From Flavobacteria bacterium BBFL7 (GTDB lineage Bacteria > Bacteroidota > Bacteroidia > Flavobacteriales > Flavobacteriaceae): 64,000 nucleotides of DNA. Below the pieces are notes generated by a model, which ran no database searches, was not told where the DNA came from, and saw only the letters and a program-made list of their open reading frames with translations. The stretch covers positions 168,352 through 232,351 of the forward strand of contig CH672375.1 of the NCBI GenBank assembly GCA_000153385.1, read 5' to 3'. How positions within the stretch are numbered: position 1 is the stretch's first letter; every line of letters starts with the position of its first letter. A program made the translations under genes and the position numbers. This document shows, piece after piece, positions 1 through 64,000 of this stretch.

Positions 1-715
1 TAAGTCTACCCTACTCAATGCTTTACTTAATGAAGAAAAGGCCATCGTGAGTGACATCGCTGGAACGACTCGAGATTCCATAGAAGATGAGATTAATATC
101 GATGGTGTGCGCTTTAGATTAATTGACACTGCTGGACTGCGTGAGACAACAGATACTATCGAAGGTATGGGAATACAACGTTCTTATGCCAAAGCTGAGC
201 AATCTAAGTTAGTCTTGTATTTACTAGATGCTACACAACTTAATACTGCGCCTAGGATTATACATTGCCTCATGCGCATACAGATTTTAAGAGAAAAATT
301 CCCAGATAAACCGCTAGTGGTAATTATTAATAAAATAGATCAAATTACTGGACTAGAACATGCTGAAATCACTAAGCAAATCAATTCTAAATCGCCAGAA
401 ACGATTTTAATCTCCTTAAGTGCAAAATCCCATGCTGGTGTGGACGAATTAAAATCTGCTTTAGTAAGTAGTTTTAAAAGTGGCGCCTTATCACAAGATG
501 ATACTATTGTGAGCAATGCAAGACATTATGATGCTTTACAACAGGCCTATAACTCTTTACTAGAAGTTCAAGAAGGCATTGAAAATGATATCTCAAGTGA
601 ATTTCTAGCCATTGACATTCGAGCTACTGCAGAGTCTCTAGGAATCATTACAGGTGAGATTACTAATGATGAATTATTGGGTAATATTTTTAGTCAATTC
701 TGTATCGGGAAGTAA
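1..715 (+). CDS. mnmE: tRNA modification GTPase MnmE, C-terminal part (5' end outside window)
   Basis: MnmE acts with MnmG to install the carboxymethylaminomethyl group on the wobble uridine of certain tRNAs. The window opens inside the G1 loop: KST is read from base 2, in frame. GTTRD (G2), DTAG (G3) and NKID (G4) follow in order, then the helical C-terminal domain. The protein ends in the family's FCIGK signature, whose Cys is needed for catalysis. A GTG at position 47 is only an internal Val codon, because the reading frame continues upstream of it to the window edge. The N-terminal folate-binding domain is missing only because of the window boundary. Family assignment is near certain. Confidence 0.96.
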   Translation, partial: KSTLLNALLNEEKAIVSDIAGTTRDSIEDEINIDGVRFRLIDTAGLRETTDTIEGMGIQRSYAKAEQSKLVLYLLDATQLNTAPRIIHCLMRIQILREKFPDKPLVVIINKIDQITGLEHAEITKQINSKSPETILISLSAKSHAGVDELKSALVSSFKSGALSQDDTIVSNARHYDALQQAYNSLLEVQEGIENDISSEFLAIDIRATAESLGIITGEITNDELLGNIFSQFCIGK

Positions 716-764
716 GCATTTTAAGTATCAAACATTGGAGCTGCGTGTTATAGTACTAACTCAT

Positions 765-1217
765 TTATTCAGCTTCTTTCTCGGCATTTTTTGTAGCATA
801 AAAGTAAAGTGAATGTTCTTCTATAGATACATTAAAAACTTCTTCTATTGTTTTCTTAATTTCATGAACCATAGGATCTGAAAATTCTAAAACCTCTCCA
901 GTATCAGTCATAATAATATGGTCGTGTTTTCCATCTAGAAAGGACTTTTCATAAAAGGTCGTGTTATTACCAAATTGATGCTTTCTAACAAGTTTAGATT
1001 CTAATAAAATGTCCAACGTATTATATAAAGTAGCTCTACTGACTCTATAATTTTTATTCTTCATTCTTAAAAAAAGCATATCCACATCCAGATGCTCTGT
1101 GGCATTATATATTTCTTCTAGAATGGCATAACGTTCCGGCGTCTTGCGGTGTTTATTTTCTTCCAGATAAACTGTAAATCGTTCTTTAATGATTTTAAAA
1201 CTGCTTATGCAGGCCAT
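765..1217 (-). CDS. Fur-family transcriptional regulator
   Basis: This is a 150-residue member of the ferric uptake regulator family. The N-terminal half holds the winged helix, with the DNA-recognition stretch [14 protein letters not shown] near residues 58-71. The C-terminal half contains the metal-site segment [15 protein letters not shown] and a later His-containing strand. The two CxxC motifs of the structural zinc site found in many Fur/PerR proteins are absent. It lies next to a heme-uptake locus, so control of that locus by iron, heme or peroxide is a reasonable inference. Whether it is Fur, PerR or Zur cannot be settled from sequence. No clear 19-bp Fur box was found by eye. Confidence 0.88.
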
Positions 1218-1280
1218 AATTGTAGTATTTATATAACCTCAACCAAGTTTTATTAAGGCTTAGGTTATTCTTTAATGAAA

Positions 1281-1323
1281 TAGATAAAAGACTTTTAGTC
1301 ATTTATTAAAAGTCTTTTATCTA
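1281..1323 (-). terminator. Long perfect stem-loop downstream of the hmuY-like gene
   Basis: Two perfect 17-base arms (1281-1297 and 1307-1323) flank a 9-base loop, 24 bases after the stop codon of the HmuY-like gene. The stem is AT-rich and no long T tract follows it. It may be a terminator, an mRNA 3'-end stabiliser, or a barrier between this transcript and the regulator gene downstream. Confidence 0.5.
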
Positions 1324-1346
1324 TCAAGTAAATAATTTGATGACGC

Positions 1347-1964
1347 TTAAAAGCTTGTATCTCCTTGATTAGGATTATAAACATAGTTAAAGGTAAAATA
1401 ACGACCTTCTGCTGTGGTATCTTGATTTTCATAATAACTAAGGATTTCAATCTTAGCATATCTACCATCTCTAGTTCTTATCACTATTATTTGTCCAGGA
1501 ATTGGTGAGACAATGTTAGTCATAAAATTATAGTTATACCAGCCATTATCACTACCCGTTGGAATAGCAAATGATGTAGAGCTATCTTGATTAAAAGTTA
1601 ATCCATCTACTGATAGGACACTATCAAATGTTCCTGTAAGAATGGTAGCTGCAGCATTTCCCGTCCTTGCTGGTTCATCAGCAGTTCCTGTTTCTGTACC
1701 GCCATTGATAGCAATAGTTGTTCCTCTGAAAGCAATATCCCAATCTGTATCGCTAGTAGTTTCTAAACCTGTTGCAAAGTCAAATTTTGTAAATTCTCCA
1801 CCTATAGGCTGACCTTGCCCACCAGTTTGTGGAGCATATAAATTAGAAATGGTATCAATTTCTAGAGCAGCGGTTGAGTTCATGTCATCATCGCTATCAC
1901 AAGATGTAAAGCCTATAAATAATATGGCAAGCGCTAGGGTTTGTAATGTTTTCATTTTTTTCAT
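1347..1964 (-). CDS. HmuY-like heme-binding lipoprotein
   Basis: HmuY proteins are surface lipoproteins of Bacteroidota that bind heme and pass it to a TonB-dependent receptor. This 205-residue protein has a lipoprotein signal ending FTSC (Cys22) and then an Asp-rich stretch typical of surface-exported lipoproteins. The rest is all-beta, with the family-like elements WDIAFRG and YAKIEILSYY. It starts 30 bases after the stop of the TonB receptor gene and is followed by a strong hairpin, so the two probably form one transcript. A second Met at residue 4 is an alternative start. The heme ligands cannot be assigned by eye. Family assignment rests on pattern and context. Confidence 0.78.
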   Translation of the reverse strand: MKKMKTLQTLALAILFIGFTSCDSDDDMNSTAALEIDTISNLYAPQTGGQGQPIGGEFTKFDFATGLETTSDTDWDIAFRGTTIAINGGTETGTADEPARTGNAAATILTGTFDSVLSVDGLTFNQDSSTSFAIPTGSDNGWYNYNFMTNIVSPIPGQIIVIRTRDGRYAKIEILSYYENQDTTAEGRYFTFNYVYNPNQGDTSF

Positions 1965-1994
1965 TTTGGGTTTAATTATAGTTATTGATTTTGG

Positions 1995-4076
1995 TTAGAA
2001 TTGATAATTAATTTTAAAATAACCTTGAATCCCTGGTAATGTAGGAATGTTGTTATCTGTATAGTTAAAGAGGTTGTTTGCTCCTATTTGTAAATCAAAC
2101 TTGTTATAAAAGGTTTTTGTAGCAGCAATATTTGCCGTAAGATATCCATCAATAAAGCTGGTATCATAGCTATCTATCAATCCATTACCGTTAGTATCAA
2201 ATTGTCCGTATTTACTTCTATAGAGTAGTCTTAAATTAAAATTTGATTGATACTTTTTAAGATCATAAAAGATTTTAAAATTAGCGTTGTGCCGTGAGCG
2301 ATTGACTAATCCAAAATAGTCAGATCTCTCAATCGCCACGGACTGATTAGTTTGTGCATCACGTATGAATACACGACCATCTTCAACAGCTTGTTCTTGT
2401 TCTTTATCAAATGCATACAACAACTGATATCCAGCACTTAACCGGATGTTTTTGTTCCATTTATAGCCTGTATTCAGTTCAAATCCTGTGGTGTAGATTT
2501 CGTCATAATTGACATAACTAAACACATTTTGACCGTTAGTTTTACGAGCTATAATTCTAGTATCGATTAAATTTTTAAAATCATTACGGAATAGATTCAA
2601 CTCTGCATTCCATTTTCCTTTCTTGTAAGTCGCGCCTAGGTTATACCCTATACTACTTTCTGCCTCGAGAGGATCATTCAATTCACTGAGCGGCACGACT
2701 ACATCTAAAATCTGATCTTGTTCTTGTAGTTCATTCAATTTATCTACGGCGACATTATATCCTAACACGGTATACCCGACAGATGAGTTCGTAAAATCAA
2801 AATACAATTGTCTAAAATCTGGTGCTTTAAAACCATAACCTACAGATCCCTTTAAAGCTATAGATTCATTTAACTGATATAAAGTGGCAAGCTTAGGACT
2901 GAACTGGTCACTATATTCAGAATGATTATCATATCGAGCACCAGCTATCACATTCCACTTATCTGTAAGATTGACATCATATTGCGCATAGATGTATTGA
3001 GAGTCAAATTGAACACGTTCATCAAAAAAAGTTCTATCTAATGCTTCAACTTGATAGCCTACACCAGTGGTAAGTGTACTATGGGTAGATACCTTATAAT
3101 TAGCTCTTATTTCTGGACGCAGTAAGGTCTGGTCAAAATCACTGTCGCTGAGCACTTCATCATCTATTATGCTTTGCAGTAATTCATTTGCCTTATAATT
3201 AGTGTAATAAAACTCATAAGAAGTAGAAAAACGTTCGCCCCATTGTTGATCCAGTCTAGCATGTGCATTCCATTCTTTTTCCTTACTATCTCCTTTATAT
3301 AAAACATCATCTAGATAAAAGTCAGCGTCTTGAGATTGATCATAATACCTAGCAGATGTAAAAAGTGACAGTCTATCATTAAAATCATAAAACACACGAG
3401 TATTGAGTGTATAATTTGCAAAAGGATTTACAGTCTGACCATCTGTATCAGGTGTTAAATCATAACCGTTACTAGAAAAACGATTTGCAAATAACCCTAC
3501 ACGCAGCTTGTCAAATTTCTTATTAAGATTAAGGTTGATATCTTGCTGGGCAAAACTTCCTATTCTATAAGAGGCATCTCCTTTAAGTTGACGACTTCTA
3601 GGTTTTTCAGTAATAATATTGATGACACCACCTAGGGCTTCACTACCATAAAGACTACTTGATGGTCCTTTAACGACTTCAATTTGTTTAATATTCCCAA
3701 CAGTAAGTCTACTTAAATCAAAATTTCCAGCACTACGACCTACTAATGGTACTCCATCGATTAAAATTAAAATGTAATCTGATGTGATACCTTGAATTTG
3801 AACACCTTCAAAGCCACTTTCATCAGCCACTGTAATGATACCTGTTTGCTCATTAAGTATTTCATTAAGTCGTACCGTACCCGATTGAATTATTTTCTTT
3901 TTGGAGATTAAGGTTACCGGTAATGGTAATGAAGATAATTGACGTTCTGTGCGTGTGGCAGTTAGCACTATTTCTTCCAGTTTTTCAGTATTAGTAGTAT
4001 CCACTATTTGATGTTGCGAGCTCGCTTTCGCGAAAGCAAAAACACATAAACAAAAGAAAATCAAATACTTACACAT
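1995..4076 (-). CDS. TonB-dependent outer-membrane receptor, probably for heme or heme proteins
   Basis: The 693-residue product carries a signal peptide ending FAFAKASSQ, a TonB-box-like segment EEIVLTATRTE, a plug domain with LIDGVPLVGR and the LYGSEALGGVINI motif, and a 22-strand-type barrel ending in the aromatic YFKINYQF. The segment FKAPDFRQLYFDF resembles the FRAP box of heme receptors. An upstream in-frame start at 4148 would add 24 residues and break the signal peptide, so ATG 4076 is preferred. It also lies 25 bases below a good TAnnTTTG promoter. It is co-directional with the HmuY-like gene and divergent from the rest of the locus. Heme as substrate is an inference from context. 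Confidence 0.9.
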   Translation of the reverse strand: MCKYLIFFCLCVFAFAKASSQHQIVDTTNTEKLEEIVLTATRTERQLSSLPLPVTLISKKKIIQSGTVRLNEILNEQTGIITVADESGFEGVQIQGITSDYILILIDGVPLVGRSAGNFDLSRLTVGNIKQIEVVKGPSSSLYGSEALGGVINIITEKPRSRQLKGDASYRIGSFAQQDINLNLNKKFDKLRVGLFANRFSSNGYDLTPDTDGQTVNPFANYTLNTRVFYDFNDRLSLFTSARYYDQSQDADFYLDDVLYKGDSKEKEWNAHARLDQQWGERFSTSYEFYYTNYKANELLQSIIDDEVLSDSDFDQTLLRPEIRANYKVSTHSTLTTGVGYQVEALDRTFFDERVQFDSQYIYAQYDVNLTDKWNVIAGARYDNHSEYSDQFSPKLATLYQLNESIALKGSVGYGFKAPDFRQLYFDFTNSSVGYTVLGYNVAVDKLNELQEQDQILDVVVPLSELNDPLEAESSIGYNLGATYKKGKWNAELNLFRNDFKNLIDTRIIARKTNGQNVFSYVNYDEIYTTGFELNTGYKWNKNIRLSAGYQLLYAFDKEQEQAVEDGRVFIRDAQTNQSVAIERSDYFGLVNRSRHNANFKIFYDLKKYQSNFNLRLLYRSKYGQFDTNGNGLIDSYDTSFIDGYLTANIAATKTFYNKFDLQIGANNLFNYTDNNIPTLPGIQGYFKINYQF
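4024..4037. repeat. Iterated palindrome copy (14-bp core) inside the receptor signal peptide
   Basis: This is the 14-base core of the window-wide palindrome CGCTTTCGCGAAAGCG. Here it is read on the minus strand as Ala-Phe-Ala-Lys-Ala and forms the end of the receptor's signal peptide. Confidence 0.9.
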
Positions 4077-4107
4077 ATTACTAATTAGAATCGTTCTTAA
4101 TAATGCG

Positions 4108-4115
4108 CAAATATA
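4108..4115 (-). promoter_or_regulatory. Bacteroidota-type -7 element for the TonB receptor
   Basis: The minus strand reads TATATTTG, a match to TAnnTTTG, about 32 bases before ATG 4076. A TTG lies roughly 21 bases further upstream as a possible -33 element. The position implies a short leader. Confidence 0.55.
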
Positions 4116-4149
4116 TAGATAATTCTTATTTAGATTCAATAAAAACAAT

Positions 4150-4157
4150 TAATTTTG
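4150..4157 (+). promoter_or_regulatory. Bacteroidota-type -7 element for the plus-strand heme-locus operon
   Basis: TAATTTTG matches TAnnTTTG and ends 33 bases before ATG 4191. The -33 region is weak by eye. Together with the minus-strand element at 4108-4115 it makes a compact divergent promoter region between the two halves of the locus. Confidence 0.5.
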
Positions 4158-4190
4158 CCGGAGAATTTTAACTAATAAAATAAAACCGAG

Positions 4191-5093
4191 ATGAGAACAA
4201 CTTATGTCTCTTTACTAGCTCTATTTATGGTCATGATGGCCAGTGCACAAGACAAAAAGCAACAGGACATAGACGCCATTAAAAGTATGTGCGGCTGCTA
4301 TGAAGTAACTTTTAATTTTACCGAAACATTTAACTATTCTAACGACTCCTTATATAAACCGTCTGACACTAAGGTTGATCATGCATTAGAATGGGCACAA
4401 TTAGTAACCGATGAAGATGATAAAATTCAAATCCAACACTTATTACAAGTAGGTAATCCTGCAAAACCAATGATTATAAAACATTGGAGACAGGACTGGC
4501 TATTTGAAAATCAAGAGCTATACACGTATCATGCAGACAACAAGTGGAACTATGAGGAAAAGGATGAAAATGAAGTTGCCGGACAATGGACGCAAAAGGT
4601 GTTTCAAGTAGATGATAGCCCGAGATATGAAGGTAGTGCAACATGGGTACACGTCGACGGAAAAAGCTATTGGGAAAATACAACTCCAGCTCCACTAGCT
4701 CGTAGAGAGTATACTACACGTAGTGACTATAATGTCTTGCTAAGAGGAAACCGTCAAGAAATTACTGATTATGGATGGTTGCACGATCAAGATAATCATA
4801 AAATCATAAGAGAAGAAGGACAAGAAGATGTACTGCTTGCAAAAGAAAAAGGCTATAATACTTATGTAAAAGTAGATGACAGTCGTTGTAGTGCAGCAGC
4901 AGAATGGTGGAAAGAGCACAGTGAAAAATGGGAACTAGTTCGTGCGAAATGGAATCAAGTTTACAATCGTGATGGTGACTTAACACTAGAGAACAAAGTA
5001 GATAATAAGACATTATATAAGTTCTTATTTGATGAAAGTATCACTACTCAAACTCAAATAGACCCAATTATTGAATCATTTGTAAAAAAATAA
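4191..5093 (+). CDS. DUF6607-like secreted protein of the heme locus
   Basis: This is a 300-residue protein with a short signal peptide (cleavage likely near ASAQ) and a Cys-Gly-Cys motif soon after (MCGCYEV). The remainder is rich in Trp and Tyr, with several charged strands (HWRQDWLFEN, WTHVDGKSYWENTTP-like elements). I recognise it as the conserved family usually called DUF6607, which occurs beside HmuY/TonB genes in flavobacteria. No catalytic motif is evident. It heads a plus-strand operon with the ankyrin, DUF2271 and PepSY-reductase genes, six bases before the next start. A periplasmic or outer-membrane-associated role in heme handling is inference. The family name is recalled rather than searched. 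Confidence 0.75.
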   Translation: MRTTYVSLLALFMVMMASAQDKKQQDIDAIKSMCGCYEVTFNFTETFNYSNDSLYKPSDTKVDHALEWAQLVTDEDDKIQIQHLLQVGNPAKPMIIKHWRQDWLFENQELYTYHADNKWNYEEKDENEVAGQWTQKVFQVDDSPRYEGSATWVHVDGKSYWENTTPAPLARREYTTRSDYNVLLRGNRQEITDYGWLHDQDNHKIIREEGQEDVLLAKEKGYNTYVKVDDSRCSAAAEWWKEHSEKWELVRAKWNQVYNRDGDLTLENKVDNKTLYKFLFDESITTQTQIDPIIESFVKK

Positions 5094-5099
5094 TACTCT

Positions 5100-6590
5100 A
5101 TGAAAACCCTATATAGCTCACTTTTTATTTTTCTTATTACGTTGACAGCAATCGCTCAACAAAATAAGTTTTATTCTGGCGATTTCTGGAAATCTAATCC
5201 TAGCTTAGAAGAAGTACAACAACTCGTTAAAGAAGGGAATGATCCTGTTGCGCTTAATGGAAATGGTTTTGACGCTACCGTTTATTCCATAATCCGTGGA
5301 GCCAATAATGATGTAATAAATTATTTCATTTCTTTCGAAGGCAATATGCCTAATAAGAAAACCCATGACGGTCGTAATTATCTACACTGGGCTTCTTATT
5401 CTAATAACCTGCCTATTGTAAAAGAATTACTTAAAAAAGGATCTTCAGTTACAAAAAAAGATAGTCATGGTTTAACTCCGCTAGCCTTTGCTGCAAATGC
5501 TGGAGTAACAAATATTGAGCTCTATAAGTTATTTACAGATTATGATGTAGACCTTTTAAAAGAGCAAAGTGAGCATGGCGCAAGTCTATTGCTACTAGCA
5601 GCACCTAGTTTACAGAATGAAAAAGAGCTTAATGACTTTTTAGATTTAGGATTCAACCTAGATAGCGTTGATCATGATGGAAACAATATCTTCCACTATG
5701 CTGTAAAAAAAGGAAATATCTCTTTTTTAAAATTATTGATTCGTGAAGGTGTAGATCATAAAGCTATTAATAAAAATGGTGGCAATGCGATGCTTATGGC
5801 TAGTCGTGGTGCGAGAGGTCATCAAAATACACTAGAGCTATACACATTCCTAGAATCTCAAGGTGTACAAGTAAACGTTGTAGGTGATAAAGGACGTAAT
5901 CCACTCCACTCGATAGCTTCTAATAACAATAACCTAGAAGCATTCGATTATTTTATGAATCGTGATGTTGATATCAACTTAGTAGATGAGGAAGGAAATA
6001 CTCCTTTTATGAATGCCGCTGGTAACAACAGTGTAGAAGTGGTTGAATATTTATTTAAAAATGTACATGATAAAGATTTAAAGAATAAAAAAGGCCAATC
6101 AGCTTTAACCATGGCTGTCAGTAGAAACTCGGCTGCTGTAGTTCGTTATTTACTTGAACAAGATGCCTCTTCTAGTGTTATTGATCAAAAAGGTAATAAC
6201 CTAGCATACTATCTAGTGAATTCATACAATAATAGAAATGCAGCTCAGTTTGATGCAAAACTTGAACTACTCAACAACTATGGAGTGTCTATGAAAGCTA
6301 CACAACAAGCTGGTAATACTTTATACCACACTGCTGTTGTAAAAGGTAATATGAAGTTATTGAAACAATTAGGAAACTATGATATTGATCTTAATGTTAA
6401 AAATAACGATGGACTGACTGCTTTACATCTTGCGGCCATGACTGCCAAAGATGAATCGATTATCAAATATTTAATCTCAAAAGGTGCAGATATTAAAATT
6501 AAAACAGACTTTGAAGAATCTGTTTATGATCTAGCTACAGAGAATGAATTATTAAATAAAAACAACATCTCTTTCAACTATTTAAAATAA
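5100..6590 (+). CDS. Secreted ankyrin-repeat protein
   Basis: The 496-residue protein has an N-terminal signal peptide (cleavage near TAIAQQ) followed by about ten ankyrin units across most of its length. Recognisable repeat cores include DGRNYLHWASYSNNLPIVKELLKKG, DSHGLTPLAFAA, DHDGNNIFHYAVKKGN and NNDGLTALHLAAM. Ankyrin arrays bind proteins; there is no enzyme domain. A periplasmic ankyrin protein in a metal or heme locus recalls other bacterial operons where such proteins guard or dock redox partners. Its stop codon overlaps the next start (TAATG), which implies translational coupling to the DUF2271 gene. The partner is unknown. Confidence 0.88.
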   Translation: MKTLYSSLFIFLITLTAIAQQNKFYSGDFWKSNPSLEEVQQLVKEGNDPVALNGNGFDATVYSIIRGANNDVINYFISFEGNMPNKKTHDGRNYLHWASYSNNLPIVKELLKKGSSVTKKDSHGLTPLAFAANAGVTNIELYKLFTDYDVDLLKEQSEHGASLLLLAAPSLQNEKELNDFLDLGFNLDSVDHDGNNIFHYAVKKGNISFLKLLIREGVDHKAINKNGGNAMLMASRGARGHQNTLELYTFLESQGVQVNVVGDKGRNPLHSIASNNNNLEAFDYFMNRDVDINLVDEEGNTPFMNAAGNNSVEVVEYLFKNVHDKDLKNKKGQSALTMAVSRNSAAVVRYLLEQDASSSVIDQKGNNLAYYLVNSYNNRNAAQFDAKLELLNNYGVSMKATQQAGNTLYHTAVVKGNMKLLKQLGNYDIDLNVKNNDGLTALHLAAMTAKDESIIKYLISKGADIKIKTDFEESVYDLATENELLNKNNISFNYLK

Positions 6591-7078
6591 TGAAACACAT
6601 TTTTAAAATACTACCCGTTTTTATATTAGGCTCTTTTCTACTATTTAGTTTTATCAATCCAGTAGAAAAAGCTAGTTATAAATGTATGATTCAACTTAAG
6701 AATTATACTGGCGAAGGTGCCTATATCGTAATTTCTCTTTTAAATCCAGAAGGAGAATATGAAGAAACGCTTTATGTTCAAGGCAAGGATAGTGAATGGT
6801 ATAGTGAGATTGCACAATGGTGGAAATTCTATGGAAAAAGACGTCCAAATATTGACGCTATTTCTGGTGCTACAATAAGTGGTGGAGAACGTGTGATCAA
6901 CCTTTTACAAATCCCAAAAGATAAAATCGATCAAGGATATTTGATCAGGTTTGAAACCGCTGTAGAAGATCAAGAGTATTATGCTCAGGATTTACAGTTT
7001 GAACTAACCAGTGAGAATCTTAAAGGAAAAAAAGAAGGTACTGGCTTCATACGCTACGTCAGGTTAATGCCTCAGTAA
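6590..7078 (+). CDS. DUF2271-family secreted protein
   Basis: This is a 162-residue exported protein with an N-terminal hydrophobic segment. Its core, KNYTGEGAYIVISLLNPEGEYEETLYV in outline followed by a Trp-rich segment (EIAQWWKFYGKRRPNIDAISGAT), matches the DUF2271 family. Members commonly sit beside PepSY-domain proteins and TonB receptors in iron-regulated clusters. The ISGAT motif resembles the flavin-attachment-like segments of FMN-binding proteins, but I do not claim a bound flavin. Its start overlaps the ankyrin gene's stop, and the reductase gene begins 13 bases after its own stop. The biochemical role is unknown; redox maturation or heme handling is inferred from its neighbours. Confidence 0.78.
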   Translation: MKHIFKILPVFILGSFLLFSFINPVEKASYKCMIQLKNYTGEGAYIVISLLNPEGEYEETLYVQGKDSEWYSEIAQWWKFYGKRRPNIDAISGATISGGERVINLLQIPKDKIDQGYLIRFETAVEDQEYYAQDLQFELTSENLKGKKEGTGFIRYVRLMPQ

Positions 7079-7090
7079 ATAAATAGTCAC

Positions 7091-9280
7091 ATGACCATTT
7101 CTTTTTGGAGATACAGTCACTTGCTTCTAGCAGGTATCTCTGCACTGTTTTTAATTATTGCTTCAGTTACTGGTGTTATACTAGCCTGCGAACCCATTTC
7201 TAATGAGTCACAATCCTATGCGGTTGTCAATTTAGAAGAAGTTTCTACGGCAACTACAATCACGGCATTAAAAAAAGAATATGAAGAAGTTCTTTCTTTA
7301 AAAGTTACTGCAAGTGATGAAGTTATCGCGTCTGTGATTACAGCAGCTGGAAACAGTGAAGATATTTATGTAAATCCTTTAAGTGGTCATCGACTAGGTA
7401 CGGTGGAAGATAGACATCCATTATTCATATGGACGACTAATCTACATCGATCTTTATTTTTAAAAAGTATTGGACGCATATTTGTTGGTGTCGTCTCGTT
7501 CTTACTTTGCCTTATTGCCTTAACGGGTTTATTGTTGTTAATTCAGCGTCAAGGTGGCGTATTAAAACTTTACAGCAAGGTTAAAGAACGAGACTTCAAC
7601 CAGCGTTATCATGTTATTTTAGGAAGATGGCTATTGATTCCTATAGTTATCATTGCAGCAACAGGTGTTTACTTATCGCTGGAGAAATTTGATCTCATTC
7701 CAGTCACCCATACAGAATTAGACTGGAGTAAAGAACCTGTCCAGGAATTTCATACAACTGATCTTACATCGATTCCTTTTTTTAAAGAATTGAAACTAGC
7801 AGATGTACGTCAGATCAGCTTTCCTTTTTCTGAAGATGAGTATGATTATTATGAATTCCATTTACAATCGCGTGACCTATTAATTCATCAATACTCAGGT
7901 GAAATAATTAGTGAGGTACAACTACCTTTTAGTTTCTTTCTATCACAATGGAGTTTTAATTTACATACAGGAACCGGTAGTTTACTGTGGTCATTAATCT
8001 TGCTCATTTCTAGTGCGAGCATCTTGTTTTTCATCTTTTCTGGATTTGTGATGTATTTAAAGAGGAGACGTAAATCTAAAACGATTAAAACCACAATAGA
8101 TAAAGATGACAGTGAGCTAGTCATACTGGTAGGTTCTGAAAGTGGTAATACGTATGCATTTGCAAACGCGATTACCCAACAATTAACCTCGCAAGGCAAA
8201 CCTGTTTATGTAAGTACGTTAAATGAATATACGAGCTATAAAAAAGCCACCCAATTATTAGTATTAACCGCTACATATGGTGACGGCGATGCACCTACTA
8301 ACGCAAGACATTTCTTAAACCTATTACCTACAATAAAACAGCCTAATCCTATCGAGTTTGCGGTATTAGGATTTGGTTCTATGAACTATCCATACTTCTG
8401 TGAATATGCGATACAGGTAGATGCACGATTGAATGTAAGTGATGGATTCACACCTCTTTTAGCTTTAGAAAAAATCAACGAGCAGTCAGACTCAGAAATG
8501 AATGCCTGGTTAGAAAAATGGTCTCATGCCATTGGAATTACTTATAACCGTCATATTTCTAATAAGAAAGAAATTGAATATGAAAATATTACAGTTATAG
8601 AACGTACCGCATTAAACCTAGATGATACATTTTTATTACGACTTAGAATTCATGAAAACCAACCATTCCAATCTGGAGATATTTTACAAATCAAAGCTCC
8701 TGAAACGGAACAACCACGTGCCTACTCTATCGCCAGGATAGATGATGACATTTTATTAAGCATTAAAAAACACGATAAAGGTATTTGCTCCTCGTTCTTA
8801 AGCCATTTAAATAGTGGTGACCAGATTGAAGCTTATATAGAAGAAAATAAACATTTCCATCTTTCCACAGATTCAGATACGACCATATTTATTTCTAATG
8901 GTACTGGTGTGGCTCCTTTCTTAGGAATGATAAATGACCAACTCAAGGCATCTCAAGAACTCCATTTTTTCTGGGGTGGACGTTTTAAAGAAAGTTTTGA
9001 CTTATATGATCCACTGGTTCAAATGGCTGCAGACCAGTTATCCACTTTGCAACTCACCTATTCTCGCGAACTCCAAAAAAATTATGTTCAAGATGAAATC
9101 TGGAAGGATCGTGAATTAATCGCCACTAGGTTAGATCATGGTGCTCAAGTAATGATCTGTGGATCCATTGCCATGCGCGATGACGTGTTAGCTATACTAG
9201 AAAAAATAACGGCTTCACAAAATAAGAAGCCACTCACCTATTATGAGTCCAACGGTCAGATACTAATGGACTGTTATTAA
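7091..9280 (+). CDS. PepSY membrane domain fused to flavodoxin and FAD/NADPH reductase (putative ferric or heme-iron reductase)
   Basis: The N-terminal ~335 residues form a PepSY-associated membrane module with four transmembrane helices and periplasmic loops, including conserved His residues (TTNLHRSLF, NLHTGTGSLLW). Residues ~342-480 are a flavodoxin domain (VGSESGNTYAFA for FMN phosphate, TATYGDGDAP). Residues ~500-729 are a sulfite-reductase-like FAD/NADPH domain with PRAYSIA, SNGTGVAPFLG and a C-terminal aromatic residue. The architecture moves electrons from cytosolic NADPH through FAD and FMN to the membrane module and then to the periplasm. In this locus the likely acceptor is ferric iron or heme iron. 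It is the largest and clearest enzyme of the operon. Confidence 0.88.
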   Translation: MTISFWRYSHLLLAGISALFLIIASVTGVILACEPISNESQSYAVVNLEEVSTATTITALKKEYEEVLSLKVTASDEVIASVITAAGNSEDIYVNPLSGHRLGTVEDRHPLFIWTTNLHRSLFLKSIGRIFVGVVSFLLCLIALTGLLLLIQRQGGVLKLYSKVKERDFNQRYHVILGRWLLIPIVIIAATGVYLSLEKFDLIPVTHTELDWSKEPVQEFHTTDLTSIPFFKELKLADVRQISFPFSEDEYDYYEFHLQSRDLLIHQYSGEIISEVQLPFSFFLSQWSFNLHTGTGSLLWSLILLISSASILFFIFSGFVMYLKRRRKSKTIKTTIDKDDSELVILVGSESGNTYAFANAITQQLTSQGKPVYVSTLNEYTSYKKATQLLVLTATYGDGDAPTNARHFLNLLPTIKQPNPIEFAVLGFGSMNYPYFCEYAIQVDARLNVSDGFTPLLALEKINEQSDSEMNAWLEKWSHAIGITYNRHISNKKEIEYENITVIERTALNLDDTFLLRLRIHENQPFQSGDILQIKAPETEQPRAYSIARIDDDILLSIKKHDKGICSSFLSHLNSGDQIEAYIEENKHFHLSTDSDTTIFISNGTGVAPFLGMINDQLKASQELHFFWGGRFKESFDLYDPLVQMAADQLSTLQLTYSRELQKNYVQDEIWKDRELIATRLDHGAQVMICGSIAMRDDVLAILEKITASQNKKPLTYYESNGQILMDCY

Positions 9281-9291
9281 ATCTTTTCATC

Positions 9292-9645
9292 ATGTGTCAA
9301 AATGTAAAAACCATTGCCAAAAATAAACAAGGTCAACTTTCATATTGCACAGAATGTAAGGTTTATCGATTGGTTTTTAACAACCTGCAATTGGACCTTA
9401 GTCCTGATCAACTCGAGAAATTTAAAAATCATATAGACCAGTTAGAAATCGAGTACTGGGAATTAAAATATGAACGTATGGTAAAGAAAAGGAAAATACC
9501 CATTCCGTCTGCGCAGCACAACCTCACCATGGTTTTTAATAAGCAAGAAATAGTATTGCTGCGATCATTGCTTCATTTAAAAACGGTACAGCCCATGGAG
9601 CTGATTGACCTGGTAGATATCGAGTACACTTTATTTATAAATTAG
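9292..9645 (+). CDS. Small conserved protein with N-terminal cysteines (DUF6686-like)
   Basis: This 117-residue cytoplasmic protein starts 11 bases after the reductase gene, so it is probably the last gene of the operon. Its N-terminus has Cys2 and a CTEC motif (Cys19, Cys22), compatible with a metal site. A helical, acidic-basic region follows, then LHLKTVQPMELIDLVD near the C-terminus. I associate it with a flavobacterial family of unknown function (DUF6686), but only tentatively. There is no signal peptide. A cytosolic iron- or heme-sensing or chaperone role would fit its place but is not shown. An iterated palindrome lies 11 bases after its stop. Confidence 0.65.
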   Translation: MCQNVKTIAKNKQGQLSYCTECKVYRLVFNNLQLDLSPDQLEKFKNHIDQLEIEYWELKYERMVKKRKIPIPSAQHNLTMVFNKQEIVLLRSLLHLKTVQPMELIDLVDIEYTLFIN

Positions 9646-9655
9646 AGTGGTCTTC

Positions 9656-9673
9656 ACGCTTTCGCGAAAGCGT
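9656..9673. repeat. Iterated palindrome copy (18 bp) between convergent genes
   Basis: A full 16-base palindrome extended by one pair to ACGCTTTCGCGAAAGCGT. It sits between two convergent stop codons (9645 and 9693), where it could form a hairpin in either transcript. Confidence 0.92.
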
Positions 9674-9692
9674 ATATCAACCAGCCACATTT

Positions 9693-10298
9693 TTAATAAT
9701 ACAACCTAAAGTCCAGTAACTTACACAACTGGTAATGCTTATAGAACAAGCGCTCTACAACCTTTTTAAGATCATGATTTTCATAGAATAAACTAAAGAA
9801 AACGCGATCAATAGTGAAAGCACTAGTCATATGTGGAGAAGGAACTCCATAACCAGAAATGGCTCGAGCACCAGTGACGTCTAGAAAATATTGAGATTCC
9901 TCATCAGTAAGATCGAGTATCTTCTTATTGGCCACATGAATGACTTTACCATCCATTTTACCTTCAAATAACTCGGCAATTTCCTCTATACTGTAATAAT
10001 AACCATTGATTAAAATATTGTTTGCCTCGCCAGGCAAGACCAGATAAATAATCTCATAGTCTTTAAAATGATGGTCATCATAAAGCAAATGATTGATGCT
10101 TTCTTCTAGGTCTTCAATGGTATCACAGGCTTTATAGATACTGGTAATATGTTGATTCAACGCCATATCTTCTAGTATCGCCAGTACCTCAGTCGTTTCA
10201 GTAGACGCAGCATCTGGAACAACCTCTAGACAATAGATAAAATTATCAATTTCAGTAATAGGGATTTCCAGTTCGCTCATAGACGCCTTACAGTTCAA
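9693..10298 (-). CDS. Hypothetical protein resembling a degenerate CHAT/caspase-like fold
   Basis: This is a 201-residue cytoplasmic protein without a signal peptide. Its middle holds a Rossmann-like pattern: EIIYLVLPGE, then KVIHVANKKIL, then a conserved-looking VTGARAISGYG. The order strand, His-containing strand, then TGAxAxSGYG resembles small CHAT/caspase-like proteins of Bacteroidota. In those the His strand is followed by a catalytic Cys; the corresponding place here reads Asn-Lys-Lys, so peptidase activity is doubtful. It lies between the heme locus and the restriction island, convergent with the former. Fold assignment is inference and the function is unknown. I think a DUF6642-type label may apply. 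Confidence 0.6.
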   Translation of the reverse strand: MNCKASMSELEIPITEIDNFIYCLEVVPDAASTETTEVLAILEDMALNQHITSIYKACDTIEDLEESINHLLYDDHHFKDYEIIYLVLPGEANNILINGYYYSIEEIAELFEGKMDGKVIHVANKKILDLTDEESQYFLDVTGARAISGYGVPSPHMTSAFTIDRVFFSLFYENHDLKKVVERLFYKHYQLCKLLDFRLYY

Positions 10299-10408
10299 TT
10301 TTAAAATGCAATATTAACCTTGAAAAGTTAGAATCAGACACTTCAAAATCTTAAAATGTCGAGGTGATTGAATTCTAGATATTAATGGTGTTTTGAAAGG
10401 GTTTGTAA

Positions 10409-11371
10409 TTATAAAAATCTACCATTAATTCTCTCTTCATTTTCATAGTCAGAATTTAAAATCGGCTTTTTCATGGATGTTTTTTTGCCACTTTTCTGAC
10501 CGGTCTGATGACAATAAGACTCTTTATAATGGAAATTAGCATATTTCAACCAACTCCTATATGCATTATAAGACATTGGCTTTTTGGGATTGAAAGGTAT
10601 TTCTTCACCGGTTCTAATACAATAGCCTATCTCTTGATTATTTCGTGTTTGGGAATTGTGGACTACCTTTTTTTTCTTATAAGTATTAGATTGTTGTCTT
10701 TTTATCATTTCCTCTTGTCGCTTTTCAGATCTTGATTTAAGCAAAGGAATTACTTCCTTATCATCCAGTGAAACAATATCTATGTCTTGATAAACAATAC
10801 GTTCATAATTTCTTTCTCTAGGATTAAAAGAGTCAAATAAATCTAAAAGAACCTGAGATCTTAAATAGGTTTTACTTAAACCTAAAAGGGCTTTTTTATA
10901 GACTGGACGTTGAATAAAAATACAATGAGCACTTTTCTCAAGCAACTCATCATGAACGTCTAAGTGTTCTTCATATACTTTTTCATTTAATCGGCTCTTA
11001 CTAAAGCCAACACCATATTCTACATTATTCTCTGCAGAGTAATCATATAGATTCATTGATGTGATAATACCTTGAGATTCGTTCACATAGCTTTTTGCAT
11101 GCAAACGTGGTTCATAAATAATCGAAACGTTAGGAAATGATTTAAAATATTCAAGATCATCACTATTGACGCTTTTGTAAAAATCATCCTCGTTTTTGCC
11201 GAAAAGAATGTGCAGATAAATAGAAGGATCATTTTTTATAAGGTCAAAACGCTCTTTAAAGTGATCATCTAATTTTATATAGGGTGATGTAATAAACAAA
11301 AATTTCTTTGTATTGATTATTACATCATCAATTGCATCATTTAATTCGTCTCCTGTTAAAAATGTACTCAT
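10409..11371 (-). CDS. Phospholipase-D-like (HKD) protein with C-terminal Cys motifs
   Basis: The N-terminal ~125 residues form one PLD-superfamily module. It opens with FLFITSPYIKLDDH and carries the signature LHAKSYVNE (His91, Lys93), followed by ITSMNLYDYS. One HKD half implies a homodimeric nuclease or phosphodiesterase. After a helical linker, the C-terminus has two matching Cys-x-x-Thr-Gly elements (YCIRTG at 250 and YCHQTG at 286) around a conserved IPFNPKKPMS segment. This suggests a small zinc-binding or DNA-binding module. It lies 39 bases downstream of hsdR on the same strand, so it is probably co-transcribed with the restriction genes. A nuclease role in defence is inference. Confidence 0.78.
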   Translation of the reverse strand: MSTFLTGDELNDAIDDVIINTKKFLFITSPYIKLDDHFKERFDLIKNDPSIYLHILFGKNEDDFYKSVNSDDLEYFKSFPNVSIIYEPRLHAKSYVNESQGIITSMNLYDYSAENNVEYGVGFSKSRLNEKVYEEHLDVHDELLEKSAHCIFIQRPVYKKALLGLSKTYLRSQVLLDLFDSFNPRERNYERIVYQDIDIVSLDDKEVIPLLKSRSEKRQEEMIKRQQSNTYKKKKVVHNSQTRNNQEIGYCIRTGEEIPFNPKKPMSYNAYRSWLKYANFHYKESYCHQTGQKSGKKTSMKKPILNSDYENEERINGRFL

Positions 11372-11410
11372 ATTATTAAATAGTAATCTTATATTTCAAA
11401 TAAATAGTTC

Positions 11411-14287
11411 TTACCCAGTCATTCCTTGCACAAACACTTGCACAAATTCACGCATTTTATCTAAAATACGCTCGCCTATTTCTCTTGCTTTTAATATACT
11501 TGGTCTATTGTCTAAGCATTTAAAAATATCATCACGCAGTGGTTCTCTACCATAATTAGTATAGCTTTCTATCAAAGCTTTGAACTGCTTTTTATCTAGA
11601 TGTTCTTCTTCACACATTTTAGAGAGTGCCATGACTTTTTCTTCATGCCAGAAACGTTCAAACTCATCTTGTATCGCATCTATATCGCTGATATATGGTA
11701 AATTTTCTTCTATAAATTTTTCTATGAGTTCGCGTTTGCTACGCAACTCAATATCTCCAGAAAGCATATCGATGATCACTTTCTTCTGTGCTGCCGCATC
11801 ACTTGCTTTTGATTCTTTTAACTGAGCCAGTAATTGTAAAATGTAGGCGACATTAATTTGATCACGATGAATTAATTCCAACTCAAAATCAATATCATCG
11901 AGAATGGACGTTTTTTGTTTTGTATGATCGTTCTTTACCTTTTCATTTAAGTCCAGATATTTCCCTTTATAATCTTCAAAGGTTTGCTCATCCATGCCTA
12001 AATCTTCCCAATCAAAATCGGTATAAGATTCTAGGACATTCTTTGCTCGCAGTAAACGTCTAAAAGCCAATACAAAAGCAAGCTCATCATCTTCACTTAT
12101 TAAATCATCGACGTTTTGATAAGTAGGTACTATTTCTAATAACTCTATTAAAGCATCGTCAAATTTCTTTGCGATAGATTCATAAGGTGGTAAGATGATT
12201 TCTTCTATCGCATCTTTGTTTGAAAATAAGGTAATCGCCTCATCAGTAGCTTTTTTAAGGTTTCTAAAAGCCAGTATATTTCCTTGCGATTTTTGTTCTC
12301 CTAGAATTCTATTGGTTCTAGAATAGGCTTGAATAAGACCATGGTATTTTAAGTTCTTATCTACATAAAGTGTATTCACTTTTTTGGCATCAAAACCGGT
12401 GAGCATCATATTTACCACGATAACTAAATCTAGTCTGTTTTTATCTTGAAAGTTAGTTTTCTCTCGTTCTTTCAAACGCTTTGAAATGTCTTTAAAATAA
12501 TTTTCAAACTGCTGACTATCTTTAGTTGAAAAACTAGTTCCATACATATTGTTATAATCCACAATGTACTCGTCTAGTTTTTCTCTAGAATGACTGGTTT
12601 TATATTGTGGTTCAGGTTCTGCAGCCTGACGCATTGGTTGATTAGTGGCAGGCAAGTTATCTTGTGCGTCTTCATCATCTTCATTGGCACCATAAGAGAA
12701 AATGGTGGCTATGCGCAAATCGTGTAAACCTTCTTCTTTTTTACGTTTAAAGATGTCGTAATACTTGATTAAAGTATCAATATTACTTACCGCAAACAAA
12801 GCCGAATAGTCTTTATTAAAGGTCTTGTGACTGTGATAAGCGATGATGTAATCTGCAATTTTCTCCAGTCGTTTAGGATCTGCAAATACCTCTGCTTTAT
12901 CGATATCTTCTACTTCTATATCAATAAAGGTATTGCTCTTGCGCTTGTATTTACCGATGTACTCAATCCCAAATCGCAGTACATTTTGATCCTTAATCGC
13001 ATCTGTAATCACGTATTTGTGAAGACATTCTCCAAACAAATCTTTGGTAGTACGTTTTCCTAGATCATTTTTAGAGGCATTTTTTGCAAAAATGGGTGTT
13101 CCTGTAAATCCAAAAAGTTGGCTTTTATGAAAATACTCCGTGATTTTTTTGTGTGTATCACCGAACTGGCTTCTATGACATTCATCAAAAATGAAAACTA
13201 CCTTTTTATCCTGTAAATGCGTTAAGCTCTTTTCATAGTTTGCTTTAGAAATCGCGTTGTTCAACTTCTGTATGGTCGTTAAAACCAATTTTGAATCGTC
13301 TGTGAGCTGTTTTACCAGCGATTGTGTGTTATCGGTAACGTCTACACTATCTTTTTTAAAGCTATTGAACTCGAGCATGGTCTGGTAATCCAGATCTTTA
13401 CGATCTACTACAAAGACTACTTTATGCACATTAGGCAAGTCCATAATGACCTGGCTGGTCTTAAATGAAGTCAGCGTTTTACCAGATCCTGTGGTATGCC
13501 ATATATAGCCATTATCGTTACTGGTCGCTACTTGATTGACTATTTTTTCTGTAGCATAGAATTGATACGGTCGCAATACCATGAGAATCTTGTGCGTCTC
13601 ATTATGTACCACATACTGAGCTATCATCTTGCCTAAATGGTTGGTATTTAAAAACGCTTTCGCGAAAGCGGAAAGATCAGTAACATTCTTGTTATTTACA
13701 TCTGCCCAGAAGAACGTTTGCTTAACCGATTGCAATTTATTGTTTGCGAGATATTTGGTATTACCGCCGTTGCTTATCACAAACAGTTGCACATACTGGA
13801 ACAAGGCACGAGAAGACCAAAACGAATGACGCTGGTAGCGATTGATCTGGTTAAAGGCTTCTTTAATTTCTACACCGCGACGTTTTAACTCGATTTGCAC
13901 CAGTGGCAAACCATTAACTAGCAGCGTGACATCATAGCGATTTTTATACGTTCCTTCTTGAGTGATTTGATGAGTCACCTGAAACAGATTGCTGTTCCAG
14001 TTTTCTTTATTGAAAAAACGCACATACAGACTATCACCATTTTCTCTAGTTAGTTGAAAACGGTCGCGCAAGGTTTTGGCCTTTTCAAATACGTTTCCTT
14101 TTTCTAGGTGATTAAGAATGGTTTCAAATTCACGATCAGAAAACACGGTATTATTAAAAGCTTCTAGCTGCTTTTTTAAATTATGGATTAATGCATCACT
14201 AGTAGTAATGGTTACTTTTTCATAACCTAAACCTACTAGTTGTGCGATCAACTCGTTTTCTAACTGTGCTTCTGACTGTTTACTCAT
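11411..14287 (-). CDS. hsdR: Type I restriction enzyme, R subunit
   Basis: HsdR supplies the ATP-driven translocase and nuclease of a type I restriction enzyme. The 958-residue protein has the PD-(D/E)xK nuclease near the N-terminus (Asp119, Glu133-Leu-Lys135, QINRYQ). A superfamily 2 motor follows, with Walker A TGSGKT at 266-271, DECH at 368-371 and a TGTP motif. The helical C-terminus probably binds the methylase core. Length is normal for the family. Its ATG lies inside the end of the GIY-YIG gene (8-base ATGAGTAA overlap), indicating translational coupling. An iterated palindrome encodes AFAKA at residues 207-211, between the nuclease and motor domains. The gene looks intact. Confidence 0.95.
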   Translation of the reverse strand: MSKQSEAQLENELIAQLVGLGYEKVTITTSDALIHNLKKQLEAFNNTVFSDREFETILNHLEKGNVFEKAKTLRDRFQLTRENGDSLYVRFFNKENWNSNLFQVTHQITQEGTYKNRYDVTLLVNGLPLVQIELKRRGVEIKEAFNQINRYQRHSFWSSRALFQYVQLFVISNGGNTKYLANNKLQSVKQTFFWADVNNKNVTDLSAFAKAFLNTNHLGKMIAQYVVHNETHKILMVLRPYQFYATEKIVNQVATSNDNGYIWHTTGSGKTLTSFKTSQVIMDLPNVHKVVFVVDRKDLDYQTMLEFNSFKKDSVDVTDNTQSLVKQLTDDSKLVLTTIQKLNNAISKANYEKSLTHLQDKKVVFIFDECHRSQFGDTHKKITEYFHKSQLFGFTGTPIFAKNASKNDLGKRTTKDLFGECLHKYVITDAIKDQNVLRFGIEYIGKYKRKSNTFIDIEVEDIDKAEVFADPKRLEKIADYIIAYHSHKTFNKDYSALFAVSNIDTLIKYYDIFKRKKEEGLHDLRIATIFSYGANEDDEDAQDNLPATNQPMRQAAEPEPQYKTSHSREKLDEYIVDYNNMYGTSFSTKDSQQFENYFKDISKRLKEREKTNFQDKNRLDLVIVVNMMLTGFDAKKVNTLYVDKNLKYHGLIQAYSRTNRILGEQKSQGNILAFRNLKKATDEAITLFSNKDAIEEIILPPYESIAKKFDDALIELLEIVPTYQNVDDLISEDDELAFVLAFRRLLRAKNVLESYTDFDWEDLGMDEQTFEDYKGKYLDLNEKVKNDHTKQKTSILDDIDFELELIHRDQINVAYILQLLAQLKESKASDAAAQKKVIIDMLSGDIELRSKRELIEKFIEENLPYISDIDAIQDEFERFWHEEKVMALSKMCEEEHLDKKQFKALIESYTNYGREPLRDDIFKCLDNRPSILKAREIGERILDKMREFVQVFVQGMTG
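13655..13670. repeat. Iterated palindrome copy inside hsdR
   Basis: A perfect CGCTTTCGCGAAAGCG read on the coding strand as Ala-Phe-Ala-Lys-Ala, residues 207-211 of HsdR, in the linker between the nuclease and helicase domains. Confidence 0.92.
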
Positions 14288-14570
14288 CTCCTATAATTAA
14301 GTCCTGCCACTCAGGATTTATACTTTCTATTAATGCCATTTTCTTTGCTCTATTGCCAGCTTTTAATTGTTTCTCTCTAGCAATAGCATCGCCTATCATT
14401 TGATGCGCCTCGTGATAGACTAATTTATTCAAATTATATCGTGCGGTAAATGATTTAGGATCCTTTTTACTTTTATGTTCTTTAACACGTCGTTCTAGGT
14501 CTGACGTTACACCTACATAAAGCGTCGTGTTATTTTTATTAGTCATGATGTAAACGTATCCTGGTTTCAT
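14280..14570 (-). CDS. Single-domain GIY-YIG nuclease-family protein inside the hsd operon
   Basis: A 96-residue protein composed only of a GIY-YIG domain: YVYIM and LYVGVTSDLERRVKEH provide the signature, and REKQLKAGNRAKK contains the usual catalytic Glu. Proteins of this UvrC-related type are widespread, and their substrates are mostly undefined. A longer reading frame starts at 14603, but its first 11 residues are translated dispersed repeat, so ATG 14570 is preferred. Its stop overlaps the hsdR start and its 5' end abuts a repeat cluster. This suggests that it entered the hsd operon together with the repeats. It may be a homing-type or repair nuclease, or selfish. Confidence 0.82.
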   Translation of the reverse strand: MKPGYVYIMTNKNNTTLYVGVTSDLERRVKEHKSKKDPKSFTARYNLNKLVYHEAHQMIGDAIAREKQLKAGNRAKKMALIESINPEWQDLIIGDE

Positions 14571-14573
14571 AAG

Positions 14574-14793
14574 GTCATTGCGAGTCGCGCAGCGACGTGG
14601 CAATCTGCTTTTATTAATTCTATTTTTTACTACGTCATTGCGAGTCGCTCCTTACCGTCATTGCGAGTCGCCCCTTACCGTCATTGCGAGAAGCGCAGCG
14701 ACGAAGCAATCTGCTATTAGTTACCTTTGTGCCAGTTTACAGCAGATTGCCACGCTGCGCTCGCAATGACAATTGAAAAACGCTCGCAATGAC
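14574..14793. repeat. Cluster of short dispersed repeats with inverted copies
   Basis: At least four direct copies begin GTCATTGCGAG (14574, 14634, 14657, 14680), two of them continuing through GCGCAGCGACG to CAATCTGC. An inverted copy lies at 14742-14770 and a partial one at 14781-14793. The full-length direct and inverted units can pair as long stems. The cluster fills the gap between hsdS and the GIY-YIG gene and touches the hsdS stop codon. TACCTTTG at 14722-14729 looks like a promoter -7 element carried along with it. I find no open reading frame of substance. Confidence 0.85.
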
Positions 14794-16019
14794 TACACAA
14801 ACAACTGCTGCAACAGCCCTTTTTTAAATTCTTGTGTTTTTTCTATTTGTACTTGTACCGCTTCTATTTTATCATCTAGCGCACTTAAATAAGTGGCTAT
14901 TTTTTGTTGTTCTTTTAGGGATGGAAATGACCATTTTATTTTAAGAAATTCCTTTTTACTCAAAACTCTATTTCTTCCAGCACCACCTGGTGATATCAAA
15001 TCCAATGTGAATCTAAATTTTTTATCAACTATTATATGTTTAAAATACTCATAACAAGTTTGATTTTCTTTAAAAGTGTAAGTTGGAAAACGATGTGAAA
15101 CTAAACCACCATCATCTTCCTTTTTAACTATCGCTATAGCTCCTTCCCAAGCAAAGGTTATATTCACAACTAAATCATTCTCTTTTACAACAAACAACTT
15201 TTTCATTGCTATTTTATTTGGGTCTGAATCTGGTTTTTGAAAAGTTCCTTTTACATGACTTCTAATTCCGATTGCTAAATAATTTTGCTTTGGTTTTGGT
15301 ATTTCGCGTATCTGTTGTTTTAAAACCTCACCCAACCTTTTCTCTTCCCAATCAGGAAACTGTTTCCCATTCTCATCTTGAAACCGCAACTCTTGAGAAA
15401 ACAACTGCTGCATCACGCCTTTTTTGTACTGTGTGAGTTGTTCTTTTTTACTGGTGAGCTGGCTTATTTTATCATCTACTGCCGTGAGGAATGTGGCTAT
15501 TTTTTGTTGTTCTAATTGAGAAGGAAAATTAAGTTTTAAGGTTTTTAATTGACTATTATAAACATGAACAACTGAATTACCTTGTGCTAATCTCGCGATA
15601 TCAAATTTTTTCTCACTATTGAGGTAGTAAGATAGATATACACCATTTTTCTTCGTTTTTATAATATTCAAATCACCACCAAGAGCTACACCAGCTTTTT
15701 TTACACATGAAGCTGTTGCTATATCAATTCGAGTTTCGCCAGATGCAGGAATTAACACATCGTTTTCTTCGCTCAAAATTAAACTACTGATTGGCAGATT
15801 AGTTTTTGATTTCACTTCACTAATTACCTCATTATATTCAGTATACAGCTCACCATATCTGATACATTCTAATACTCCATCCTCAGAAATATCAGATTTT
15901 GAGATATTTTTCCCCTTACCAAAAGTTGCTATTTCACCTAGTATAAATTTCTCCCATTCTCCATCAAAGGCTGGAAAGCGTAGTTGTGGTATGCGTGGTT
16001 GTTGTGTGCTGTTATTCAT
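14793..16019 (-). CDS. hsdS: Type I restriction-modification specificity subunit
   Basis: HsdS chooses the bipartite DNA target for the methylase and restriction complexes. The 408-residue protein has the classic two-fold layout: target-recognition domain 1 (~22-165), a conserved helical spacer (QQKIATFLTAVDDKIS at ~171), target-recognition domain 2 (~216-365) and a second spacer (EQQKIATYLSALDDKI) at the C-terminus. The two recognition domains differ, so the target is probably asymmetric and bipartite. Dispersed repeats lie on both sides, which could promote exchange of the gene. No truncation is visible. The recognition sequence cannot be predicted by eye. Confidence 0.94.
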   Translation of the reverse strand: MNNSTQQPRIPQLRFPAFDGEWEKFILGEIATFGKGKNISKSDISEDGVLECIRYGELYTEYNEVISEVKSKTNLPISSLILSEENDVLIPASGETRIDIATASCVKKAGVALGGDLNIIKTKKNGVYLSYYLNSEKKFDIARLAQGNSVVHVYNSQLKTLKLNFPSQLEQQKIATFLTAVDDKISQLTSKKEQLTQYKKGVMQQLFSQELRFQDENGKQFPDWEEKRLGEVLKQQIREIPKPKQNYLAIGIRSHVKGTFQKPDSDPNKIAMKKLFVVKENDLVVNITFAWEGAIAIVKKEDDGGLVSHRFPTYTFKENQTCYEYFKHIIVDKKFRFTLDLISPGGAGRNRVLSKKEFLKIKWSFPSLKEQQKIATYLSALDDKIEAVQVQIEKTQEFKKGLLQQLFV

Positions 16020-16068
16020 TTAATGACGGTTTGTGGCTGGATGAGATTGCTTCTGTGTGTTCTATAAT

Positions 16069-16118
16069 GGCAGATTGCCACGTCGTTCCTCCTCGCAATG
16101 ACTAGTTTGCAATGACGG
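16069..16118. repeat. Dispersed repeat copy between hsdM and hsdS
   Basis: The 106-base gap between the two genes holds an inverted-orientation copy of the 14.6-kb repeat family (GCAGATTGCCACGTCG then CTCGCAATGAC) and a partial copy, GCAATGACGG. It has no coding capacity. Confidence 0.75.
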
Positions 16119-16126
16119 TTGTTCAT

Positions 16127-17782
16127 TTAAAACGGTGTTTCTATGCCTAGTTCGTTACAAAAGCTGGCTATGACCTCATCGGTTTGTTGCATGTCGTGGT
16201 CTAGTTGTTTAATACTTTTCGCGACAGCGGTAATATCTACAGGTTCTTCTTCTTCAAAGGTGTCTACATAACGTGGTATGTTCAGGTTATAATCGTTTTC
16301 TTTTACCTCATCTAGTGTAGCGACATAGCTGTATTTATCTATGGTGGCTGGGTGAATAGAATCCACTTCGACAGGCTCAGTGTGACAAGAGTAATTGCGA
16401 TACGTGGTAATAATTTTGTCGATGTGCTCTGGTAAGAGTACATTTTGTGTTTTTACTTTTTCAAAATGTGCGCTGGCGTCTATGAATAAGATAGTTTCTT
16501 CTCGTTTTAATTTCTTGTCATGCACTTCGACAGGCTCAGTGTGACAAGCTCTATCTTTTTTAAGTACCAGAATACAGGTTGGGATACTGGTACCGTAAAA
16601 TATGTTTGCTGGTAGACCTATCACGGCATCGAGGTAGTTTTTTTCTTCTATGAGAAATTTCCTGATATGACCTTCGGCCGCACCACGGAAAAGTACACCA
16701 TGCGGTAAAACGGTTGCCATGGTTCCATTATCATCCAGTTGATGGATCATGTGTTGTACAAAGGCAAAATCTGCCTTGGACTTAGGTGCAAGTTTACCGT
16801 AGTCAGAGAAACGGTCGTCACTCATAAAAAGTGGGCTCGCACTCCAGTTGGCACTAAAAGGTGGATTTGCGACTATGGCTTCAAATCGTTTATCGAGATG
16901 ATTAGGACTAGGATTGACCAGCGTGTCTTCATTATAAATATCAAAACGCTTGTAATGCACATCGTGCATGATCATGTTCATTCTACACAGGTTGTAGGTC
17001 GTTGGGTTGCTTTCCTGACCATAAAACTCGCCTACTTCTTTTACTTCTTTGGCAACTCGCAATAACAAAGAACCAGAACCGCAGGTTGGGTCATAAACGC
17101 TTTTCAGTTTTGTTTTATTAGTAGTAACCAGTTGCGCTAGTATTTTAGAAACTTGTTGTGGTGTATAAAACTCGCCTGCTTTTTTTCCTGCTCCACTGGC
17201 AAATTGGCCTATTAAATATTCATAAGCATCGCCCAATATATCGCTATCGCTGTTCTCTAGGTCAAAGTCGATACCTTCTAGATGCGTGAGTACTTTAACG
17301 ATCAATTCGTTTTTTGCATCTTCGGTCTTTCCTAATTTACTACTGGTCAGGTCTAGATCTTCAAACAGGTTGCCAAAATCGTCCTCGCTCTCGCTACCCA
17401 TCGTGCTTTGCTCTATGCTCGTGAGCACATTTGCCAGATCGCCTAGAATAAAGTTGTTTTTATTACCAGAGTTACCACGCTTTGCCAGTTCACTAAACAG
17501 CTCGCTAGGTTTTAAGAAATAACCTAGTTTATCGAGTGCTTCATAACGTATCGCCTCTAGCAACTCATCAGCCTGTGAATGTTGCTCTACGGTTCCATAA
17601 TCCAGACCGTCAGGTTGCAAGATCACATTTGCATACAGTTCCATCTTGCGACTCAGGTATTTATAAAAAATAAAACCTAGTATATAATCTCTAAAATCAT
17701 CTGCATCCATATTACCACGCAGGTCGTTTGCGATGTTCCAGAGCGTTTGTTTGAGTATTTGTTGTTTTTCTTCTTCTGACAT
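16127..17782 (-). CDS. hsdM: Type I restriction-modification DNA methylase subunit
   Basis: HsdM is the N6-adenine methyltransferase of the type I system. The 551-residue protein has the helical N-terminal domain (KQTLWNIANDLRG), the SAM-binding motif DPTCGSGSLL at 231-240 and the catalytic NPPF at 306-309. Two copies of the peptide CHTEPVEV occur at 413-420 and 466-473. They are translated from an identical 26-base repeat, in loops after the catalytic core. This makes the protein slightly longer than expected but keeps the frame open. It heads the operon hsdM-hsdS-GIY-YIG-hsdR. Activity is plausible, since the core motifs are intact, but the insertions could affect assembly. Confidence 0.95.
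   Translation of the reverse strand: MSEEEKQQILKQTLWNIANDLRGNMDADDFRDYILGFIFYKYLSRKMELYANVILQPDGLDYGTVEQHSQADELLEAIRYEALDKLGYFLKPSELFSELAKRGNSGNKNNFILGDLANVLTSIEQSTMGSESEDDFGNLFEDLDLTSSKLGKTEDAKNELIVKVLTHLEGIDFDLENSDSDILGDAYEYLIGQFASGAGKKAGEFYTPQQVSKILAQLVTTNKTKLKSVYDPTCGSGSLLLRVAKEVKEVGEFYGQESNPTTYNLCRMNMIMHDVHYKRFDIYNEDTLVNPSPNHLDKRFEAIVANPPFSANWSASPLFMSDDRFSDYGKLAPKSKADFAFVQHMIHQLDDNGTMATVLPHGVLFRGAAEGHIRKFLIEEKNYLDAVIGLPANIFYGTSIPTCILVLKKDRACHTEPVEVHDKKLKREETILFIDASAHFEKVKTQNVLLPEHIDKIITTYRNYSCHTEPVEVDSIHPATIDKYSYVATLDEVKENDYNLNIPRYVDTFEEEEPVDITAVAKSIKQLDHDMQQTDEVIASFCNELGIETPF
16364..16389. repeat. 26-bp dispersed repeat, copy 1, within hsdM
   Basis: This copy begins CACTTCGACAGGCTCAGTGT and is identical over 26 bases to the one at 16523-16548. 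On the coding strand it yields CHTEPVEV, residues 466-473 of HsdM. Confidence 0.92.
16523..16548. repeat. 26-bp dispersed repeat, copy 2, within hsdM
   Basis: A second identical copy 159 bases from the first, again in the frame that yields CHTEPVEV (residues 413-420). The spacing is a multiple of three, as needed to keep hsdM open. Confidence 0.92.
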
Positions 17783-17810
17783 TTAGGGTACTATTTGTGT
17801 GTTGTAATTC

Positions 17811-17826
17811 CGCTTTCGCGAAAGCG
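17811..17826. repeat. Iterated palindrome copy between hsdM and the next minus-strand gene
   Basis: A perfect 16-base copy 32 bases after the stop of the gene ending at 17859 and 28 bases before the hsdM start. It marks the upstream border of the restriction operon. Confidence 0.92.
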
Positions 17827-17858
17827 AGATAAAGATAAGTTTCTATATAAATAACCTC

Positions 17859-18284
17859 TTACATCTCTTCATAAACCTGTTTCCAGCTTAAGAATTCTCT
17901 TTTGGTTTCACCTAGTGAAGTATGTGCTATTTGTAAACCGCCATCAATTACAAATATTATAATTTCTATATCGGCATCACCACTAAGACTATCTATTTCT
18001 TCTACTTCTCCGTCAGTCTTGAGTTTCTTATTTAATGCAGTCATGAACATAGTGTGGAGCACAATTAAATGATCACGGTGTACTATAGAATCTGGTGACA
18101 TTTGTGTATTTATTTGCATTTGCATGGAGCCACCATCTGATTTAAAAATGATATAATCTTCAATCACATAATAACCTCCGACTATTTCTATCATAGGCTT
18201 TGCTAAATCTTTTTGATAATCTTTTTGAGCAACAGCAGTTAAAGACAAAATCACAAAACAGATGGATAATAAAATACTTTTCAT
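17859..18284 (-). CDS. Secreted hypothetical protein
   Basis: The product is 141 residues from ATG 18284, which is preferred because it begins a clean signal peptide (MKSILLSICFVILSLTAVAQ). A start at 18329 would place polar residues before it. The mature part is acidic and beta-rich, with no cysteines and no motif I recognise. Segments such as GYYVIEDYIIFKSDGGSMQM and ADIEIIIFVIDGG suggest a small beta-sandwich. It is the first gene outside the restriction operon and has no obvious partner. The function is unknown. Confidence 0.65.
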   Translation of the reverse strand: MKSILLSICFVILSLTAVAQKDYQKDLAKPMIEIVGGYYVIEDYIIFKSDGGSMQMQINTQMSPDSIVHRDHLIVLHTMFMTALNKKLKTDGEVEEIDSLSGDADIEIIIFVIDGGLQIAHTSLGETKREFLSWKQVYEEM

Positions 18285-18329
18285 TCTAAAATTTAAATAT
18301 GGTTGATAATAAAAAACCCTAAGACGCAC

Positions 18330-18689
18330 TTATCCAATGACGTAGGAAAAAGTGTAGTTTAGGGGAATGTGAATATAAGAGAATTAAAAATAATCGGGAA
18401 ATGAAAAGTATAAATATGATGGTTTTATCATAGTGCTCAATCTCTGGTATCACCCATGTGATGATCCTCCTTAAACTCTAATCAGAATGCTGCCAGCTAG
18501 GTAAGCTAACTTTTAAAACAACTACTGAGATAGAGTTTTTCATCCTTAACAATCCTTATTAAAATCAATATCTAACGTTGCAACCCAATGAAGATTCCTC
18601 GACCGACCTAATTATTTAAAATATAACCCATAAAGGGTATTTTAATGGTCATGATTATCTGGTAACTTAGTGACTCTAAATAACTAACC
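18330..18689. other. 360-base intergenic region between divergent genes
   Basis: This region should hold the promoters of the two flanking secreted-protein genes. On the minus strand an AAGGAGGA element at 18465-18472 precedes a seven-codon frame (18437-18457). That is odd in a phylum that rarely uses Shine-Dalgarno sequences, but too short to call a gene. I see no riboswitch or tRNA that I can name. Confidence 0.4.
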
Positions 18690-19526
18690 ATGAAAAACTT
18701 ACTTCTTACACTTAGCTTATTATTCATTTCTATGAATGTGAAGGCGGCACCATTTGAAAATATTAAAGAAGGTGATGTCGTAAAATTAATTGCACCTATT
18801 AAGGTTAAATCTAATAGCGCTGTTTTACGATTAACAGCCACAACTGATACTACCGAAGATGCGACCGTACTAGAGAAAGGATATTTATTTAATGTTATCT
18901 CTATAAATACAACTGCAAAAACGGTAGAGCTACTTGCCGTTAACTTTAGAGATTCTAAAACCTGGTTGAGTAGAGCTAAAAAAGATTCTATTAATGAAAT
19001 GGTGCGTAAAAGGTATAACGATAAGGTCTATACGGTTGACCTAGAAGATTTTAACAGATTTGCAAAACTTGCAGAAAATCAAAAGAGTCCAGATCGCATT
19101 AGTTTAGGTATCATTACCTTACCTTTTAAAGCAAGACTTACTGGTGATGATGTCGCTTTTGATACAGAATTTAATTTTAATAGTACGGCAAACTTTAGAA
19201 TTAAGAGTTATTATAACACTCATTTTAATTTCCAAATAGGTGCTGGTCTAGGCTCTGTTAACCTCAACGAATCCAATACCAACTACTTAAATGGAACTGG
19301 TGGAACGATACAAGCCCAAGATGTGAGAACTCTTTCTATTCTTACAGGTTTAATGATTGCTCATAAAGATGTGCAGCTAGGATTGTATGCTGGATGGGAT
19401 CATATCAATAATCAGAAAAATTTCCAATGGGATAACAATGGGAAATTATGGGTAGGTCTAGGTATAGGCGTAAATATTTTTAACAATAAAGGTACTACGG
19501 CAGCCAATAGTCAAGACACAGACTAA
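18690..19526 (+). CDS. Secreted or outer-membrane hypothetical protein
   Basis: A 278-residue protein with a signal peptide (MKNLLLTLSLLFISMNVKAA). The first third looks like an SH3-like or beta-rich domain (VVKLIAPIKVKSNSAVLRL). The last ~140 residues alternate aromatic and small residues with repeated glycine turns (FQIGAGLGSVNLNES, DVQLGLYAGWDHINNQKNF, LWVGLGIGVNIF), as expected for a small outer-membrane barrel. No family is recognised. It stands alone, convergent with the HupE-like gene. The barrel prediction is inference from pattern. Confidence 0.65.
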   Translation: MKNLLLTLSLLFISMNVKAAPFENIKEGDVVKLIAPIKVKSNSAVLRLTATTDTTEDATVLEKGYLFNVISINTTAKTVELLAVNFRDSKTWLSRAKKDSINEMVRKRYNDKVYTVDLEDFNRFAKLAENQKSPDRISLGIITLPFKARLTGDDVAFDTEFNFNSTANFRIKSYYNTHFNFQIGAGLGSVNLNESNTNYLNGTGGTIQAQDVRTLSILTGLMIAHKDVQLGLYAGWDHINNQKNFQWDNNGKLWVGLGIGVNIFNNKGTTAANSQDTD

Positions 19527-19623
19527 AATCTTTTATCCACTCATGCTGAGCCGTACAATTATGAAATTGTCTTCTACTTTTCAACCTTGTAGATGCTCTT
19601 AATTCACAAATGCTGTTCTTATT

Positions 19624-20304
19624 CTATGAATGTCCAGTATAATAACCATACATCTGGTAAGCAAACAGACCGATACCAGCCAGTACGAGATACCAGTTGA
19701 TGGCTTTATAGAATGCTGGGAATTGTTGACGCTTTCGCGAAAGCGAAATAACAAAAACTATAGGAATTAATGCGATGATCTGACCTAGTTCTACACCTAC
19801 ATTAAAGCATATGATTTTTGCGAGGAATTGGTCTGCTCCTATGTTGAACGATTGCAGCCTTGTGGATAGTCCAAAGCCGTGAATCAATCCGAATAGAAAT
19901 ACCATCAGAATTAAATTGGGCGACGGAATTTTATACTTTTTAAAACCTCCTAAATTTTCAAAACCTTTATACAACACACTTATAGCTATAACGGCATCTA
20001 CCAGATGCTCGTTTGCCGTAATACCCATATATGTAGCACCGATTAATGTGATGCAATGACCTATAGTAAAGGCTGTAATAAACTTAATAATGTCCTTGAA
20101 GCTTTTTAAGAAAAAAACAACTCCTGCCAAGAAAAGCAAATGGTCATAACCAGTTAACATATGGGTAGCTCCTACCTGAATGTAGGATAGCAAACCACCA
20201 TTGTTTAAAATCTCTTGGTCTGCACTACTTACATCGTGGGCAAAAGTTAAGGCCGGAAACAGTAGCGTTGTTATAATTAGTAGGACTCTTACAGGTATGT
20301 TCAT
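19624..20304 (-). CDS. HupE/UreJ-family membrane protein
   Basis: This 226-residue protein has a signal-like first helix and about six further membrane helices. It carries the family signature GYDHLLFLAGVVFF, with His and Asp in the first core helix, and the second conserved segment TAFTIGHCITLIGA. HupE/UreJ proteins are metal permeases, usually for nickel, and some relatives are tied to cobalt or copper. Its start is one base after the stop of the His-rich DUF4198 gene, so the pair is translationally coupled. An iterated palindrome falls in the coding sequence and is read as LSRKR near the last helix. Nickel or another transition metal is the probable cargo; which one is not resolved. Confidence 0.85.
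   Translation of the reverse strand: MNIPVRVLLIITTLLFPALTFAHDVSSADQEILNNGGLLSYIQVGATHMLTGYDHLLFLAGVVFFLKSFKDIIKFITAFTIGHCITLIGATYMGITANEHLVDAVIAISVLYKGFENLGGFKKYKIPSPNLILMVFLFGLIHGFGLSTRLQSFNIGADQFLAKIICFNVGVELGQIIALIPIVFVISLSRKRQQFPAFYKAINWYLVLAGIGLFAYQMYGYYTGHS
19730..19745. repeat. Iterated palindrome copy inside the hupE-like gene
   Basis: A perfect 16-base copy. Unlike the other coding copies it is read in the Leu-Ser-Arg-Lys-Arg frame, placing a positively charged cytoplasmic loop before the last membrane helix. Confidence 0.92.
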
Positions 20305-20305
20305 T

Positions 20306-21391
20306 TTAGCTTTTCTTCTGGAATACTAAAAATAAAATACCAACTACAAGGATACTTCCTAGAATAAAAACCCAAGTAGGAATACCACTTTCTTCTTCGT
20401 GATCGTGATTGTGTGTGTGAGTAGATGCATCGTGTTTGTGAGTGGTTTCAAATGTAAGTGTTGCCCATCGAGAATGATGTGTAAATCCTTCTTCTTCACT
20501 TTCGACCATATAAATAGTTCTTATATAGTACAACCCATCTTCTGGTAATTTAACGGTTACCATTCCATGATCATCTGTACGTAGTTGTTGTCCGTCTGTA
20601 TGTGTATGTGGCTGTTCTTCATTTATAGCATGCTGGTGTGAAGTTGTTTTTTCTCCATGAGTATGGCTATGGTCTTGTTGATGTACCTCATTATTATCAT
20701 GACTGTGTGTGGTTCCATTATGAGAATGATTTTGGGTAGTCTCTTTATGGCTGTGTCCTGCAGGATTATTGTTATGATGGGCAAATACTAGCTGATTAGT
20801 TAACGGTTGCCCATTAAGTAAAAGTTTTACTTGAAGATCATCACCTGTATTTTTATGATAAGGATTCTCCATAGGGATAAATTCAATCGGGTAACCCAAT
20901 ACCTGATTCCAGTCGGTTGACTTTTCATCTCCTACTTGAAAAATGGCTTTGACATGCTTTTCATATTTCTCTGTAGCTGGTTGATCCATCAGCTCCTTTT
21001 TCTTTCTCGTTTCCAGCATATCTGTTACACCATCGTGCTCTAAATAACTGTTGAACTTTTGAGCAGTGAGCTCTATACTGCGAGGTGCGGTAGAAACACC
21101 AGCAACATAAGTTCCTGATTGACCTGTATTAAATGTTAGTTGAGTGATGGTACTATCTTGATCTTTCCATTGATCACTAGATATCGCAACACGATCACCA
21201 TTACCGACTATTGATGCATCCAACATGCGATCGCGTGTGATGATATTTTCACTTTTCTCAAAGGTACCGTTATAAAGCGATAAGGTTGCCGGACTGTTAG
21301 GTGAGAAGAAATAAGTATCCATTTTAATATACAAATCATGGCTGCATAATAAAACGATAAGTAATATAAGAGAGAATGTCAGTTTACGCAT
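20306..21391 (-). CDS. DUF4198-family protein with histidine-rich metal-binding region
   Basis: A 361-residue protein anchored by an N-terminal signal (SHDLYIKMDTYF resembles the family's HD-Phe/Tyr start) and a C-terminal membrane helix (TWVFILGSILVVGILFLVF). DUF4198 proteins accompany nickel and cobalt transporters. Residues 205-264 contain 16 histidines in 60 residues, and a second cluster of six (residues ~318-336) lies just before the membrane helix. The His-rich part interrupts an otherwise ordinary beta-sandwich, so it looks like an inserted metal sponge. It is coupled to the HupE-like permease downstream. A role in periplasmic capture of a transition metal is well supported by composition, but the metal is not identified. 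Confidence 0.84.
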   Translation of the reverse strand: MRKLTFSLILLIVLLCSHDLYIKMDTYFFSPNSPATLSLYNGTFEKSENIITRDRMLDASIVGNGDRVAISSDQWKDQDSTITQLTFNTGQSGTYVAGVSTAPRSIELTAQKFNSYLEHDGVTDMLETRKKKELMDQPATEKYEKHVKAIFQVGDEKSTDWNQVLGYPIEFIPMENPYHKNTGDDLQVKLLLNGQPLTNQLVFAHHNNNPAGHSHKETTQNHSHNGTTHSHDNNEVHQQDHSHTHGEKTTSHQHAINEEQPHTHTDGQQLRTDDHGMVTVKLPEDGLYYIRTIYMVESEEEGFTHHSRWATLTFETTHKHDASTHTHNHDHEEESGIPTWVFILGSILVVGILFLVFQKKS

Positions 21392-21609
21392 TTTGGTCGT
21401 TTTTGGAATTTCAAATATATACGATGAACGACCGGATAAAGTTTTAAGTTTTGTTAAGATTCTTAAGCCATAGTGCCATCATGCGTTGTTATAAATAAAA
21501 CGCTTGGCTTCTCTCTACATCTATAGTTGGTGGTTTTTCTTGAGGTAAGGTATGGAGTTATCTGCACCATTACAGTGCTTTAAGAAATGCACTAAATTAT
21601 GCCGTTTAC

Positions 21610-22305
21610 TTACTGCAACTTTGTGATTTTAAGATAGCTGCAATCTGACATAAGACTTGCTCCTAATCCGTTGGTCACCTCAAAATCAATACCGCCAGAA
21701 GTGCTTGTAATAGTAACAATTGCACGTTGTGGATCTGTACTGGTATTTAATAAAGTCGCTGCAGATACTGATGCCCCAGGAATAGAGCCAGGATAAATAG
21801 TACCATTAAGACGCATATTCCATTCTATGGCTACGTTAGGATTTAATCTTAAGTCTGATTCGATTTCATAAACTCCTGGTGGCAATATTAATTCATTACC
21901 CACAAAATTTGCTCCTTCAATGCTTGAGAATCTGATATTGTCAAAATTGAATATCGTACCAGAAGCACCTAAGCCTACACCTGTTATAGAACACATCATT
22001 ATGGCATTTTCTGTCATTAATTTACTCCATTGGGTGATGGCTCCATTCCAATAATAAAATCCAGGTGTACTATTATCAGTTGTGGTCGTTAAATAAACCA
22101 GCATCCCATCCTGACTAGTATCTGGATCTACCGCTGGAAATGCACTGACACGTGGTATTAATATGCCATCTGTAGCGTCTGGAGCTGATGGATCAGATAC
22201 CTCAATATCCAGCAATGCTTGCGGTAATTGAGTATTAATACCTACTTGACCATAGCTTATCAACGAGGCACAGGACATTACTGTCGCTAAAATTAAAAAT
22301 TTCAT
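21610..22305 (-). CDS. Secreted protein with QVGINT-type N-terminus
   Basis: A 231-residue exported protein: a signal peptide ending ISYG, then QVGINTQLPQALLDIEV and GILIPRVSAF. This opening is shared with the products at 53.7-56.3 kb and, less closely, with the one at 27.6 kb. The N-terminal motif resembles the first repeat of phage-tail-like or adhesin-like proteins of flavobacteria. The C-terminal half (LPPGVYEIESDLRLN and following) has a jelly-roll or C1q/TNF-like look. No enzyme motif is present. It stands alone. Surface exposure is inferred and the function is unknown. Confidence 0.7.
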   Translation of the reverse strand: MKFLILATVMSCASLISYGQVGINTQLPQALLDIEVSDPSAPDATDGILIPRVSAFPAVDPDTSQDGMLVYLTTTTDNSTPGFYYWNGAITQWSKLMTENAIMMCSITGVGLGASGTIFNFDNIRFSSIEGANFVGNELILPPGVYEIESDLRLNPNVAIEWNMRLNGTIYPGSIPGASVSAATLLNTSTDPQRAIVTITSTSGGIDFEVTNGLGASLMSDCSYLKITKLQ

Positions 22306-22563
22306 AACTTTTGATTTTACTCATAATTATTAAATTTTTAGGGGAGAGATTATTATTAATAAATATGATTTGGAATTTAACTTTCAAACCTATTTTTTTT
22401 GAGATATTATCAATATCTCGGGACAATAATAAAACTTTTCTATAAAGGATTTAAACAATGTTGAACTCGCAAACGATATAGTTTAAAAATAAATGAAAAA
22501 TCTTTTTTAAAACCCTTATTTTCAATATTTTAAATTTACAAGAATGCATTCCATTTATCGATT

Positions 22564-22780
22564 TTAACGTTCTACCGCCTCTGCTTCTAATTGTTCTCCT
22601 AACGCTTTAAGGTCTGCCATTTGTTGTTCTCGAGCTATTATTTTTTATTTGTAAAGCAGCGTCTCGTAAGCTAGTTTGTTCTGCAATTTAACTACCGTAA
22701 CTACTGCTATTCATAAAACGATTAATCATCAAATGTAGAGGCACGATTTGAAGACCAACAGACCCTTTAAAGGGATTTTT
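22564..22780 (-). pseudogene. Decayed C-terminal fragment of an unidentified gene
   Basis: The minus strand reads as a coding tail broken by an in-frame stop and a frameshift. NPFKGSVGLQIVPLHLMINR and FMNSSSYGS come before a TAA; IAEQTSLRDAALQI follows in the same frame. After a one-step shift, IAREQQMADLKALGEQLEAE runs to a stop at 22564. The helical, charged end resembles a real protein C-terminus. No upstream part is visible beyond ~22780. I cannot name the parent family. Confidence 0.55.
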
Positions 22781-22810
22781 TTAGTAACCCAGAAGAAATA
22801 TTAATAATGT

Positions 22811-22984
22811 TTAATCTGGAATATCTTTCAATAAATACTTGAGAAAGTATTTATAATACATCTTATCCTTATAATTTTTATGACCAGAGGCACGTTTCTT
22901 TTTTACAGCTTCTATAGACAGGTAAATCCTTATGATCAAGAACACCAAAATAATTAGTAAGCCTATTAAAAAGTAATGATTCAT
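22811..22984 (-). CDS. Small single-helix membrane protein (57 residues)
   Basis: ATG at 22984 opens a 57-residue frame: one hydrophobic helix at the N-terminus (residues 4-22, FLIGLLIILVFLIIRIYL), then a strongly basic, Tyr-rich tail (EAVKKKRASGHKNYKDKMYY) ending in IPD. The clean helix followed by a positively charged cytoplasmic tail fits an N-out small membrane protein rather than chance. It has no Shine-Dalgarno, as is normal here, and lies beside a decayed gene. No homologue is recalled. It could be a small accessory protein or a toxin-like peptide. Confidence 0.55.
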   Translation of the reverse strand: MNHYFLIGLLIILVFLIIRIYLSIEAVKKKRASGHKNYKDKMYYKYFLKYLLKDIPD

Positions 22985-23156
22985 TGTATTGATCTGATCC
23001 TTATATTATGGAAACACTTTAACTATCGCGATAATAGTTACGAATTTAAGCTCCATATAGTTTTAGATTGAAATAAATATATGAATATTCCTCATTACTT
23101 ACCAAATACCCAAAACATGGCTGTATTACTAATAATAATGGTAGAAATGTATTTGC

Positions 23157-23522
23157 TTAATTCAATAAGTCATCTGTTTCTTTAATTCTTAGCGCTTGCT
23201 CACTGCCTATAAATTCTGGATTCCCTTCATCTTCTGACCAAAATCCTTCAAGTACATTTTTAGTAAGACATCGGTAAACGACAACACCTTTATATAATTC
23301 GCCATCATCAGATTTGTAATTAAAATTAATCACTAGAATATGGTCCTTAAAGAAACCATAGCCTTTTTGCGTCTGAACATCGCCTATTTGCCACAACGCA
23401 ATGATGCGATCATGTTGATCAACAGATAGTGTAAGAGTACCACTATAGCTACTTTTTTCTTGATCTTGGTTATGACCTTTAATTTGGTATGTACCTATGA
23501 GGTCCTGTACTTTCATTGTCAT
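23157..23522 (-). CDS. Hypothetical lipocalin-like cytoplasmic protein
   Basis: A 121-residue protein without a signal peptide. It reads as a series of short beta-strands: LIGTYQIKGHNQ, SGTLTLSVDQHDRIIALWQIGD, HILVINFNYKSDDGELYKGVVVYRC, LEGFWSED. The opening LIGTYQIKG and the strand rhythm suggest a small lipocalin or avidin-like barrel. A Met at residue 3 is an alternative start. It is an isolated gene, divergent from the small basic gene at 23588. The fold is inference; the function is unknown. Confidence 0.6.
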   Translation of the reverse strand: MTMKVQDLIGTYQIKGHNQDQEKSSYSGTLTLSVDQHDRIIALWQIGDVQTQKGYGFFKDHILVINFNYKSDDGELYKGVVVYRCLTKNVLEGFWSEDEGNPEFIGSEQALRIKETDDLLN

Positions 23523-23587
23523 TTTATGGGTAAAGGTAAGCGCTCTTTATAAGAAATAGTTATCAATTATCTTTGTCATCAGATTAC

Positions 23588-23746
23588 ATGATTATGGCCA
23601 AAGCTGGAAAAGAAAAAAATACTAAAAACAAGAGTAAGCACACCAAGCTTATGAATCGCAAGAAAAATAAATTGCGTTTAGAAAAAGAGACGCGTGCCCA
23701 ACGTCTTAAAGCTATCGTTAAAGCAGCACAAGATAATAAGGAGTAG
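23588..23746 (+). CDS. Small highly basic conserved-looking protein
   Basis: A frame of 52 codons (50 if the ATG at 23594 is used). It encodes a Lys/Arg-rich helix: AKAGKEKNTKNKSKHTKLMN, then RKKNKLRLEKETRAQRLKAIVKAAQ and an acidic end. The pattern, with no hydrophobic core, fits a nucleic-acid- or ribosome-associated small protein. The coding strand keeps a regular third-position bias and ends 16 bases before a palindrome, as many real genes do in this window. I believe it is a conserved flavobacterial protein but cannot name it. Confidence 0.65.
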   Translation: MIMAKAGKEKNTKNKSKHTKLMNRKKNKLRLEKETRAQRLKAIVKAAQDNKE

Positions 23747-23762
23747 TAAATTATGGTTATTT

Positions 23763-23778
23763 CGCTTTCGCGAAAGCG
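23763..23778. repeat. Iterated palindrome copy between convergent genes
   Basis: A perfect 16-base copy lying 16 bases after the small basic gene and 23 bases after the ychJ stop on the other strand. Confidence 0.92.
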
Positions 23779-23801
23779 GAATTCAATAACCCATTTACTT
23801 T

Positions 23802-24191
23802 TTATGCCAACGCGTCTAGATAAACCCAATGCCCATTCTCTTTGCAGAATCGAGAATGCTCGTGGATAACTTCTACCCGACCATTTTCCATAAAATAAGC
23901 CTTAAATTCTACAGTACCCGTAACATCTTTTTCCAGTCCATCATTAGTCTGCAAGATTTCTAATTTTATCCAATTTACAGATTGAGTCCATTTTTTAATA
24001 TCACGAGCTTCTTTTCCACTAGGACGTTGAGAGCTGTGATGGCTACGTTGTAGATAATCGATATCACTCATAACAAAGGCACTATAACGTGATCGCATCA
24101 ATTGTTGCGCTGTGTTAACGTCTTTGATCTGGTGATGCGCAATAGCACAACAGTTTTTATAGAGTCGTTGGGAATCGCAAGGACAGTTCAA
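23802..24191 (-). CDS. YchJ-family protein with SEC-C zinc motif
   Basis: The 129-residue product begins with a SEC-C-type cysteine cluster (Cys3, Cys5, Cys14, Cys15; NCPCDSQRLYKNCC) that should bind zinc. The YchJ core (LMRSRYSAFVMSDIDYLQRSHH and VEFKAYFMENG) folds as an NTF2-like barrel. Its molecular role is unknown in all species. The only available start is TTG at 24191; no ATG lies upstream in frame before a stop. A degenerate duplicate is present at 24878-25072. This copy is intact. Confidence 0.88.
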   Translation of the reverse strand: MNCPCDSQRLYKNCCAIAHHQIKDVNTAQQLMRSRYSAFVMSDIDYLQRSHHSSQRPSGKEARDIKKWTQSVNWIKLEILQTNDGLEKDVTGTVEFKAYFMENGRVEVIHEHSRFCKENGHWVYLDALA

Positions 24192-24248
24192 AACTTGTTT
24201 TTATTATAAAGTTAGTCACTTAAAAGGTATTCATATATGGAGACTATA

Positions 24249-24677
24249 CTATTGCACCCTACTGAACAGTAGCGCGTCTACCGTAAAATCAGTGGGACGT
24301 GATTCACCACTAAAACTTAATGCAAGATGTAATTGATCATGTGATTTCATCTCTATAATTCCTTTTAAGCTTCCTAGTTCCGCATTACTGCTTTTATCTA
24401 TTATAATAAAATCAATATGTGCTGGTGATTTCTTTTTATCAATTTTATAAGTCATTGCTAGTTCTATTCCATCACTAACATAGGATTTACCGCCCATTTT
24501 TTGTCCTTCGAATTCAAAGGTAGCATATCCATCACTGGTTAGTTCTAGAAAACCCATATCGCCTTTATCTTCACCTTTCCAGCGACCTACATGAGGACTA
24601 TCGCCCACTAGCGCTGTAAATGAGGTTAAAAACATAAATAAAACTGCCGTAAGACTTAAAGCTTTTAAGATTTTCAT
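24249..24677 (-). CDS. Secreted hypothetical protein, paralogue A of a tandem pair
   Basis: A 142-residue protein with a signal peptide (LKALSLTAVLFMFLTSFTAL) and a small beta-barrel-like mature part starting VGRWKGEDKGDMGFLELTSDGYATFEFEG, typical of lipocalin-like domains. It shares most of its residues with the gene at 25136-25564, including the C-terminal PTDFTxxALLFSRV. Both copies keep open frames and plausible promoters, which suggests continued selection on each. No family is recognised. It lies 57 bases upstream of ychJ's TTG start but may be transcribed with it. Confidence 0.75.
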   Translation of the reverse strand: MKILKALSLTAVLFMFLTSFTALVGDSPHVGRWKGEDKGDMGFLELTSDGYATFEFEGQKMGGKSYVSDGIELAMTYKIDKKKSPAHIDFIIIDKSSNAELGSLKGIIEMKSHDQLHLALSFSGESRPTDFTVDALLFSRVQ

Positions 24678-24877
24678 ATCGTTAAATTAGTAAGTTGATA
24701 TTCAATAATACGAATTCTTTTAAGTTTTGAAGAGGTAAGGTAAGAATTGAATTCCCAAAGTAAACTTTCTAGCTGCTAGCTGCTTTTGTGAACTGGTCAG
24801 TTTAAAATTTACAGCTATTCTCAAAGAATTTTTCATTATCACGCTAGAGGCGAAGAATCCAATAACCCATTTGCTTT

Positions 24878-25072
24878 TTATACCAAAGCGTCTAGATAAT
24901 CCCAATGCTCATTCTGTTGGCAGAATCGAGAAAGCCTATGGATAACTTCTACCGAACCATTTTTCATGAAATAAGCTTTAAACTCTACCGCACCAGTAAG
25001 GTCGTTGATTTATTGATGTGCCATGGTACAACAGTTTTTATAGAGTCGTTGTGAATCTCAAGGACTGTTCAA
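24878..25072 (-). pseudogene. Dead second copy of ychJ
   Basis: On the minus strand the TTG start and first codons are kept (NSP), but Cys3 has become Ser and the fifth codon is a stop, TGA. After TAxAAACTGTTGT-like sequence the central ~60 codons are deleted. The end is well preserved (DLTGAVEFKAYFMKNGSVEV, then LSRFCQQNEHWDYLDALV and a stop). It arose with the tandem duplication described at 23786-25640. Confidence 0.85.
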
Positions 25073-25135
25073 AGATTAATTGTAATCGCAAATTAATCAC
25101 TCATTACGGTAATGATATTGGTTTATATCAATTAC

Positions 25136-25564
25136 TTATTTCACCCTACTGAAAAGTAATGCACCAGTAGTAAAATCTGTTGGGCGATCTTCCCGACCAA
25201 AACCCAAGGCTATATGCAATTGATCTTTTGATTTCATTTCTAAAATTCCTTTAAGACGTCCTACTTCTGTATCATTACTTTTATCGATTCTTATCAAATC
25301 GATAGCTACCGGTGATTGCTTATCATCAATTTGATAAGTCATAGCGAGTTCTTTGCCGTCATGGTAATAGGATTTTCCACCCATTTTAGATCCATTAAAT
25401 TCTAAGACCGCATAGCCATCACTGGTCAGTTCTAGAAAACCTATATTGCTTTTAGCCTCACCTTTCCAACGACCTACATAAAGACTATCGCCCACTAATG
25501 TTGTAAAGGATGTTAAAAGAATCAATAAAACTGCGGTAAGACTTAAGGCTTTTAAAATTTTCAT
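25136..25564 (-). CDS. Secreted hypothetical protein, paralogue B of a tandem pair
   Basis: A second 142-residue copy: signal peptide LKALSLTAVLLILLTSFTTL, then VGRWKGEAKSNIGFLELTSDGYAVLEFNG. It differs from copy A in charge at many surface positions (for example FEFEGQKMGG against LEFNGSKMGG) while keeping the strand pattern and length. The frame is intact even though its neighbour in the duplicated unit, ychJ, has decayed, so this gene was the one worth keeping. The function is unknown; a small lipocalin-like barrel is inferred. Confidence 0.75.
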   Translation of the reverse strand: MKILKALSLTAVLLILLTSFTTLVGDSLYVGRWKGEAKSNIGFLELTSDGYAVLEFNGSKMGGKSYYHDGKELAMTYQIDDKQSPVAIDLIRIDKSNDTEVGRLKGILEMKSKDQLHIALGFGREDRPTDFTTGALLFSRVK

Positions 25565-25741
25565 GTCGGATTTTAATGAGTTGTTTTCAATAATACGAAT
25601 TCTTTTAAGTTTTGAAGAGTTTGGGTAAGAATTGAGATTATGATTTTAAAAGCTACAATATGACTCCTTTAATGAGAGATGTTTAAGATTTATTATGATA
25701 GAGTTAAGTAGCGATAGAATCTAGTTTTCTATCAATTCTCC

Positions 25742-25749
25742 TACCTTTG
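25742..25749 (+). promoter_or_regulatory. TAnnTTTG promoter element directly before selO
   Basis: TACCTTTG ends 4 bases before ATG 25754. This implies an almost leaderless transcript, or a start further inside. The -33 region is not clear. Confidence 0.5.
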
Positions 25750-25753
25750 TGCC

Positions 25754-27343
25754 ATGCATAACATACACATAGATAACAGCTTTACAGACGCTTTACCACA
25801 AGATCCAATAACAGAGAATTATACCAGGCAAGTAACTGGTACTGCTTATTCTCTAGCACAACCAGTAGAGTTTAAGAAGTCTCAAGTCATTCATGTATCA
25901 AAACTAGCTCGTGAACTAGGCTTTACAGATGAAGAGGTACAATCTCTTGCTTTTAAAAATGTAGTGACTGGACGAGAATTCCCAGATGGTGTTGCACCCT
26001 ATGCGATGGTATATGCTGGACATCAATTTGGCAATTGGGCTGGACAATTAGGAGATGGACGTGCCATCAATTTATTTGAAATGGTGCACAATGACCAGCG
26101 ATGGGCATTACAATTAAAAGGTGCTGGCCCTACACCATATTCACGCAATGGCGATGGGTTTGCTGTATTGCGCAGCAGCATACGCGAGCACTTATGTAGT
26201 GAGGCGATGCATCACTTAGGAGTTCCTACAACTAGATCTCTATCTCTTTCTTTAAGCGGTCAACAAGTGCTACGTGATATGTTATATGATGGACATGCTG
26301 CACATGAAAAAGGTGCCATAGTATGTCGTGTAGCACCTAGTTTTATACGCTTCGGTAATTTTGAACTAGCCGCAGCACAAGGTAATACCGATGTACTCAA
26401 GCAGCTCACAGACTATACGATAAAAACTTTTTACAGTCAGATAACCACTACTGGTAAAGAGGCCTACTTACAATTTTTTAAAGAGGTTACTGATCGCACT
26501 TTAGAAATGATTATTCACTGGCAGCGCATCGGTTTTGTACATGGTGTGATGAACACTGATAATATGTCTATTCTAGGACTTACTATAGATTATGGACCTT
26601 ATGGCTGGCTCGAGCCTTATGATCATGGATGGACACCTAACACGACAGACCGACAAAACAAGAGATACCGTTATGGTGCCCAACCAGAGATAGGCTTATG
26701 GAACCTGCTACAATTAGCAAATGCACTTTATGAATTAATAGATGACGGACCAGCGTTAGAAAAGATTCTAAATAGTTATAAAGAAAACTATCAAACAAAG
26801 CATCTAGACATGATGCGTTCCAAGATGGGACTTTCTAGACCGCAAGAAAACGACCGTGAACTTATCGCTACACTAGAACATCACTTACAATTACATGAAA
26901 CAGACATGACTATATTCTTCAGAGAATTAGCTCAGGTGGATCCTCAAATGGATACTGATAAAGCATTCTTGCATATCTCCATGGCGTTTTATGATCTAGA
27001 AAATCTTAGTGAACCACATCAGTGGAGCTGGCTAGAATGGTTAGAAAGTTATTTAAAGAGATTACAGAAAGAACAAGATGAGAGTGGTTTGGATGGTATC
27101 GCTTTCGCGAAAGCGAAACAACAACAAATGAATGCTGTGAACCCAAAATATGTGTTCAGAAATTACATCGCACAATTGATCATTGATGATGCCGACAAAG
27201 GTGATTATACTTTATTAAATGAGGTATACAGAATGTTGCAGCGACCATATGACGAGCAACCAGAATTTGATAAATGGTATGACCTGCGACCGGACTGGGC
27301 ACGTACCAAAGTAGGTTGTAGTATGTTGAGCTGTAGTAGTTAA
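25754..27343 (+). CDS. selO: SelO/YdiU-family protein adenylyltransferase
   Basis: SelO is a pseudokinase-fold enzyme that transfers AMP from ATP to Ser, Thr or Tyr of proteins and is linked to the oxidative stress response. The 529-residue protein shows the family hallmarks: AGHQFGNWAGQLGDGRA, KGAGPTPYSRNGDGFAVLRS for nucleotide binding, HGVMNTDNMSI with the catalytic Asp-Asn, DYGPYG, and a C-terminus ending GCSMLSCSS with the conserved Cys near the end. Length is normal. A palindrome is read as AFAKA in a helical C-terminal region, where it is tolerated. It is monocistronic with its own promoter. Confidence 0.96.
   Translation: MHNIHIDNSFTDALPQDPITENYTRQVTGTAYSLAQPVEFKKSQVIHVSKLARELGFTDEEVQSLAFKNVVTGREFPDGVAPYAMVYAGHQFGNWAGQLGDGRAINLFEMVHNDQRWALQLKGAGPTPYSRNGDGFAVLRSSIREHLCSEAMHHLGVPTTRSLSLSLSGQQVLRDMLYDGHAAHEKGAIVCRVAPSFIRFGNFELAAAQGNTDVLKQLTDYTIKTFYSQITTTGKEAYLQFFKEVTDRTLEMIIHWQRIGFVHGVMNTDNMSILGLTIDYGPYGWLEPYDHGWTPNTTDRQNKRYRYGAQPEIGLWNLLQLANALYELIDDGPALEKILNSYKENYQTKHLDMMRSKMGLSRPQENDRELIATLEHHLQLHETDMTIFFRELAQVDPQMDTDKAFLHISMAFYDLENLSEPHQWSWLEWLESYLKRLQKEQDESGLDGIAFAKAKQQQMNAVNPKYVFRNYIAQLIIDDADKGDYTLLNEVYRMLQRPYDEQPEFDKWYDLRPDWARTKVGCSMLSCSS
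27100..27115. repeat. Iterated palindrome copy inside selO
   Basis: A perfect 16-base copy translated as Ala-Phe-Ala-Lys-Ala within DGIAFAKAKQQQ, in a surface helix of SelO. Confidence 0.92.
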
Positions 27344-27547
27344 TAAGTGAATAGAACCACGGTTTAATAGCTGTCTATATTACATCATACTTTGAATCAA
27401 AAACAAAACTGACAACCTAGTATGTCGCCCATAAATGCTATTTTATTGGTGCAAGAATTCTACTTATACATTGTTATGAAAGAAAATGCGTCATATCTCT
27501 AAAAGTTTTCTTTTAATCGAATAATCTAGTAATCAATGAACTATTAT

Positions 27548-27587
27548 GTTTAAGTACAGTATTATTGAAATACTCTAGTACTTAAAC
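27548..27587. promoter_or_regulatory. Large dyad just upstream of a secreted-protein gene
   Basis: GTTTAAGTAC (27548-27557) and its exact complement GTACTTAAAC (27578-27587) flank a nested pair, AGTATT and AATACT. The dyad ends nine bases before ATG 27597. It could be an operator or a leader hairpin. No T tract follows, so it does not look like a terminator. Confidence 0.5.
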
Positions 27588-27596
27588 CCAACCTTC

Positions 27597-28355
27597 ATGA
27601 AGTCTCTTTACCATATTATCATTTTGTTTCTTTCCTTTACGGTTCATGCACAAGTAGGTATCGGAACTGTAAATCCTCAAAATGATTTACATGTTGCTGG
27701 AGGATTGCGTATCGATGACTCACCTAGTGGTAGTAATAGTGATGCTCAAAACCGATTGCTGGCGAGAGATTCCAACGGTGATGTAGTAAATGTTACTATT
27801 GATCAAGCGGTAGAAAATGTTGGGATTCCTCAACTTGCGTTTCAAGCAAAATTTGGTTCTGGTGGTAATGTATTTTTTAGTGACTGTGTCCCATGTGCTA
27901 CAGGACAAGAAAGGAGATTTCATTTAGAACTACCACAAATTAATATCAATAATACATCCTTAGTAGAATTAGAAGACCAAACAGGAACAACTGTTTTGGG
28001 GGATGAATATTTTGAAATTAAAAAGGCAGGTTTTTATAGATTTGAAGTCAATTCTACCGTTGCTATTTCAGGATCAAGTACTTTTTTCATCAACCTTTAT
28101 CTTAATAATTTGAAACTTTCTGGCACAACTGAGACCGATAGTTTTAGAATATTTGGTGGTATTGCTAGAGGCTCTGTAGATTCTCCTGTTAGCGTTCCTT
28201 TCTATGCCACAGACATACGCTATTATGATATAGGAGACCAAGTGAGCCTAGGCTTAAAAGCTGCAGTAGTAGAAGGCGCTGGTAGTAGAGAATTATTTAG
28301 TATTCTACCTATAGATGCTACCTATATCGCTCAAATCACAATTACTAAGTATTAA
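27597..28355 (+). CDS. Secreted protein with QVGIGT-type N-terminus
   Basis: A 252-residue exported protein. Its signal peptide ends in VHA, then QVGIGTVNPQNDLHVAGGLR, a motif typical of flavobacterial surface proteins with short trimeric-fibre-like repeats. The C-terminal two-thirds is beta-rich with a Cys pair (DCVPCATGQERRF) and a jelly-roll-like end (FYATDIRYYDIGDQVSLGLK). It is related in design to the products at 21.6, 53.7 and 55.0 kb. Preceded by a strong dyad, it may be individually regulated. The function is unknown. Confidence 0.7.
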   Translation: MKSLYHIIILFLSFTVHAQVGIGTVNPQNDLHVAGGLRIDDSPSGSNSDAQNRLLARDSNGDVVNVTIDQAVENVGIPQLAFQAKFGSGGNVFFSDCVPCATGQERRFHLELPQININNTSLVELEDQTGTTVLGDEYFEIKKAGFYRFEVNSTVAISGSSTFFINLYLNNLKLSGTTETDSFRIFGGIARGSVDSPVSVPFYATDIRYYDIGDQVSLGLKAAVVEGAGSRELFSILPIDATYIAQITITKY

Positions 28356-28478
28356 ATTCTCGAGCAAGGATGAATCCTCGTAATTTGTGCTCGTTTATAG
28401 CTATATGTTAAAAATTCAATTCTAGTTACATTGTTTGGAAATAATCCATAATTTTGGAACATTTCCTAAAAACAAATT

Positions 28479-29879
28479 TTGAATCATTTAGATCATTTAT
28501 ATTGTGTTGTCGACATAGAGACTACTGGAAACCGAATGACCGGTAACCGCATGACAGAGATTTGTATAGTTCGTATGCGTGGAGACACAATACTAGACAA
28601 ATACAGCTCTTTAATTGATCCAGAGGTTTTAATCCCAGATTACATTACGACTTTAACCGGTATAGATAATGCTATGGTTGCCAGTGCACCAGTATTTGCA
28701 GATGTTGCCGAAGAGATCTTGAACTTTACTAAGGATTACATTTTTGTTGCTCACAATGTCAATTTTGATTACAATGTCTTGCGCAATGAGTTTAAAAGAT
28801 TACATCACGATTTTAAACGTAAAAAATTATGCACGGTAAGATTATCAAGAGAGCTTATACCAGGTATGAGATCGTACAGTCTGGGAAAATTATGCGATGA
28901 CATCGGTATTCCATTAATCAATAGACATCGCGCAGAAGGTGATACCGATGCAACGGTTATTTTATTTCAAAAATTGATAACTATTGATCAAGAAGGTGAC
29001 ATCTTTAATAAATTTATTAAAGGTAATTTTAAAGAAGGAACGTTTCCACCACATCTAGATCGCACACAATTTGATCAATTACCAGAAACACCAGGCGTGT
29101 ATCTTTTTAAGGACCAAGGACATAAAATTATTTATATAGGTAAAGCTATTAATATACGTAAACGTGTTCTTTCTCATTTCTATTCTAAAACGTCCAAGTC
29201 CTATTTAATGTGTCAAGAGATTCATCATATCGATCATATCGTTACAGGTAATGAATTAGTGGCGTTATTACAGGAATCTGATTTAATTAAAAAACATTAC
29301 CCTAAATTTAATGTAGTTCAAAAAAAGCCTAAGCCTGCATATCAAATATTACATTATAAAAATCAGCTAGGAATTATTCAGTTTGCAGTAGGATTAGTGA
29401 AGTCCTATGATTATTCTGTAGTGACTCATTATAACCGCGCTCATGCCGTAGAACAATTAGAACAACTTTGTGCAGATTATAATTTATGTCCGCGATATTG
29501 TAGTTTTAAAACTAAAGATGACTGTACATCACATTATAAATTGAAAAACTGTAAAGGTGTGTGTAAAAAAGAAGAGCTGGTTTCTTTATATAATTTGAGA
29601 GCACAACAAGCCTTAGACTCATTGCATCATCAAAATCCTAATTATATTATCCAACAACCTGGTAGAACTCATGAGGAATCATGCTTTGTTTTAGTTAGAG
29701 ATGGTGAATATCAAGGTTATGGCTATGTAGATCGTTATACAACTATCAATTCCCTATCTGACTGTGATGATTTTATAGAACGTAAAGCGGCAAATTTTCA
29801 TACCAATCAAATTATCAGAGCCTACCTTAAAAAATACGGTGAACAAAATGTGATCCATGAAGAAGTTGCGGTTGGATAA
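28479..29879 (+). CDS. DnaQ-like 3'-5' exonuclease fused to GIY-YIG (UvrC-type) nuclease domain
   Basis: Residues ~7-170 are a DEDD exonuclease domain (VDIETTG with Asp12 and Glu14, AHNVNFDYNVL, HRAEGDTDATV), as in the epsilon subunit of DNA polymerase III. Residues ~203-285 are a GIY-YIG domain (TPGVYLFKDQGHKIIYIGKA, INIRKRVLSHF), followed by a Cys-containing helical part (CPRYCSFKTKDDCTSHYKLK). The architecture matches Cho/UvrC-related exonuclease fusions, probably acting in DNA repair. The start is TTG at 28479; no ATG gives the whole exonuclease domain. The loop GNRMTGNRMTEI is an exact five-residue repeat, probably a small in-frame duplication. Confidence 0.88.
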   Translation: MNHLDHLYCVVDIETTGNRMTGNRMTEICIVRMRGDTILDKYSSLIDPEVLIPDYITTLTGIDNAMVASAPVFADVAEEILNFTKDYIFVAHNVNFDYNVLRNEFKRLHHDFKRKKLCTVRLSRELIPGMRSYSLGKLCDDIGIPLINRHRAEGDTDATVILFQKLITIDQEGDIFNKFIKGNFKEGTFPPHLDRTQFDQLPETPGVYLFKDQGHKIIYIGKAINIRKRVLSHFYSKTSKSYLMCQEIHHIDHIVTGNELVALLQESDLIKKHYPKFNVVQKKPKPAYQILHYKNQLGIIQFAVGLVKSYDYSVVTHYNRAHAVEQLEQLCADYNLCPRYCSFKTKDDCTSHYKLKNCKGVCKKEELVSLYNLRAQQALDSLHHQNPNYIIQQPGRTHEESCFVLVRDGEYQGYGYVDRYTTINSLSDCDDFIERKAANFHTNQIIRAYLKKYGEQNVIHEEVAVG

Positions 29880-29984
29880 TCACCTATGTGTTAAGTATAA
29901 TTCGTATTAATGTTAATACATTATCAATTAAGAATATATTAAAAATTTTTGGTGCCAAATTCTTTTAATTTTACAATAAAAACA

Positions 29985-30110
29985 ATGAAAAACACACTTT
30001 CACCTAACGGATATAGCGATTACAAGCGTAAAACTATTGATGACCATGAAGAACATGATGAAGAGGTTACAACACCTCAAAACTCTTCACGCTTTGAAAG
30101 TTATTTATAA
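29985..30110 (+). CDS. Small acidic protein (41 residues)
   Basis: This 41-residue frame, MKNTLSPNGYSDYKRKTIDD, then HEEHDEEVTTPQNSSRFESYL, is too short for routine gene finding. It sits 106 bases after the nuclease fusion, with its own upstream AT-rich region. It ends directly at a strong intrinsic terminator (30111-30142), as a real gene would. The composition is polar and disordered, with no hydrophobic or signal segment. No family is recalled. The terminator position is the best evidence that it is expressed. Confidence 0.55.
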   Translation: MKNTLSPNGYSDYKRKTIDDHEEHDEEVTTPQNSSRFESYL

Positions 30111-30142
30111 AAAAAATCCGATCATGAGATCGGATTTTTTTT
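30111..30142 (+). terminator. Strong intrinsic terminator, probably bidirectional
   Basis: The stem AAATCCGATC / GATCGGATTT (10 bp) has a four-base loop, ATGA, with an A tract before and a T tract after, so it can work on both strands. It separates the small gene from the convergent hemerythrin gene. Confidence 0.9.
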
Positions 30143-30160
30143 ATCGTCTTATTATATGAG

Positions 30161-30598
30161 TTAAGACCTATTTTCTTCCATAAACTCTAAATATTCCTGT
30201 GCTAGGCTAGTTTTTTCTTTTTCATTTAAAGCTTTTCCAGCTAGTTGAAATACCTCTTGTTCTTCCTCGTCTAGATGATGCTCTACCTGATGGGCTAACT
30301 CTTTCATGTATTTGAGCCATGCACTGCTATCCATGTCTGTTTCTTCTAGTTTCTCAACTAACTCATCCATCTCGTGATGTTCAGCAATGCTATGTCTAGC
30401 TTTTTCTTGTGTTAAATCAGATTCAATTAAGGGCACGTAAAAATGTCTTTCTTCAGCGTCTGCGTGGATAGCTAACTCATGCTTTAATTTTTCAAACATA
30501 TTTTTACGTAATTCCGTATCACCTGAGGTGTTGACTAACATATCACAAAGTTCTCTCTGGATTTCGTGATCTTTTCTTAGGGCTTCAAAAATGTTCAT
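30161..30598 (-). CDS. Hemerythrin-like HHE-domain protein
   Basis: A 145-residue all-helical protein with the His/Glu ligand pattern of hemerythrin HHE domains: KDHE near residue 11, KHELAIHADAEERHFYVP (His40, His45, Glu49/50, His52), IAEHHEMDEL and a C-terminal HQVEHHLDEEE. Such proteins bind a diiron centre and respond to oxygen, nitric oxide or oxidative stress. It starts 10 bases after the flavin-type gene's stop, so the two form a likely stress operon. Ligand assignment is by pattern. Confidence 0.88.
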   Translation of the reverse strand: MNIFEALRKDHEIQRELCDMLVNTSGDTELRKNMFEKLKHELAIHADAEERHFYVPLIESDLTQEKARHSIAEHHEMDELVEKLEETDMDSSAWLKYMKELAHQVEHHLDEEEQEVFQLAGKALNEKEKTSLAQEYLEFMEENRS

Positions 30599-30608
30599 AT
30601 TGTTGGTT

Positions 30609-31109
30609 TTATAGATTTAAATTTCCAGTAGCTCCTATTTCCGTTTCATCTCCAGTAATGGCTGTATAAGCCAGTTTTGCTAGTGTAAAAATTGAATTGC
30701 TTTTAGTATCCCAAAATTGAGCAGATTCTGGCTTAAAAGTTAACACCGTTATAGTTGGGTCGTTTTTATCTTCAAACCAGTTGTTATCTAAGTTGGTGTA
30801 TAATTGTTCAATTAAAATAGGATCTTGACTAATTGTAGTGGTACCATAGACACTTAGAAATTCTTTAGTTTTTACATCACTAAAAATTAATTGCGTGCCT
30901 GCATCATTCTCAATATTCTTGTTATGATCGCTAGTACTTTTACTGAAATAAAGAATCGTACCATCATCATTAATTTTCTTAGGTGTCATCGGGATGCCAT
31001 CGACAGGTTTTGATCCTAGATTAGTCAACATCATACTCGTTTCAATCGATTGGGTTAATTCTAAGTATTTTTCTAAAGCTTCTTTTTGGTATAGGTTTTC
31101 AGTACTCAT
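30609..31109 (-). CDS. Pyridoxamine 5'-phosphate-oxidase-like flavin-binding protein (general stress type)
   Basis: A 166-residue protein resembling the split-barrel, FMN-binding general-stress-protein-26 group. It has a helical start, a barrel (ILYFSKSTSDHNKNIENDAG, TQLIFSDVKTKEFLSVYGTTTI), and the C-terminal VLTFKPESAQFWDTKSN typical of these proteins. It probably binds FMN or F420-like cofactor as a dimer; the substrate is unknown. It is co-directional with and close to the hemerythrin gene, which supports a shared stress role. Confidence 0.82.
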   Translation of the reverse strand: MSTENLYQKEALEKYLELTQSIETSMMLTNLGSKPVDGIPMTPKKINDDGTILYFSKSTSDHNKNIENDAGTQLIFSDVKTKEFLSVYGTTTISQDPILIEQLYTNLDNNWFEDKNDPTITVLTFKPESAQFWDTKSNSIFTLAKLAYTAITGDETEIGATGNLNL

Positions 31110-31430
31110 TTTTTATTTTCAATATACCAACAGATTTACAAGAATATTCTTAATGCTTTACGAATTAACTTGAATTTTAGATGTTATAACCAACACATTT
31201 TTAAAAAGACGCTACATAACACGATTATTACAAAGCTCTTTTCAGATGCCGTCATCATGACATTTAGTGTTAAAAGATGTTAAGTAATCAAGTTGGCATT
31301 TCGTGGGATGAAACCGACCGTTGAATAAATAACTATTGTAGAACCATTAATTATTTCTCTAATTGAGCTTGTTAAATTGAAGAAACCTGAACAATAGTAA
31401 AAGGTGACTTTTTATCTAGATATAGACATT
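31110..31430. other. Intergenic region upstream of the five-gene surface operon
   Basis: About 320 bases without a credible gene. It must contain the divergent promoters for the stress operon and the large surface operon. I find no perfect TAnnTTTG element within it and no riboswitch that I can name. Confidence 0.5.
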
Positions 31431-33149
31431 ATGGGGAAAGATGTTCAAATCGTTTTTACATTGTTGATTTGCTTGTTGGTTTGTTCACAGGCCAGTAAAG
31501 CACAAGATGAAGAAAAAGATAAGAAGTCACCCGTCCAGGTGACCGGTAGTTTAGGCTTTTACTACGACTACTACTCCTACACGCAAGAAAACTATGCCAC
31601 TTTCAGGCCACGCTACCCAGAAAACCTTCTTAGGCTTAATGCTCAGATGAGTTTTCAATTCGGAAAACATTTCAGTATTCCTATAAGTGTTAATGTCACA
31701 AATCAAGATGTGCTTTATAATCTCCCTAGTGTACCAGAAGAAAGTGCATTAGATTATATTCAAAATCCTGCAAATAACATTAGTATCAATCCTAAATACA
31801 AATGGGCTCAAGGTTTTTTTGGCACACAAACTCCGTTATACACACCTTTAACGACAGGTGATATTCCCATATTTGGCGCTGGTTTAGAAATCAATCCAGG
31901 TAAATTTATACTATCTGCAGCCGTTGGAAAATCTCAACGTGCTATAGAACCAGATATATCATTAAATATTCCAGGTGCTTATGAGCAAAGTATCATCACT
32001 GCACGTATAGGAGTGGGAAAAATAGATGGCTCAAAGTTCACTTTTAATCTAGTAAGAGTAAGAGATCACAAAAACTCTGTATTATCTAATCCTATAGGAG
32101 TAGAACCTATTGAAGGGCTTACAATCTCTCCTTATGCAGAATTTAAAGTTTTTAAAAAACTAAACATCCGTACGGAGACTGCTGGATCTATATTCACCAA
32201 AGATCTCTTTAACAATGGTAGCATCGATGAAGAATACATAACAGCAGTAGAAGATTTTATTACCGTTAATGCAAGTACTACTGCAGATTTTTCTCATAAC
32301 TCACGCATAGACTGGAAAGGAGATAAATTTCAATTAGGTGGAGAAATTCAGTACATCGGGCCAGGTTTTTTACCTGTAGGTTATCGATTTGTAGAACGAG
32401 ACATTCTAGATTACAAACTCAATACTGGAATGAAGCTATTTAATAATAAGGTAAACTTTACAGGTAGTTTTGGGATCAGGACTAATAATTTAAATGATAC
32501 GAAGTTATCCTCGACAGAACGTATTATTTCAAACGCAAATTTATTTGCTCAAATAACTGAATCGTTTTCTATCAACCTCAATTACAGTAATTTTGGATTT
32601 AAGAATGATGCAAATTTATTAAATCAGCGCATTGAATTGGTAAATAACTCTATCACTATTTCTCCTTCCTACACCATTAAAAGTGAGAAATACATGCATC
32701 TATTTACGGGTAATATAGCACTCAATAGTTTTGAGCAATTTGATGTGGTAAATAACGCTTTCGCGAAAGCGGAAAACTCCACCTACTCTGTCAATTATAA
32801 CATGTCCTTTTTAAAAATGCCTCTTCAAATAGGTGTACAAGGTATATATCTTGAAAACCAATTGCCTACTGGAGATTTTACCATGTTAAACTATGGTGTA
32901 ATAGCTAGTTATAAGATGTTAGATAAAAAATTAACTCCATCGATAGGATTCAATTTTGCACATGTAGATGTACCAAGTTTTACTACAGACTATAGAAAAA
33001 ACTTAAACGTGAAGTTAGGCTATAAACTAACTAAAAAACTGCAATGTAAATTACAGTATCGCTATACAAACTTTAGATATGGTAACTCTAAACCTGGTGC
33101 AGCACTGGACCAAAACAGAGTTCAATTCTCTATTCAACAACGATTTTAA
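31431..33149 (+). CDS. Outer-membrane beta-barrel protein, first gene of a surface operon
   Basis: A 572-residue product from ATG 31431. An upstream GTG at 31404 would spoil the signal peptide MGKDVQIVFTLLICLLVCSQ and SKAQ. The mature protein is made of amphipathic strands throughout (for example KFILSAAVGKSQ, LNTGMKLFNNKVNFTGSFGI, QCKLQYRYTNFRYG). It ends FSIQQRF, with the terminal Phe expected for BAM-dependent insertion. No TonB box or plug is present, so it looks like a closed pore, anchor or export platform. It lies 11 bases before the gene for the ~2,140-residue protein, which it may present at the surface. No family is recognised. Confidence 0.78.
   Translation: MGKDVQIVFTLLICLLVCSQASKAQDEEKDKKSPVQVTGSLGFYYDYYSYTQENYATFRPRYPENLLRLNAQMSFQFGKHFSIPISVNVTNQDVLYNLPSVPEESALDYIQNPANNISINPKYKWAQGFFGTQTPLYTPLTTGDIPIFGAGLEINPGKFILSAAVGKSQRAIEPDISLNIPGAYEQSIITARIGVGKIDGSKFTFNLVRVRDHKNSVLSNPIGVEPIEGLTISPYAEFKVFKKLNIRTETAGSIFTKDLFNNGSIDEEYITAVEDFITVNASTTADFSHNSRIDWKGDKFQLGGEIQYIGPGFLPVGYRFVERDILDYKLNTGMKLFNNKVNFTGSFGIRTNNLNDTKLSSTERIISNANLFAQITESFSINLNYSNFGFKNDANLLNQRIELVNNSITISPSYTIKSEKYMHLFTGNIALNSFEQFDVVNNAFAKAENSTYSVNYNMSFLKMPLQIGVQGIYLENQLPTGDFTMLNYGVIASYKMLDKKLTPSIGFNFAHVDVPSFTTDYRKNLNVKLGYKLTKKLQCKLQYRYTNFRYGNSKPGAALDQNRVQFSIQQRF
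32756..32771. repeat. Iterated palindrome copy inside the barrel gene
   Basis: A perfect 16-base copy read as Ala-Phe-Ala-Lys-Ala in NNAFAKAENST, at what looks like a loop between two strands. Confidence 0.92.
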
Positions 33150-33160
33150 ATCACTTGATT

Positions 33161-36100
33161 ATGAAAAAGTTATTATTAATATTAGTTTTTGCAAGCGGTT
33201 GCCACTGGGCTCAAGCACAATTACAAGCTACACTCAATGTAGATTCAAATCCTACTCCAGAGTTAAGTGAATGGGTAAATCGCAATAATCTGGCAATATT
33301 GACGGTGACTAATCCTGTAGCCGGACTTACCATCGATTATCAGATCAAAGTAAGTCTTTTATTAGATGGTGATGTAAAATTGAGCACTGATCAATCTGTA
33401 CCATATATGAGTGCAGACTTTGGGACAGAAACATTCCTAGCCGATGAACTTATCCCTTATACAGCTGTACAATTTATAGATACTAAATTTAGAGATCAAG
33501 TATCACGTACTGGTATGTTACCACCAGGTTCTTATAGTTTTTGTGTTGAATTAATTGATCGTGAAGGACGTAGTTTAACTCAACCTGAGCAAATTTGTAG
33601 GCCGATGATTATCACAGATTATCAAATGCCAGAACTACTATCTCCAGTTGATGGAAAAATAATAGATCCTTTATTAATCAATAGTTTAATGTTTCAATGG
33701 ACACCACTAGTTCCTGTACCAGATGCTATGACAGGTATCACTTATCTTATTGCTGTAAGTGAAGTACAACCAGGACAAACACCAAGTCAAGCCTTTAGTG
33801 TTAACTACCCTATTATTGAGGAAGAAGTAACCATAGGAACACAATACGTATGGCCACTAGATATCCCAGCACCAGATGAAGATCAACAGTATGTATGGGG
33901 AATTAAACCTATGACCCGAGAAGGAAATACCTATAGAGCACAAAATAATGGTTTTGTAGATTATGGAGTGTTTACCGTACGTGGTAATAATGAAAATACT
34001 GATCAAGATGATAATCAAAGTAAAGATTTGAATCAAAATGATATAACCACTAGAACAAACGATTACAATTGTGGAGTTAACATCGTAGAACTAGGGAATA
34101 AAATGTATTTTACTAATAACGGTAGTGCCTCTTATCTAAGCTTAGAAGGTATTAGCCTAGCTCAAACTTACTATTGGTCAGAAGTTGTAGGTACTATAGA
34201 CCCAGCTCAATATCAGTTGATGACCACTATAGATTGGGGTTGTTCAAACCATTTAGACATCGTGAATTACAACACGTTAAGTGCTTCCCACGATTATAAT
34301 AACCCATCTGATTATGCTATTTCTAATACTTCAGAAGTAACCATAAAGATGCAATTAATACCTACCAACCCTACAGATCCTGCTTGTGAAATTGAAGTAG
34401 TGAAAAGAATAAAAAAAGTTATAAAAGATCAAGATGATCAAACTGATATACAAGTAACAGCTGGATCTAAAGACTGTGTGATACCTTCACAATCAGATTT
34501 TGAAAATATTGTAAACTTTATAAATACCTCTCCAGGTAATCCTCTCTCTATTGCCATAGCTGATGTTCAGGCTTTTACGACCTCACTAAGAGCTGAAGTA
34601 GCTCAAGGCGGAAGCCTTACAGATGTAAGTACCAGTCTAATCGTAGATTATGGTGGTAATCATAGTCTAGAATCAGAAGGCGACGGAAATGATATAGTTT
34701 TAGATCATACCTATGACTTTATCTGTAAGGCCGGAACAGACGTGCCTCAAAAAATCTGTCTTACCTATAAAATATATCGTTCTATAAATGGGGAAGTAAC
34801 TTTTTGCGAACAAACTTATTGTCTTGAATTACCAGCTGAAACAATTGCAGCCATCGATAATTTAGAAGAGCCAGGAACAAATGACGATGTTAAAAATGGT
34901 GATGATTCCTGTACATGTTTAGATGAAAGTCCTATTATAGTTCCAGATCTTACCATGGACTATACCGCAAATGGAGCTGGCACAGAACATACACTTACCA
35001 TTCCTGATTCTCCTGCTACACTACAATCCATTATAGACTGCATGGCTAGTCAAGAACAATTTGAAGGTATGGAGAACATGGATGGACATCCAGAATATAA
35101 CTTTCAAGAAAGCTTTTTTACAGGTACCGTTACTCATCAATGGCATATACCTGATGCCATGAATGACCCCAATAATTCTCATATATTTACGGTTTTAGAA
35201 GATACTGACGAACCTCTACCTGAATTTGTCACGGTCACCTTCCATATCACAAATACCAATGCAGGAATCGATTGTTATTTTACTCAAGATGTACCTGTAC
35301 CACATGATGCTTACAATGCAATAAACGGAACTGAAGAATGTGAGTGCGATGTAGAAACTACTGCACCTGAGCTAGTGCTTTTACGACCTCAACCTACTGA
35401 AGAACCTATGCAAATTTCTCTAGGTGGCGTGATAGCGTATAGAGATCACTTAATGAATTGTAACAGTAATTATAGTCTTGCTACACATAGTATGGAAGTA
35501 ACCCTGAATTGGGCTCCAGATGTAGAGGAAAGCTCTGTAAGCAGTGGTCCATTTGTACATGACTATTCTGCAGAAAATCCTATACCAGAGCAAATTTGTG
35601 CTACATTCACAATTACACCTTTATTTCCATCTAGCGATGGTCAAGCTTGTACAACCGTAGTTTGTGTAGACGTTCCTGAAGAATGGTTAGCGCTAAATGA
35701 AGTTACAGAAGGTGATGGAGAACTGGATGCTGGTGATTCCATTTTTGCAGGAGAACACGTTGAAGGATTAGGTGAATTTGAAATCATTGTAGATACTATT
35801 GATGACGAAGCTCCATTTACCGGTACTGGTGTAACTTATGTTCCTTGGTTACTAGCAAATATAGCAGTAGAATTTACAGACATTACGGTAGATGATGATG
35901 GAAATTTAGTTACTGGCGAAATTACAGCTGTTATGTCCGATGATGCTCCAGCGATCTCTTATGGTTGCGTAGGTATGGGACATGATGACGCTGGTGATAT
36001 TCAAGAATGGCTTACTACAGATGGACAAATTGTAGATTACAATCCAGCGATTCCGTTTTTACCGCCATTAGAAGCACCTTTTGGGATCACTTTTGACAGT

Positions 36101-39100
36101 GGTGATGTGATTGCTGTAAGTCAGATGGTTTTTAAACCTACTAAATCAGAATTTAACTTATTAGCGATCAAACAGTTTGAACCTGATGTGAATCCAGATC
36201 AGGTATTAGGTTTTAAAGCCTGTGATACAGACTTTCATCCAGCGGCGCCAGTATGGCCACCAGAACGATTAGAGCTATTAGAAGATATCACACTAGGTAA
36301 TGTAAATAATAAAATCACTTTCACTTTTAAAGCACCAGTTCCCGGAACTAGTCCAGGATGTTTTATAGAATGGGGCGAGCTAGGAATAACAAACTATGCA
36401 GTTGAAATAGATGTAGACTTTACTAGAGAATGGTTAGTACCTGTTGATGAAGTAGATGGAACAGAAAAATCTACAGCAAACTTTATAGGAATGGGAACTG
36501 CCTGGGATGGTATTGTATTGATAGGTAATCTAGAAGAATCCATTATAGCAGCAACCATTCCTAATCCAGATGATGGAACACCTACAGATACAGGAGCTCA
36601 CGACTTCATCATCCTAGCAGATGAGATTTCTATGGACATGGCAGATACTATGAACACACCAGGAATTACCTTTCCTCCTATTTATACAGGGGAAACTACA
36701 AATTTGTTCAGAGGATTTTATATGGATGAATTAACCGTGAAATTCTCACCTAATAAAATGAATACACCTGGAGGCGATCCTATAGAAGTAAGTATTAATG
36801 ACATGATCATTGATAATACTGGTCTTACCTTAACTGCTGAAGTTGAAAATCTGATTGCTTTTGGCGGTGCAGAGGTTGCAGATATGGTAGCAAGTGTAGA
36901 TCGTGTCTATTTAGAAATCTTATCCAGTAATTTTGTGGAAGCTGGTGTTGAAGGGCGCATTGCCATTCCAGTTAATGAAGGAAATGGACTGGATAACTCA
37001 CTGGCTTATACGGCCTTATTTAATAATCCATTGGATCCTTCATTGAATAATAACTTTCAAATCATTTTAGAACCAGATCAGCCTATACAGAATGATCTTT
37101 TTGGTGGTGGACAGTTCACATTAAATGATACATCAAATCTCTCAGGATATTTTGATAAGGATAAAAAAACCTTTACCATGGACCTTAATGGTGATTTTGC
37201 TTGGGAAGATGCTACGGTAGGTCCTGTAGATCAAATTAATATGAAATTAAGTTTTGAAGGATTAGGGTTTGATTATGACAGTAGCCTTGCTTCTAATAAA
37301 TTAACTTTTGATGAAGGGAATTGGGCATTTGCTAGTCCACAGAAAAAAGTTGCAAACTTTCCAGTTACTATTGAAGAAATAGAATTCAATCAGATGCCTA
37401 CAACTGGTAATCAACTACTACATGGTAAGCTTAATTTTGATGTTATTTTTAATCTTTCTTCAAAAATAGGAGGCCGCTCTACATTAGGTATAGAAGGCGC
37501 TATAGCCGACACAAAAATGAGTGGTGGTAAAACTTTTGATCCAGAATTAATAGGAGTTGTAGTAGACTCTATAAGTGTTACTGCAGATCTAGCTGCTGTT
37601 AAAATTAATGGCGCTATAGGGTTCAGAGATAATCATCCTACATATGGTAATGGCTTTATAGGCACATTAGAGGCAGAATTTAAAGCTGGAGGAATTAAAG
37701 TAGGTGCCCTAGCAGAATTTGGCAATACTACTTATAATCATACCAGTCCATATCGATACTGGCGTGTTGAAGCTGGGGCTACTTTTCCAGCTCCAGGAAT
37801 TACATTTTTACCAGGAGTTGCTTTCAGAGGTTTCGGTGGTGGAGCGTTTAAAAATATGATTGCAACACCTGATGGCAGTGATTTTATCTTCACTCCACAA
37901 TATGATGAGCTAGGTTTCAGAGCCAATGCAGTGATTGCTACAACGCCTAAAGAAGAAACGTTTAATGCAGATGTTGGTTTACTAGCAGCATTCTCGGGTA
38001 GCGGTGGTATGACTAACATCGCTTTTACCGGAGACTTTTTTGTAGGTGCTAAACTATCTGACCGTAGTAAAGCAAAAATAGATGGCGATGTTGGTGTCAG
38101 CTACAATTTTCCAGATAAACGTTTTATAATGAGTGCTAGCGTAAATGTTAACGCGCCACCTATAACCACTCCTAGCCCTGTAAACCTTATACTAGATATC
38201 GATGGGAAGAAAAATGAATGGTTCTTCAAATTTGGCGAGCCAGATAATTTAAATAATGTTGATATCAGCAATATCTCGTTATATGAATACCTCATGTTTG
38301 GTAACAAGATACCTTTCCCAGGTGGATTTACTACAACCTTTAAAGATAATTATTATAGCGCAGTAGGTAACTATCCATATGCTGGTTCTACCGGTACAGG
38401 TGGCGTGGGCAGTAACACAGAACAAGGTAAAGGATTTGCGATGGGTATAGGTTTTATGTTTGATGAAAATGGAGAATATAATATTTCAAACTTCGGTAGT
38501 GGAGAAAAGAAACATGTTTTGGGATGGGATCTTGCCGCTGGGGCAGAATTACATCTTTCATACATGCAATATGTAGGGTCTTGTGGTGGATACACACCAT
38601 TAGGGATCAATGGCTACCGTGCTAAAGGTGGTTTAGGTATGTATGGAACCGCCAGTGCAAAAGTGACTAGATTTAGAAAAAATGGTAGTACTAAATGGAA
38701 TATCAATTTAGCTTCTATCAAAGCAGGTGCATGGATTACAGGAGAGTTTCCTAAGCCAGTTTATGCAGCTGGAGCTGTTGAAGGAGAAGTAGGATTATTT
38801 GATGACTTGATCTCATTCGATTTTTATCAAGCATTTGAGTATGGTACCTATTGTAATAATGGAGGAGCTAGCTCTGGTGCGGCGGTAACTCAAGGAGATG
38901 CTGCCGCAGACCAACAAAATGCATTAATCACCTATGTTAAAGCAAGTCCTAGTGCAGAGTTTCCATTAGACCAACCCGTGATTGCAAAATTTGGACTGAC
39001 ACCTGATGAGGTTTTTGATGTTAGTGAACAACAAGCTAATGGTACGGTTAAAATGCGAACTTTTAAAATGGTAAAAACCCAATCATTAAAAATTGAGAAT

Positions 39101-39586
39101 GAAACGACAGGAGCCTGGGAATTTGTAAATATATCAGAATCTCAAAATAATTTAGGTGAGTATCTATATGTAACCCATGCGACTGGTCTATCTGCTAGTG
39201 CAGCTGTAGTAGCTTTGCCTCCAGCGCCCACTTTTGGATTATTAGGAATTGCGGCACCAGCGACCACTTACACTTCATCACCATCAATGGGAATCTCAGG
39301 TGTATCACCTATGACCGCAATGGCAGGACCTAGTATGTTAACATCTTATCCAGTTACACCTAGTAGTGATTATGATGATTTACCACCAGATCAGGATCCG
39401 GTTTTAAATGACTTACTGGATGACCGCAGGTATAAATTTACGGTAACCGCTACCTTAAAAGAGTATGTAAATAATAGTTGGGTAAACGCGGTTCAAAATA
39501 ATGGCACTCCTGTTAATCAAACTATTACTAAGCTATTCAGTACAGGTCCCATGACTGCTGTATCTGCCGGAGCCGCAACATTTTAA
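33161..39586 (+). CDS. Giant secreted multi-domain protein (2,141 residues; TANFOR-like)
   Basis: From ATG 33161 (a TTG at 33155 is less likely) the protein has a signal peptide ending WAQAQ. Next is an N-terminal beta-domain (ATLNVDSNPTPELSEWVNRN) that I associate with flavobacterial TANFOR proteins, then an MG/FN3-like domain (LMFQWTPLVPVPDAMTGITY). Several segments are separated by Cys-x-Cys elements (SCTCLDES, ECECDVET). The middle is Asp-rich, and a long glycine-rich beta region (GTLEAEFKAGGIKVGALAEF and beyond) leads to a terminal YKFTVTATLKEYVNN domain. I see no type IX secretion tail and no enzyme motif. It is probably a filament- or scaffold-like surface protein; the function is unknown. 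Confidence 0.75.
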   Translation: MKKLLLILVFASGCHWAQAQLQATLNVDSNPTPELSEWVNRNNLAILTVTNPVAGLTIDYQIKVSLLLDGDVKLSTDQSVPYMSADFGTETFLADELIPYTAVQFIDTKFRDQVSRTGMLPPGSYSFCVELIDREGRSLTQPEQICRPMIITDYQMPELLSPVDGKIIDPLLINSLMFQWTPLVPVPDAMTGITYLIAVSEVQPGQTPSQAFSVNYPIIEEEVTIGTQYVWPLDIPAPDEDQQYVWGIKPMTREGNTYRAQNNGFVDYGVFTVRGNNENTDQDDNQSKDLNQNDITTRTNDYNCGVNIVELGNKMYFTNNGSASYLSLEGISLAQTYYWSEVVGTIDPAQYQLMTTIDWGCSNHLDIVNYNTLSASHDYNNPSDYAISNTSEVTIKMQLIPTNPTDPACEIEVVKRIKKVIKDQDDQTDIQVTAGSKDCVIPSQSDFENIVNFINTSPGNPLSIAIADVQAFTTSLRAEVAQGGSLTDVSTSLIVDYGGNHSLESEGDGNDIVLDHTYDFICKAGTDVPQKICLTYKIYRSINGEVTFCEQTYCLELPAETIAAIDNLEEPGTNDDVKNGDDSCTCLDESPIIVPDLTMDYTANGAGTEHTLTIPDSPATLQSIIDCMASQEQFEGMENMDGHPEYNFQESFFTGTVTHQWHIPDAMNDPNNSHIFTVLEDTDEPLPEFVTVTFHITNTNAGIDCYFTQDVPVPHDAYNAINGTEECECDVETTAPELVLLRPQPTEEPMQISLGGVIAYRDHLMNCNSNYSLATHSMEVTLNWAPDVEESSVSSGPFVHDYSAENPIPEQICATFTITPLFPSSDGQACTTVVCVDVPEEWLALNEVTEGDGELDAGDSIFAGEHVEGLGEFEIIVDTIDDEAPFTGTGVTYVPWLLANIAVEFTDITVDDDGNLVTGEITAVMSDDAPAISYGCVGMGHDDAGDIQEWLTTDGQIVDYNPAIPFLPPLEAPFGITFDSGDVIAVSQMVFKPTKSEFNLLAIKQFEPDVNPDQVLGFKACDTDFHPAAPVWPPERLELLEDITLGNVNNKITFTFKAPVPGTSPGCFIEWGELGITNYAVEIDVDFTREWLVPVDEVDGTEKSTANFIGMGTAWDGIVLIGNLEESIIAATIPNPDDGTPTDTGAHDFIILADEISMDMADTMNTPGITFPPIYTGETTNLFRGFYMDELTVKFSPNKMNTPGGDPIEVSINDMIIDNTGLTLTAEVENLIAFGGAEVADMVASVDRVYLEILSSNFVEAGVEGRIAIPVNEGNGLDNSLAYTALFNNPLDPSLNNNFQIILEPDQPIQNDLFGGGQFTLNDTSNLSGYFDKDKKTFTMDLNGDFAWEDATVGPVDQINMKLSFEGLGFDYDSSLASNKLTFDEGNWAFASPQKKVANFPVTIEEIEFNQMPTTGNQLLHGKLNFDVIFNLSSKIGGRSTLGIEGAIADTKMSGGKTFDPELIGVVVDSISVTADLAAVKINGAIGFRDNHPTYGNGFIGTLEAEFKAGGIKVGALAEFGNTTYNHTSPYRYWRVEAGATFPAPGITFLPGVAFRGFGGGAFKNMIATPDGSDFIFTPQYDELGFRANAVIATTPKEETFNADVGLLAAFSGSGGMTNIAFTGDFFVGAKLSDRSKAKIDGDVGVSYNFPDKRFIMSASVNVNAPPITTPSPVNLILDIDGKKNEWFFKFGEPDNLNNVDISNISLYEYLMFGNKIPFPGGFTTTFKDNYYSAVGNYPYAGSTGTGGVGSNTEQGKGFAMGIGFMFDENGEYNISNFGSGEKKHVLGWDLAAGAELHLSYMQYVGSCGGYTPLGINGYRAKGGLGMYGTASAKVTRFRKNGSTKWNINLASIKAGAWITGEFPKPVYAAGAVEGEVGLFDDLISFDFYQAFEYGTYCNNGGASSGAAVTQGDAAADQQNALITYVKASPSAEFPLDQPVIAKFGLTPDEVFDVSEQQANGTVKMRTFKMVKTQSLKIENETTGAWEFVNISESQNNLGEYLYVTHATGLSASAAVVALPPAPTFGLLGIAAPATTYTSSPSMGISGVSPMTAMAGPSMLTSYPVTPSSDYDDLPPDQDPVLNDLLDDRRYKFTVTATLKEYVNNSWVNAVQNNGTPVNQTITKLFSTGPMTAVSAGAATF

Positions 39587-39595
39587 ATAAGAAGC

Positions 39596-41665
39596 ATGAA
39601 AAATTTTCAACCCATTATATTCATAAGTTTTTTGTTTTTAGGTCTCGCTTTCGCGAAAGCGCAACAAGAACCAATTACCATTATTAAAACAAAAGGTAGA
39701 TTCATTAACAACAGTGTAGAATTACGATTTTTCCCAGATCGTAAAAGCACCATGAGTCTAGCTTTTAAAGATGGTTTAATAATAGAGAGATCCACTGGAA
39801 CCGCCAGTGAATTTAAAGAAATAGGACGCACCATTCCATATGATGAAAGAGAATGGCAAGAAGCCATAAAGGCGGCGCCTACTGAAGATGCAAGAAATGA
39901 AATTGAACTAGCACAAGACTTCTATTTAGAATTGTCAAAAGATCAAGGTGGCTCATTGAGTTTTAAAGATGGAATAGGTGAACTTAAAAATCAAAAGGCA
40001 GCAGAAGATTTTCAGCTTATGATTTCCTTACTTACCGCTATAAAAAATGCTGAAGCAGCAAAAGGATTAGGTTTCTCTTATATAGATAACACAATAGAGA
40101 ATGGAGTCAACTATTCATATCGTGTGAGACTGGCAGCTACTTCTTCTACTTATAAAATCGAATCGACCGTATTCGATATAAAAGCGACAACACAAGGTAA
40201 TGTACTTAAAAATAAAGTTTTTGTAAAAACCGGTGATACTGAACTAGGCTTTGTTTGGAATGACCATCCAGATCTAAGCGGTGTGGATGTAGAAAGAACT
40301 GTTAACGGAAAAAATGTAAAATTAAACAATGCCCCTATTTATGCGATAAGAGGTAGTTCTTATGATGGTCCAAAACGCACCGGATTTAATGAAGATAGTT
40401 TAGTTAACTATCAGAAATATACTTATCGATTTTATGCGCAAACCTTATTTGGAGAACGTGTACAATTTGCAGAAGTCACTGCTATGCCTCGCGATAGAAC
40501 GCCTCCACAACAACCATTTTTAAAACAACCTCAACATGCAAAGCCAGATGAGGTACACATAGAATGGGAAATGAAGGCGCCTATTGAAAGTGATTTAAAG
40601 GGTTTTGCTATTTCAAGATCTGAAAAGAATAATGGTGAATTCCGCTTATTACATGATAAGGTTTTACCATCTAGTGCTCGCACATTTATAGATAAGAGTT
40701 TTCTCTTAGGTAAGACTAATTATTATCTTGTTCAAGCGGTTGATACTGCAAACAATGTCAGTTCATCATTTCCAGTCGCAGTAACTTTAATAGATAGCAT
40801 TCCTCCTTCTCAACCTATTTTTATCAAAGGAAAAATTGATAGTACGGGAATAGTTACAGTAGAAATTAAAAAGAATCCAGAAAGTGATTTAATGGGATAT
40901 CGATTATATCGATCTAATGCTAGCGAGCATGAATTCTCTGCAATTAAAGAAAGTTTTATATCAGTGGATAGTATCGATAGTAAGGTGAAAACCGTTTACC
41001 TCGACACTGTGACATTAAAATCTTTAACACCATACATCTATTATAAAGTTGAGGCATTAGATTTTAACCACAACACCTCTAAATTTTCAGAAATATTAAA
41101 GGTAAAAAGACCAGATAAAATTGCACCAACCACACCAGTATTTAAAAAAATAAAATCTACACAAGATTATATAGAAATGAACTTTTCACTTAGCAAAAGT
41201 ATTGATGTAAAGGAGCAAGTTTTATATCGTAAAACAGATTTAAAAGCAGCATGGGAAAGATATGAGACACTTGATGAAGGACAACAGTCCTTTATAGATA
41301 AAAAAGTTAAAAAAGGTACCGTTTATTATTATAGCCTTAGAGCAATTGACGAAAGTAATAATGCCTCTAAATATGCAATTCCTGTACAAGGAAAAACATT
41401 TGACACTGGCGTGAGACCACCAGTAGAAAATCTAAAAGCAATTTCTCAAAATGGCAAGGTAATGTTAACATGGAACTACAAACAGAAAACTGAGGACACT
41501 TATTTTGTAGTTTACAAAAAGAATCGACAAGGTCAATTTGTTCAACATGGTAGGAGTTTAGAATTACGCTTTAGCGAAAGCGAAACCAAAAATAGCATCT
41601 ATGCCATTAAAGTCTTTACTACTGACGGTGGGCAGTCTAAATTAAGTAAAGAAGTAAGTATTTAA
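39596..41665 (+). CDS. Secreted fibronectin-III-like repeat protein
   Basis: A 689-residue protein with a signal peptide whose end, LAFAKAQQ, is written by the iterated palindrome. At least four fibronectin-III-like modules follow, each with a Trp/Tyr core and strands such as DEVHIEWEMKAPIESDLKGF, TNYYLVQAVDTANNVSSSFP, YYKVEALDFNHNTSKFSEIL and YYSLRAIDESNNASKYAI. Such repeats mediate protein or polysaccharide contact outside the cell. It starts nine bases after the giant gene and precedes the sensor kinase by 16 bases. It probably acts with the giant protein at the surface. Confidence 0.8.
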   Translation: MKNFQPIIFISFLFLGLAFAKAQQEPITIIKTKGRFINNSVELRFFPDRKSTMSLAFKDGLIIERSTGTASEFKEIGRTIPYDEREWQEAIKAAPTEDARNEIELAQDFYLELSKDQGGSLSFKDGIGELKNQKAAEDFQLMISLLTAIKNAEAAKGLGFSYIDNTIENGVNYSYRVRLAATSSTYKIESTVFDIKATTQGNVLKNKVFVKTGDTELGFVWNDHPDLSGVDVERTVNGKNVKLNNAPIYAIRGSSYDGPKRTGFNEDSLVNYQKYTYRFYAQTLFGERVQFAEVTAMPRDRTPPQQPFLKQPQHAKPDEVHIEWEMKAPIESDLKGFAISRSEKNNGEFRLLHDKVLPSSARTFIDKSFLLGKTNYYLVQAVDTANNVSSSFPVAVTLIDSIPPSQPIFIKGKIDSTGIVTVEIKKNPESDLMGYRLYRSNASEHEFSAIKESFISVDSIDSKVKTVYLDTVTLKSLTPYIYYKVEALDFNHNTSKFSEILKVKRPDKIAPTTPVFKKIKSTQDYIEMNFSLSKSIDVKEQVLYRKTDLKAAWERYETLDEGQQSFIDKKVKKGTVYYYSLRAIDESNNASKYAIPVQGKTFDTGVRPPVENLKAISQNGKVMLTWNYKQKTEDTYFVVYKKNRQGQFVQHGRSLELRFSESETKNSIYAIKVFTTDGGQSKLSKEVSI
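39646..39661. repeat. Iterated palindrome copy in a signal peptide
   Basis: A perfect 16-base copy encoding the AFAKA just before the likely cleavage site of the fibronectin-III-like protein, residues ~18-22. Confidence 0.92.
41567..41582. repeat. Variant palindrome (one mismatch) near the end of the FN3-like gene
   Basis: CGCTTTAGCGAAAGCG differs from the consensus at one central base. It is read as Arg-Phe-Ser-Glu-Ser, the third possible frame of the element. Confidence 0.8.
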
Positions 41666-41681
41666 TAGTATTTTAGTCACA

Positions 41682-44510
41682 ATGATAAAAGTATGGATTT
41701 TAACTGCTCTCTCAATCGCCTTTAACTGGAGCGCAGCACAATCTTATACCAACTATTCTGAAAAAGATGGTTTACCCAGCAATCATGTTTATAAAATTAC
41801 TCAAGATGTAAAAGGCTTTATCTGGATCGCTACAGATGAAGGATTAGTAAAATACAACGGTACTCATTTTAAAGTTTTCACTACTCAAGAAGGCCTTCCT
41901 ACAAATGACATCTGGAATATTTTTCCAGCTAGTGATGGTAAGCTGTGGTATATCGCAAAAAGTACTAGTATGGGATATATACTAGACGATGTTGTATATG
42001 ATTTTAAAAATAAAGAAAAAGATGTAGCTATTGATCCTATTTGTACTGGATTTACCGGTGATACCCTAATTGCTTCTGGTATTTTTTATTCCCATATTCT
42101 TAACTCAGATTTAGAATGGGAAAAAATGAATTACAACACGGTTGATGGTTATTCTAACGTGTCATATTTATCACATAAACACCTCAAAGGTCTCGTTGTT
42201 AAAACCTTAGGTAGTAATAATATAAAAGCTTTAACTAAGGAAAATAAACTAATATCCTTAAAAGATACTTTGTTCTCATTTAGCAGTCATTCTAGAGGTC
42301 AATTAACTGATTCTCTTTATGTTGATAATGCTCTTCTTTCTTATGGCTTTATCAATTTAAACAGCCTAAAATCTAGTAGATATACTTATGAAGATGAATT
42401 AAATATTCCTTTTTTAAAATACTCACGCCTACATCTCGCTAATAATGAAATACAATTAACCGGAGAGAATGTTGTCGCAAAACTAGGATCACAACTAAGA
42501 GTGACAGACCTTATTCACATCCCTAAAGATTTAAAATCACATTATTCGTTTATAGATAAAGAAAATACGGTATGGATCGCAACATTTTCAAATGGAATCT
42601 ATAAGTATTCTTTAAATGAGAGACTTATTAAAACTGAATTAAGCCACTCAAAGATTATTAATATTAAACGTGTTGGTAAGAAGATTATCGCACTAGTAAG
42701 TGGTAAAGGTTTTTATGAGTATGACCAAAAGACCAATAGCTTTCTTCCATTTATAGAAAGTAAAAATTTCCTTTATGACGCTGACTATTTAAAAGAAACA
42801 AATACTTCTTATTATATCACTAAGAAGAATATTTATTCCATTTCAAATAACGAAAAGGTCAATCAATATTTTGACCTTGTAAATGAAACGGCACGATCGG
42901 TGACTTTTCACGATGGATTTATTTATGGTCCGTTCACATTGGGCGCTAATAAGCTAGCGCCTTATAGTTTAGAAATCATGTCATCTTATAACTTAAGTGG
43001 TTTGCGCAGTATCAACACTTTAAATGATCGCCTAATTTTAGGAGGATCAAATGGACTTTATGAATTATCAGATGAAAAGGTTACAAGAATTGAATCATTG
43101 AAAGATTTTAAAAAGCCTGTTATCGACATCGCTACTATTAATGATCGTGCGCTATTAGTTTCTACGAGTGGATATGGTGTATATCAGACAGATTTAAATA
43201 CCATAGAATTATTAGAAGGCAGTGAATTTTTAAAATCTAATCATGCTTGCATGGTTGATAACCAACTCTATTTACCTACTAATAAAGGTATTTATAATTA
43301 TGAATTTGTAAATGATAAATTTCAACTCAATCGAGTCTGGAATAATAGTAATGGACTACCGACTAATAAAATCAATGGAATTGAGAAAATTGACCATCAA
43401 TTACTGGTAGCTACAAACCAAGGAATCATACACTACCCTATTGATTACTCTTCGTCTCAATCCTTACTAGACCTATATGTTGATAAAGCCTTTTATGCCG
43501 ACAATAATTTAAAAACAAATAAAGTCACTAGTTATTATAAGAATAGTGATTTACAGATTGTGGTTAATAGTATAGATTACAGAGACAATAATAAGGTTCA
43601 ATACGAATTTAGGTTACTTCCTACTCAAGCTAGTTGGACAGTGGCAAATTCTGCAAATCTTAATTTTTCAGATTTAAATCCTGGTAATTATACACTAGAG
43701 TTACGTAATGAAAACTTAGTAAAAAGGTTTGACTTTCATCTAGAACCACGCTGGTATCAAAGTTGGTGGTTTTTCTTAATCGCTTTACTAGTAGCCTTAA
43801 CCATTATTATATTAGTCACAAAAACTCTTACTAAAAGATCTGAAGAGAAGAAAAATAGAGACTTATCGCAGGCTCAAAAACTATCAGAATTACAACTTAA
43901 AGCCTTGAGATCACAAATGAATCCTCATTTTGTATTCAATTCTCTTACCGCTATTCAATATTATATTAATGAAAATGATTTTGAAACATCTGATCGATAT
44001 CTAGTAAAATTTTCCAGATTGATTAGAGAGTTTTTTGAACTCAGTAAAGAGCAACATATTACCATAAAAAGAGAGATTGAACTTTTAAAAAACTATCTAG
44101 ATCTAGAATCATTACGATTTAATAATAAACTGGATTATAAGATTGAAGTAGATCCTACTCTGGACCTTAAAGACATTATTCCTAGCATGCTATTACAACC
44201 TATTGTTGAAAATGCAGTAAACCATGGAATTTTCAATAAACCTATTGCAGGATTAGTGATCGTTAAGTTTGTAAAACTTAATAGTGAACATATTCAAATT
44301 CATATTATTGATGATGGTGTAGGTTTAAAATTTAATAATGATGATATGAGGTATAAATCATCATCTGTACTTGATGATCGTTTAAAATACCTCAAAGCTT
44401 CTGGACTATGGGAAATTGTTATCCATAGAGGTCCTGCTTTTAATGACAGTAATTATCCTGGTCATGAAGTCATCTTTGATCTTAAAAAATTAAGTAATGA
44501 AAATATATAA
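41682..44510 (+). CDS. Two-component-propeller sensor histidine kinase (LytS/YpdA-type)
   Basis: The 942-residue protein has a signal peptide, then a periplasmic propeller of short repeats (GLPSNHVYKITQDVKGFIWI, ATDEGLVKYNGTHFK and later LPTNKINGIEKI). A Y_Y_Y-like domain (VQYEFRLLPTQASWTVA) precedes one membrane helix (~690-712). The cytoplasmic part has the His-kinase motif QMNPHFVFNSL with His749, a QPIVENAVNHGI ATP-binding N box and DDGVGL. Such kinases sense extracellular or periplasmic ligands, often polysaccharides, and signal to a LytTR regulator. Its stop overlaps the regulator gene by 14 bases, so the pair is coupled. In this operon the ligand may be the surface structure itself. 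Confidence 0.9.
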   Translation: MIKVWILTALSIAFNWSAAQSYTNYSEKDGLPSNHVYKITQDVKGFIWIATDEGLVKYNGTHFKVFTTQEGLPTNDIWNIFPASDGKLWYIAKSTSMGYILDDVVYDFKNKEKDVAIDPICTGFTGDTLIASGIFYSHILNSDLEWEKMNYNTVDGYSNVSYLSHKHLKGLVVKTLGSNNIKALTKENKLISLKDTLFSFSSHSRGQLTDSLYVDNALLSYGFINLNSLKSSRYTYEDELNIPFLKYSRLHLANNEIQLTGENVVAKLGSQLRVTDLIHIPKDLKSHYSFIDKENTVWIATFSNGIYKYSLNERLIKTELSHSKIINIKRVGKKIIALVSGKGFYEYDQKTNSFLPFIESKNFLYDADYLKETNTSYYITKKNIYSISNNEKVNQYFDLVNETARSVTFHDGFIYGPFTLGANKLAPYSLEIMSSYNLSGLRSINTLNDRLILGGSNGLYELSDEKVTRIESLKDFKKPVIDIATINDRALLVSTSGYGVYQTDLNTIELLEGSEFLKSNHACMVDNQLYLPTNKGIYNYEFVNDKFQLNRVWNNSNGLPTNKINGIEKIDHQLLVATNQGIIHYPIDYSSSQSLLDLYVDKAFYADNNLKTNKVTSYYKNSDLQIVVNSIDYRDNNKVQYEFRLLPTQASWTVANSANLNFSDLNPGNYTLELRNENLVKRFDFHLEPRWYQSWWFFLIALLVALTIIILVTKTLTKRSEEKKNRDLSQAQKLSELQLKALRSQMNPHFVFNSLTAIQYYINENDFETSDRYLVKFSRLIREFFELSKEQHITIKREIELLKNYLDLESLRFNNKLDYKIEVDPTLDLKDIIPSMLLQPIVENAVNHGIFNKPIAGLVIVKFVKLNSEHIQIHIIDDGVGLKFNNDDMRYKSSSVLDDRLKYLKASGLWEIVIHRGPAFNDSNYPGHEVIFDLKKLSNENI

Positions 44511-45234
44511 AGCAATACTCGTTGATGATGAGCAATCTGCACTTAAAAACTTAGAGAAGAAGATTGAAAAGGTTAATCAAAATGTGCGCGTAGAAGCTTC
44601 TTTTCAAGATTCCAAAAAAGCCCTAGAATATATCAATACTCATCAGACAGATATTCTATTTCTAGACATTCAAATGCCAGGACTTAATGGATTCGAACTA
44701 TTAAATAGTATTAAAGAATTAAAGTCTCAAGTTATTTTCTCTACAGCATATGGTGAATATGCACTTGAAGCAATTAAAAAAAATGCTGTCGATTACATTC
44801 TCAAACCGGTAGATAATACAGAGCTTAAAGAGGCATTAGATAAAGCTATTCTTAATATCGAAAAAGAGAACGAAGATCAAAATGCAAACCTCGTAGAATT
44901 ACTTAATAAAATTATAGATCGAGATCATAAATTAAAAGTACCTACACAAAAAGGGATTTCATTTATACCTCAGGAAGAAGTCATCCATCTAGAAGGTTAT
45001 GATGGATACACTAAAATCCACCTGGTAGATGGAAAAACGTTAACTAGCTCTTACAGTTTAGGCAAATTTAGCGACTACCTAGATGACTATTTTTTTAAAT
45101 GCCACAAATCACATATAGTCAATATAAAAGCAGTAAGAGCCTTTGAAAATGAAGGTTATGTTGTGTTGGGTAATGATTATCGCGTGCCTATTACTAAAAC
45201 CTATAAACAGGCTTTTCTGGAGTTATTTAGTTAG
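44497..45234 (+). CDS. LytTR-family response regulator
   Basis: A 245-residue response regulator. The receiver domain has the acidic pair Asp10-Asp11, phospho-acceptor Asp57 in LFLDIQMPG, Thr83 and Lys103 in YILKP. The C-terminal LytTR domain (KVPTQKGISFIPQEEVIHLE, YFFKCHKSHIVNIKAVRAF) binds DNA as a tandem-repeat regulator. It overlaps the sensor kinase gene, and an incomplete palindrome lies nine bases after its stop. It probably controls this operon; no target boxes were identified by eye. Confidence 0.92.
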   Translation: MKIYKAILVDDEQSALKNLEKKIEKVNQNVRVEASFQDSKKALEYINTHQTDILFLDIQMPGLNGFELLNSIKELKSQVIFSTAYGEYALEAIKKNAVDYILKPVDNTELKEALDKAILNIEKENEDQNANLVELLNKIIDRDHKLKVPTQKGISFIPQEEVIHLEGYDGYTKIHLVDGKTLTSSYSLGKFSDYLDDYFFKCHKSHIVNIKAVRAFENEGYVVLGNDYRVPITKTYKQAFLELFS

Positions 45235-45242
45235 TTATTATA

Positions 45243-45258
45243 CTCTTTCGCGAAAGCG
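45243..45258. repeat. Variant palindrome copy between convergent genes
   Basis: CTCTTTCGCGAAAGCG differs from the consensus only at the second base. It lies between the response regulator stop (45234) and the YihY-like stop (45261). Confidence 0.85.
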
Positions 45259-45260
45259 TA

Positions 45261-46262
45261 TCAACGATCCACTATAGGACTTTCCTCTGACTTTATGAGT
45301 TGTTCTAGATCAGTATCTGTAACCTCTTCTCCTTTATCTGTGATAATAAGCTCTTCTCTATATTTTAAAGACTTTGAACTAGGTGCAATTCCATTGCCAT
45401 ATCGTAAGGAATACACTTTAATAAATTCTGCTCCATAAAATAAAATTAAAGAAGAATATGAAACCCATAAAAGTAATAAAACGATAAGACCTGCAGCGCC
45501 GTATGCACTAGCTGGTGAGGATTGAGTAAAATAAATTTCTAATAAAAACTTACCAGTCTCAAATAGAATACCTGTTAAAAGTGCACCTGGCCAGACCATT
45601 TTCCACTTCAATCTTGCATCTGGTAAGTACCTAAACATCAACCCAAATAGAAAAGATATAATACTTAGAGAAACAATATAATTTACCAGAAGTGCGAGTT
45701 TCCCCAAATATGCGGCAATATGCACTTGAATCCAATCCTGCAAAATTCCAATAATCGCAGATAGAATAAAACTGATTAAGATTAAAAACCCTAAAACCAA
45801 TATAAACCCAAAACTTTTAACACGATCAGTGATGATTTTCCACCATGGAGTTTTAGGATTAATTTTAAGCTTCCATATTTTATTAAGAGATAGCTGTAAT
45901 TGATAAAACACACCTGTCGCAGCAAATACAAGAGTTGAAACACCTATAATTTTTGCAAACCAACTCTCTGTATCTTTACTAGCCGCTTGCAAAATTCCAT
46001 TAATACTTTCGGCACTATCATACCCTATAAGCGATGTAAGACTTGAGGTCAATCTACCTGTTGCAATTTCTGTGTCCCATACAGCTCCGACTATATTTAT
46101 CATTATCACTAATAAACCAGGTAAAGCTAGGATAGTATAATAGGCTACACTAGCACTTAATTGCCATACATCATCATCGTTCCATTTTTTTGCGCTTTCC
46201 CATAATAGAGAAGGCAAATGGATCCATTTGAATTGAGATCTTACAGTGTTGTTTGTTAGCAT
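45261..46262 (-). CDS. YihY/BrkB-family inner-membrane protein
   Basis: A 333-residue membrane protein with six hydrophobic segments and the family-like motif WQLSASVAYYTILALPGLLV, then FAATGVFYQLQLSLNKIWKL and GAAGLIVLLLLWVSYSSLILF. YihY/BrkB proteins have no settled function; the old name ribonuclease BN is wrong for them. It lies downstream of pxpC, separated by 67 bases, and may be transcribed separately. The assignment by motif is solid and the function is unknown. Confidence 0.9.
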   Translation of the reverse strand: MLTNNTVRSQFKWIHLPSLLWESAKKWNDDDVWQLSASVAYYTILALPGLLVIMINIVGAVWDTEIATGRLTSSLTSLIGYDSAESINGILQAASKDTESWFAKIIGVSTLVFAATGVFYQLQLSLNKIWKLKINPKTPWWKIITDRVKSFGFILVLGFLILISFILSAIIGILQDWIQVHIAAYLGKLALLVNYIVSLSIISFLFGLMFRYLPDARLKWKMVWPGALLTGILFETGKFLLEIYFTQSSPASAYGAAGLIVLLLLWVSYSSLILFYGAEFIKVYSLRYGNGIAPSSKSLKYREELIITDKGEEVTDTDLEQLIKSEESPIVDR

Positions 46263-46329
46263 ATTACTACGAATTACGTAAGTAAATACAAACTATCCAA
46301 AGCCATTAGCCATAGTTTAACGTAAACCG

Positions 46330-47169
46330 TTAATTTTTAATAATAAAATTAACAGACTCATCTACTCTATATTGACTTATCTTATTGATAGCTTCTTCAG
46401 TTAGTTGCAGCACTCTAGGATATCCACCGGTTGTTTGGGCATCTCGCATTAATACTACCAGTTTCCCATGTGGAGTTAACTGTATGGTACCTGGTAAAAC
46501 TGGACTACTGTGTATAGGTTCTAAATCATTGATTAGTTTCTCATTCAATTGAATGGCCATACGATTCCAAGTTTTTGAAATTGAAAAAGACGTTCCCAAT
46601 AATTGGATTTGTTGACTTCTAGTTAATTTATGAAACTCAGGACCTATAAACGCCTTTAAGCTACTATGGACTTTAGACATACTCTTAGTTATAGGCTTTA
46701 TTATGTTGTTAACGTTGTTATAGAAAATTTGATCATCTTTTTTTATTAAGGCATGATCTAAAATACCAGGATAATAAGAACGACTACCTAAATATGCATC
46801 TGTCATAAAGCCACCTGCGATACTCATATAAATGAAGTTACCATTGATTGCTGTACCTATATTAACCACATCTCCAGTTTTAACTTTTATGACACAAGGA
46901 CTTTCATAAGTCATTTGTTGAACTACAATTTTACATGGAGCACCGGTGATTGCAATTTGAGTAGGTGTTGAAAATACCATTTCAGCACCAGATAATGTCA
47001 TTTCAATAACAGCGCAGTCGACTGTATTGTTTAACAAACGGTTGGCAAGTCGTGAGCTATATTGATCCATTACACCACTGTGTGGCACACCATAATCCCG
47101 GTAATCTAGTCTACCTAAATCTTGAATAGTAGATCTAAAACCAGCTGTAAGAATTGATAAACTACCCAT
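46330..47169 (-). CDS. pxpC: 5-oxoprolinase subunit C (biotin-dependent-carboxyltransferase-like)
   Basis: PxpABC together cleave 5-oxoproline (pyroglutamate) to glutamate with ATP. This 279-residue subunit opens with TAGFRSTIQDLGRLDYRDYG and VPHSGVMDQYSSRLAN, the classic KipA/YbgK signature. It overlaps the end of pxpB by eight bases. The length is close to normal, although the C-terminus is slightly short. Order and overlaps with pxpA and pxpB confirm its identity. Confidence 0.94.
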   Translation of the reverse strand: MGSLSILTAGFRSTIQDLGRLDYRDYGVPHSGVMDQYSSRLANRLLNNTVDCAVIEMTLSGAEMVFSTPTQIAITGAPCKIVVQQMTYESPCVIKVKTGDVVNIGTAINGNFIYMSIAGGFMTDAYLGSRSYYPGILDHALIKKDDQIFYNNVNNIIKPITKSMSKVHSSLKAFIGPEFHKLTRSQQIQLLGTSFSISKTWNRMAIQLNEKLINDLEPIHSSPVLPGTIQLTPHGKLVVLMRDAQTTGGYPRVLQLTEEAINKISQYRVDESVNFIIKN

Positions 47170-47881
47170 TTTTAAACTGATTTATATCTAACAGATCCGC
47201 ATTTTCTTCTAGACGTTTAAATGTATGCAGATCCACCTTATAGAACTCAACTTGATCATTAACAGTTAACAAAAAAGGTTGATCTCTTTTTTTTAAGTAA
47301 AGTGGTACTGGACAGTTTCCTAGTACATACCAGCCACCAGGACTTTCTTGTGTATAAATTCCACAATTACCTGCTGCAATAGCTACAGATCCTTGTTTCA
47401 CTTTTAATGATGGAATCTTTTTACGAGGAATTGACAATTCATCTGGCAAACCTTCTAAATATGGGAATCCTGGTAAAAACCCTATAAAATTAACTCTGTA
47501 CACCGATTGTTGATGCAGGTCTATAACTTCTTTAATGGAACGGCCTACTTGTTTTGAAACTGCTTTGATATCTTGGGATTGATCATCATAATATACTGGA
47601 AGTTTCCATCTATTCAATTGAACCATTGCTGGTAATTCTATATTCAGTAATACTGATCTAACCTCATCAATTAAATCTGTAGTGAGCAGACGAGAATGCC
47701 ATATAATGAGTACATCATCTAATCCATGATTGAGAATTATTTGATCTTTAAAGTGACTGCTTATTAATTTAGCAGTTTCTATTCGATAATCCAGTACATC
47801 ATCTTTATGTAATACCCTAATCAGCAGGCTATTCTCATTCATGCGATGATATGAAAATGCCCTATCCAATTTGAATTCCAT
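47162..47881 (-). CDS. pxpB: 5-oxoprolinase subunit B
   Basis: A 239-residue KipI/YbgJ-family protein with the signature VNFIGFLPGFPYLEGLPDEL, followed by IPRKKIPSLKVKQGSVAIAA and GIYTQESPGGWYVLG. It pairs with PxpC as the ATP-using phosphorylation and transfer part of 5-oxoprolinase. It overlaps pxpA by 20 bases and pxpC by eight, so the three subunits are translated together. Confidence 0.94.
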   Translation of the reverse strand: MEFKLDRAFSYHRMNENSLLIRVLHKDDVLDYRIETAKLISSHFKDQIILNHGLDDVLIIWHSRLLTTDLIDEVRSVLLNIELPAMVQLNRWKLPVYYDDQSQDIKAVSKQVGRSIKEVIDLHQQSVYRVNFIGFLPGFPYLEGLPDELSIPRKKIPSLKVKQGSVAIAAGNCGIYTQESPGGWYVLGNCPVPLYLKKRDQPFLLTVNDQVEFYKVDLHTFKRLEENADLLDINQFKNG

Positions 47882-48611
47882 TAAGTTTTAAGGCTGCAAT
47901 TACTTGATCAAACTGATGGACTATATTAAGGTTATCACCATGCACACAATAGGTCGTTGCATGTATAGGAATAGCATGTTCTTCTACACTAGTCACTTTC
48001 TTTTCATAAACCATAATTGATAATTGATTTACAAGTTTTAAAATATCTTGAATTACAGCATTAGAATCATGGCGAGAAACTAACTGGCCACTATCATGAT
48101 AACGTCTATCAGCAAAAGCTTCTTGATAAGTTGTCAAACCATTATTGTTCATTTCTTGTTCCAATAAGCTGCCAGCAGGCACATATAATGGTATTGTAGG
48201 ATATTCATCTTTTATCCATTGAATAGTCCAATTTACAAATTCCGGATGATGTGCTGTTGCATGATATAGTGCTCCGTGCATTTTAATATGATGCATGACC
48301 ATCCCTAGTTCTGCAGCGACATCTTGAAACAATTGAATTTGTCTAGATACACTTTGGCGAAAGCGTAATTCATGCCACTCTAGATGTACTCTACCAAAAT
48401 TCTTTTTATCTTCAAAAGATGGATGTGCACCTATATGAACATCATACTTTTGAGCTAAAAGCAATGTGCTTCTTATAGAATTATAATCTCCATAGTGTCC
48501 ACCACATGCGACATTACAAGAACTTATAAAAGGCATGACCTGTTGTTCAATATTCATTCCTTCACCTAAATCCATATTAACATCGATTGTGACCATATTA
48601 AATGATTTCAA
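47862..48611 (-). CDS. pxpA: 5-oxoprolinase subunit A (LamB/YcsF family)
   Basis: A 249-residue TIM-barrel-type protein with DVNMDLGEGMNIEQQVMPFI, SSCNVACGGHYGD, VHIGAHPSFEDKKNFGR and KMHGALYH, all hallmarks of PxpA. It probably opens the lactam ring of 5-oxoproline. It overlaps the transporter gene by 14 bases and pxpB by 20. A degenerate copy of the iterated palindrome lies within it. Confidence 0.95.
   Translation of the reverse strand: MKSFNMVTIDVNMDLGEGMNIEQQVMPFISSCNVACGGHYGDYNSIRSTLLLAQKYDVHIGAHPSFEDKKNFGRVHLEWHELRFRQSVSRQIQLFQDVAAELGMVMHHIKMHGALYHATAHHPEFVNWTIQWIKDEYPTIPLYVPAGSLLEQEMNNNGLTTYQEAFADRRYHDSGQLVSRHDSNAVIQDILKLVNQLSIMVYEKKVTSVEEHAIPIHATTYCVHGDNLNIVHQFDQVIAALKLNGIQIG
48350..48365. 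repeat. Degenerate palindrome copy inside pxpA
   Basis: CACTTTGGCGAAAGCG differs from the consensus at two positions, in the left half; the right half GCGAAAGCG is intact. It may be a decayed copy or chance. Confidence 0.4.
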
Positions 48612-49803
48612 ATACTTTTAAAAGTGTTTTTATTCCTAATAAGATGGCTATAGCAATTACCATAATTGCCATTACATTTTGCCAATTACGATTTTGATAA
48701 TTCCCAAGATTTTTTTGATTTACCAGCCACAGTAATAAAATAGCGATTACAGGTAATAACAATCCATTTGCAATTTGAGCAAAAGTGATGATATCTAATG
48801 GTTTTAAACCTATACTTGAAAACACTACACCTAAACCTAAAATTATGATCCACACTGCTCTAAAGGACCAACTCTTCATATTTCCACGCCAACCTAAACA
48901 TCCTTTAACCACATAAGCAGCTGCTAGAGGTGCCGTGATCGCACTCGTGATTCCTGCTGCAAGAATACCTATAGAAAAAACATAGGTAGAGGCCATTCCA
49001 AAAATAGGTTCCAGAGCTTTGGCTACATCTGCGCCACTAGATACAGTTGTTGATTGCAATGCTGTTGCTGCCACGATTATGGACATTGAGACCAGTCCGC
49101 CCAAAAAGACACTTACTATTGTATCTTTTCTTACAGCGCTTAAATCTGTTGCATCATTCCATTTTTCGCTTACTAAGGACGCGTGTAAAAAAAGATTATA
49201 AGGTACAACCGTTGTACCTATTAGACTGACTATCGTTAATAAATCCCCTTCATTAATTGAAGGAGTAAATAGACCTTTCAATATAGAAGTAAAGTCCGGT
49301 CCTATAGCTATTGCAGTGACTATAAAAGAAATTCCCATGATCACTACTAAGGTTATCAATACACGCTCTAGCACTTTATAATTACCATAGATAAGTAGCG
49401 AAAAGGCTATCATTCCTAAAATTAAAGGAAAGTACCACTGTGTTCCAAAGATGATATTTAAACCCAAAACGCCACCTGAAATATTTCCGGCTTCATAAGC
49501 AGCATTTCCTACCGCGATTGCGGCTAGAACTAAAATGATAATTGCAACTCTTATGGCTTTATTATTAATAGTGCTGCGCAATATTTCAGGTAAACCTTTT
49601 CCTGTAATTAACCCTAGTCGGGCAGCCATTTCTTGCAATACGATTGTGGCAAAGACAGAAAGCAGCATGGCCCAAAGAAGGCTATAACCATAGTTTGCAC
49701 CAGCAAGAATACAGACAGTTATCGTTCCTGGACCTATGAAAGCGGCAGCTACTAAAGTACCAGGACCTATATTTTTAAAGATCTTCTGGAACATGTGAGG
49801 CAT
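48598..49803 (-). CDS. Nramp-fold transporter with altered metal-site motifs, in a 5-oxoprolinase operon
   Basis: From ATG 49803 (alternative 49794) the protein is ~401 residues with 11 membrane helices and the overall pattern of Nramp/MntH proteins (AGANYGYSLLWAMLLSVFAT, LQEMAARLGLITGKGL). Helix 1 reads FIGPGT where metal-transporting members have DPGN, and helix 6 reads VVPYNLFLH where they have MPHNL. The coordinating Asp, Asn and Met are therefore all replaced. A longer frame begins at 49866 but has no membrane logic. The gene overlaps both the DUF2891 gene and pxpA. The setting is like YcsG in the Bacillus kip operon. A non-metal substrate, such as 5-oxoproline, is a fair hypothesis. Confidence 0.85.
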   Translation of the reverse strand: MPHMFQKIFKNIGPGTLVAAAFIGPGTITVCILAGANYGYSLLWAMLLSVFATIVLQEMAARLGLITGKGLPEILRSTINNKAIRVAIIILVLAAIAVGNAAYEAGNISGGVLGLNIIFGTQWYFPLILGMIAFSLLIYGNYKVLERVLITLVVIMGISFIVTAIAIGPDFTSILKGLFTPSINEGDLLTIVSLIGTTVVPYNLFLHASLVSEKWNDATDLSAVRKDTIVSVFLGGLVSMSIIVAATALQSTTVSSGADVAKALEPIFGMASTYVFSIGILAAGITSAITAPLAAAYVVKGCLGWRGNMKSWSFRAVWIIILGLGVVFSSIGLKPLDIITFAQIANGLLLPVIAILLLWLVNQKNLGNYQNRNWQNVMAIMVIAIAILLGIKTLLKVFEII

Positions 49804-50893
49804 TTTGTAAAGCATATATGGCAAAACTACCCAACCAGTGTCCGCCGGCATAATCGTCTGCCACAAGGTTAGGCAATGTATTGGTTAAATGTGCGTCTGC
49901 AGTTTCTTGTAATGATGCATATTCTTTAGGATACTGACTGATCAATCCATAAAGAACCCATGCGCGACTAAGGTTAAGTCCATCAATATGCACTAGTTTA
50001 CCATCACTACGATCTGATACGCGACCTATTTCAATATCTAAATTACCTTTTTGAATGTTAGGGATAAATGCAGCAATCCATTGATGAAAATCTGCAGCTG
50101 GTAGAATGCGTCGCATAATGTCTATTTCTTCTAGACAAGGTGATAAAAAATCGTATCCACTAGGTTCCCATGATAATGGGCAATCTGAGTCCTTAACGTA
50201 AAATTCTTTGGCTTTGGATTCTATAGCCACTTTCAAGTCCTGTTCTCCTGCATGTATTGCATAATCCCAGGCAAATACCATCCCAAAAGCGGTGTTAGAA
50301 TGCTCGCCTACTCTTATGGCATAATTAAGTTTAGGTAAGTAGTCTGTATATCGTTCTACAACAACATTACTTAAAGGTTGTAGTTTTTGTGCTAGTTCCT
50401 GACCTTTAGGATCTTGCCAAGTGTCTAATTCTTGTTGTAATTTAAGCAGCCATGCCCATCCATAAGTGCGCTCAAAGGTTTTATTATTTTCTGTATTTAA
50501 GTAGGCTATTTCTACAGCAATATTCTCAGTGGTTAGATTGCGTTCAATTTTAGCAAGTAACTCTTCTCTAGCCTCAAGTTCTGGAAACTGCTTTATTAAA
50601 GTTACAGCGCTCCAGTAGCCGTGTACTGCACTATGCCAGTCAAAACAGCCGTAGAATACGGGATGTTGCTCTGTTGGTCTTTTCTGATCTTCTGGCGCTG
50701 CGGTGACATGTCCCATTTTATTAGGATACTCTGTCTCAATACAATGTAGCGGTAATGTGGCGAGATTATTGGCTTGATCTAGATGTAGTTGTGGTGTTGC
50801 GATTTCATCTACAATCACAATTTCTTGTTCTTTTATTTCATTATTACAAGCTATTAAACTCAATACTATGAGCGTATAAAAAAAATGCTTCAT
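49775..50893 (-). CDS. DUF2891-family lipoprotein
   Basis: A 372-residue protein with a lipoprotein signal (lipobox SLIAC, Cys16). The mature part is helical, with conserved-looking segments PVFYGCFDWHSAVHGYW, FERTYGWAWLLKLQQEL, VGEHSNTAFGM and DGLNLSRAWVLYGL. This matches DUF2891, an alpha/alpha-barrel family sometimes suspected of glycan activity. Catalytic roles are unproven. It overlaps the transporter gene by ~29 bases. It lies downstream of the GH13 gene, which hints at a carbohydrate role rather than an amino-acid one. Confidence 0.85.
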   Translation of the reverse strand: MKHFFYTLIVLSLIACNNEIKEQEIVIVDEIATPQLHLDQANNLATLPLHCIETEYPNKMGHVTAAPEDQKRPTEQHPVFYGCFDWHSAVHGYWSAVTLIKQFPELEAREELLAKIERNLTTENIAVEIAYLNTENNKTFERTYGWAWLLKLQQELDTWQDPKGQELAQKLQPLSNVVVERYTDYLPKLNYAIRVGEHSNTAFGMVFAWDYAIHAGEQDLKVAIESKAKEFYVKDSDCPLSWEPSGYDFLSPCLEEIDIMRRILPAADFHQWIAAFIPNIQKGNLDIEIGRVSDRSDGKLVHIDGLNLSRAWVLYGLISQYPKEYASLQETADAHLTNTLPNLVADDYAGGHWLGSFAIYALQNASHVPEDL

Positions 50894-50952
50894 CTTTAAA
50901 TCTTGGTTAAGATTCTAAAGATAAAGGATCCTTGAGGGAATATTATAATTAT

Positions 50953-50967
50953 GCTTTCGCGAAAGCG
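50953..50967. repeat. Iterated palindrome copy after the GH13 gene
   Basis: GCTTTCGCGAAAGCG, lacking only the first base of the 16-base unit, lies 11 bases after the GH13 stop codon. Confidence 0.9.
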
Positions 50968-50978
50968 TAAAAGAACAG

Positions 50979-52649
50979 TTAATTTAATTCTTCTAATAAC
51001 ACAACTCCATGAATAACCTGAGTAGTTATTTTACCATCAATTACTTCAATCTGGTTACCCGTATAAGCATTACGCAATTGAGTTACATTTTTGAAAACTG
51101 GTTTTACATCTATAGTTATGGTCCCGTTTTTTAAACCTGCACCAGCGATAACTTGATCCGTAAAACCATTCTTGTCATACCATCTTGAAAATATAGTTCC
51201 TGGTCCATCATGTTCTAATGAATGGTGATCGCCTGCCCCTATTGCTGGGTGATTGCGACGAAACTGGCCTAGCTTTTGCCAATGCCTGAGCAATTCATCA
51301 TTATCACCATCCCATTCCATCATAGAACGCAATGTGGCATCACCTTGAGTTCCTTCAATGATAAGTGGTCTTGCTACTTCATCACCATAATAGATTTGAG
51401 CCATTCCTGGAGTAAGTAACAACTTTGTAGCACTTTCATAAGTACGTTCTCTAGTAGCGTCAAAAGGTTGACCATCATCGTGACTGCTTATATAATTCAT
51501 AAAATAAGCTGGGTCTTGAGGTTTTTCTGATAATAGACTATCCCTAAATCCATCATATCTTTTAAACAGCTCTTTATATGGCGCTATAGCATGTCTCTTG
51601 AAACCAAAATTAATCATAGCATCATAACCGTAATCAAAATAATCTACAGGATCCTCATTAAAGAAATAATTTCTACCACCACTAGCTTCATAACCATATA
51701 ATTCTCCTAGTATAAAAAATGGATCATCATGAAATTTCTTTTCTGGATTTGCTACTTTCCAATCGCTGTAGGCTAGTCTTGCCTGTTCATTAAAAACCTT
51801 CCACACCTTTTCTTCTACGTGTTTTACGGTATCAATTCTAAAACCGTCTACACCAGTTTCTCTAGCATAATCTGTAACCCATTTAATAATATAATTTACA
51901 GGAGTGCGTGCTAATCCTGTACGTTTAAAGAAGTCATCTAGCTCTTTAAGTTCTGTTTCTAAACGACCTTCTTGTTTCCATTTTTGAACTAAGTGTTCTG
52001 GTAATTCTACTTCTTCTACACTATCAGTTCTTATATCTGGTAAATTGCTAGTTAATGTACAACTCACGGCAGTTTCTTGATCTTGATATGTACATCCTGG
52101 TCCAGTGCGCACCCAATCTGCTGGCCATACCTGATCTTTAGAAGTTACTGGTCCAGTATGATTGATTACAACATCCAGTAGTATTCTAATATTGTTATCA
52201 TGTGCTAGTTGAACTAAACGTTCAAAATCTGCCTGTGTTCCATAACTAGGTTCTACAGTAGTCCAATCTTTTGCCCAGTATCCATGAAAAGCATAAGAGT
52301 ATCCCGTACCTTCATCTACACCATCGTGGATTTGTTCCCAGATAGGTGTAAGCCATATGACATCTACACCCAATTCAGTAAAATATCCTTCTTTAATTTT
52401 CTCTATAATACCTGCAAAATCTCCGCCTTCAAAACCACGTAATTTCCCTGTTTCTTTATTCCTATTAATAATGGTATCATTAGAGGCATCTCCATTTTTA
52501 AAACGATCTGTTAGTAAGAAATACACGTTTGCAGCACTCCAATCAAAGTGAGCAACTTCTACATCTAATGATGTTGAGGAGCTTTCAACTTCTGTTTTAC
52601 AAGAATAAATTCCTAGAATTATAAAAAGAAATAGGACATAATTTTTCAT
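50979..52649 (-). CDS. GH13 alpha-amylase-family lipoprotein
   Basis: A 556-residue glycoside hydrolase with a lipobox (IYSC, Cys17). All four conserved GH13 regions are present: DVVINH at 159-164, GFRIDTVKH with nucleophile Asp273, LGELYG with acid/base Glu316, and SSHDDG with Asp391. This predicts cleavage or transfer at alpha-1,4-glucans in the periplasm or at the surface, with a MalS-like layout. It lies 86 bases upstream of the DUF2891 gene on the same strand. A C-terminal beta-domain follows the barrel. Activity is expected; the exact substrate is not settled. Confidence 0.92.
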   Translation of the reverse strand: MKNYVLFLFIILGIYSCKTEVESSSTSLDVEVAHFDWSAANVYFLLTDRFKNGDASNDTIINRNKETGKLRGFEGGDFAGIIEKIKEGYFTELGVDVIWLTPIWEQIHDGVDEGTGYSYAFHGYWAKDWTTVEPSYGTQADFERLVQLAHDNNIRILLDVVINHTGPVTSKDQVWPADWVRTGPGCTYQDQETAVSCTLTSNLPDIRTDSVEEVELPEHLVQKWKQEGRLETELKELDDFFKRTGLARTPVNYIIKWVTDYARETGVDGFRIDTVKHVEEKVWKVFNEQARLAYSDWKVANPEKKFHDDPFFILGELYGYEASGGRNYFFNEDPVDYFDYGYDAMINFGFKRHAIAPYKELFKRYDGFRDSLLSEKPQDPAYFMNYISSHDDGQPFDATRERTYESATKLLLTPGMAQIYYGDEVARPLIIEGTQGDATLRSMMEWDGDNDELLRHWQKLGQFRRNHPAIGAGDHHSLEHDGPGTIFSRWYDKNGFTDQVIAGAGLKNGTITIDVKPVFKNVTQLRNAYTGNQIEVIDGKITTQVIHGVVLLEELN

Positions 52650-52783
52650 GAATCTTAGTTTTACTTCCTCAAAAATAAAGGATAGGTATTACTTTATACA
52701 AGAATAGATTTCTAATATTGAGATAACGTTGTAGTAAACATGAGTTGTAGTAATTTTATACCTTATTAAGCGACTGCCTTATT

Positions 52784-53653
52784 ATGCAAGATTACATAGA
52801 CCTATTTATCAATTCCTTTTCTGATTACTGGAATTATTTATTAAAGGAGATCACAACGCCATCATGGACCAATTATTTTTATTGGTTAGTAGGACTGTCT
52901 TTTCTTGTATTTATTTTAGAAATCATACTACCATGGCGTAAGAATCAAAAAGTATTGCGTAGGGATTTTTGGTTGGATTTATTTTACTTGTTTTTCAACT
53001 TCTTTTTATTCTCTCTTGTAGGTTATAATTCTATTTCAAATGTCGCAGTAGCAGCATTTAATGATGGGCTCAATAGTATAGGGATTGAAAACCTAGTAGC
53101 TATTGAATTGGCTAGCTTACCAGTATGGAGCCAGTTGCTTATCATGTTTATCATCGCTGATTTCATTCAGTGGAATATTCATCGATTGCTGCATCGCGTT
53201 CCATGGTTATGGGAGTTTCATAAGGTACATCATAGTATTAAGGAGATGGGATTTGCAGCACAGTTCCGTTTTCATTTTATGGAAACTATTATTTATAAAA
53301 GTTTACAATACATACCTCTAGCTATGTTAGGCTTTGGGATTGAGCAATTTTTTATTGTGCACATGCTCAGTGTATTTATAGGTCATTTAAATCATGCTAA
53401 TCTTAACTGGGATTATGGCCCATTTAAATACATTATCAATAATCCCAAAATGCATTTATGGCACCATGCAAGAGACTTGCCTGCTGATCATCAATACGGT
53501 GTTAATTATGGTTTATCGTTAAGTCTTTGGGACTATCTATTTGGCACGGCACATATCCCATACCACGACGCTCACTTAGAACTAGGTTTTCATGGCGACG
53601 AACAGTATCCAGATAATTTTGGCAAACAATTAGTTGAGCCGTTTAAGAAGTAA
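52784..53653 (+). CDS. Fatty-acid-hydroxylase/sterol-desaturase-superfamily membrane protein
   Basis: A 289-residue protein with several membrane helices and the His-box pattern of diiron membrane hydroxylases: HRLLHR, HKVHHS, HFMETI, HLNHANL and HLWHHARD. In bacteria such enzymes hydroxylate carotenoids or lipids, or act on alkylglycerol-like lipids. The substrate here is unknown. It is a single gene that ends 15 bases before a palindrome and is convergent with the secreted paralogues. Confidence 0.9.
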   Translation: MQDYIDLFINSFSDYWNYLLKEITTPSWTNYFYWLVGLSFLVFILEIILPWRKNQKVLRRDFWLDLFYLFFNFFLFSLVGYNSISNVAVAAFNDGLNSIGIENLVAIELASLPVWSQLLIMFIIADFIQWNIHRLLHRVPWLWEFHKVHHSIKEMGFAAQFRFHFMETIIYKSLQYIPLAMLGFGIEQFFIVHMLSVFIGHLNHANLNWDYGPFKYIINNPKMHLWHHARDLPADHQYGVNYGLSLSLWDYLFGTAHIPYHDAHLELGFHGDEQYPDNFGKQLVEPFKK

Positions 53654-53668
53654 AGTGTTGTTGTTTAC

Positions 53669-53686
53669 ACGCTTTCGCGAAAGCGT
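53669..53686. repeat. Iterated palindrome copy (18 bp) between convergent genes
   Basis: ACGCTTTCGCGAAAGCGT, abutting the stop codon of the minus-strand gene ending at 53687 and 15 bases after the plus-strand stop at 53653. Confidence 0.92.
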
Positions 53687-54973
53687 TTAATAATGAACAA
53701 TCACTTCAAAAAAGTCATTTGAAGAAGAACCTACACTATACCAAGTGCTATTACCACCACCATCAACAAATAGCTCTACTTCAATTGCATATGTATTACC
53801 TGCAGAACTACCTGTAAGCGGTATGTAACCTTTACCATTTAAGTACATAAAACCTGAGGCTATAGGTCCACCTGTTCCAATAGAAGTATACATTTTAGAG
53901 GTTTGACCTATTACACGGCCATCAACCTTAACTCTTATACCGTATTTTCTAGGCCTACCATCATTTACAGCTCCACCTGAATAGTTCCTTACTGAAATTG
54001 AAGTTTGATAAACGACCTCTAACAATCCATCTTCAAAAAGCTCTTCAGTAGTACTATGCAACACAACTGTCTGCGCTCCTTGTGCTGTGTTACGAACATT
54101 TACACTCGACGACAGATAAGCAGATTCAAATTCAAATTGAGGTAATTGTGTAACATGTGGTGTAGACTCCAGTATTAATTCTCCGTCACTATTTACAAAC
54201 AATAGAGATTTATCTACTCCATTATTATAACTATGTGAAGAAGACAAGTTTTGAAATCTAACGGTACTCGCAGCACCTTGCACGTGAAGAGAAGCTTCTA
54301 CTGGTGATGATGCCGCAATGGCAATACCATTAGTACTTGCATCCATCTGTAACATTGATGTAGTTGAACCTTGAACTGATAGATCTATATTTTCTTGAGT
54401 AGGATTAATAGTTACAGAATTAGTGGCTGCAACAGATATAAAATCTTTATGATCAAGAGCAAATCTTAAGTCATTTCCTATTGTATAAATTCCATTTCCA
54501 TCATCAATCATCGACCAAGCAGGATTAGATACTGTTCCATTTGCATGAGACTCTAATCGTTGATTTGTAGTAAAATGTAAGCGAGATATCCCTGATGTTC
54601 CAAAAAGGAAAGAATTATTATCTGCAGTTCCTAAGTATTGTGTACTAGACAAGTTTCCATCACCATATGCGCTCCAGAAAAAATTATTATTTACGTGATT
54701 CCAAGAACTACCATTCCAGTATGTAAATCCTTTTCCTAATGTGGCGTTAGTATTATAAAGTAATAATGACTCGGTTTGGGTACCGGCAGGTAGATTATAA
54801 CTATCAAAGTCAGTTATAGATATACGTGGTAACAATACACCTTTGCTTTCAGAATAGACGTCCAGTAACGACTCTGGTTCAGGTGCGCTGGTACCGAACC
54901 CGATTTGAGCCGACATAAATAATGAGCTCATCAAGAGTATTAATAGAGTAACAAAGTTTTTTAAATTAGTCAT
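53687..54973 (-). CDS. Secreted repeat-containing surface protein, paralogue 2
   Basis: A 428-residue exported protein, downstream copy of a paralogous pair. It starts with the shared module QIGFGTSAPEPESLLDVYSE and GVLLPRISITD. A mid-protein region resembles short tail-fibre repeats (QENIDLSVQGSTTSMLQMDA; SPVEASLHVQGAASTVRFQN), and a C-terminal jelly-roll-like domain ends DFFEVIVHY. Its ATG is one base after the stop of paralogue 1. Similar N-terminal modules occur at 21.6 and 27.6 kb. Probably displayed at the cell surface; the function is unknown. Confidence 0.75.
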   Translation of the reverse strand: MTNLKNFVTLLILLMSSLFMSAQIGFGTSAPEPESLLDVYSESKGVLLPRISITDFDSYNLPAGTQTESLLLYNTNATLGKGFTYWNGSSWNHVNNNFFWSAYGDGNLSSTQYLGTADNNSFLFGTSGISRLHFTTNQRLESHANGTVSNPAWSMIDDGNGIYTIGNDLRFALDHKDFISVAATNSVTINPTQENIDLSVQGSTTSMLQMDASTNGIAIAASSPVEASLHVQGAASTVRFQNLSSSHSYNNGVDKSLLFVNSDGELILESTPHVTQLPQFEFESAYLSSSVNVRNTAQGAQTVVLHSTTEELFEDGLLEVVYQTSISVRNYSGGAVNDGRPRKYGIRVKVDGRVIGQTSKMYTSIGTGGPIASGFMYLNGKGYIPLTGSSAGNTYAIEVELFVDGGGNSTWYSVGSSSNDFFEVIVHY

Positions 54974-54974
54974 A

Positions 54975-56276
54975 TTAATATCTTACTAGTACTTGAAAAG
55001 CGTCATCTCCATTTCCACCATACACACATCTAGTTGAAGCCGTATTTCCATAAACTTCTGCAAAAACTTTGATCTCATGTGTAGTTCCTGCTGTAGAGCC
55101 AGGTAATTGTACATATCCATTTCCATTAAGATAAAACGGACCATTTACGATAGTTGTTCCGGTTGAACTCCTACTGGTATAAGCATCTCCTTTATAGGCT
55201 ACTTTTCTACCATCTATTTCTACAAAAATTCTATAAATCCTTGGTCTACCATCATATATATAAGCACCAGATGTAGTTGTAATAGTCACACCAGCTTGAT
55301 AAACAACTTCAATAAGTGCGTCCCTAGTTAGGGTAACTGTAGTAGCATAAAGTTCTCTAATAGTTCTACCAGCCGAAGTATTATCAACTGTCACTGGAGT
55401 TGATAAGAAAGATGTATTATCTTCTGCTAATTGAGTAATTACATTAGATCCTTCAATACTCAGTTCTCCATTTTCATCTACAAATACTGGTGTTGAAACG
55501 GTTCCTTTATTATTGGTATTATTTGTTGCGTTAAGTGCATCAATTCTAATAGTACTCGCAGCACCACCTACATGAAATGTTGCTTGTGGATTATTATTTG
55601 CGACACCTACACGATCAGTTCCTGCATCTACAAAAAGCATATGAGATTCTCCTTGTGACGCAATGCGTGTATCGACATTTGCATTTGAAGGATTAAAGAT
55701 AGTCTGAGCACTTGTTTCACCATCAAATTCTACCATATTATTACCAGCAGCACTTAAATTTAATTTATCTGTACCTTCAGAATAGATTCCCGTATCGTTA
55801 TCTGAATGAAAAGAAAATGTAGGCGCAGTAGCTGATCCGGCTTGTGAGGCCTGAATTTGTCCATTACTGGTTACTCTTGCAACCTCAACACTGTTAGTAG
55901 CGATGACTAAATCCTGTGCATCTTGAGTACCCAAAAAATTTTGCCCAGAAGCTGTCCCAGGATTAGTTCCTGTATTTCCATTCTTTTCCCAATACAAACC
56001 TTTACCTACTGGAACCCATTCAACTCCTGACCAAAAATAGAATCCTTTACCTGTAGAAGTATTTGTATTATAAACGAGAAGACTTTCTGTGGAACCACCT
56101 GTTACTGGGGCTATCGTGGATAAGTCTGTGATATCGATTCTAGGAATTAGCACACCTTTATCAGTTCCTTCTATATCTAACGCTGCATCGCCAGCAGGAG
56201 CATCTGTATTGATTCCTACCTGACTAAAAGCGAGACTATTAATGAGAAGTATTAAAACGAGTAGAACGTTTTTCAT
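54975..56276 (-). CDS. Secreted repeat-containing surface protein, paralogue 1
   Basis: A 433-residue homologue of the downstream protein: QVGINTDAPAGDAALDIEGT, GVLIPRIDITDLSTIAPVTG, then NNNPQATFHVGGAASTIRID-like repeats and a C-terminal domain with YDGRPRIYRIFVEIDGRKVA ending DDAFQVLVRY. The pair arose by duplication and has diverged. A TAnnTTTG element on the minus strand at 56301-56308 is a plausible promoter for both. Surface exposure is inferred. Confidence 0.75.
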   Translation of the reverse strand: MKNVLLVLILLINSLAFSQVGINTDAPAGDAALDIEGTDKGVLIPRIDITDLSTIAPVTGGSTESLLVYNTNTSTGKGFYFWSGVEWVPVGKGLYWEKNGNTGTNPGTASGQNFLGTQDAQDLVIATNSVEVARVTSNGQIQASQAGSATAPTFSFHSDNDTGIYSEGTDKLNLSAAGNNMVEFDGETSAQTIFNPSNANVDTRIASQGESHMLFVDAGTDRVGVANNNPQATFHVGGAASTIRIDALNATNNTNNKGTVSTPVFVDENGELSIEGSNVITQLAEDNTSFLSTPVTVDNTSAGRTIRELYATTVTLTRDALIEVVYQAGVTITTTSGAYIYDGRPRIYRIFVEIDGRKVAYKGDAYTSRSSTGTTIVNGPFYLNGNGYVQLPGSTAGTTHEIKVFAEVYGNTASTRCVYGGNGDDAFQVLVRY

Positions 56277-56300
56277 TGGAGAGTTATTAGTTTAACGCTG

Positions 56301-56308
56301 CAAAGATA
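56301..56308 (-). promoter_or_regulatory. TAnnTTTG promoter element for the secreted paralogue pair
   Basis: The minus strand reads TATCTTTG, a perfect match, 24 bases before ATG 56276. The -33 region is not convincing by eye. Confidence 0.5.
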
Positions 56309-56461
56309 TTTTGCTACTACAGCGAACTAAATTAACTTTTGATAAAAAAAATGCTTTTCGTTGAAACCCATTAAATGTACGCCTAACGACACCATAAAAG
56401 ACCTGAAATTAGAAACAAGACATTAACTGGTTGAAAAACAAACAATAGCACAACATTATTT

Positions 56462-56998
56462 TTACTCTCTATACCTTTTATAAATTTTAAATAAGATCAT
56501 TAAAATTGCTGCTAATATAAAAATACCTACTACTCCATAAATCCAATTAATGGCACTTTTTAAAATCACTAAAAATATAACTGCAAAAAGAATAAGGGTA
56601 GCTCCTTCATTATATAACCTCATCCCATTTGAAGTCCATTTTACCACATTACTCTCAAGTTCTTTAAATATGAAATGTGTTTTTAAATGGTAAATAAAAA
56701 GTAGAAGTACAAATCCTAACTTTACTTGCATCCATGCAGCATCAATAATCCCTGGATTTATATAAATTAAACATAACGCAAATATGGTCGCCAAAACGGC
56801 ACTAGGCCATGATATAATATACCATAGGCGACGCGTCATTAACTGAAGTTGTTTTACTAATATCGATTTACTAGGCTCTTCTTCTTGATGAGCTTCAATC
56901 TGATAAACAAATAATCGTGGTATATAAAATAATCCTGCAAACCAAGTTACAATAAAAATAAGATGTAAAGCTTTGAAGTATAGATAGTAATCTTCCAA
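56462..56998 (-). CDS. hemJ: HemJ-type protoporphyrinogen oxidase
   Basis: HemJ oxidises protoporphyrinogen IX to protoporphyrin IX. This 178-residue protein has four membrane helices. The conserved His lies in LHLIFIVTWFAGLFYIPRLF, and the Lys follows in MQVKLGFVLLLFIYHLKTH. RLWYIISWPSAVLAT and the C-terminal MRLYNEGATLILFAVIFLVI also match the family. It is divergent from hemN, the other heme-synthesis gene of the window, and near the cbb3 oxidase genes that need heme. Related CopD-type proteins are the alternative, but the motif fit favours HemJ. Confidence 0.86.
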   Translation of the reverse strand: MEDYYLYFKALHLIFIVTWFAGLFYIPRLFVYQIEAHQEEEPSKSILVKQLQLMTRRLWYIISWPSAVLATIFALCLIYINPGIIDAAWMQVKLGFVLLLFIYHLKTHFIFKELESNVVKWTSNGMRLYNEGATLILFAVIFLVILKSAINWIYGVVGIFILAAILMILFKIYKRYRE

Positions 56999-57186
56999 TG
57001 TTCTCTTTTATGAATAAATGTAAAAATATTAAATAGAGGTCAGTTAATAACCATGCATCTCAAATCTTTTAATTGACAATAGTAACTGACAAATATCATT
57101 TTTTAAAAAATGGTATACTACTAGTTTTGGGTCTTGAAAACCGCACACATAGGACTCTTATAAGAGGTGTGTTTATAAAATCAGGT

Positions 57187-58551
57187 ATGTCTTCACTCGT
57201 TCAAAAATATAATGTAGCAGGACCACGCTACACTAGCTACCCTACGGTTCCATATTGGGAAGAAACATCATTTACTAAATCAGATTGGGAAAGCTCTGTT
57301 ATTAAAAGTGTATCAGAATCTAATTCTAATGAAGGTATAAGTCTATATATACATTTACCTTTTTGCGAAGCGATGTGTACCTTTTGTGGTTGTAATAAAA
57401 GAATAACCCTTAATCACCATGTTGAACAGCCTTACATTTCAAATGTTTTAAAAGAATGGTCTTTATATCTAGCCTTGCTGGATGAAACTCCAGTAATTAG
57501 TGAATTACATCTAGGTGGAGGAACACCAACTTTTTTCTCACCAGCAAATTTAAAACTACTGGTTGATGGTATTTTTAAAAGCGCTGATAAAGCAAAAAAC
57601 GCAGCTCTGAGCTTTGAAGGACATCCCAATAATACCACAAAAGAACACTTAAAGACTTTATTTGAATTAGGGTTTAATAGAGTAAGTTATGGTGTACAGG
57701 ATTACAACCTAGAAGTCCAAAAGGCGATACATAGAGTACAACCATTTGAGAATGTTCTAAACGCTACTCTTAACGCTAGAGAAATAGGTTATAAATCGGT
57801 AGGTCATGACTTAATTTACGGACTTCCCTTTCAAAAGAAAGAACATGTAATCCATACTATAAAACAGACCATCGCGCTAAAACCCGATCGTATTGCCTTT
57901 TACAGTTATGCATTTGTGCCATGGATTAAAGGTAATGGACAACGAGGATTCTCTCAAGAAAACTTACCTAGCCCAGATGAAAAAAGAGCTCAGTATGAAA
58001 TCGGAAAGCAAATGTTAGAAGATGCTGGTTATATCGAAATAGGCATGGATCATTTTGCTTTAAAAAGTGATGAATTGAACCTAGCTATGGAGACAAAAAA
58101 ATTACATCGGAATTTTATGGGATATAATTCTAGTAGTACACAAGCGATGATAGGTTTAGGTGTTTCTTCTATCAGTGATAGCTGGTATGGGTTTTCACAA
58201 AATGTCAAAAGTATTACAGAGTATAAGGAATTGCTAGACCAGGACAAAATCCCAGTTTATAGAGGTCATTTATTAAATAGAGAAGATCTAATCATCAGAA
58301 AACATATACTGAATTTAATGTGTCATTTTGAAACTCAATGGGTAAAGAATGGAGAATTGTATATTGATGAGATTCCAGATATATTAATTAGTCTTAAAGA
58401 GATGGAAGAAGATGGATTACTATATCTAGACGCTAATAGAATAACTGTAACGGAAAAAGGCAGACCATTTGTACGCAATATCTGCATGGCTTTTGACCTT
58501 AGGTTAAAACGTAAAAAACCCAATACACAGCTATTCTCGATGACTATATAA
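57187..58551 (+). CDS. hemN: Oxygen-independent coproporphyrinogen III oxidase
   Basis: HemN is a radical-SAM enzyme that converts coproporphyrinogen III to protoporphyrinogen IX without oxygen. From ATG 57187 the product has 454 residues, the family's usual size; an upstream start at 57073 adds 38 unrelated residues. GPRYTSYPTVPYWEE, the Fe-S cluster motif with Cys60, Cys64 and Cys67 in YIHLPFCEAMCTFCGCNK, and LHLGGGTPTFF are all present. It ends 25 bases before an intrinsic terminator. Placement beside hemJ and cbb3 oxidase fits growth at low oxygen. Confidence 0.96.
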   Translation: MSSLVQKYNVAGPRYTSYPTVPYWEETSFTKSDWESSVIKSVSESNSNEGISLYIHLPFCEAMCTFCGCNKRITLNHHVEQPYISNVLKEWSLYLALLDETPVISELHLGGGTPTFFSPANLKLLVDGIFKSADKAKNAALSFEGHPNNTTKEHLKTLFELGFNRVSYGVQDYNLEVQKAIHRVQPFENVLNATLNAREIGYKSVGHDLIYGLPFQKKEHVIHTIKQTIALKPDRIAFYSYAFVPWIKGNGQRGFSQENLPSPDEKRAQYEIGKQMLEDAGYIEIGMDHFALKSDELNLAMETKKLHRNFMGYNSSSTQAMIGLGVSSISDSWYGFSQNVKSITEYKELLDQDKIPVYRGHLLNREDLIIRKHILNLMCHFETQWVKNGELYIDEIPDILISLKEMEEDGLLYLDANRITVTEKGRPFVRNICMAFDLRLKRKKPNTQLFSMTI

Positions 58552-58575
58552 GTTACTAAATCAGAACAGCTTTAG

Positions 58576-58604
58576 AAAACCCTTCTTTTGAGAAGGGTTT
58601 TTTA
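58576..58604 (+). terminator. Intrinsic terminator of hemN
   Basis: The stem AAAACCCTTCT / AGAAGGGTTTT (11 bp) has a four-base loop, TTTG, and a T tract beyond. It lies 25 bases after the hemN stop. Confidence 0.92.
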
Positions 58605-58638
58605 TTTATTGTTATTTTACTTAAATGATGTATTAGAT

Positions 58639-58672
58639 AAAAAGAAAGAGGTATCCCGATAGGAACACCTCT
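58639..58672 (-). terminator. Intrinsic terminator of the cbb3 oxidase operon
   Basis: Read on the minus strand: AGAGGTGTTCC, loop TATC, GGGATACCTCT, then TTCTTTTT. This gives an 11-pair stem with two G-T pairs followed by a T-rich tract. It lies 70 bases after the stop of the small membrane protein gene, closing the cco operon. Confidence 0.85.
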
Positions 58673-58741
58673 CTCAACCAATTAACCAAAATAAATCACG
58701 ACGTGCCTTTCAACTCGCCTTGAAACATTCTCACTATAGAC

Positions 58742-58885
58742 TTATTTAGTCCTAGTACTTTCATTCTTTTTCTTATCTGTTTTCATCATATTCATAACAA
58801 TTGCGACTAATACAATGCAGACTAGTGCAAACACACCTATTAAAACTGCTCCCATGGTCCAATCTACTAGAGGTAATATATTCAT
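58742..58885 (-). CDS. Small membrane protein at the end of the cbb3 operon
   Basis: From ATG 58885 the protein has 47 residues with one hydrophobic helix (MGAVLIGVFALVCIVLVAIV) and a charged C-terminal tail. A longer frame from 58930 would overlap the upstream gene and add a charged leader, so the shorter start is preferred. It follows the TauE/SafE-like gene by six bases. CcoS-like proteins are short and single-helix, but I do not see the CcoS sequence pattern. It is probably an assembly or stability factor. Confidence 0.65.
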   Translation of the reverse strand: MNILPLVDWTMGAVLIGVFALVCIVLVAIVMNMMKTDKKKNESTRTK

Positions 58886-58890
58886 AACTT

Positions 58891-59622
58891 TTATTTTTGA
58901 TTTGTATTTAAAACTATAGGCGTGTGACAAGACTGCTGTGCAGACTGCTGATCATTCATATCTTTAGGAGACACATAAGGAATACCTAACCCTAATCCTC
59001 TTACTATAAAAAGCACTCCAATCAAAATCACAAAAACCGGAACCGCTTTTTTCATAAACATCTTTACCTTAACAGATATTATATTACCTAAATAAACCGC
59101 AGCTGTCATCAATGGAACTGTACCTAGTCCAAAGAACATCATATATGCAGCGCCTTCAAACGCATTTCCTGAACCTATTGCACCTATTACAGCCATATAT
59201 ACTAATCCACAAGGCAATAAACCATTTAAAAATCCCATCGTAAAAAAAGCATCATAGGTTTTCTTTTTAAGTTCTTTTCCCATTGCACTTTTCAATTTAC
59301 CCACCAGTCTATATAACGGTCGAGTAACTGTAAAATTCATACCTATGAAATAAGTGGTGATAACCATTATTATCATTGCAATTCCTACCGCTATACTTAA
59401 CTGTTGCTGTAAACCGAATAAGTCAAAACTTTTTCCTAACAACCCTAGTAAAAGACCTATTAAACTATAAGCAAATAATCTACCTGCATGATAAACACTT
59501 ACTTGTACTGCTTTTTGAGTTGGCTTTTTATGATTTACTGGTAGCAAAAAAGCTATAGGACCACACATTCCCATGCAATGGAAACTACCTAATAACCCTA
59601 ATATGAAACCAGACCACAACAT
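58891..59622 (-). CDS. TauE/SafE-like membrane protein with a conserved Cys-Met-Cys motif
   Basis: A 243-residue protein with six membrane helices and HCMGMCGPIAF near the N-terminus, a likely copper-binding site. The family around cbb3 genes is annotated as sulfite exporter TauE/SafE or as a heavy-metal transport protein, and is believed to help deliver copper to the oxidase. It starts one base after the ccoH gene, so it is coupled. The C-terminal tail is polar (CHTPIVLNTNQK). The family role is inferred. Confidence 0.86.
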   Translation of the reverse strand: MLWSGFILGLLGSFHCMGMCGPIAFLLPVNHKKPTQKAVQVSVYHAGRLFAYSLIGLLLGLLGKSFDLFGLQQQLSIAVGIAMIIMVITTYFIGMNFTVTRPLYRLVGKLKSAMGKELKKKTYDAFFTMGFLNGLLPCGLVYMAVIGAIGSGNAFEGAAYMMFFGLGTVPLMTAAVYLGNIISVKVKMFMKKAVPVFVILIGVLFIVRGLGLGIPYVSPKDMNDQQSAQQSCHTPIVLNTNQK

Positions 59623-59623
59623 A

Positions 59624-60067
59624 TTAATATACTATAGATTCTTTATATTTAAATGGTTGTCCATCCAGTGTAGCCGTTATAAGAATGTCCCATCGACCGT
59701 CGGTTAAGCGATTGTCAGGTATGAGCAAATAGTTACCAGATAAGACTATAGGAAGTTCAAAATCTAGTTGCTTATCTGACGGTCTATATAGGGACACGTT
59801 TCCTTTAAATTCTGTTTCTTTAATACTTTCTGGAAACTCAATAGCCCATCCAGTCGTCGTCTTCATTCCTTTTATTTCTCCTAGGTTTTTAGCATTTTGT
59901 TCTGCATCAATTTCCTGTTGAAATAGCAATTCTTTTTTATAATATTCAGTTGTGACCATGTCGTGATCAAAACCTTTATCTGTCAGCATTGTTACCACCA
60001 TTACCATTATAAAACCTATAAAAAGTGTGATGGCAATTGCTATGCTGGTTCCCCAATTTAATTTCAT
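59624..60067 (-). CDS. ccoH: CcoH/FixH-family cbb3 oxidase assembly protein
   Basis: A 147-residue protein with one N-terminal membrane helix (AIAITLFIGFIMVMVVTML). Its periplasmic beta-sandwich part matches FixH-like proteins (GNVSLYRPSDKQLDFELPIV, DGRWDILITATLDGQPFKY). It works in assembly of cbb3 oxidase. It lies between ccoG and the TauE/SafE-like gene. An iterated palindrome separates it from ccoG. Confidence 0.86.
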   Translation of the reverse strand: MKLNWGTSIAIAITLFIGFIMVMVVTMLTDKGFDHDMVTTEYYKKELLFQQEIDAEQNAKNLGEIKGMKTTTGWAIEFPESIKETEFKGNVSLYRPSDKQLDFELPIVLSGNYLLIPDNRLTDGRWDILITATLDGQPFKYKESIVY

Positions 60068-60089
60068 GATGATTATGTTTATAGTTATT

Positions 60090-60107
60090 ACGCTTTCGCG
60101 AAAGCGT
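60090..60107. repeat. Iterated palindrome copy (18 bp) between ccoG and ccoH
   Basis: ACGCTTTCGCGAAAGCGT lies 19 bases after the ccoG stop and 22 bases before the ccoH start. It could attenuate readthrough or stabilise the upstream mRNA end. Confidence 0.92.
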
Positions 60108-60126
60108 ATCTTAAATCAATACTGTT

Positions 60127-61548
60127 CTATTTATAACTTCTAGGTCCTAGAAATGATGTCGTGGTAGTTTCTATCAAATCATCTCCACTATAAATCCCAA
60201 TTTCTACACGTTCTTTATCACTCTTTATAGCACCTGTGTGAAGTTCGATGAATAAAGTTCCCTCGGCTAGACCTTCTTTTTCTATATTGAAACCTTGATT
60301 TTTCACTAGGTTTATCTCTCCTTTATGGGATAATAATTTGAAATGAATGTCCTCAATAGAAACTACCGTTTTATTCACCAATTTATAAGTGTATACATTA
60401 CTAATCACATCCTCGCCTTTATGTTCATACAAAGAACCTGGCAACCTTAATACTCGCGCTTCTACATCATTGCGCAATAACATCATACCAGAAAATATAC
60501 CTAATAAAATAGCAAGAACTGCGACGTATCCTTTGAGTCTAGGCGTCCATTGAAACTTATTACCTTTAGTTATATTATCTTCACTAGCATATCGTATGAG
60601 ACCTTTAGGAAGATCAACTTTTTCCATAATGTGATCACATGCATCGATACAGGCCGTACAGTTTACACATTCTAGTTGCGTCCCATTTCTTATATCTATT
60701 CCCGTAGGACATACCTGCACACATTGCCCACAATCTATACAGTCACCTTTTCCTGTTGCTGCGCGATCTTCATTCTTTTTAAATAAGGCACGGCCTTCTT
60801 CTTTCTCACCTCTTTTATGATCATAAGCAACAATAATAGACTTATCGTCTAATAATACACCTTGTAACCTACCGTACGGACACGCGATTATACATACTTG
60901 CTCTCTGAACCATGCAAATACAAAGTAAAATACCGCAGTAAATATGACTAGTGAGATCAAAGTACTTAAGTGAGCAAACGGACCATCTTTGATATATTTA
61001 AAAAGTTGATCACTACCTATTAGATATGCCAAAAAGACATTTGCTATAATAAAAGAGATGATTGCAAATATGAGCCACTTAGTTCCTTTTTTGCGTATTT
61101 TCTCTGCATCCCACTTTTGTTTATCGAGTCTGATTTGCTTTCCTCTATCTCCTTCTATCCAATACTCAATTCTACGAAAAACCATTTCCATAAAAATGGT
61201 CTGTGGACACATCCATCCACAAAATATTCTACCGAATGCGACTGTAAAAAAGATGACAAACACGACACCTATAATCATCATGATTACAAATAGATGAAAA
61301 TCTTGTGGCCAGAAAGGAAATCCAAAAATATTGAATCGTCTTTCCAGTACATTCATCATAATGAACTGGTTGCCATTGACTTTAATAAATGGAGCGGCCA
61401 GTAAAAATGCAAGTAATCCATAACTCACCCATTTACGGTAGTCATAATATTTACCTGATGGTTTTTTAGGATATAGCCAGTTACGTTTTCCATCTTCATT
61501 AATGGTACCGATACTGTCTCTAAAAACTTCATTTTCTGGTGTCTCCAT
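60127..61548 (-). CDS. ccoG: Cytochrome c oxidase accessory protein CcoG (FixG/RdxA)
   Basis: A 473-residue membrane ferredoxin-type protein with several helices. Its two clusters of cysteines are CIDCGQCVQVCPTGIDIRNG and ECVNCTACIDACDHIME, each suited to a 4Fe-4S centre. FGRIFCGWMCPQTIFME is the typical entry motif. A C-terminal Ig-like domain follows. CcoG helps in copper reduction and delivery to cbb3 oxidase. It sits in conserved order after ccoP. Confidence 0.94.
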   Translation of the reverse strand: METPENEVFRDSIGTINEDGKRNWLYPKKPSGKYYDYRKWVSYGLLAFLLAAPFIKVNGNQFIMMNVLERRFNIFGFPFWPQDFHLFVIMMIIGVVFVIFFTVAFGRIFCGWMCPQTIFMEMVFRRIEYWIEGDRGKQIRLDKQKWDAEKIRKKGTKWLIFAIISFIIANVFLAYLIGSDQLFKYIKDGPFAHLSTLISLVIFTAVFYFVFAWFREQVCIIACPYGRLQGVLLDDKSIIVAYDHKRGEKEEGRALFKKNEDRAATGKGDCIDCGQCVQVCPTGIDIRNGTQLECVNCTACIDACDHIMEKVDLPKGLIRYASEDNITKGNKFQWTPRLKGYVAVLAILLGIFSGMMLLRNDVEARVLRLPGSLYEHKGEDVISNVYTYKLVNKTVVSIEDIHFKLLSHKGEINLVKNQGFNIEKEGLAEGTLFIELHTGAIKSDKERVEIGIYSGDDLIETTTTSFLGPRSYK

Positions 61549-61565
61549 TTTTTTGATCTTTAAAC

Positions 61566-62519
61566 TTAATCGTTAAAAGTTACCGCTGTAGAATCTACCT
61601 GAATTTCAGGAGCTACTGGTTCAACAGTATCTTTAGGAGCGTCTGGATCTTCCCATATTTCACCTTCTGGTTCTTTAGGTTCTGCAGGAGTAGTTCCTTG
61701 AAAAGTCATTACATAACTAGCTACTTGAGCCATTTCACTAGGAGATAAATCTGCTTTCCATGATACCATACCTTTACCATCACGTCCACCTTCACTTATT
61801 GTATTAAATACATTTTTAATTCCACCACCTAGAATCCAGTAGCGATCTGTAAGATTAGGTCCTATTCCACCACCACCATCTGCCTTATGACATGCGATAC
61901 AATTATCTTGAAAAATACCTTGCCCAGCTTTAAGATCTGACGCATCAGTAAGTAAGGTTACCGTATTAACATCTATTAAATTCTTTGCCGTTTTCTTGTA
62001 TTCTTCAATTTCCTTTTCAGCAATAGCAACTTCTTGCAAATATTCTTCAGCTTGATCCGGTGCCATATCAAAAACATGATATTTAGTTAGGTATACAACT
62101 CCAAAAAGAATGGTTGCATAGAATAAATAAACCCACCATGGTGGTAAGTTGTTATCTAACTCACGTATACCGTCATAATTATGATCCAGTTCTATTTCAC
62201 CTTCATCTTCAATAGGTTTGCTTCCTAGCATTTTTGCATAAGTCTTTTTAATACCTGCAAACTCTTGCTCTTTACGTTCTATTGTAGCTGCATCATACCT
62301 TTCTTTTGCTTCATCGTTTAAAGTATTGTAAAGTACTCTTTCTAGGGTTTTTACACTAGTTTCTAATAAATATGCACATAGAAACAAAACTCCTAGGATA
62401 AGCCAAATTAAAGGATACTCTTGTACTGCCCAAGTACCTTCTTTACCAGCGACTAGTTCAAATAGAACTAAAGCTAGAATCATAAATATGATTATTCTAA
62501 AAAGTGCTGATTTATTCAT
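61566..62519 (-). CDS. ccoP: cbb3-type cytochrome c oxidase subunit CcoP, single-heme form
   Basis: From ATG 62519 the subunit has 317 residues. This start overlaps the ccoQ stop as ATGAATAA, whereas a longer frame from 62543 would overlap more. Two N-terminal helices precede a charged linker and one c-type heme site, DNCIACHKADGGGGIGPNLT. Most proteobacterial CcoP have two CxxCH motifs; only one is visible. The tail is acidic and Pro-rich. It delivers electrons to CcoNO. Identity is firm from operon order. Confidence 0.92.
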   Translation of the reverse strand: MNKSALFRIIIFMILALVLFELVAGKEGTWAVQEYPLIWLILGVLFLCAYLLETSVKTLERVLYNTLNDEAKERYDAATIERKEQEFAGIKKTYAKMLGSKPIEDEGEIELDHNYDGIRELDNNLPPWWVYLFYATILFGVVYLTKYHVFDMAPDQAEEYLQEVAIAEKEIEEYKKTAKNLIDVNTVTLLTDASDLKAGQGIFQDNCIACHKADGGGGIGPNLTDRYWILGGGIKNVFNTISEGGRDGKGMVSWKADLSPSEMAQVASYVMTFQGTTPAEPKEPEGEIWEDPDAPKDTVEPVAPEIQVDSTAVTFND

Positions 62520-62703
62520 CTTCTTGGGTTTTAATTGGTTCATTTAATGGCATCTCACTTAAAGTATTGATGTGATCTTTTTTTGCAGTAAACACATATA
62601 GAAATAATAAAGTGAAGAATGTAAAAAATATAAGGAGTGATATAATCGGATATATGGACACGCCTTCTATAGCTTCTAGATTTCCTTTTATAAATTTGAG
62701 CAT
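62512..62703 (-). CDS. ccoQ: CcoQ-like small subunit of cbb3 oxidase
   Basis: A 63-residue membrane protein with one central helix (YPIISLLIFFTFFTLLFLYV) and a charged C-terminal tail. Its place between ccoNO and ccoP matches CcoQ. Small subunits of this kind are poorly conserved. It starts three bases after the ccoNO stop and its end overlaps the ccoP start, so it belongs to a tightly coupled operon. Confidence 0.85.
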   Translation of the reverse strand: MLKFIKGNLEAIEGVSIYPIISLLIFFTFFTLLFLYVFTAKKDHINTLSEMPLNEPIKTQEDE

Positions 62704-62706
62704 GGC

Positions 62707-64000
62707 TTAGTCGTTTTGATTAATACTTAAATCCTCGGCGTTTTTTACCTTGATATCTGTCCCTAGACGTTGTAAGTAAGCGATAATAGAGACCACTTCT
62801 CTATCTCTCATTTCAACAAACTCTTCTCCATTTTCCTCTGCATATTTTTTATCTGCATTATAGATTTTTGCAAAGTCTGGATCATTCATTAAGCTCTTTT
62901 CTATTTTAAGAGCTTGAGAAGCCATTGTTTCAGGAGCATTCTCAATATCTGCTGGTGAATATGGGACACCTAGACTTACCATCACTTCCATTTTATCCTG
63001 CGTCTGGCTGCGATCATGTTCATTCTCAATTAACCATTTATAGGATGGCATTATAGAACCAGAACTGGTTGTTTGAGGATCATAAAAGTGATTTAAGTGC
63101 CAATTATCATTATACTTCCCACCTACTCTCATTAAATCTGGTCCTGTTCTTTTAGAACCGAATAAGAATGGATGATCATAAACATATTCTCCAGCTTTTG
63201 AATATTCTCCATATCGCTCTACCTCACTACGGAAAGGTCTAATCATTTGCGAGTGACATCCTACACAACCTTCTCTAATATAAATATCTCGACCTTCTAA
63301 CTCTAATGGAGTATATGGTTTCACACTAGAAATAACAGGTATATAATCATCAACCATTAACGATGGTACTATTTGAACTAATCCACCTATTAAAATAGCG
63401 ATAGTAGAATATAAAGTCATTTTTAAAGGTTTTCTTTCCAACCAGGTATGCCATCCTTCACTAGCAGTTCTTTTCTTAGAAACGCGAGTTAATGGAGCTG
63501 CCTCTACTAGCTCGTCTGTGACTGTACTACCTTGTCTCACCGTCATAATCACGTTGTATACAAGAACTAGCATACCAGCGATATATAAAGTTCCTCCTAT
63601 CGCACGCATCCAGTACATAGGCATAATTTCATTTACCGTTTCTAAAAAGTTACCATAAGCAAGTGTGCCATCGGGATTAAACTGTTTCCACATAAATGCT
63701 TGAACAAATCCTGCTACATACATAGGTAATGCATAAAGAATAATACCCAATGTTCCTATCCAGAAATGGAAGTTTGCTAGTTTAGTAGATGCTAATTTTG
63801 TTTTAAAAAGAATCGGAACTAAATAATAAATAATTCCAAAAGTCATAAATCCGTTCCATGCTAGCGCACCTACGTGAACGTGAGCAATAATCCAGTCCGA
63901 GAAGTGGGCAATCGCATTCACATTCTTAAGAGATAGCATAGGCCCTTCAAAAGTTGCCATACCATAACCAGTTATAGCTACAACCATAAATTTCAATACA
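62707..64000 (-). CDS. Fused CcoN-CcoO cbb3-type cytochrome c oxidase, C-terminal part (5' end outside window)
   Basis: The visible part begins in the catalytic CcoN half, with SDWIIAHVHVGALAWNGF (heme and copper ligand region), and passes through more helices. A linker leads into the CcoO half, with one c-type heme motif, GCVGCHSQMIRPFR, and the conserved GPDLMRVGGKY. Fusion of ccoN and ccoO is typical of Bacteroidota. The enzyme reduces oxygen to water at high affinity. The frame is open to the window edge at position 64000, so the N-terminus is not visible. Confidence 0.95.
   Translation of the reverse strand, partial: VLKFMVVAITGYGMATFEGPMLSLKNVNAIAHFSDWIIAHVHVGALAWNGFMTFGIIYYLVPILFKTKLASTKLANFHFWIGTLGIILYALPMYVAGFVQAFMWKQFNPDGTLAYGNFLETVNEIMPMYWMRAIGGTLYIAGMLVLVYNVIMTVRQGSTVTDELVEAAPLTRVSKKRTASEGWHTWLERKPLKMTLYSTIAILIGGLVQIVPSLMVDDYIPVISSVKPYTPLELEGRDIYIREGCVGCHSQMIRPFRSEVERYGEYSKAGEYVYDHPFLFGSKRTGPDLMRVGGKYNDNWHLNHFYDPQTTSSGSIMPSYKWLIENEHDRSQTQDKMEVMVSLGVPYSPADIENAPETMASQALKIEKSLMNDPDFAKIYNADKKYAEENGEEFVEMRDREVVSIIAYLQRLGTDIKVKNAEDLSINQND

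Follow-up and report, generated by a model that had tools for sequence, protein, structure and literature searches.

A giant exported protein with a TANFOR-like region joined to a conserved core in a candidate sensor-coupled surface module of Flavobacteria bacterium BBFL7

Five adjoining genes of Flavobacteria bacterium BBFL7, which encode an outer-membrane barrel, a giant exported protein, a fibronectin-III (Fn3)-like protein, a sensor kinase and a LytTR regulator, raise the question of what such a set might do at the cell surface. They lie in the window, i.e., the whole 64,000-nucleotide stretch that was analyzed (positions 168352-232351 of contig 1 in the searched 3.1 Mb source assembly of 7 contigs). 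An operon of this make-up could be a self-monitoring apparatus, as the original prediction had it, and its features are collected in Table 1.

Table 1. Features of the operon and its surroundings, in window coordinates
Feature	Position	Strand	Description
Conserved upstream stretch	31265..31340	+	Well kept relative to N. ulvanivorans (two sequences compared); two TGTTAA copies 10 bases apart
Barrel gene	ATG 31431 to stop 33149	+	572 aa, outer-membrane beta-barrel protein, no plug recognized (ORF, Pfam, family alignment A4)
Giant gene	ATG 33161 to 39586	+	2141 aa exported protein: TANFOR region, linker, AGDF-type block, conserved core
Divergent TANFOR region with Fn3-like part	33215..33979	+	Giant residues about 19-273 (profile-profile)
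'AGDF' block (name coined here)	35702..35965	+	Precedes the core; pattern match by eye
Conserved giant core	36068..38860	+	Residues about 970-1900
Giant C-terminal part	38861..39583	+	Common to its clade; end resembles a stand-alone core stretch; no toxin recognized
Fn3-like exported partner	39596..41665	+	689 aa
Propeller-type sensor histidine kinase	41682..44510	+	942 aa (Pfam)
LytTR response regulator	44497..45234	+	245 aa (Pfam)
Palindrome GCTTTCGCGAAAGC	4024, 9658, 13656, 17812, 19731, 23764, 27101, 32757, 39647, 50953, 53671, 60092		

The predicted spacing agrees exactly with the ORF coordinates, which give gaps of 11, 9 and 16 bases and then an overlap of 14 bases, and from this spacing a single transcript may be inferred for the five genes. 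The exported protein of ~2,140 residues that had been proposed corresponds to an ORF of 2141 aa with a signal-peptide-like start, and such N-terminal stretches are also seen in the barrel and the Fn3-like protein (all read by eye); a lipoprotein type of signal peptide for the giant was weighed by eye and dropped. The barrel terminates in a Phe residue, and its Pfam matches are sub-threshold (OMP_b-brl, E 2.4e-5, 25.0 bits against a cut-off of 28.7; Porin_4, E 1.6e-4). Its Pfam listing contains no TonB plug, consistent with the plug-less barrel that had been described, and, also as anticipated, neither a SusCD pair nor a glycoside hydrolase is found by Pfam among the five genes. The Fn3-like protein gives a weak, sub-threshold Pfam match (Tissue_fac, E 8.6e-4). 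The kinase contains His_kinase (E 2.6e-20), Reg_prop and Y_Y_Y domains, and the regulator contains Response_reg (E 2.8e-24) and LytTR (E 1.4e-15) domains. Alternating hydrophobicity is strong in 12.6% of 9-residue windows of the barrel versus 2.7% (sd 1.3) in local shuffles (mean over A4), and in 9.9% versus 3.7% for the core, values that are compatible with beta-rich proteins and nothing further.

Upstream of the barrel gene, the TGTTAA pair is a possible candidate operator. Promoter-like sites in the window are no commoner than in shuffles (57 vs 61.4), while terminator-like sites exceed them (13 vs 6.9, sd 2.2); all three of the latter on the + strand fall within genes, and the site with the most stem pairs (8), at 42941-42962, lies within the kinase gene. 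The window has no Rfam match. As a separate observation, 12 copies of the palindrome GCTTTCGCGAAAGC are present in the window, against a mean of 0.00 in shuffles, and another five in 26.5 kb of the Nonlabens ulvanivorans locus L063; it is absent from seven other loci checked, including 13.7 kb of the Nonlabens MAG locus L064.

The closest relative of the giant is that of N. ulvanivorans (76% in the best segment), which suggests that the source bacterium is allied to Nonlabens. The N. ulvanivorans locus L063 contains all five genes in identical order, and L064, which is cut at both contig ends, likewise shows the five genes in the order of the window. The arrangement is thus not due to chance, and the notion of a chance assembly was ruled out by this synteny together with the co-occurrence described below.

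The N-terminus of the giant is related to TANFOR. Direct searches with the giant return nothing from Pfam, NCBIfam, PHROGs or PDB (by sequence), and the TANFOR model itself, TIGR02542, has no match in the giant or in its genome. When a profile built from three sequences (the window and two Nonlabens) was compared by hhalign with a profile of 24 stand-alone TANFOR carriers, of which 15 match TIGR02542 at E<=0.01 (best 1.2e-12), the two were aligned over 264 columns with a probability of 98.1%, E 1.2e-13 and 22% identity. At the level of sequence profiles, this establishes the homology of the giant N-terminus with TANFOR carriers. The TIGR02542 cut-off of 67 bits is also missed by the carrier of L075 (42.8 bits), even though this protein has an AHH domain; the fused giant of genome G073 scores 16.7 bits, and within the family sample the model is matched in 3/149 genomes at E<=0.001, none of which reaches 67 bits. 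The earlier statement that no characterized counterpart is known must accordingly be amended, since TANFOR toxin loci, as presented in the available part of the account by Jana et al. (PMC7073777), represent a described counterpart of sorts, to whose carriers the giant N-terminus is homologous.

In many stand-alone carriers, TANFOR is followed by the signature GDxxxAGDF...GxVxVPxL...VxFxNIxVNTD, and the giant of the window has its counterpart at about residue 863, directly ahead of the core (both by eye). The giant therefore resembles the front of a carrier attached to a core. Marked by both the TANFOR homology and the AGDF block, this carrier-core fusion, which we regard as established, suggests by Rosetta-stone reasoning that carrier and core are partners. 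A Pfam scan of 13 core members gives only stray matches, and neither the core (A3) nor the barrel (A4) finds a match in profile searches of PDB, while the TANFOR profile (A5) retrieves mainly weak Fn3-type domains (27 sequences at E<=1, best 1.9e-5). The barrel and core families thus carry no Pfam name in the members scanned (the window; 14 barrels; 13 cores).

In a quick, midpoint-rooted tree of 79 cores, for which a warning of long branches that meet applies and whose deep long branches separate the forms, the 12 fused cores require two label changes. The clade of the window comprises the window, the two Nonlabens, genome G047 (fused by hand reading), a Balneolales MAG and a Saprospiraceae MAG, all of which are fused.

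How widely the genes travel together was gauged in two genome samples and in fetched loci. In the family sample of 149 genomes, matching genomes number 15 for the giant, 16 for the barrel and 17 for the Fn3 protein, the extras being G023 (barrel) and G002 and G121 (weak Fn3 matches); the sole other same-genus genome of this sample, G010, has no giant, barrel or Fn3 match. The expected co-conservation of the five genes holds for the barrel/giant/Fn3 unit, which is complete in 15/15 giant-bearing genomes, but not for the whole set, as most relatives lack an adjoining kinase and regulator. Within the class sample of 345 genomes, a search with the full giant reaches 53 genomes and mixes core matches with short TANFOR-only ORFs, so that the core alignment was used for the co-occurrence count. 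The core is present in 44 genomes at E<=1e-10 and the barrel in 72; genomes with a strong core match (E<=1e-40) also have the barrel in 36 of 37 cases, compared with 7.7 expected (p 1.6e-27), the exception being the 80% complete G407, and three of the seven genomes with weaker core matches have it as well. Strong core matches are missing from 36 of the 72 barrel genomes, and hence barrel and this core are not strictly linked; in L150, L151, L152 and L155, the barrel is followed by a TANFOR protein without a recognized core and then by Fn3.

The scan of named genomes yielded 348 candidate stretches, of which 296 encode relatives, and the best 80 loci of these were kept. Their taxa include Flavobacteriaceae, Cytophagales-type families, Chitinophaga, Saprospiraceae, Bacteroidales, Balneolales and an Ignavibacterium MAG. 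Among the 117 distinct cores of the fetched loci, 109 have a following same-strand ORF, which belongs to the Fn3 family in 99. The co-occurrence with barrel and Fn3 and the gene order are established. Bacteroidota have barrel, giant and Fn3 protein as a conserved module, which is also present in Balneolota and Ignavibacterium contigs, and the window locus contains all three families.

Most other loci encode TANFOR and core as separate genes or have the core alone in view; with short-core loci set aside, 36 of the 80 unfused loci show a separate TANFOR gene. Loci with separate carrier, core, Fn3 and SprB are of the kind published by Jana et al., as far as the available text of that work goes (PMC7073777). 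The C-terminal 400 residues of ten hand-picked carriers, a choice that left aside many others, including nine of the 24 A5 carriers, contain nuclease domains in three cases, AHH in L075 and Endonuclea_NS_2 in L079 and L096, and give no match in the other seven. The C-termini of 28 carriers fall into 16 similarity clusters, with one locus counted twice (L042 and L112 share a contig) and with L150 and L151 included, whose carriers may hold an unrecognized core. Large proteins downstream of Fn3 combine SprB repeats with a T9SS sorting domain (Por_Secre_tail) in 5/5 tested, these five being hand-picked from ten listed candidates, one of which is itself a carrier.

Several variants were observed beside these forms. 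Stand-alone cores of 952-1010 residues precede Fn3 without a labeled TANFOR in L153, L164, L166, L167, L169, L171, L173, L175, L176 and L177, with the barrel directly upstream in L166, L167 and L171. In L143, L147, L148, L156 and L157, short TANFOR-only proteins (361-436 aa) have large neighbors of 1,882-2,247 aa, from which they are separated by at most two small genes; none of these loci bears a core or Fn3 label, and a barrel-family ORF stands beside them in L157. In L161 (203-5280), tandem Fn3-family genes (945 and 745 aa) lie downstream of the fused giant. L044 contains two 377-aa genes with near-identical ends (10605-11738 and 12959-14092) between TANFOR carrier and core, which have a lipoprotein-like start (by eye) and are possibly duplicated immunity genes.

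The claim that the apparatus has its own sensor and regulator is borne out as a recurrent feature of the fused form. When the two ORFs flanking the module on either side are considered, and with lineages defined at 60% core identity, same-strand two-component genes occur in 8/21 fused lineages versus 0/45 others (p 3.5e-5), in 10/23 fused loci versus 0/94 others, and in 18/74 versus 0/266 neighbor slots, flank coverage being unequal (74 slots for fused loci, 266 for other loci). Among the core-bearing forms sampled, they thus stand beside the fused form only. Genes adjoining fused loci, together with a few others, supplied the detectors, and the sample was not designed around this question, so that the p-value serves as a guide and a bias of the tally is possible. 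The detectors hit 28 of 761 non-module ORFs of >=150 aa, module-adjacent ones included. L042 and L174 were excluded because they share contigs with L112 and L090, respectively. The 'hk' labels stem from the first kinase profile, in which one of three rows (L041) is out of frame, while the tallies used whole ORFs. L040 (G047), which the profile left unlabeled, was called fused by hand from its N-terminus; its kinase lies further upstream and no two-component gene falls within two ORFs, so it counts against the association. Opposite-strand hits are found in L081 (fused) and L175 (short core), and 3/21 loci without a recognized core have a hit on either strand. The remaining 13/21 fused lineages lack a same-strand two-component gene within two ORFs (for two of them, L070 and L172, no flank is visible); fused units without any such gene at this distance are exemplified by L065, L165 and L178.

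The type of sensor varies. A propeller kinase with a LytTR regulator is found by Pfam in the window and in L168 (G233), where the pair lies immediately upstream of the genes for barrel, fused giant and Fn3 protein; propeller kinases whose regulator is not in view are found in L066, cut by the contig end, and L170. HisKA_2 with LytTR is found in L163, and HisKA_3 with LuxR in L160 and L179 (all Pfam). For four of the eight coupled lineages, the propeller type is not established: L041 (outside the Pfam scan), L160 and L163 (cut by the locus end) and L179. L041 (G073) has the gene order of the window, with a shorter kinase that is alike only over the kinase region and a regulator that is alike over its full length. 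There are at least three kinase/regulator combinations with the fused form, and the pair is not universal. The kinase that follows the Fn3 gene in the Saprospiraceae locus L066 aligns with that of the window at 29% over 829 columns, nearly the whole stretch in view, whereas the kinases of L040, L168, L170 and L041 match only its C-terminal part; as the likeness is mostly C-terminal, with the window/Saprospiraceae pair as the exception, several of the couplings probably arose separately.

On balance, we propose that the locus represents, in a compact and sensor-coupled form without a recognized toxin, the module found around TANFOR polymorphic toxins, and serves regulated surface display. Barrel, giant and Fn3 protein would cross the inner membrane by Sec, and the giant would be held or passed at the outer membrane by the barrel. 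Barrel, core and Fn3 protein may assemble into a complex at which TANFOR docks; this docking region would bring the toxin in toxin loci and, here, the core alone, which would be displayed as a large body rich in beta structure. The propeller kinase is speculated to sense an envelope or surface signal, upon which the LytTR regulator would set the expression of the operon. Capture, adhesion and contact sensing are candidate purposes.

A further-reaching proposal, which we hold only tentatively, is that barrel, core and Fn3 protein constitute a dedicated, T9SS-independent outer-membrane platform that docks TANFOR and its exchangeable toxins, the fused form being self-contained, sensor-coupled and possibly ancestral.

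Propeller kinases are common at glycan loci, and the presence of one beside a barrel suggests nutrient capture, in which the barrel would be an uptake pore and the giant and Fn3 protein surface binders under a propeller kinase. Several regulator types beside fused loci would be expected if each sensed its own substrate; however, the five genes include no TonB plug, SusD or glycoside hydrolase, and the homologues go with toxin carriers, rendering this explanation unlikely.

Somewhat less probable again is a T9SS-exported adhesin apparatus linked to gliding. The source genome has SprA (TIGR04189) and 52 places with the type A sorting domain TIGR04183, and in toxin loci the gene after Fn3 encodes a SprB-type protein that bears a sorting domain; however, none of the 52 places falls in the operon, type B domains having been covered by the Pfam and NCBIfam scans only. 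The Pfam and NCBIfam libraries contain PorV and PorP/SprF models, and neither family is matched by the window barrel (NCBIfam) or by 14 barrels (Pfam), which speaks against this explanation. SprA was also considered as a test of T9SS dependence and rejected because its distribution does not discriminate: it is found in 68/68 tested genomes with core or barrel, in 12/12 without, and in 268/277 genomes of the class to which the window belongs, and co-occurrence with T9SS alone is hence weak evidence for dependence.

The C-terminus bears on the remaining alternative. The last 200 residues are common to five fused giants (the window, the two Nonlabens, the Balneolales MAG and the Saprospiraceae MAG), and the end aligns with an internal segment of stand-alone cores (42 columns, probability 93.3%, E 2.8e-7); Pfam and NCBIfam detect no toxin domain in or beside the giant, and neither an immunity gene beside it nor a SprB gene in the operon was recognized. 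That the giant is a TANFOR antibacterial toxin with a toxic domain not yet recognized, as its homology to the carriers and the new toxin family that Jana et al. found in carriers without a known domain (PMC7073777, in its available part) would allow, is improbable in view of an end that is shared rather than variable and akin to a core interior, an argument that covers this group of five (the other 14 fused giants examined form 10 further C-terminal clusters), and of a downstream order of Fn3, kinase and regulator (gaps 9 and 16) with no immunity-like gene.

Fn3, SprB and sorting domains are enriched near TANFOR genes (Jana, Salomon and Bosis 2020, PMC7073777), T9SS export was proposed there from the neighborhoods and T9SS co-occurrence, and TANFOR is listed among trafficking domains in PMC11796102, each as stated in the available parts of these sources. 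The neighborhood account in PMC7073777, in the part available, describes no barrel, core family or regulator; barrel and core exceed no domain-model cut-off here, which may explain their absence, and the genome set of that study differs from the class sample used here. The open-licence literature searched, in which PMC7073777 is the single listed paper devoted to TANFOR itself, yielded no account that describes this barrel or core, the fusion or the sensor coupling. An outer-membrane barrel family, a giant core family and a specific Fn3 protein, which co-occur and stand beside TANFOR carriers, are added by the present analysis. The carrier-core fusion predicts a physical complex, which makes the question of how TANFOR toxins are delivered directly testable, and initial experiments could use the toxin-less form in Nonlabens as a small system.

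SusCD polysaccharide loci with propeller sensors contain an outer-membrane barrel, surface proteins and a propeller kinase. The window resembles them in its barrel, putative surface proteins and propeller kinase, but differs in that no plug, SusD or glycoside hydrolase is found among its five genes. Like the T9SS shuttle proteins PorV and PorP/SprF, as described in the available part of PMC12618676, the barrel is an outer-membrane barrel encoded next to a very large exported protein, whereas it has no match to those families and the giant has no sorting domain. The closest correspondence is with TANFOR toxins (PMC7073777, in its available part), with which the window shares a TANFOR-homologous exported N-terminus, a very large protein and an origin in Bacteroidota, as well as an Fn3 gene nearby, Fn3 being included in Table 1 of Jana et al.; unlike those toxins, with no recognized toxin, immunity or SprB gene in its operon, the window fuses TANFOR to a giant core and contains its own two-component pair.
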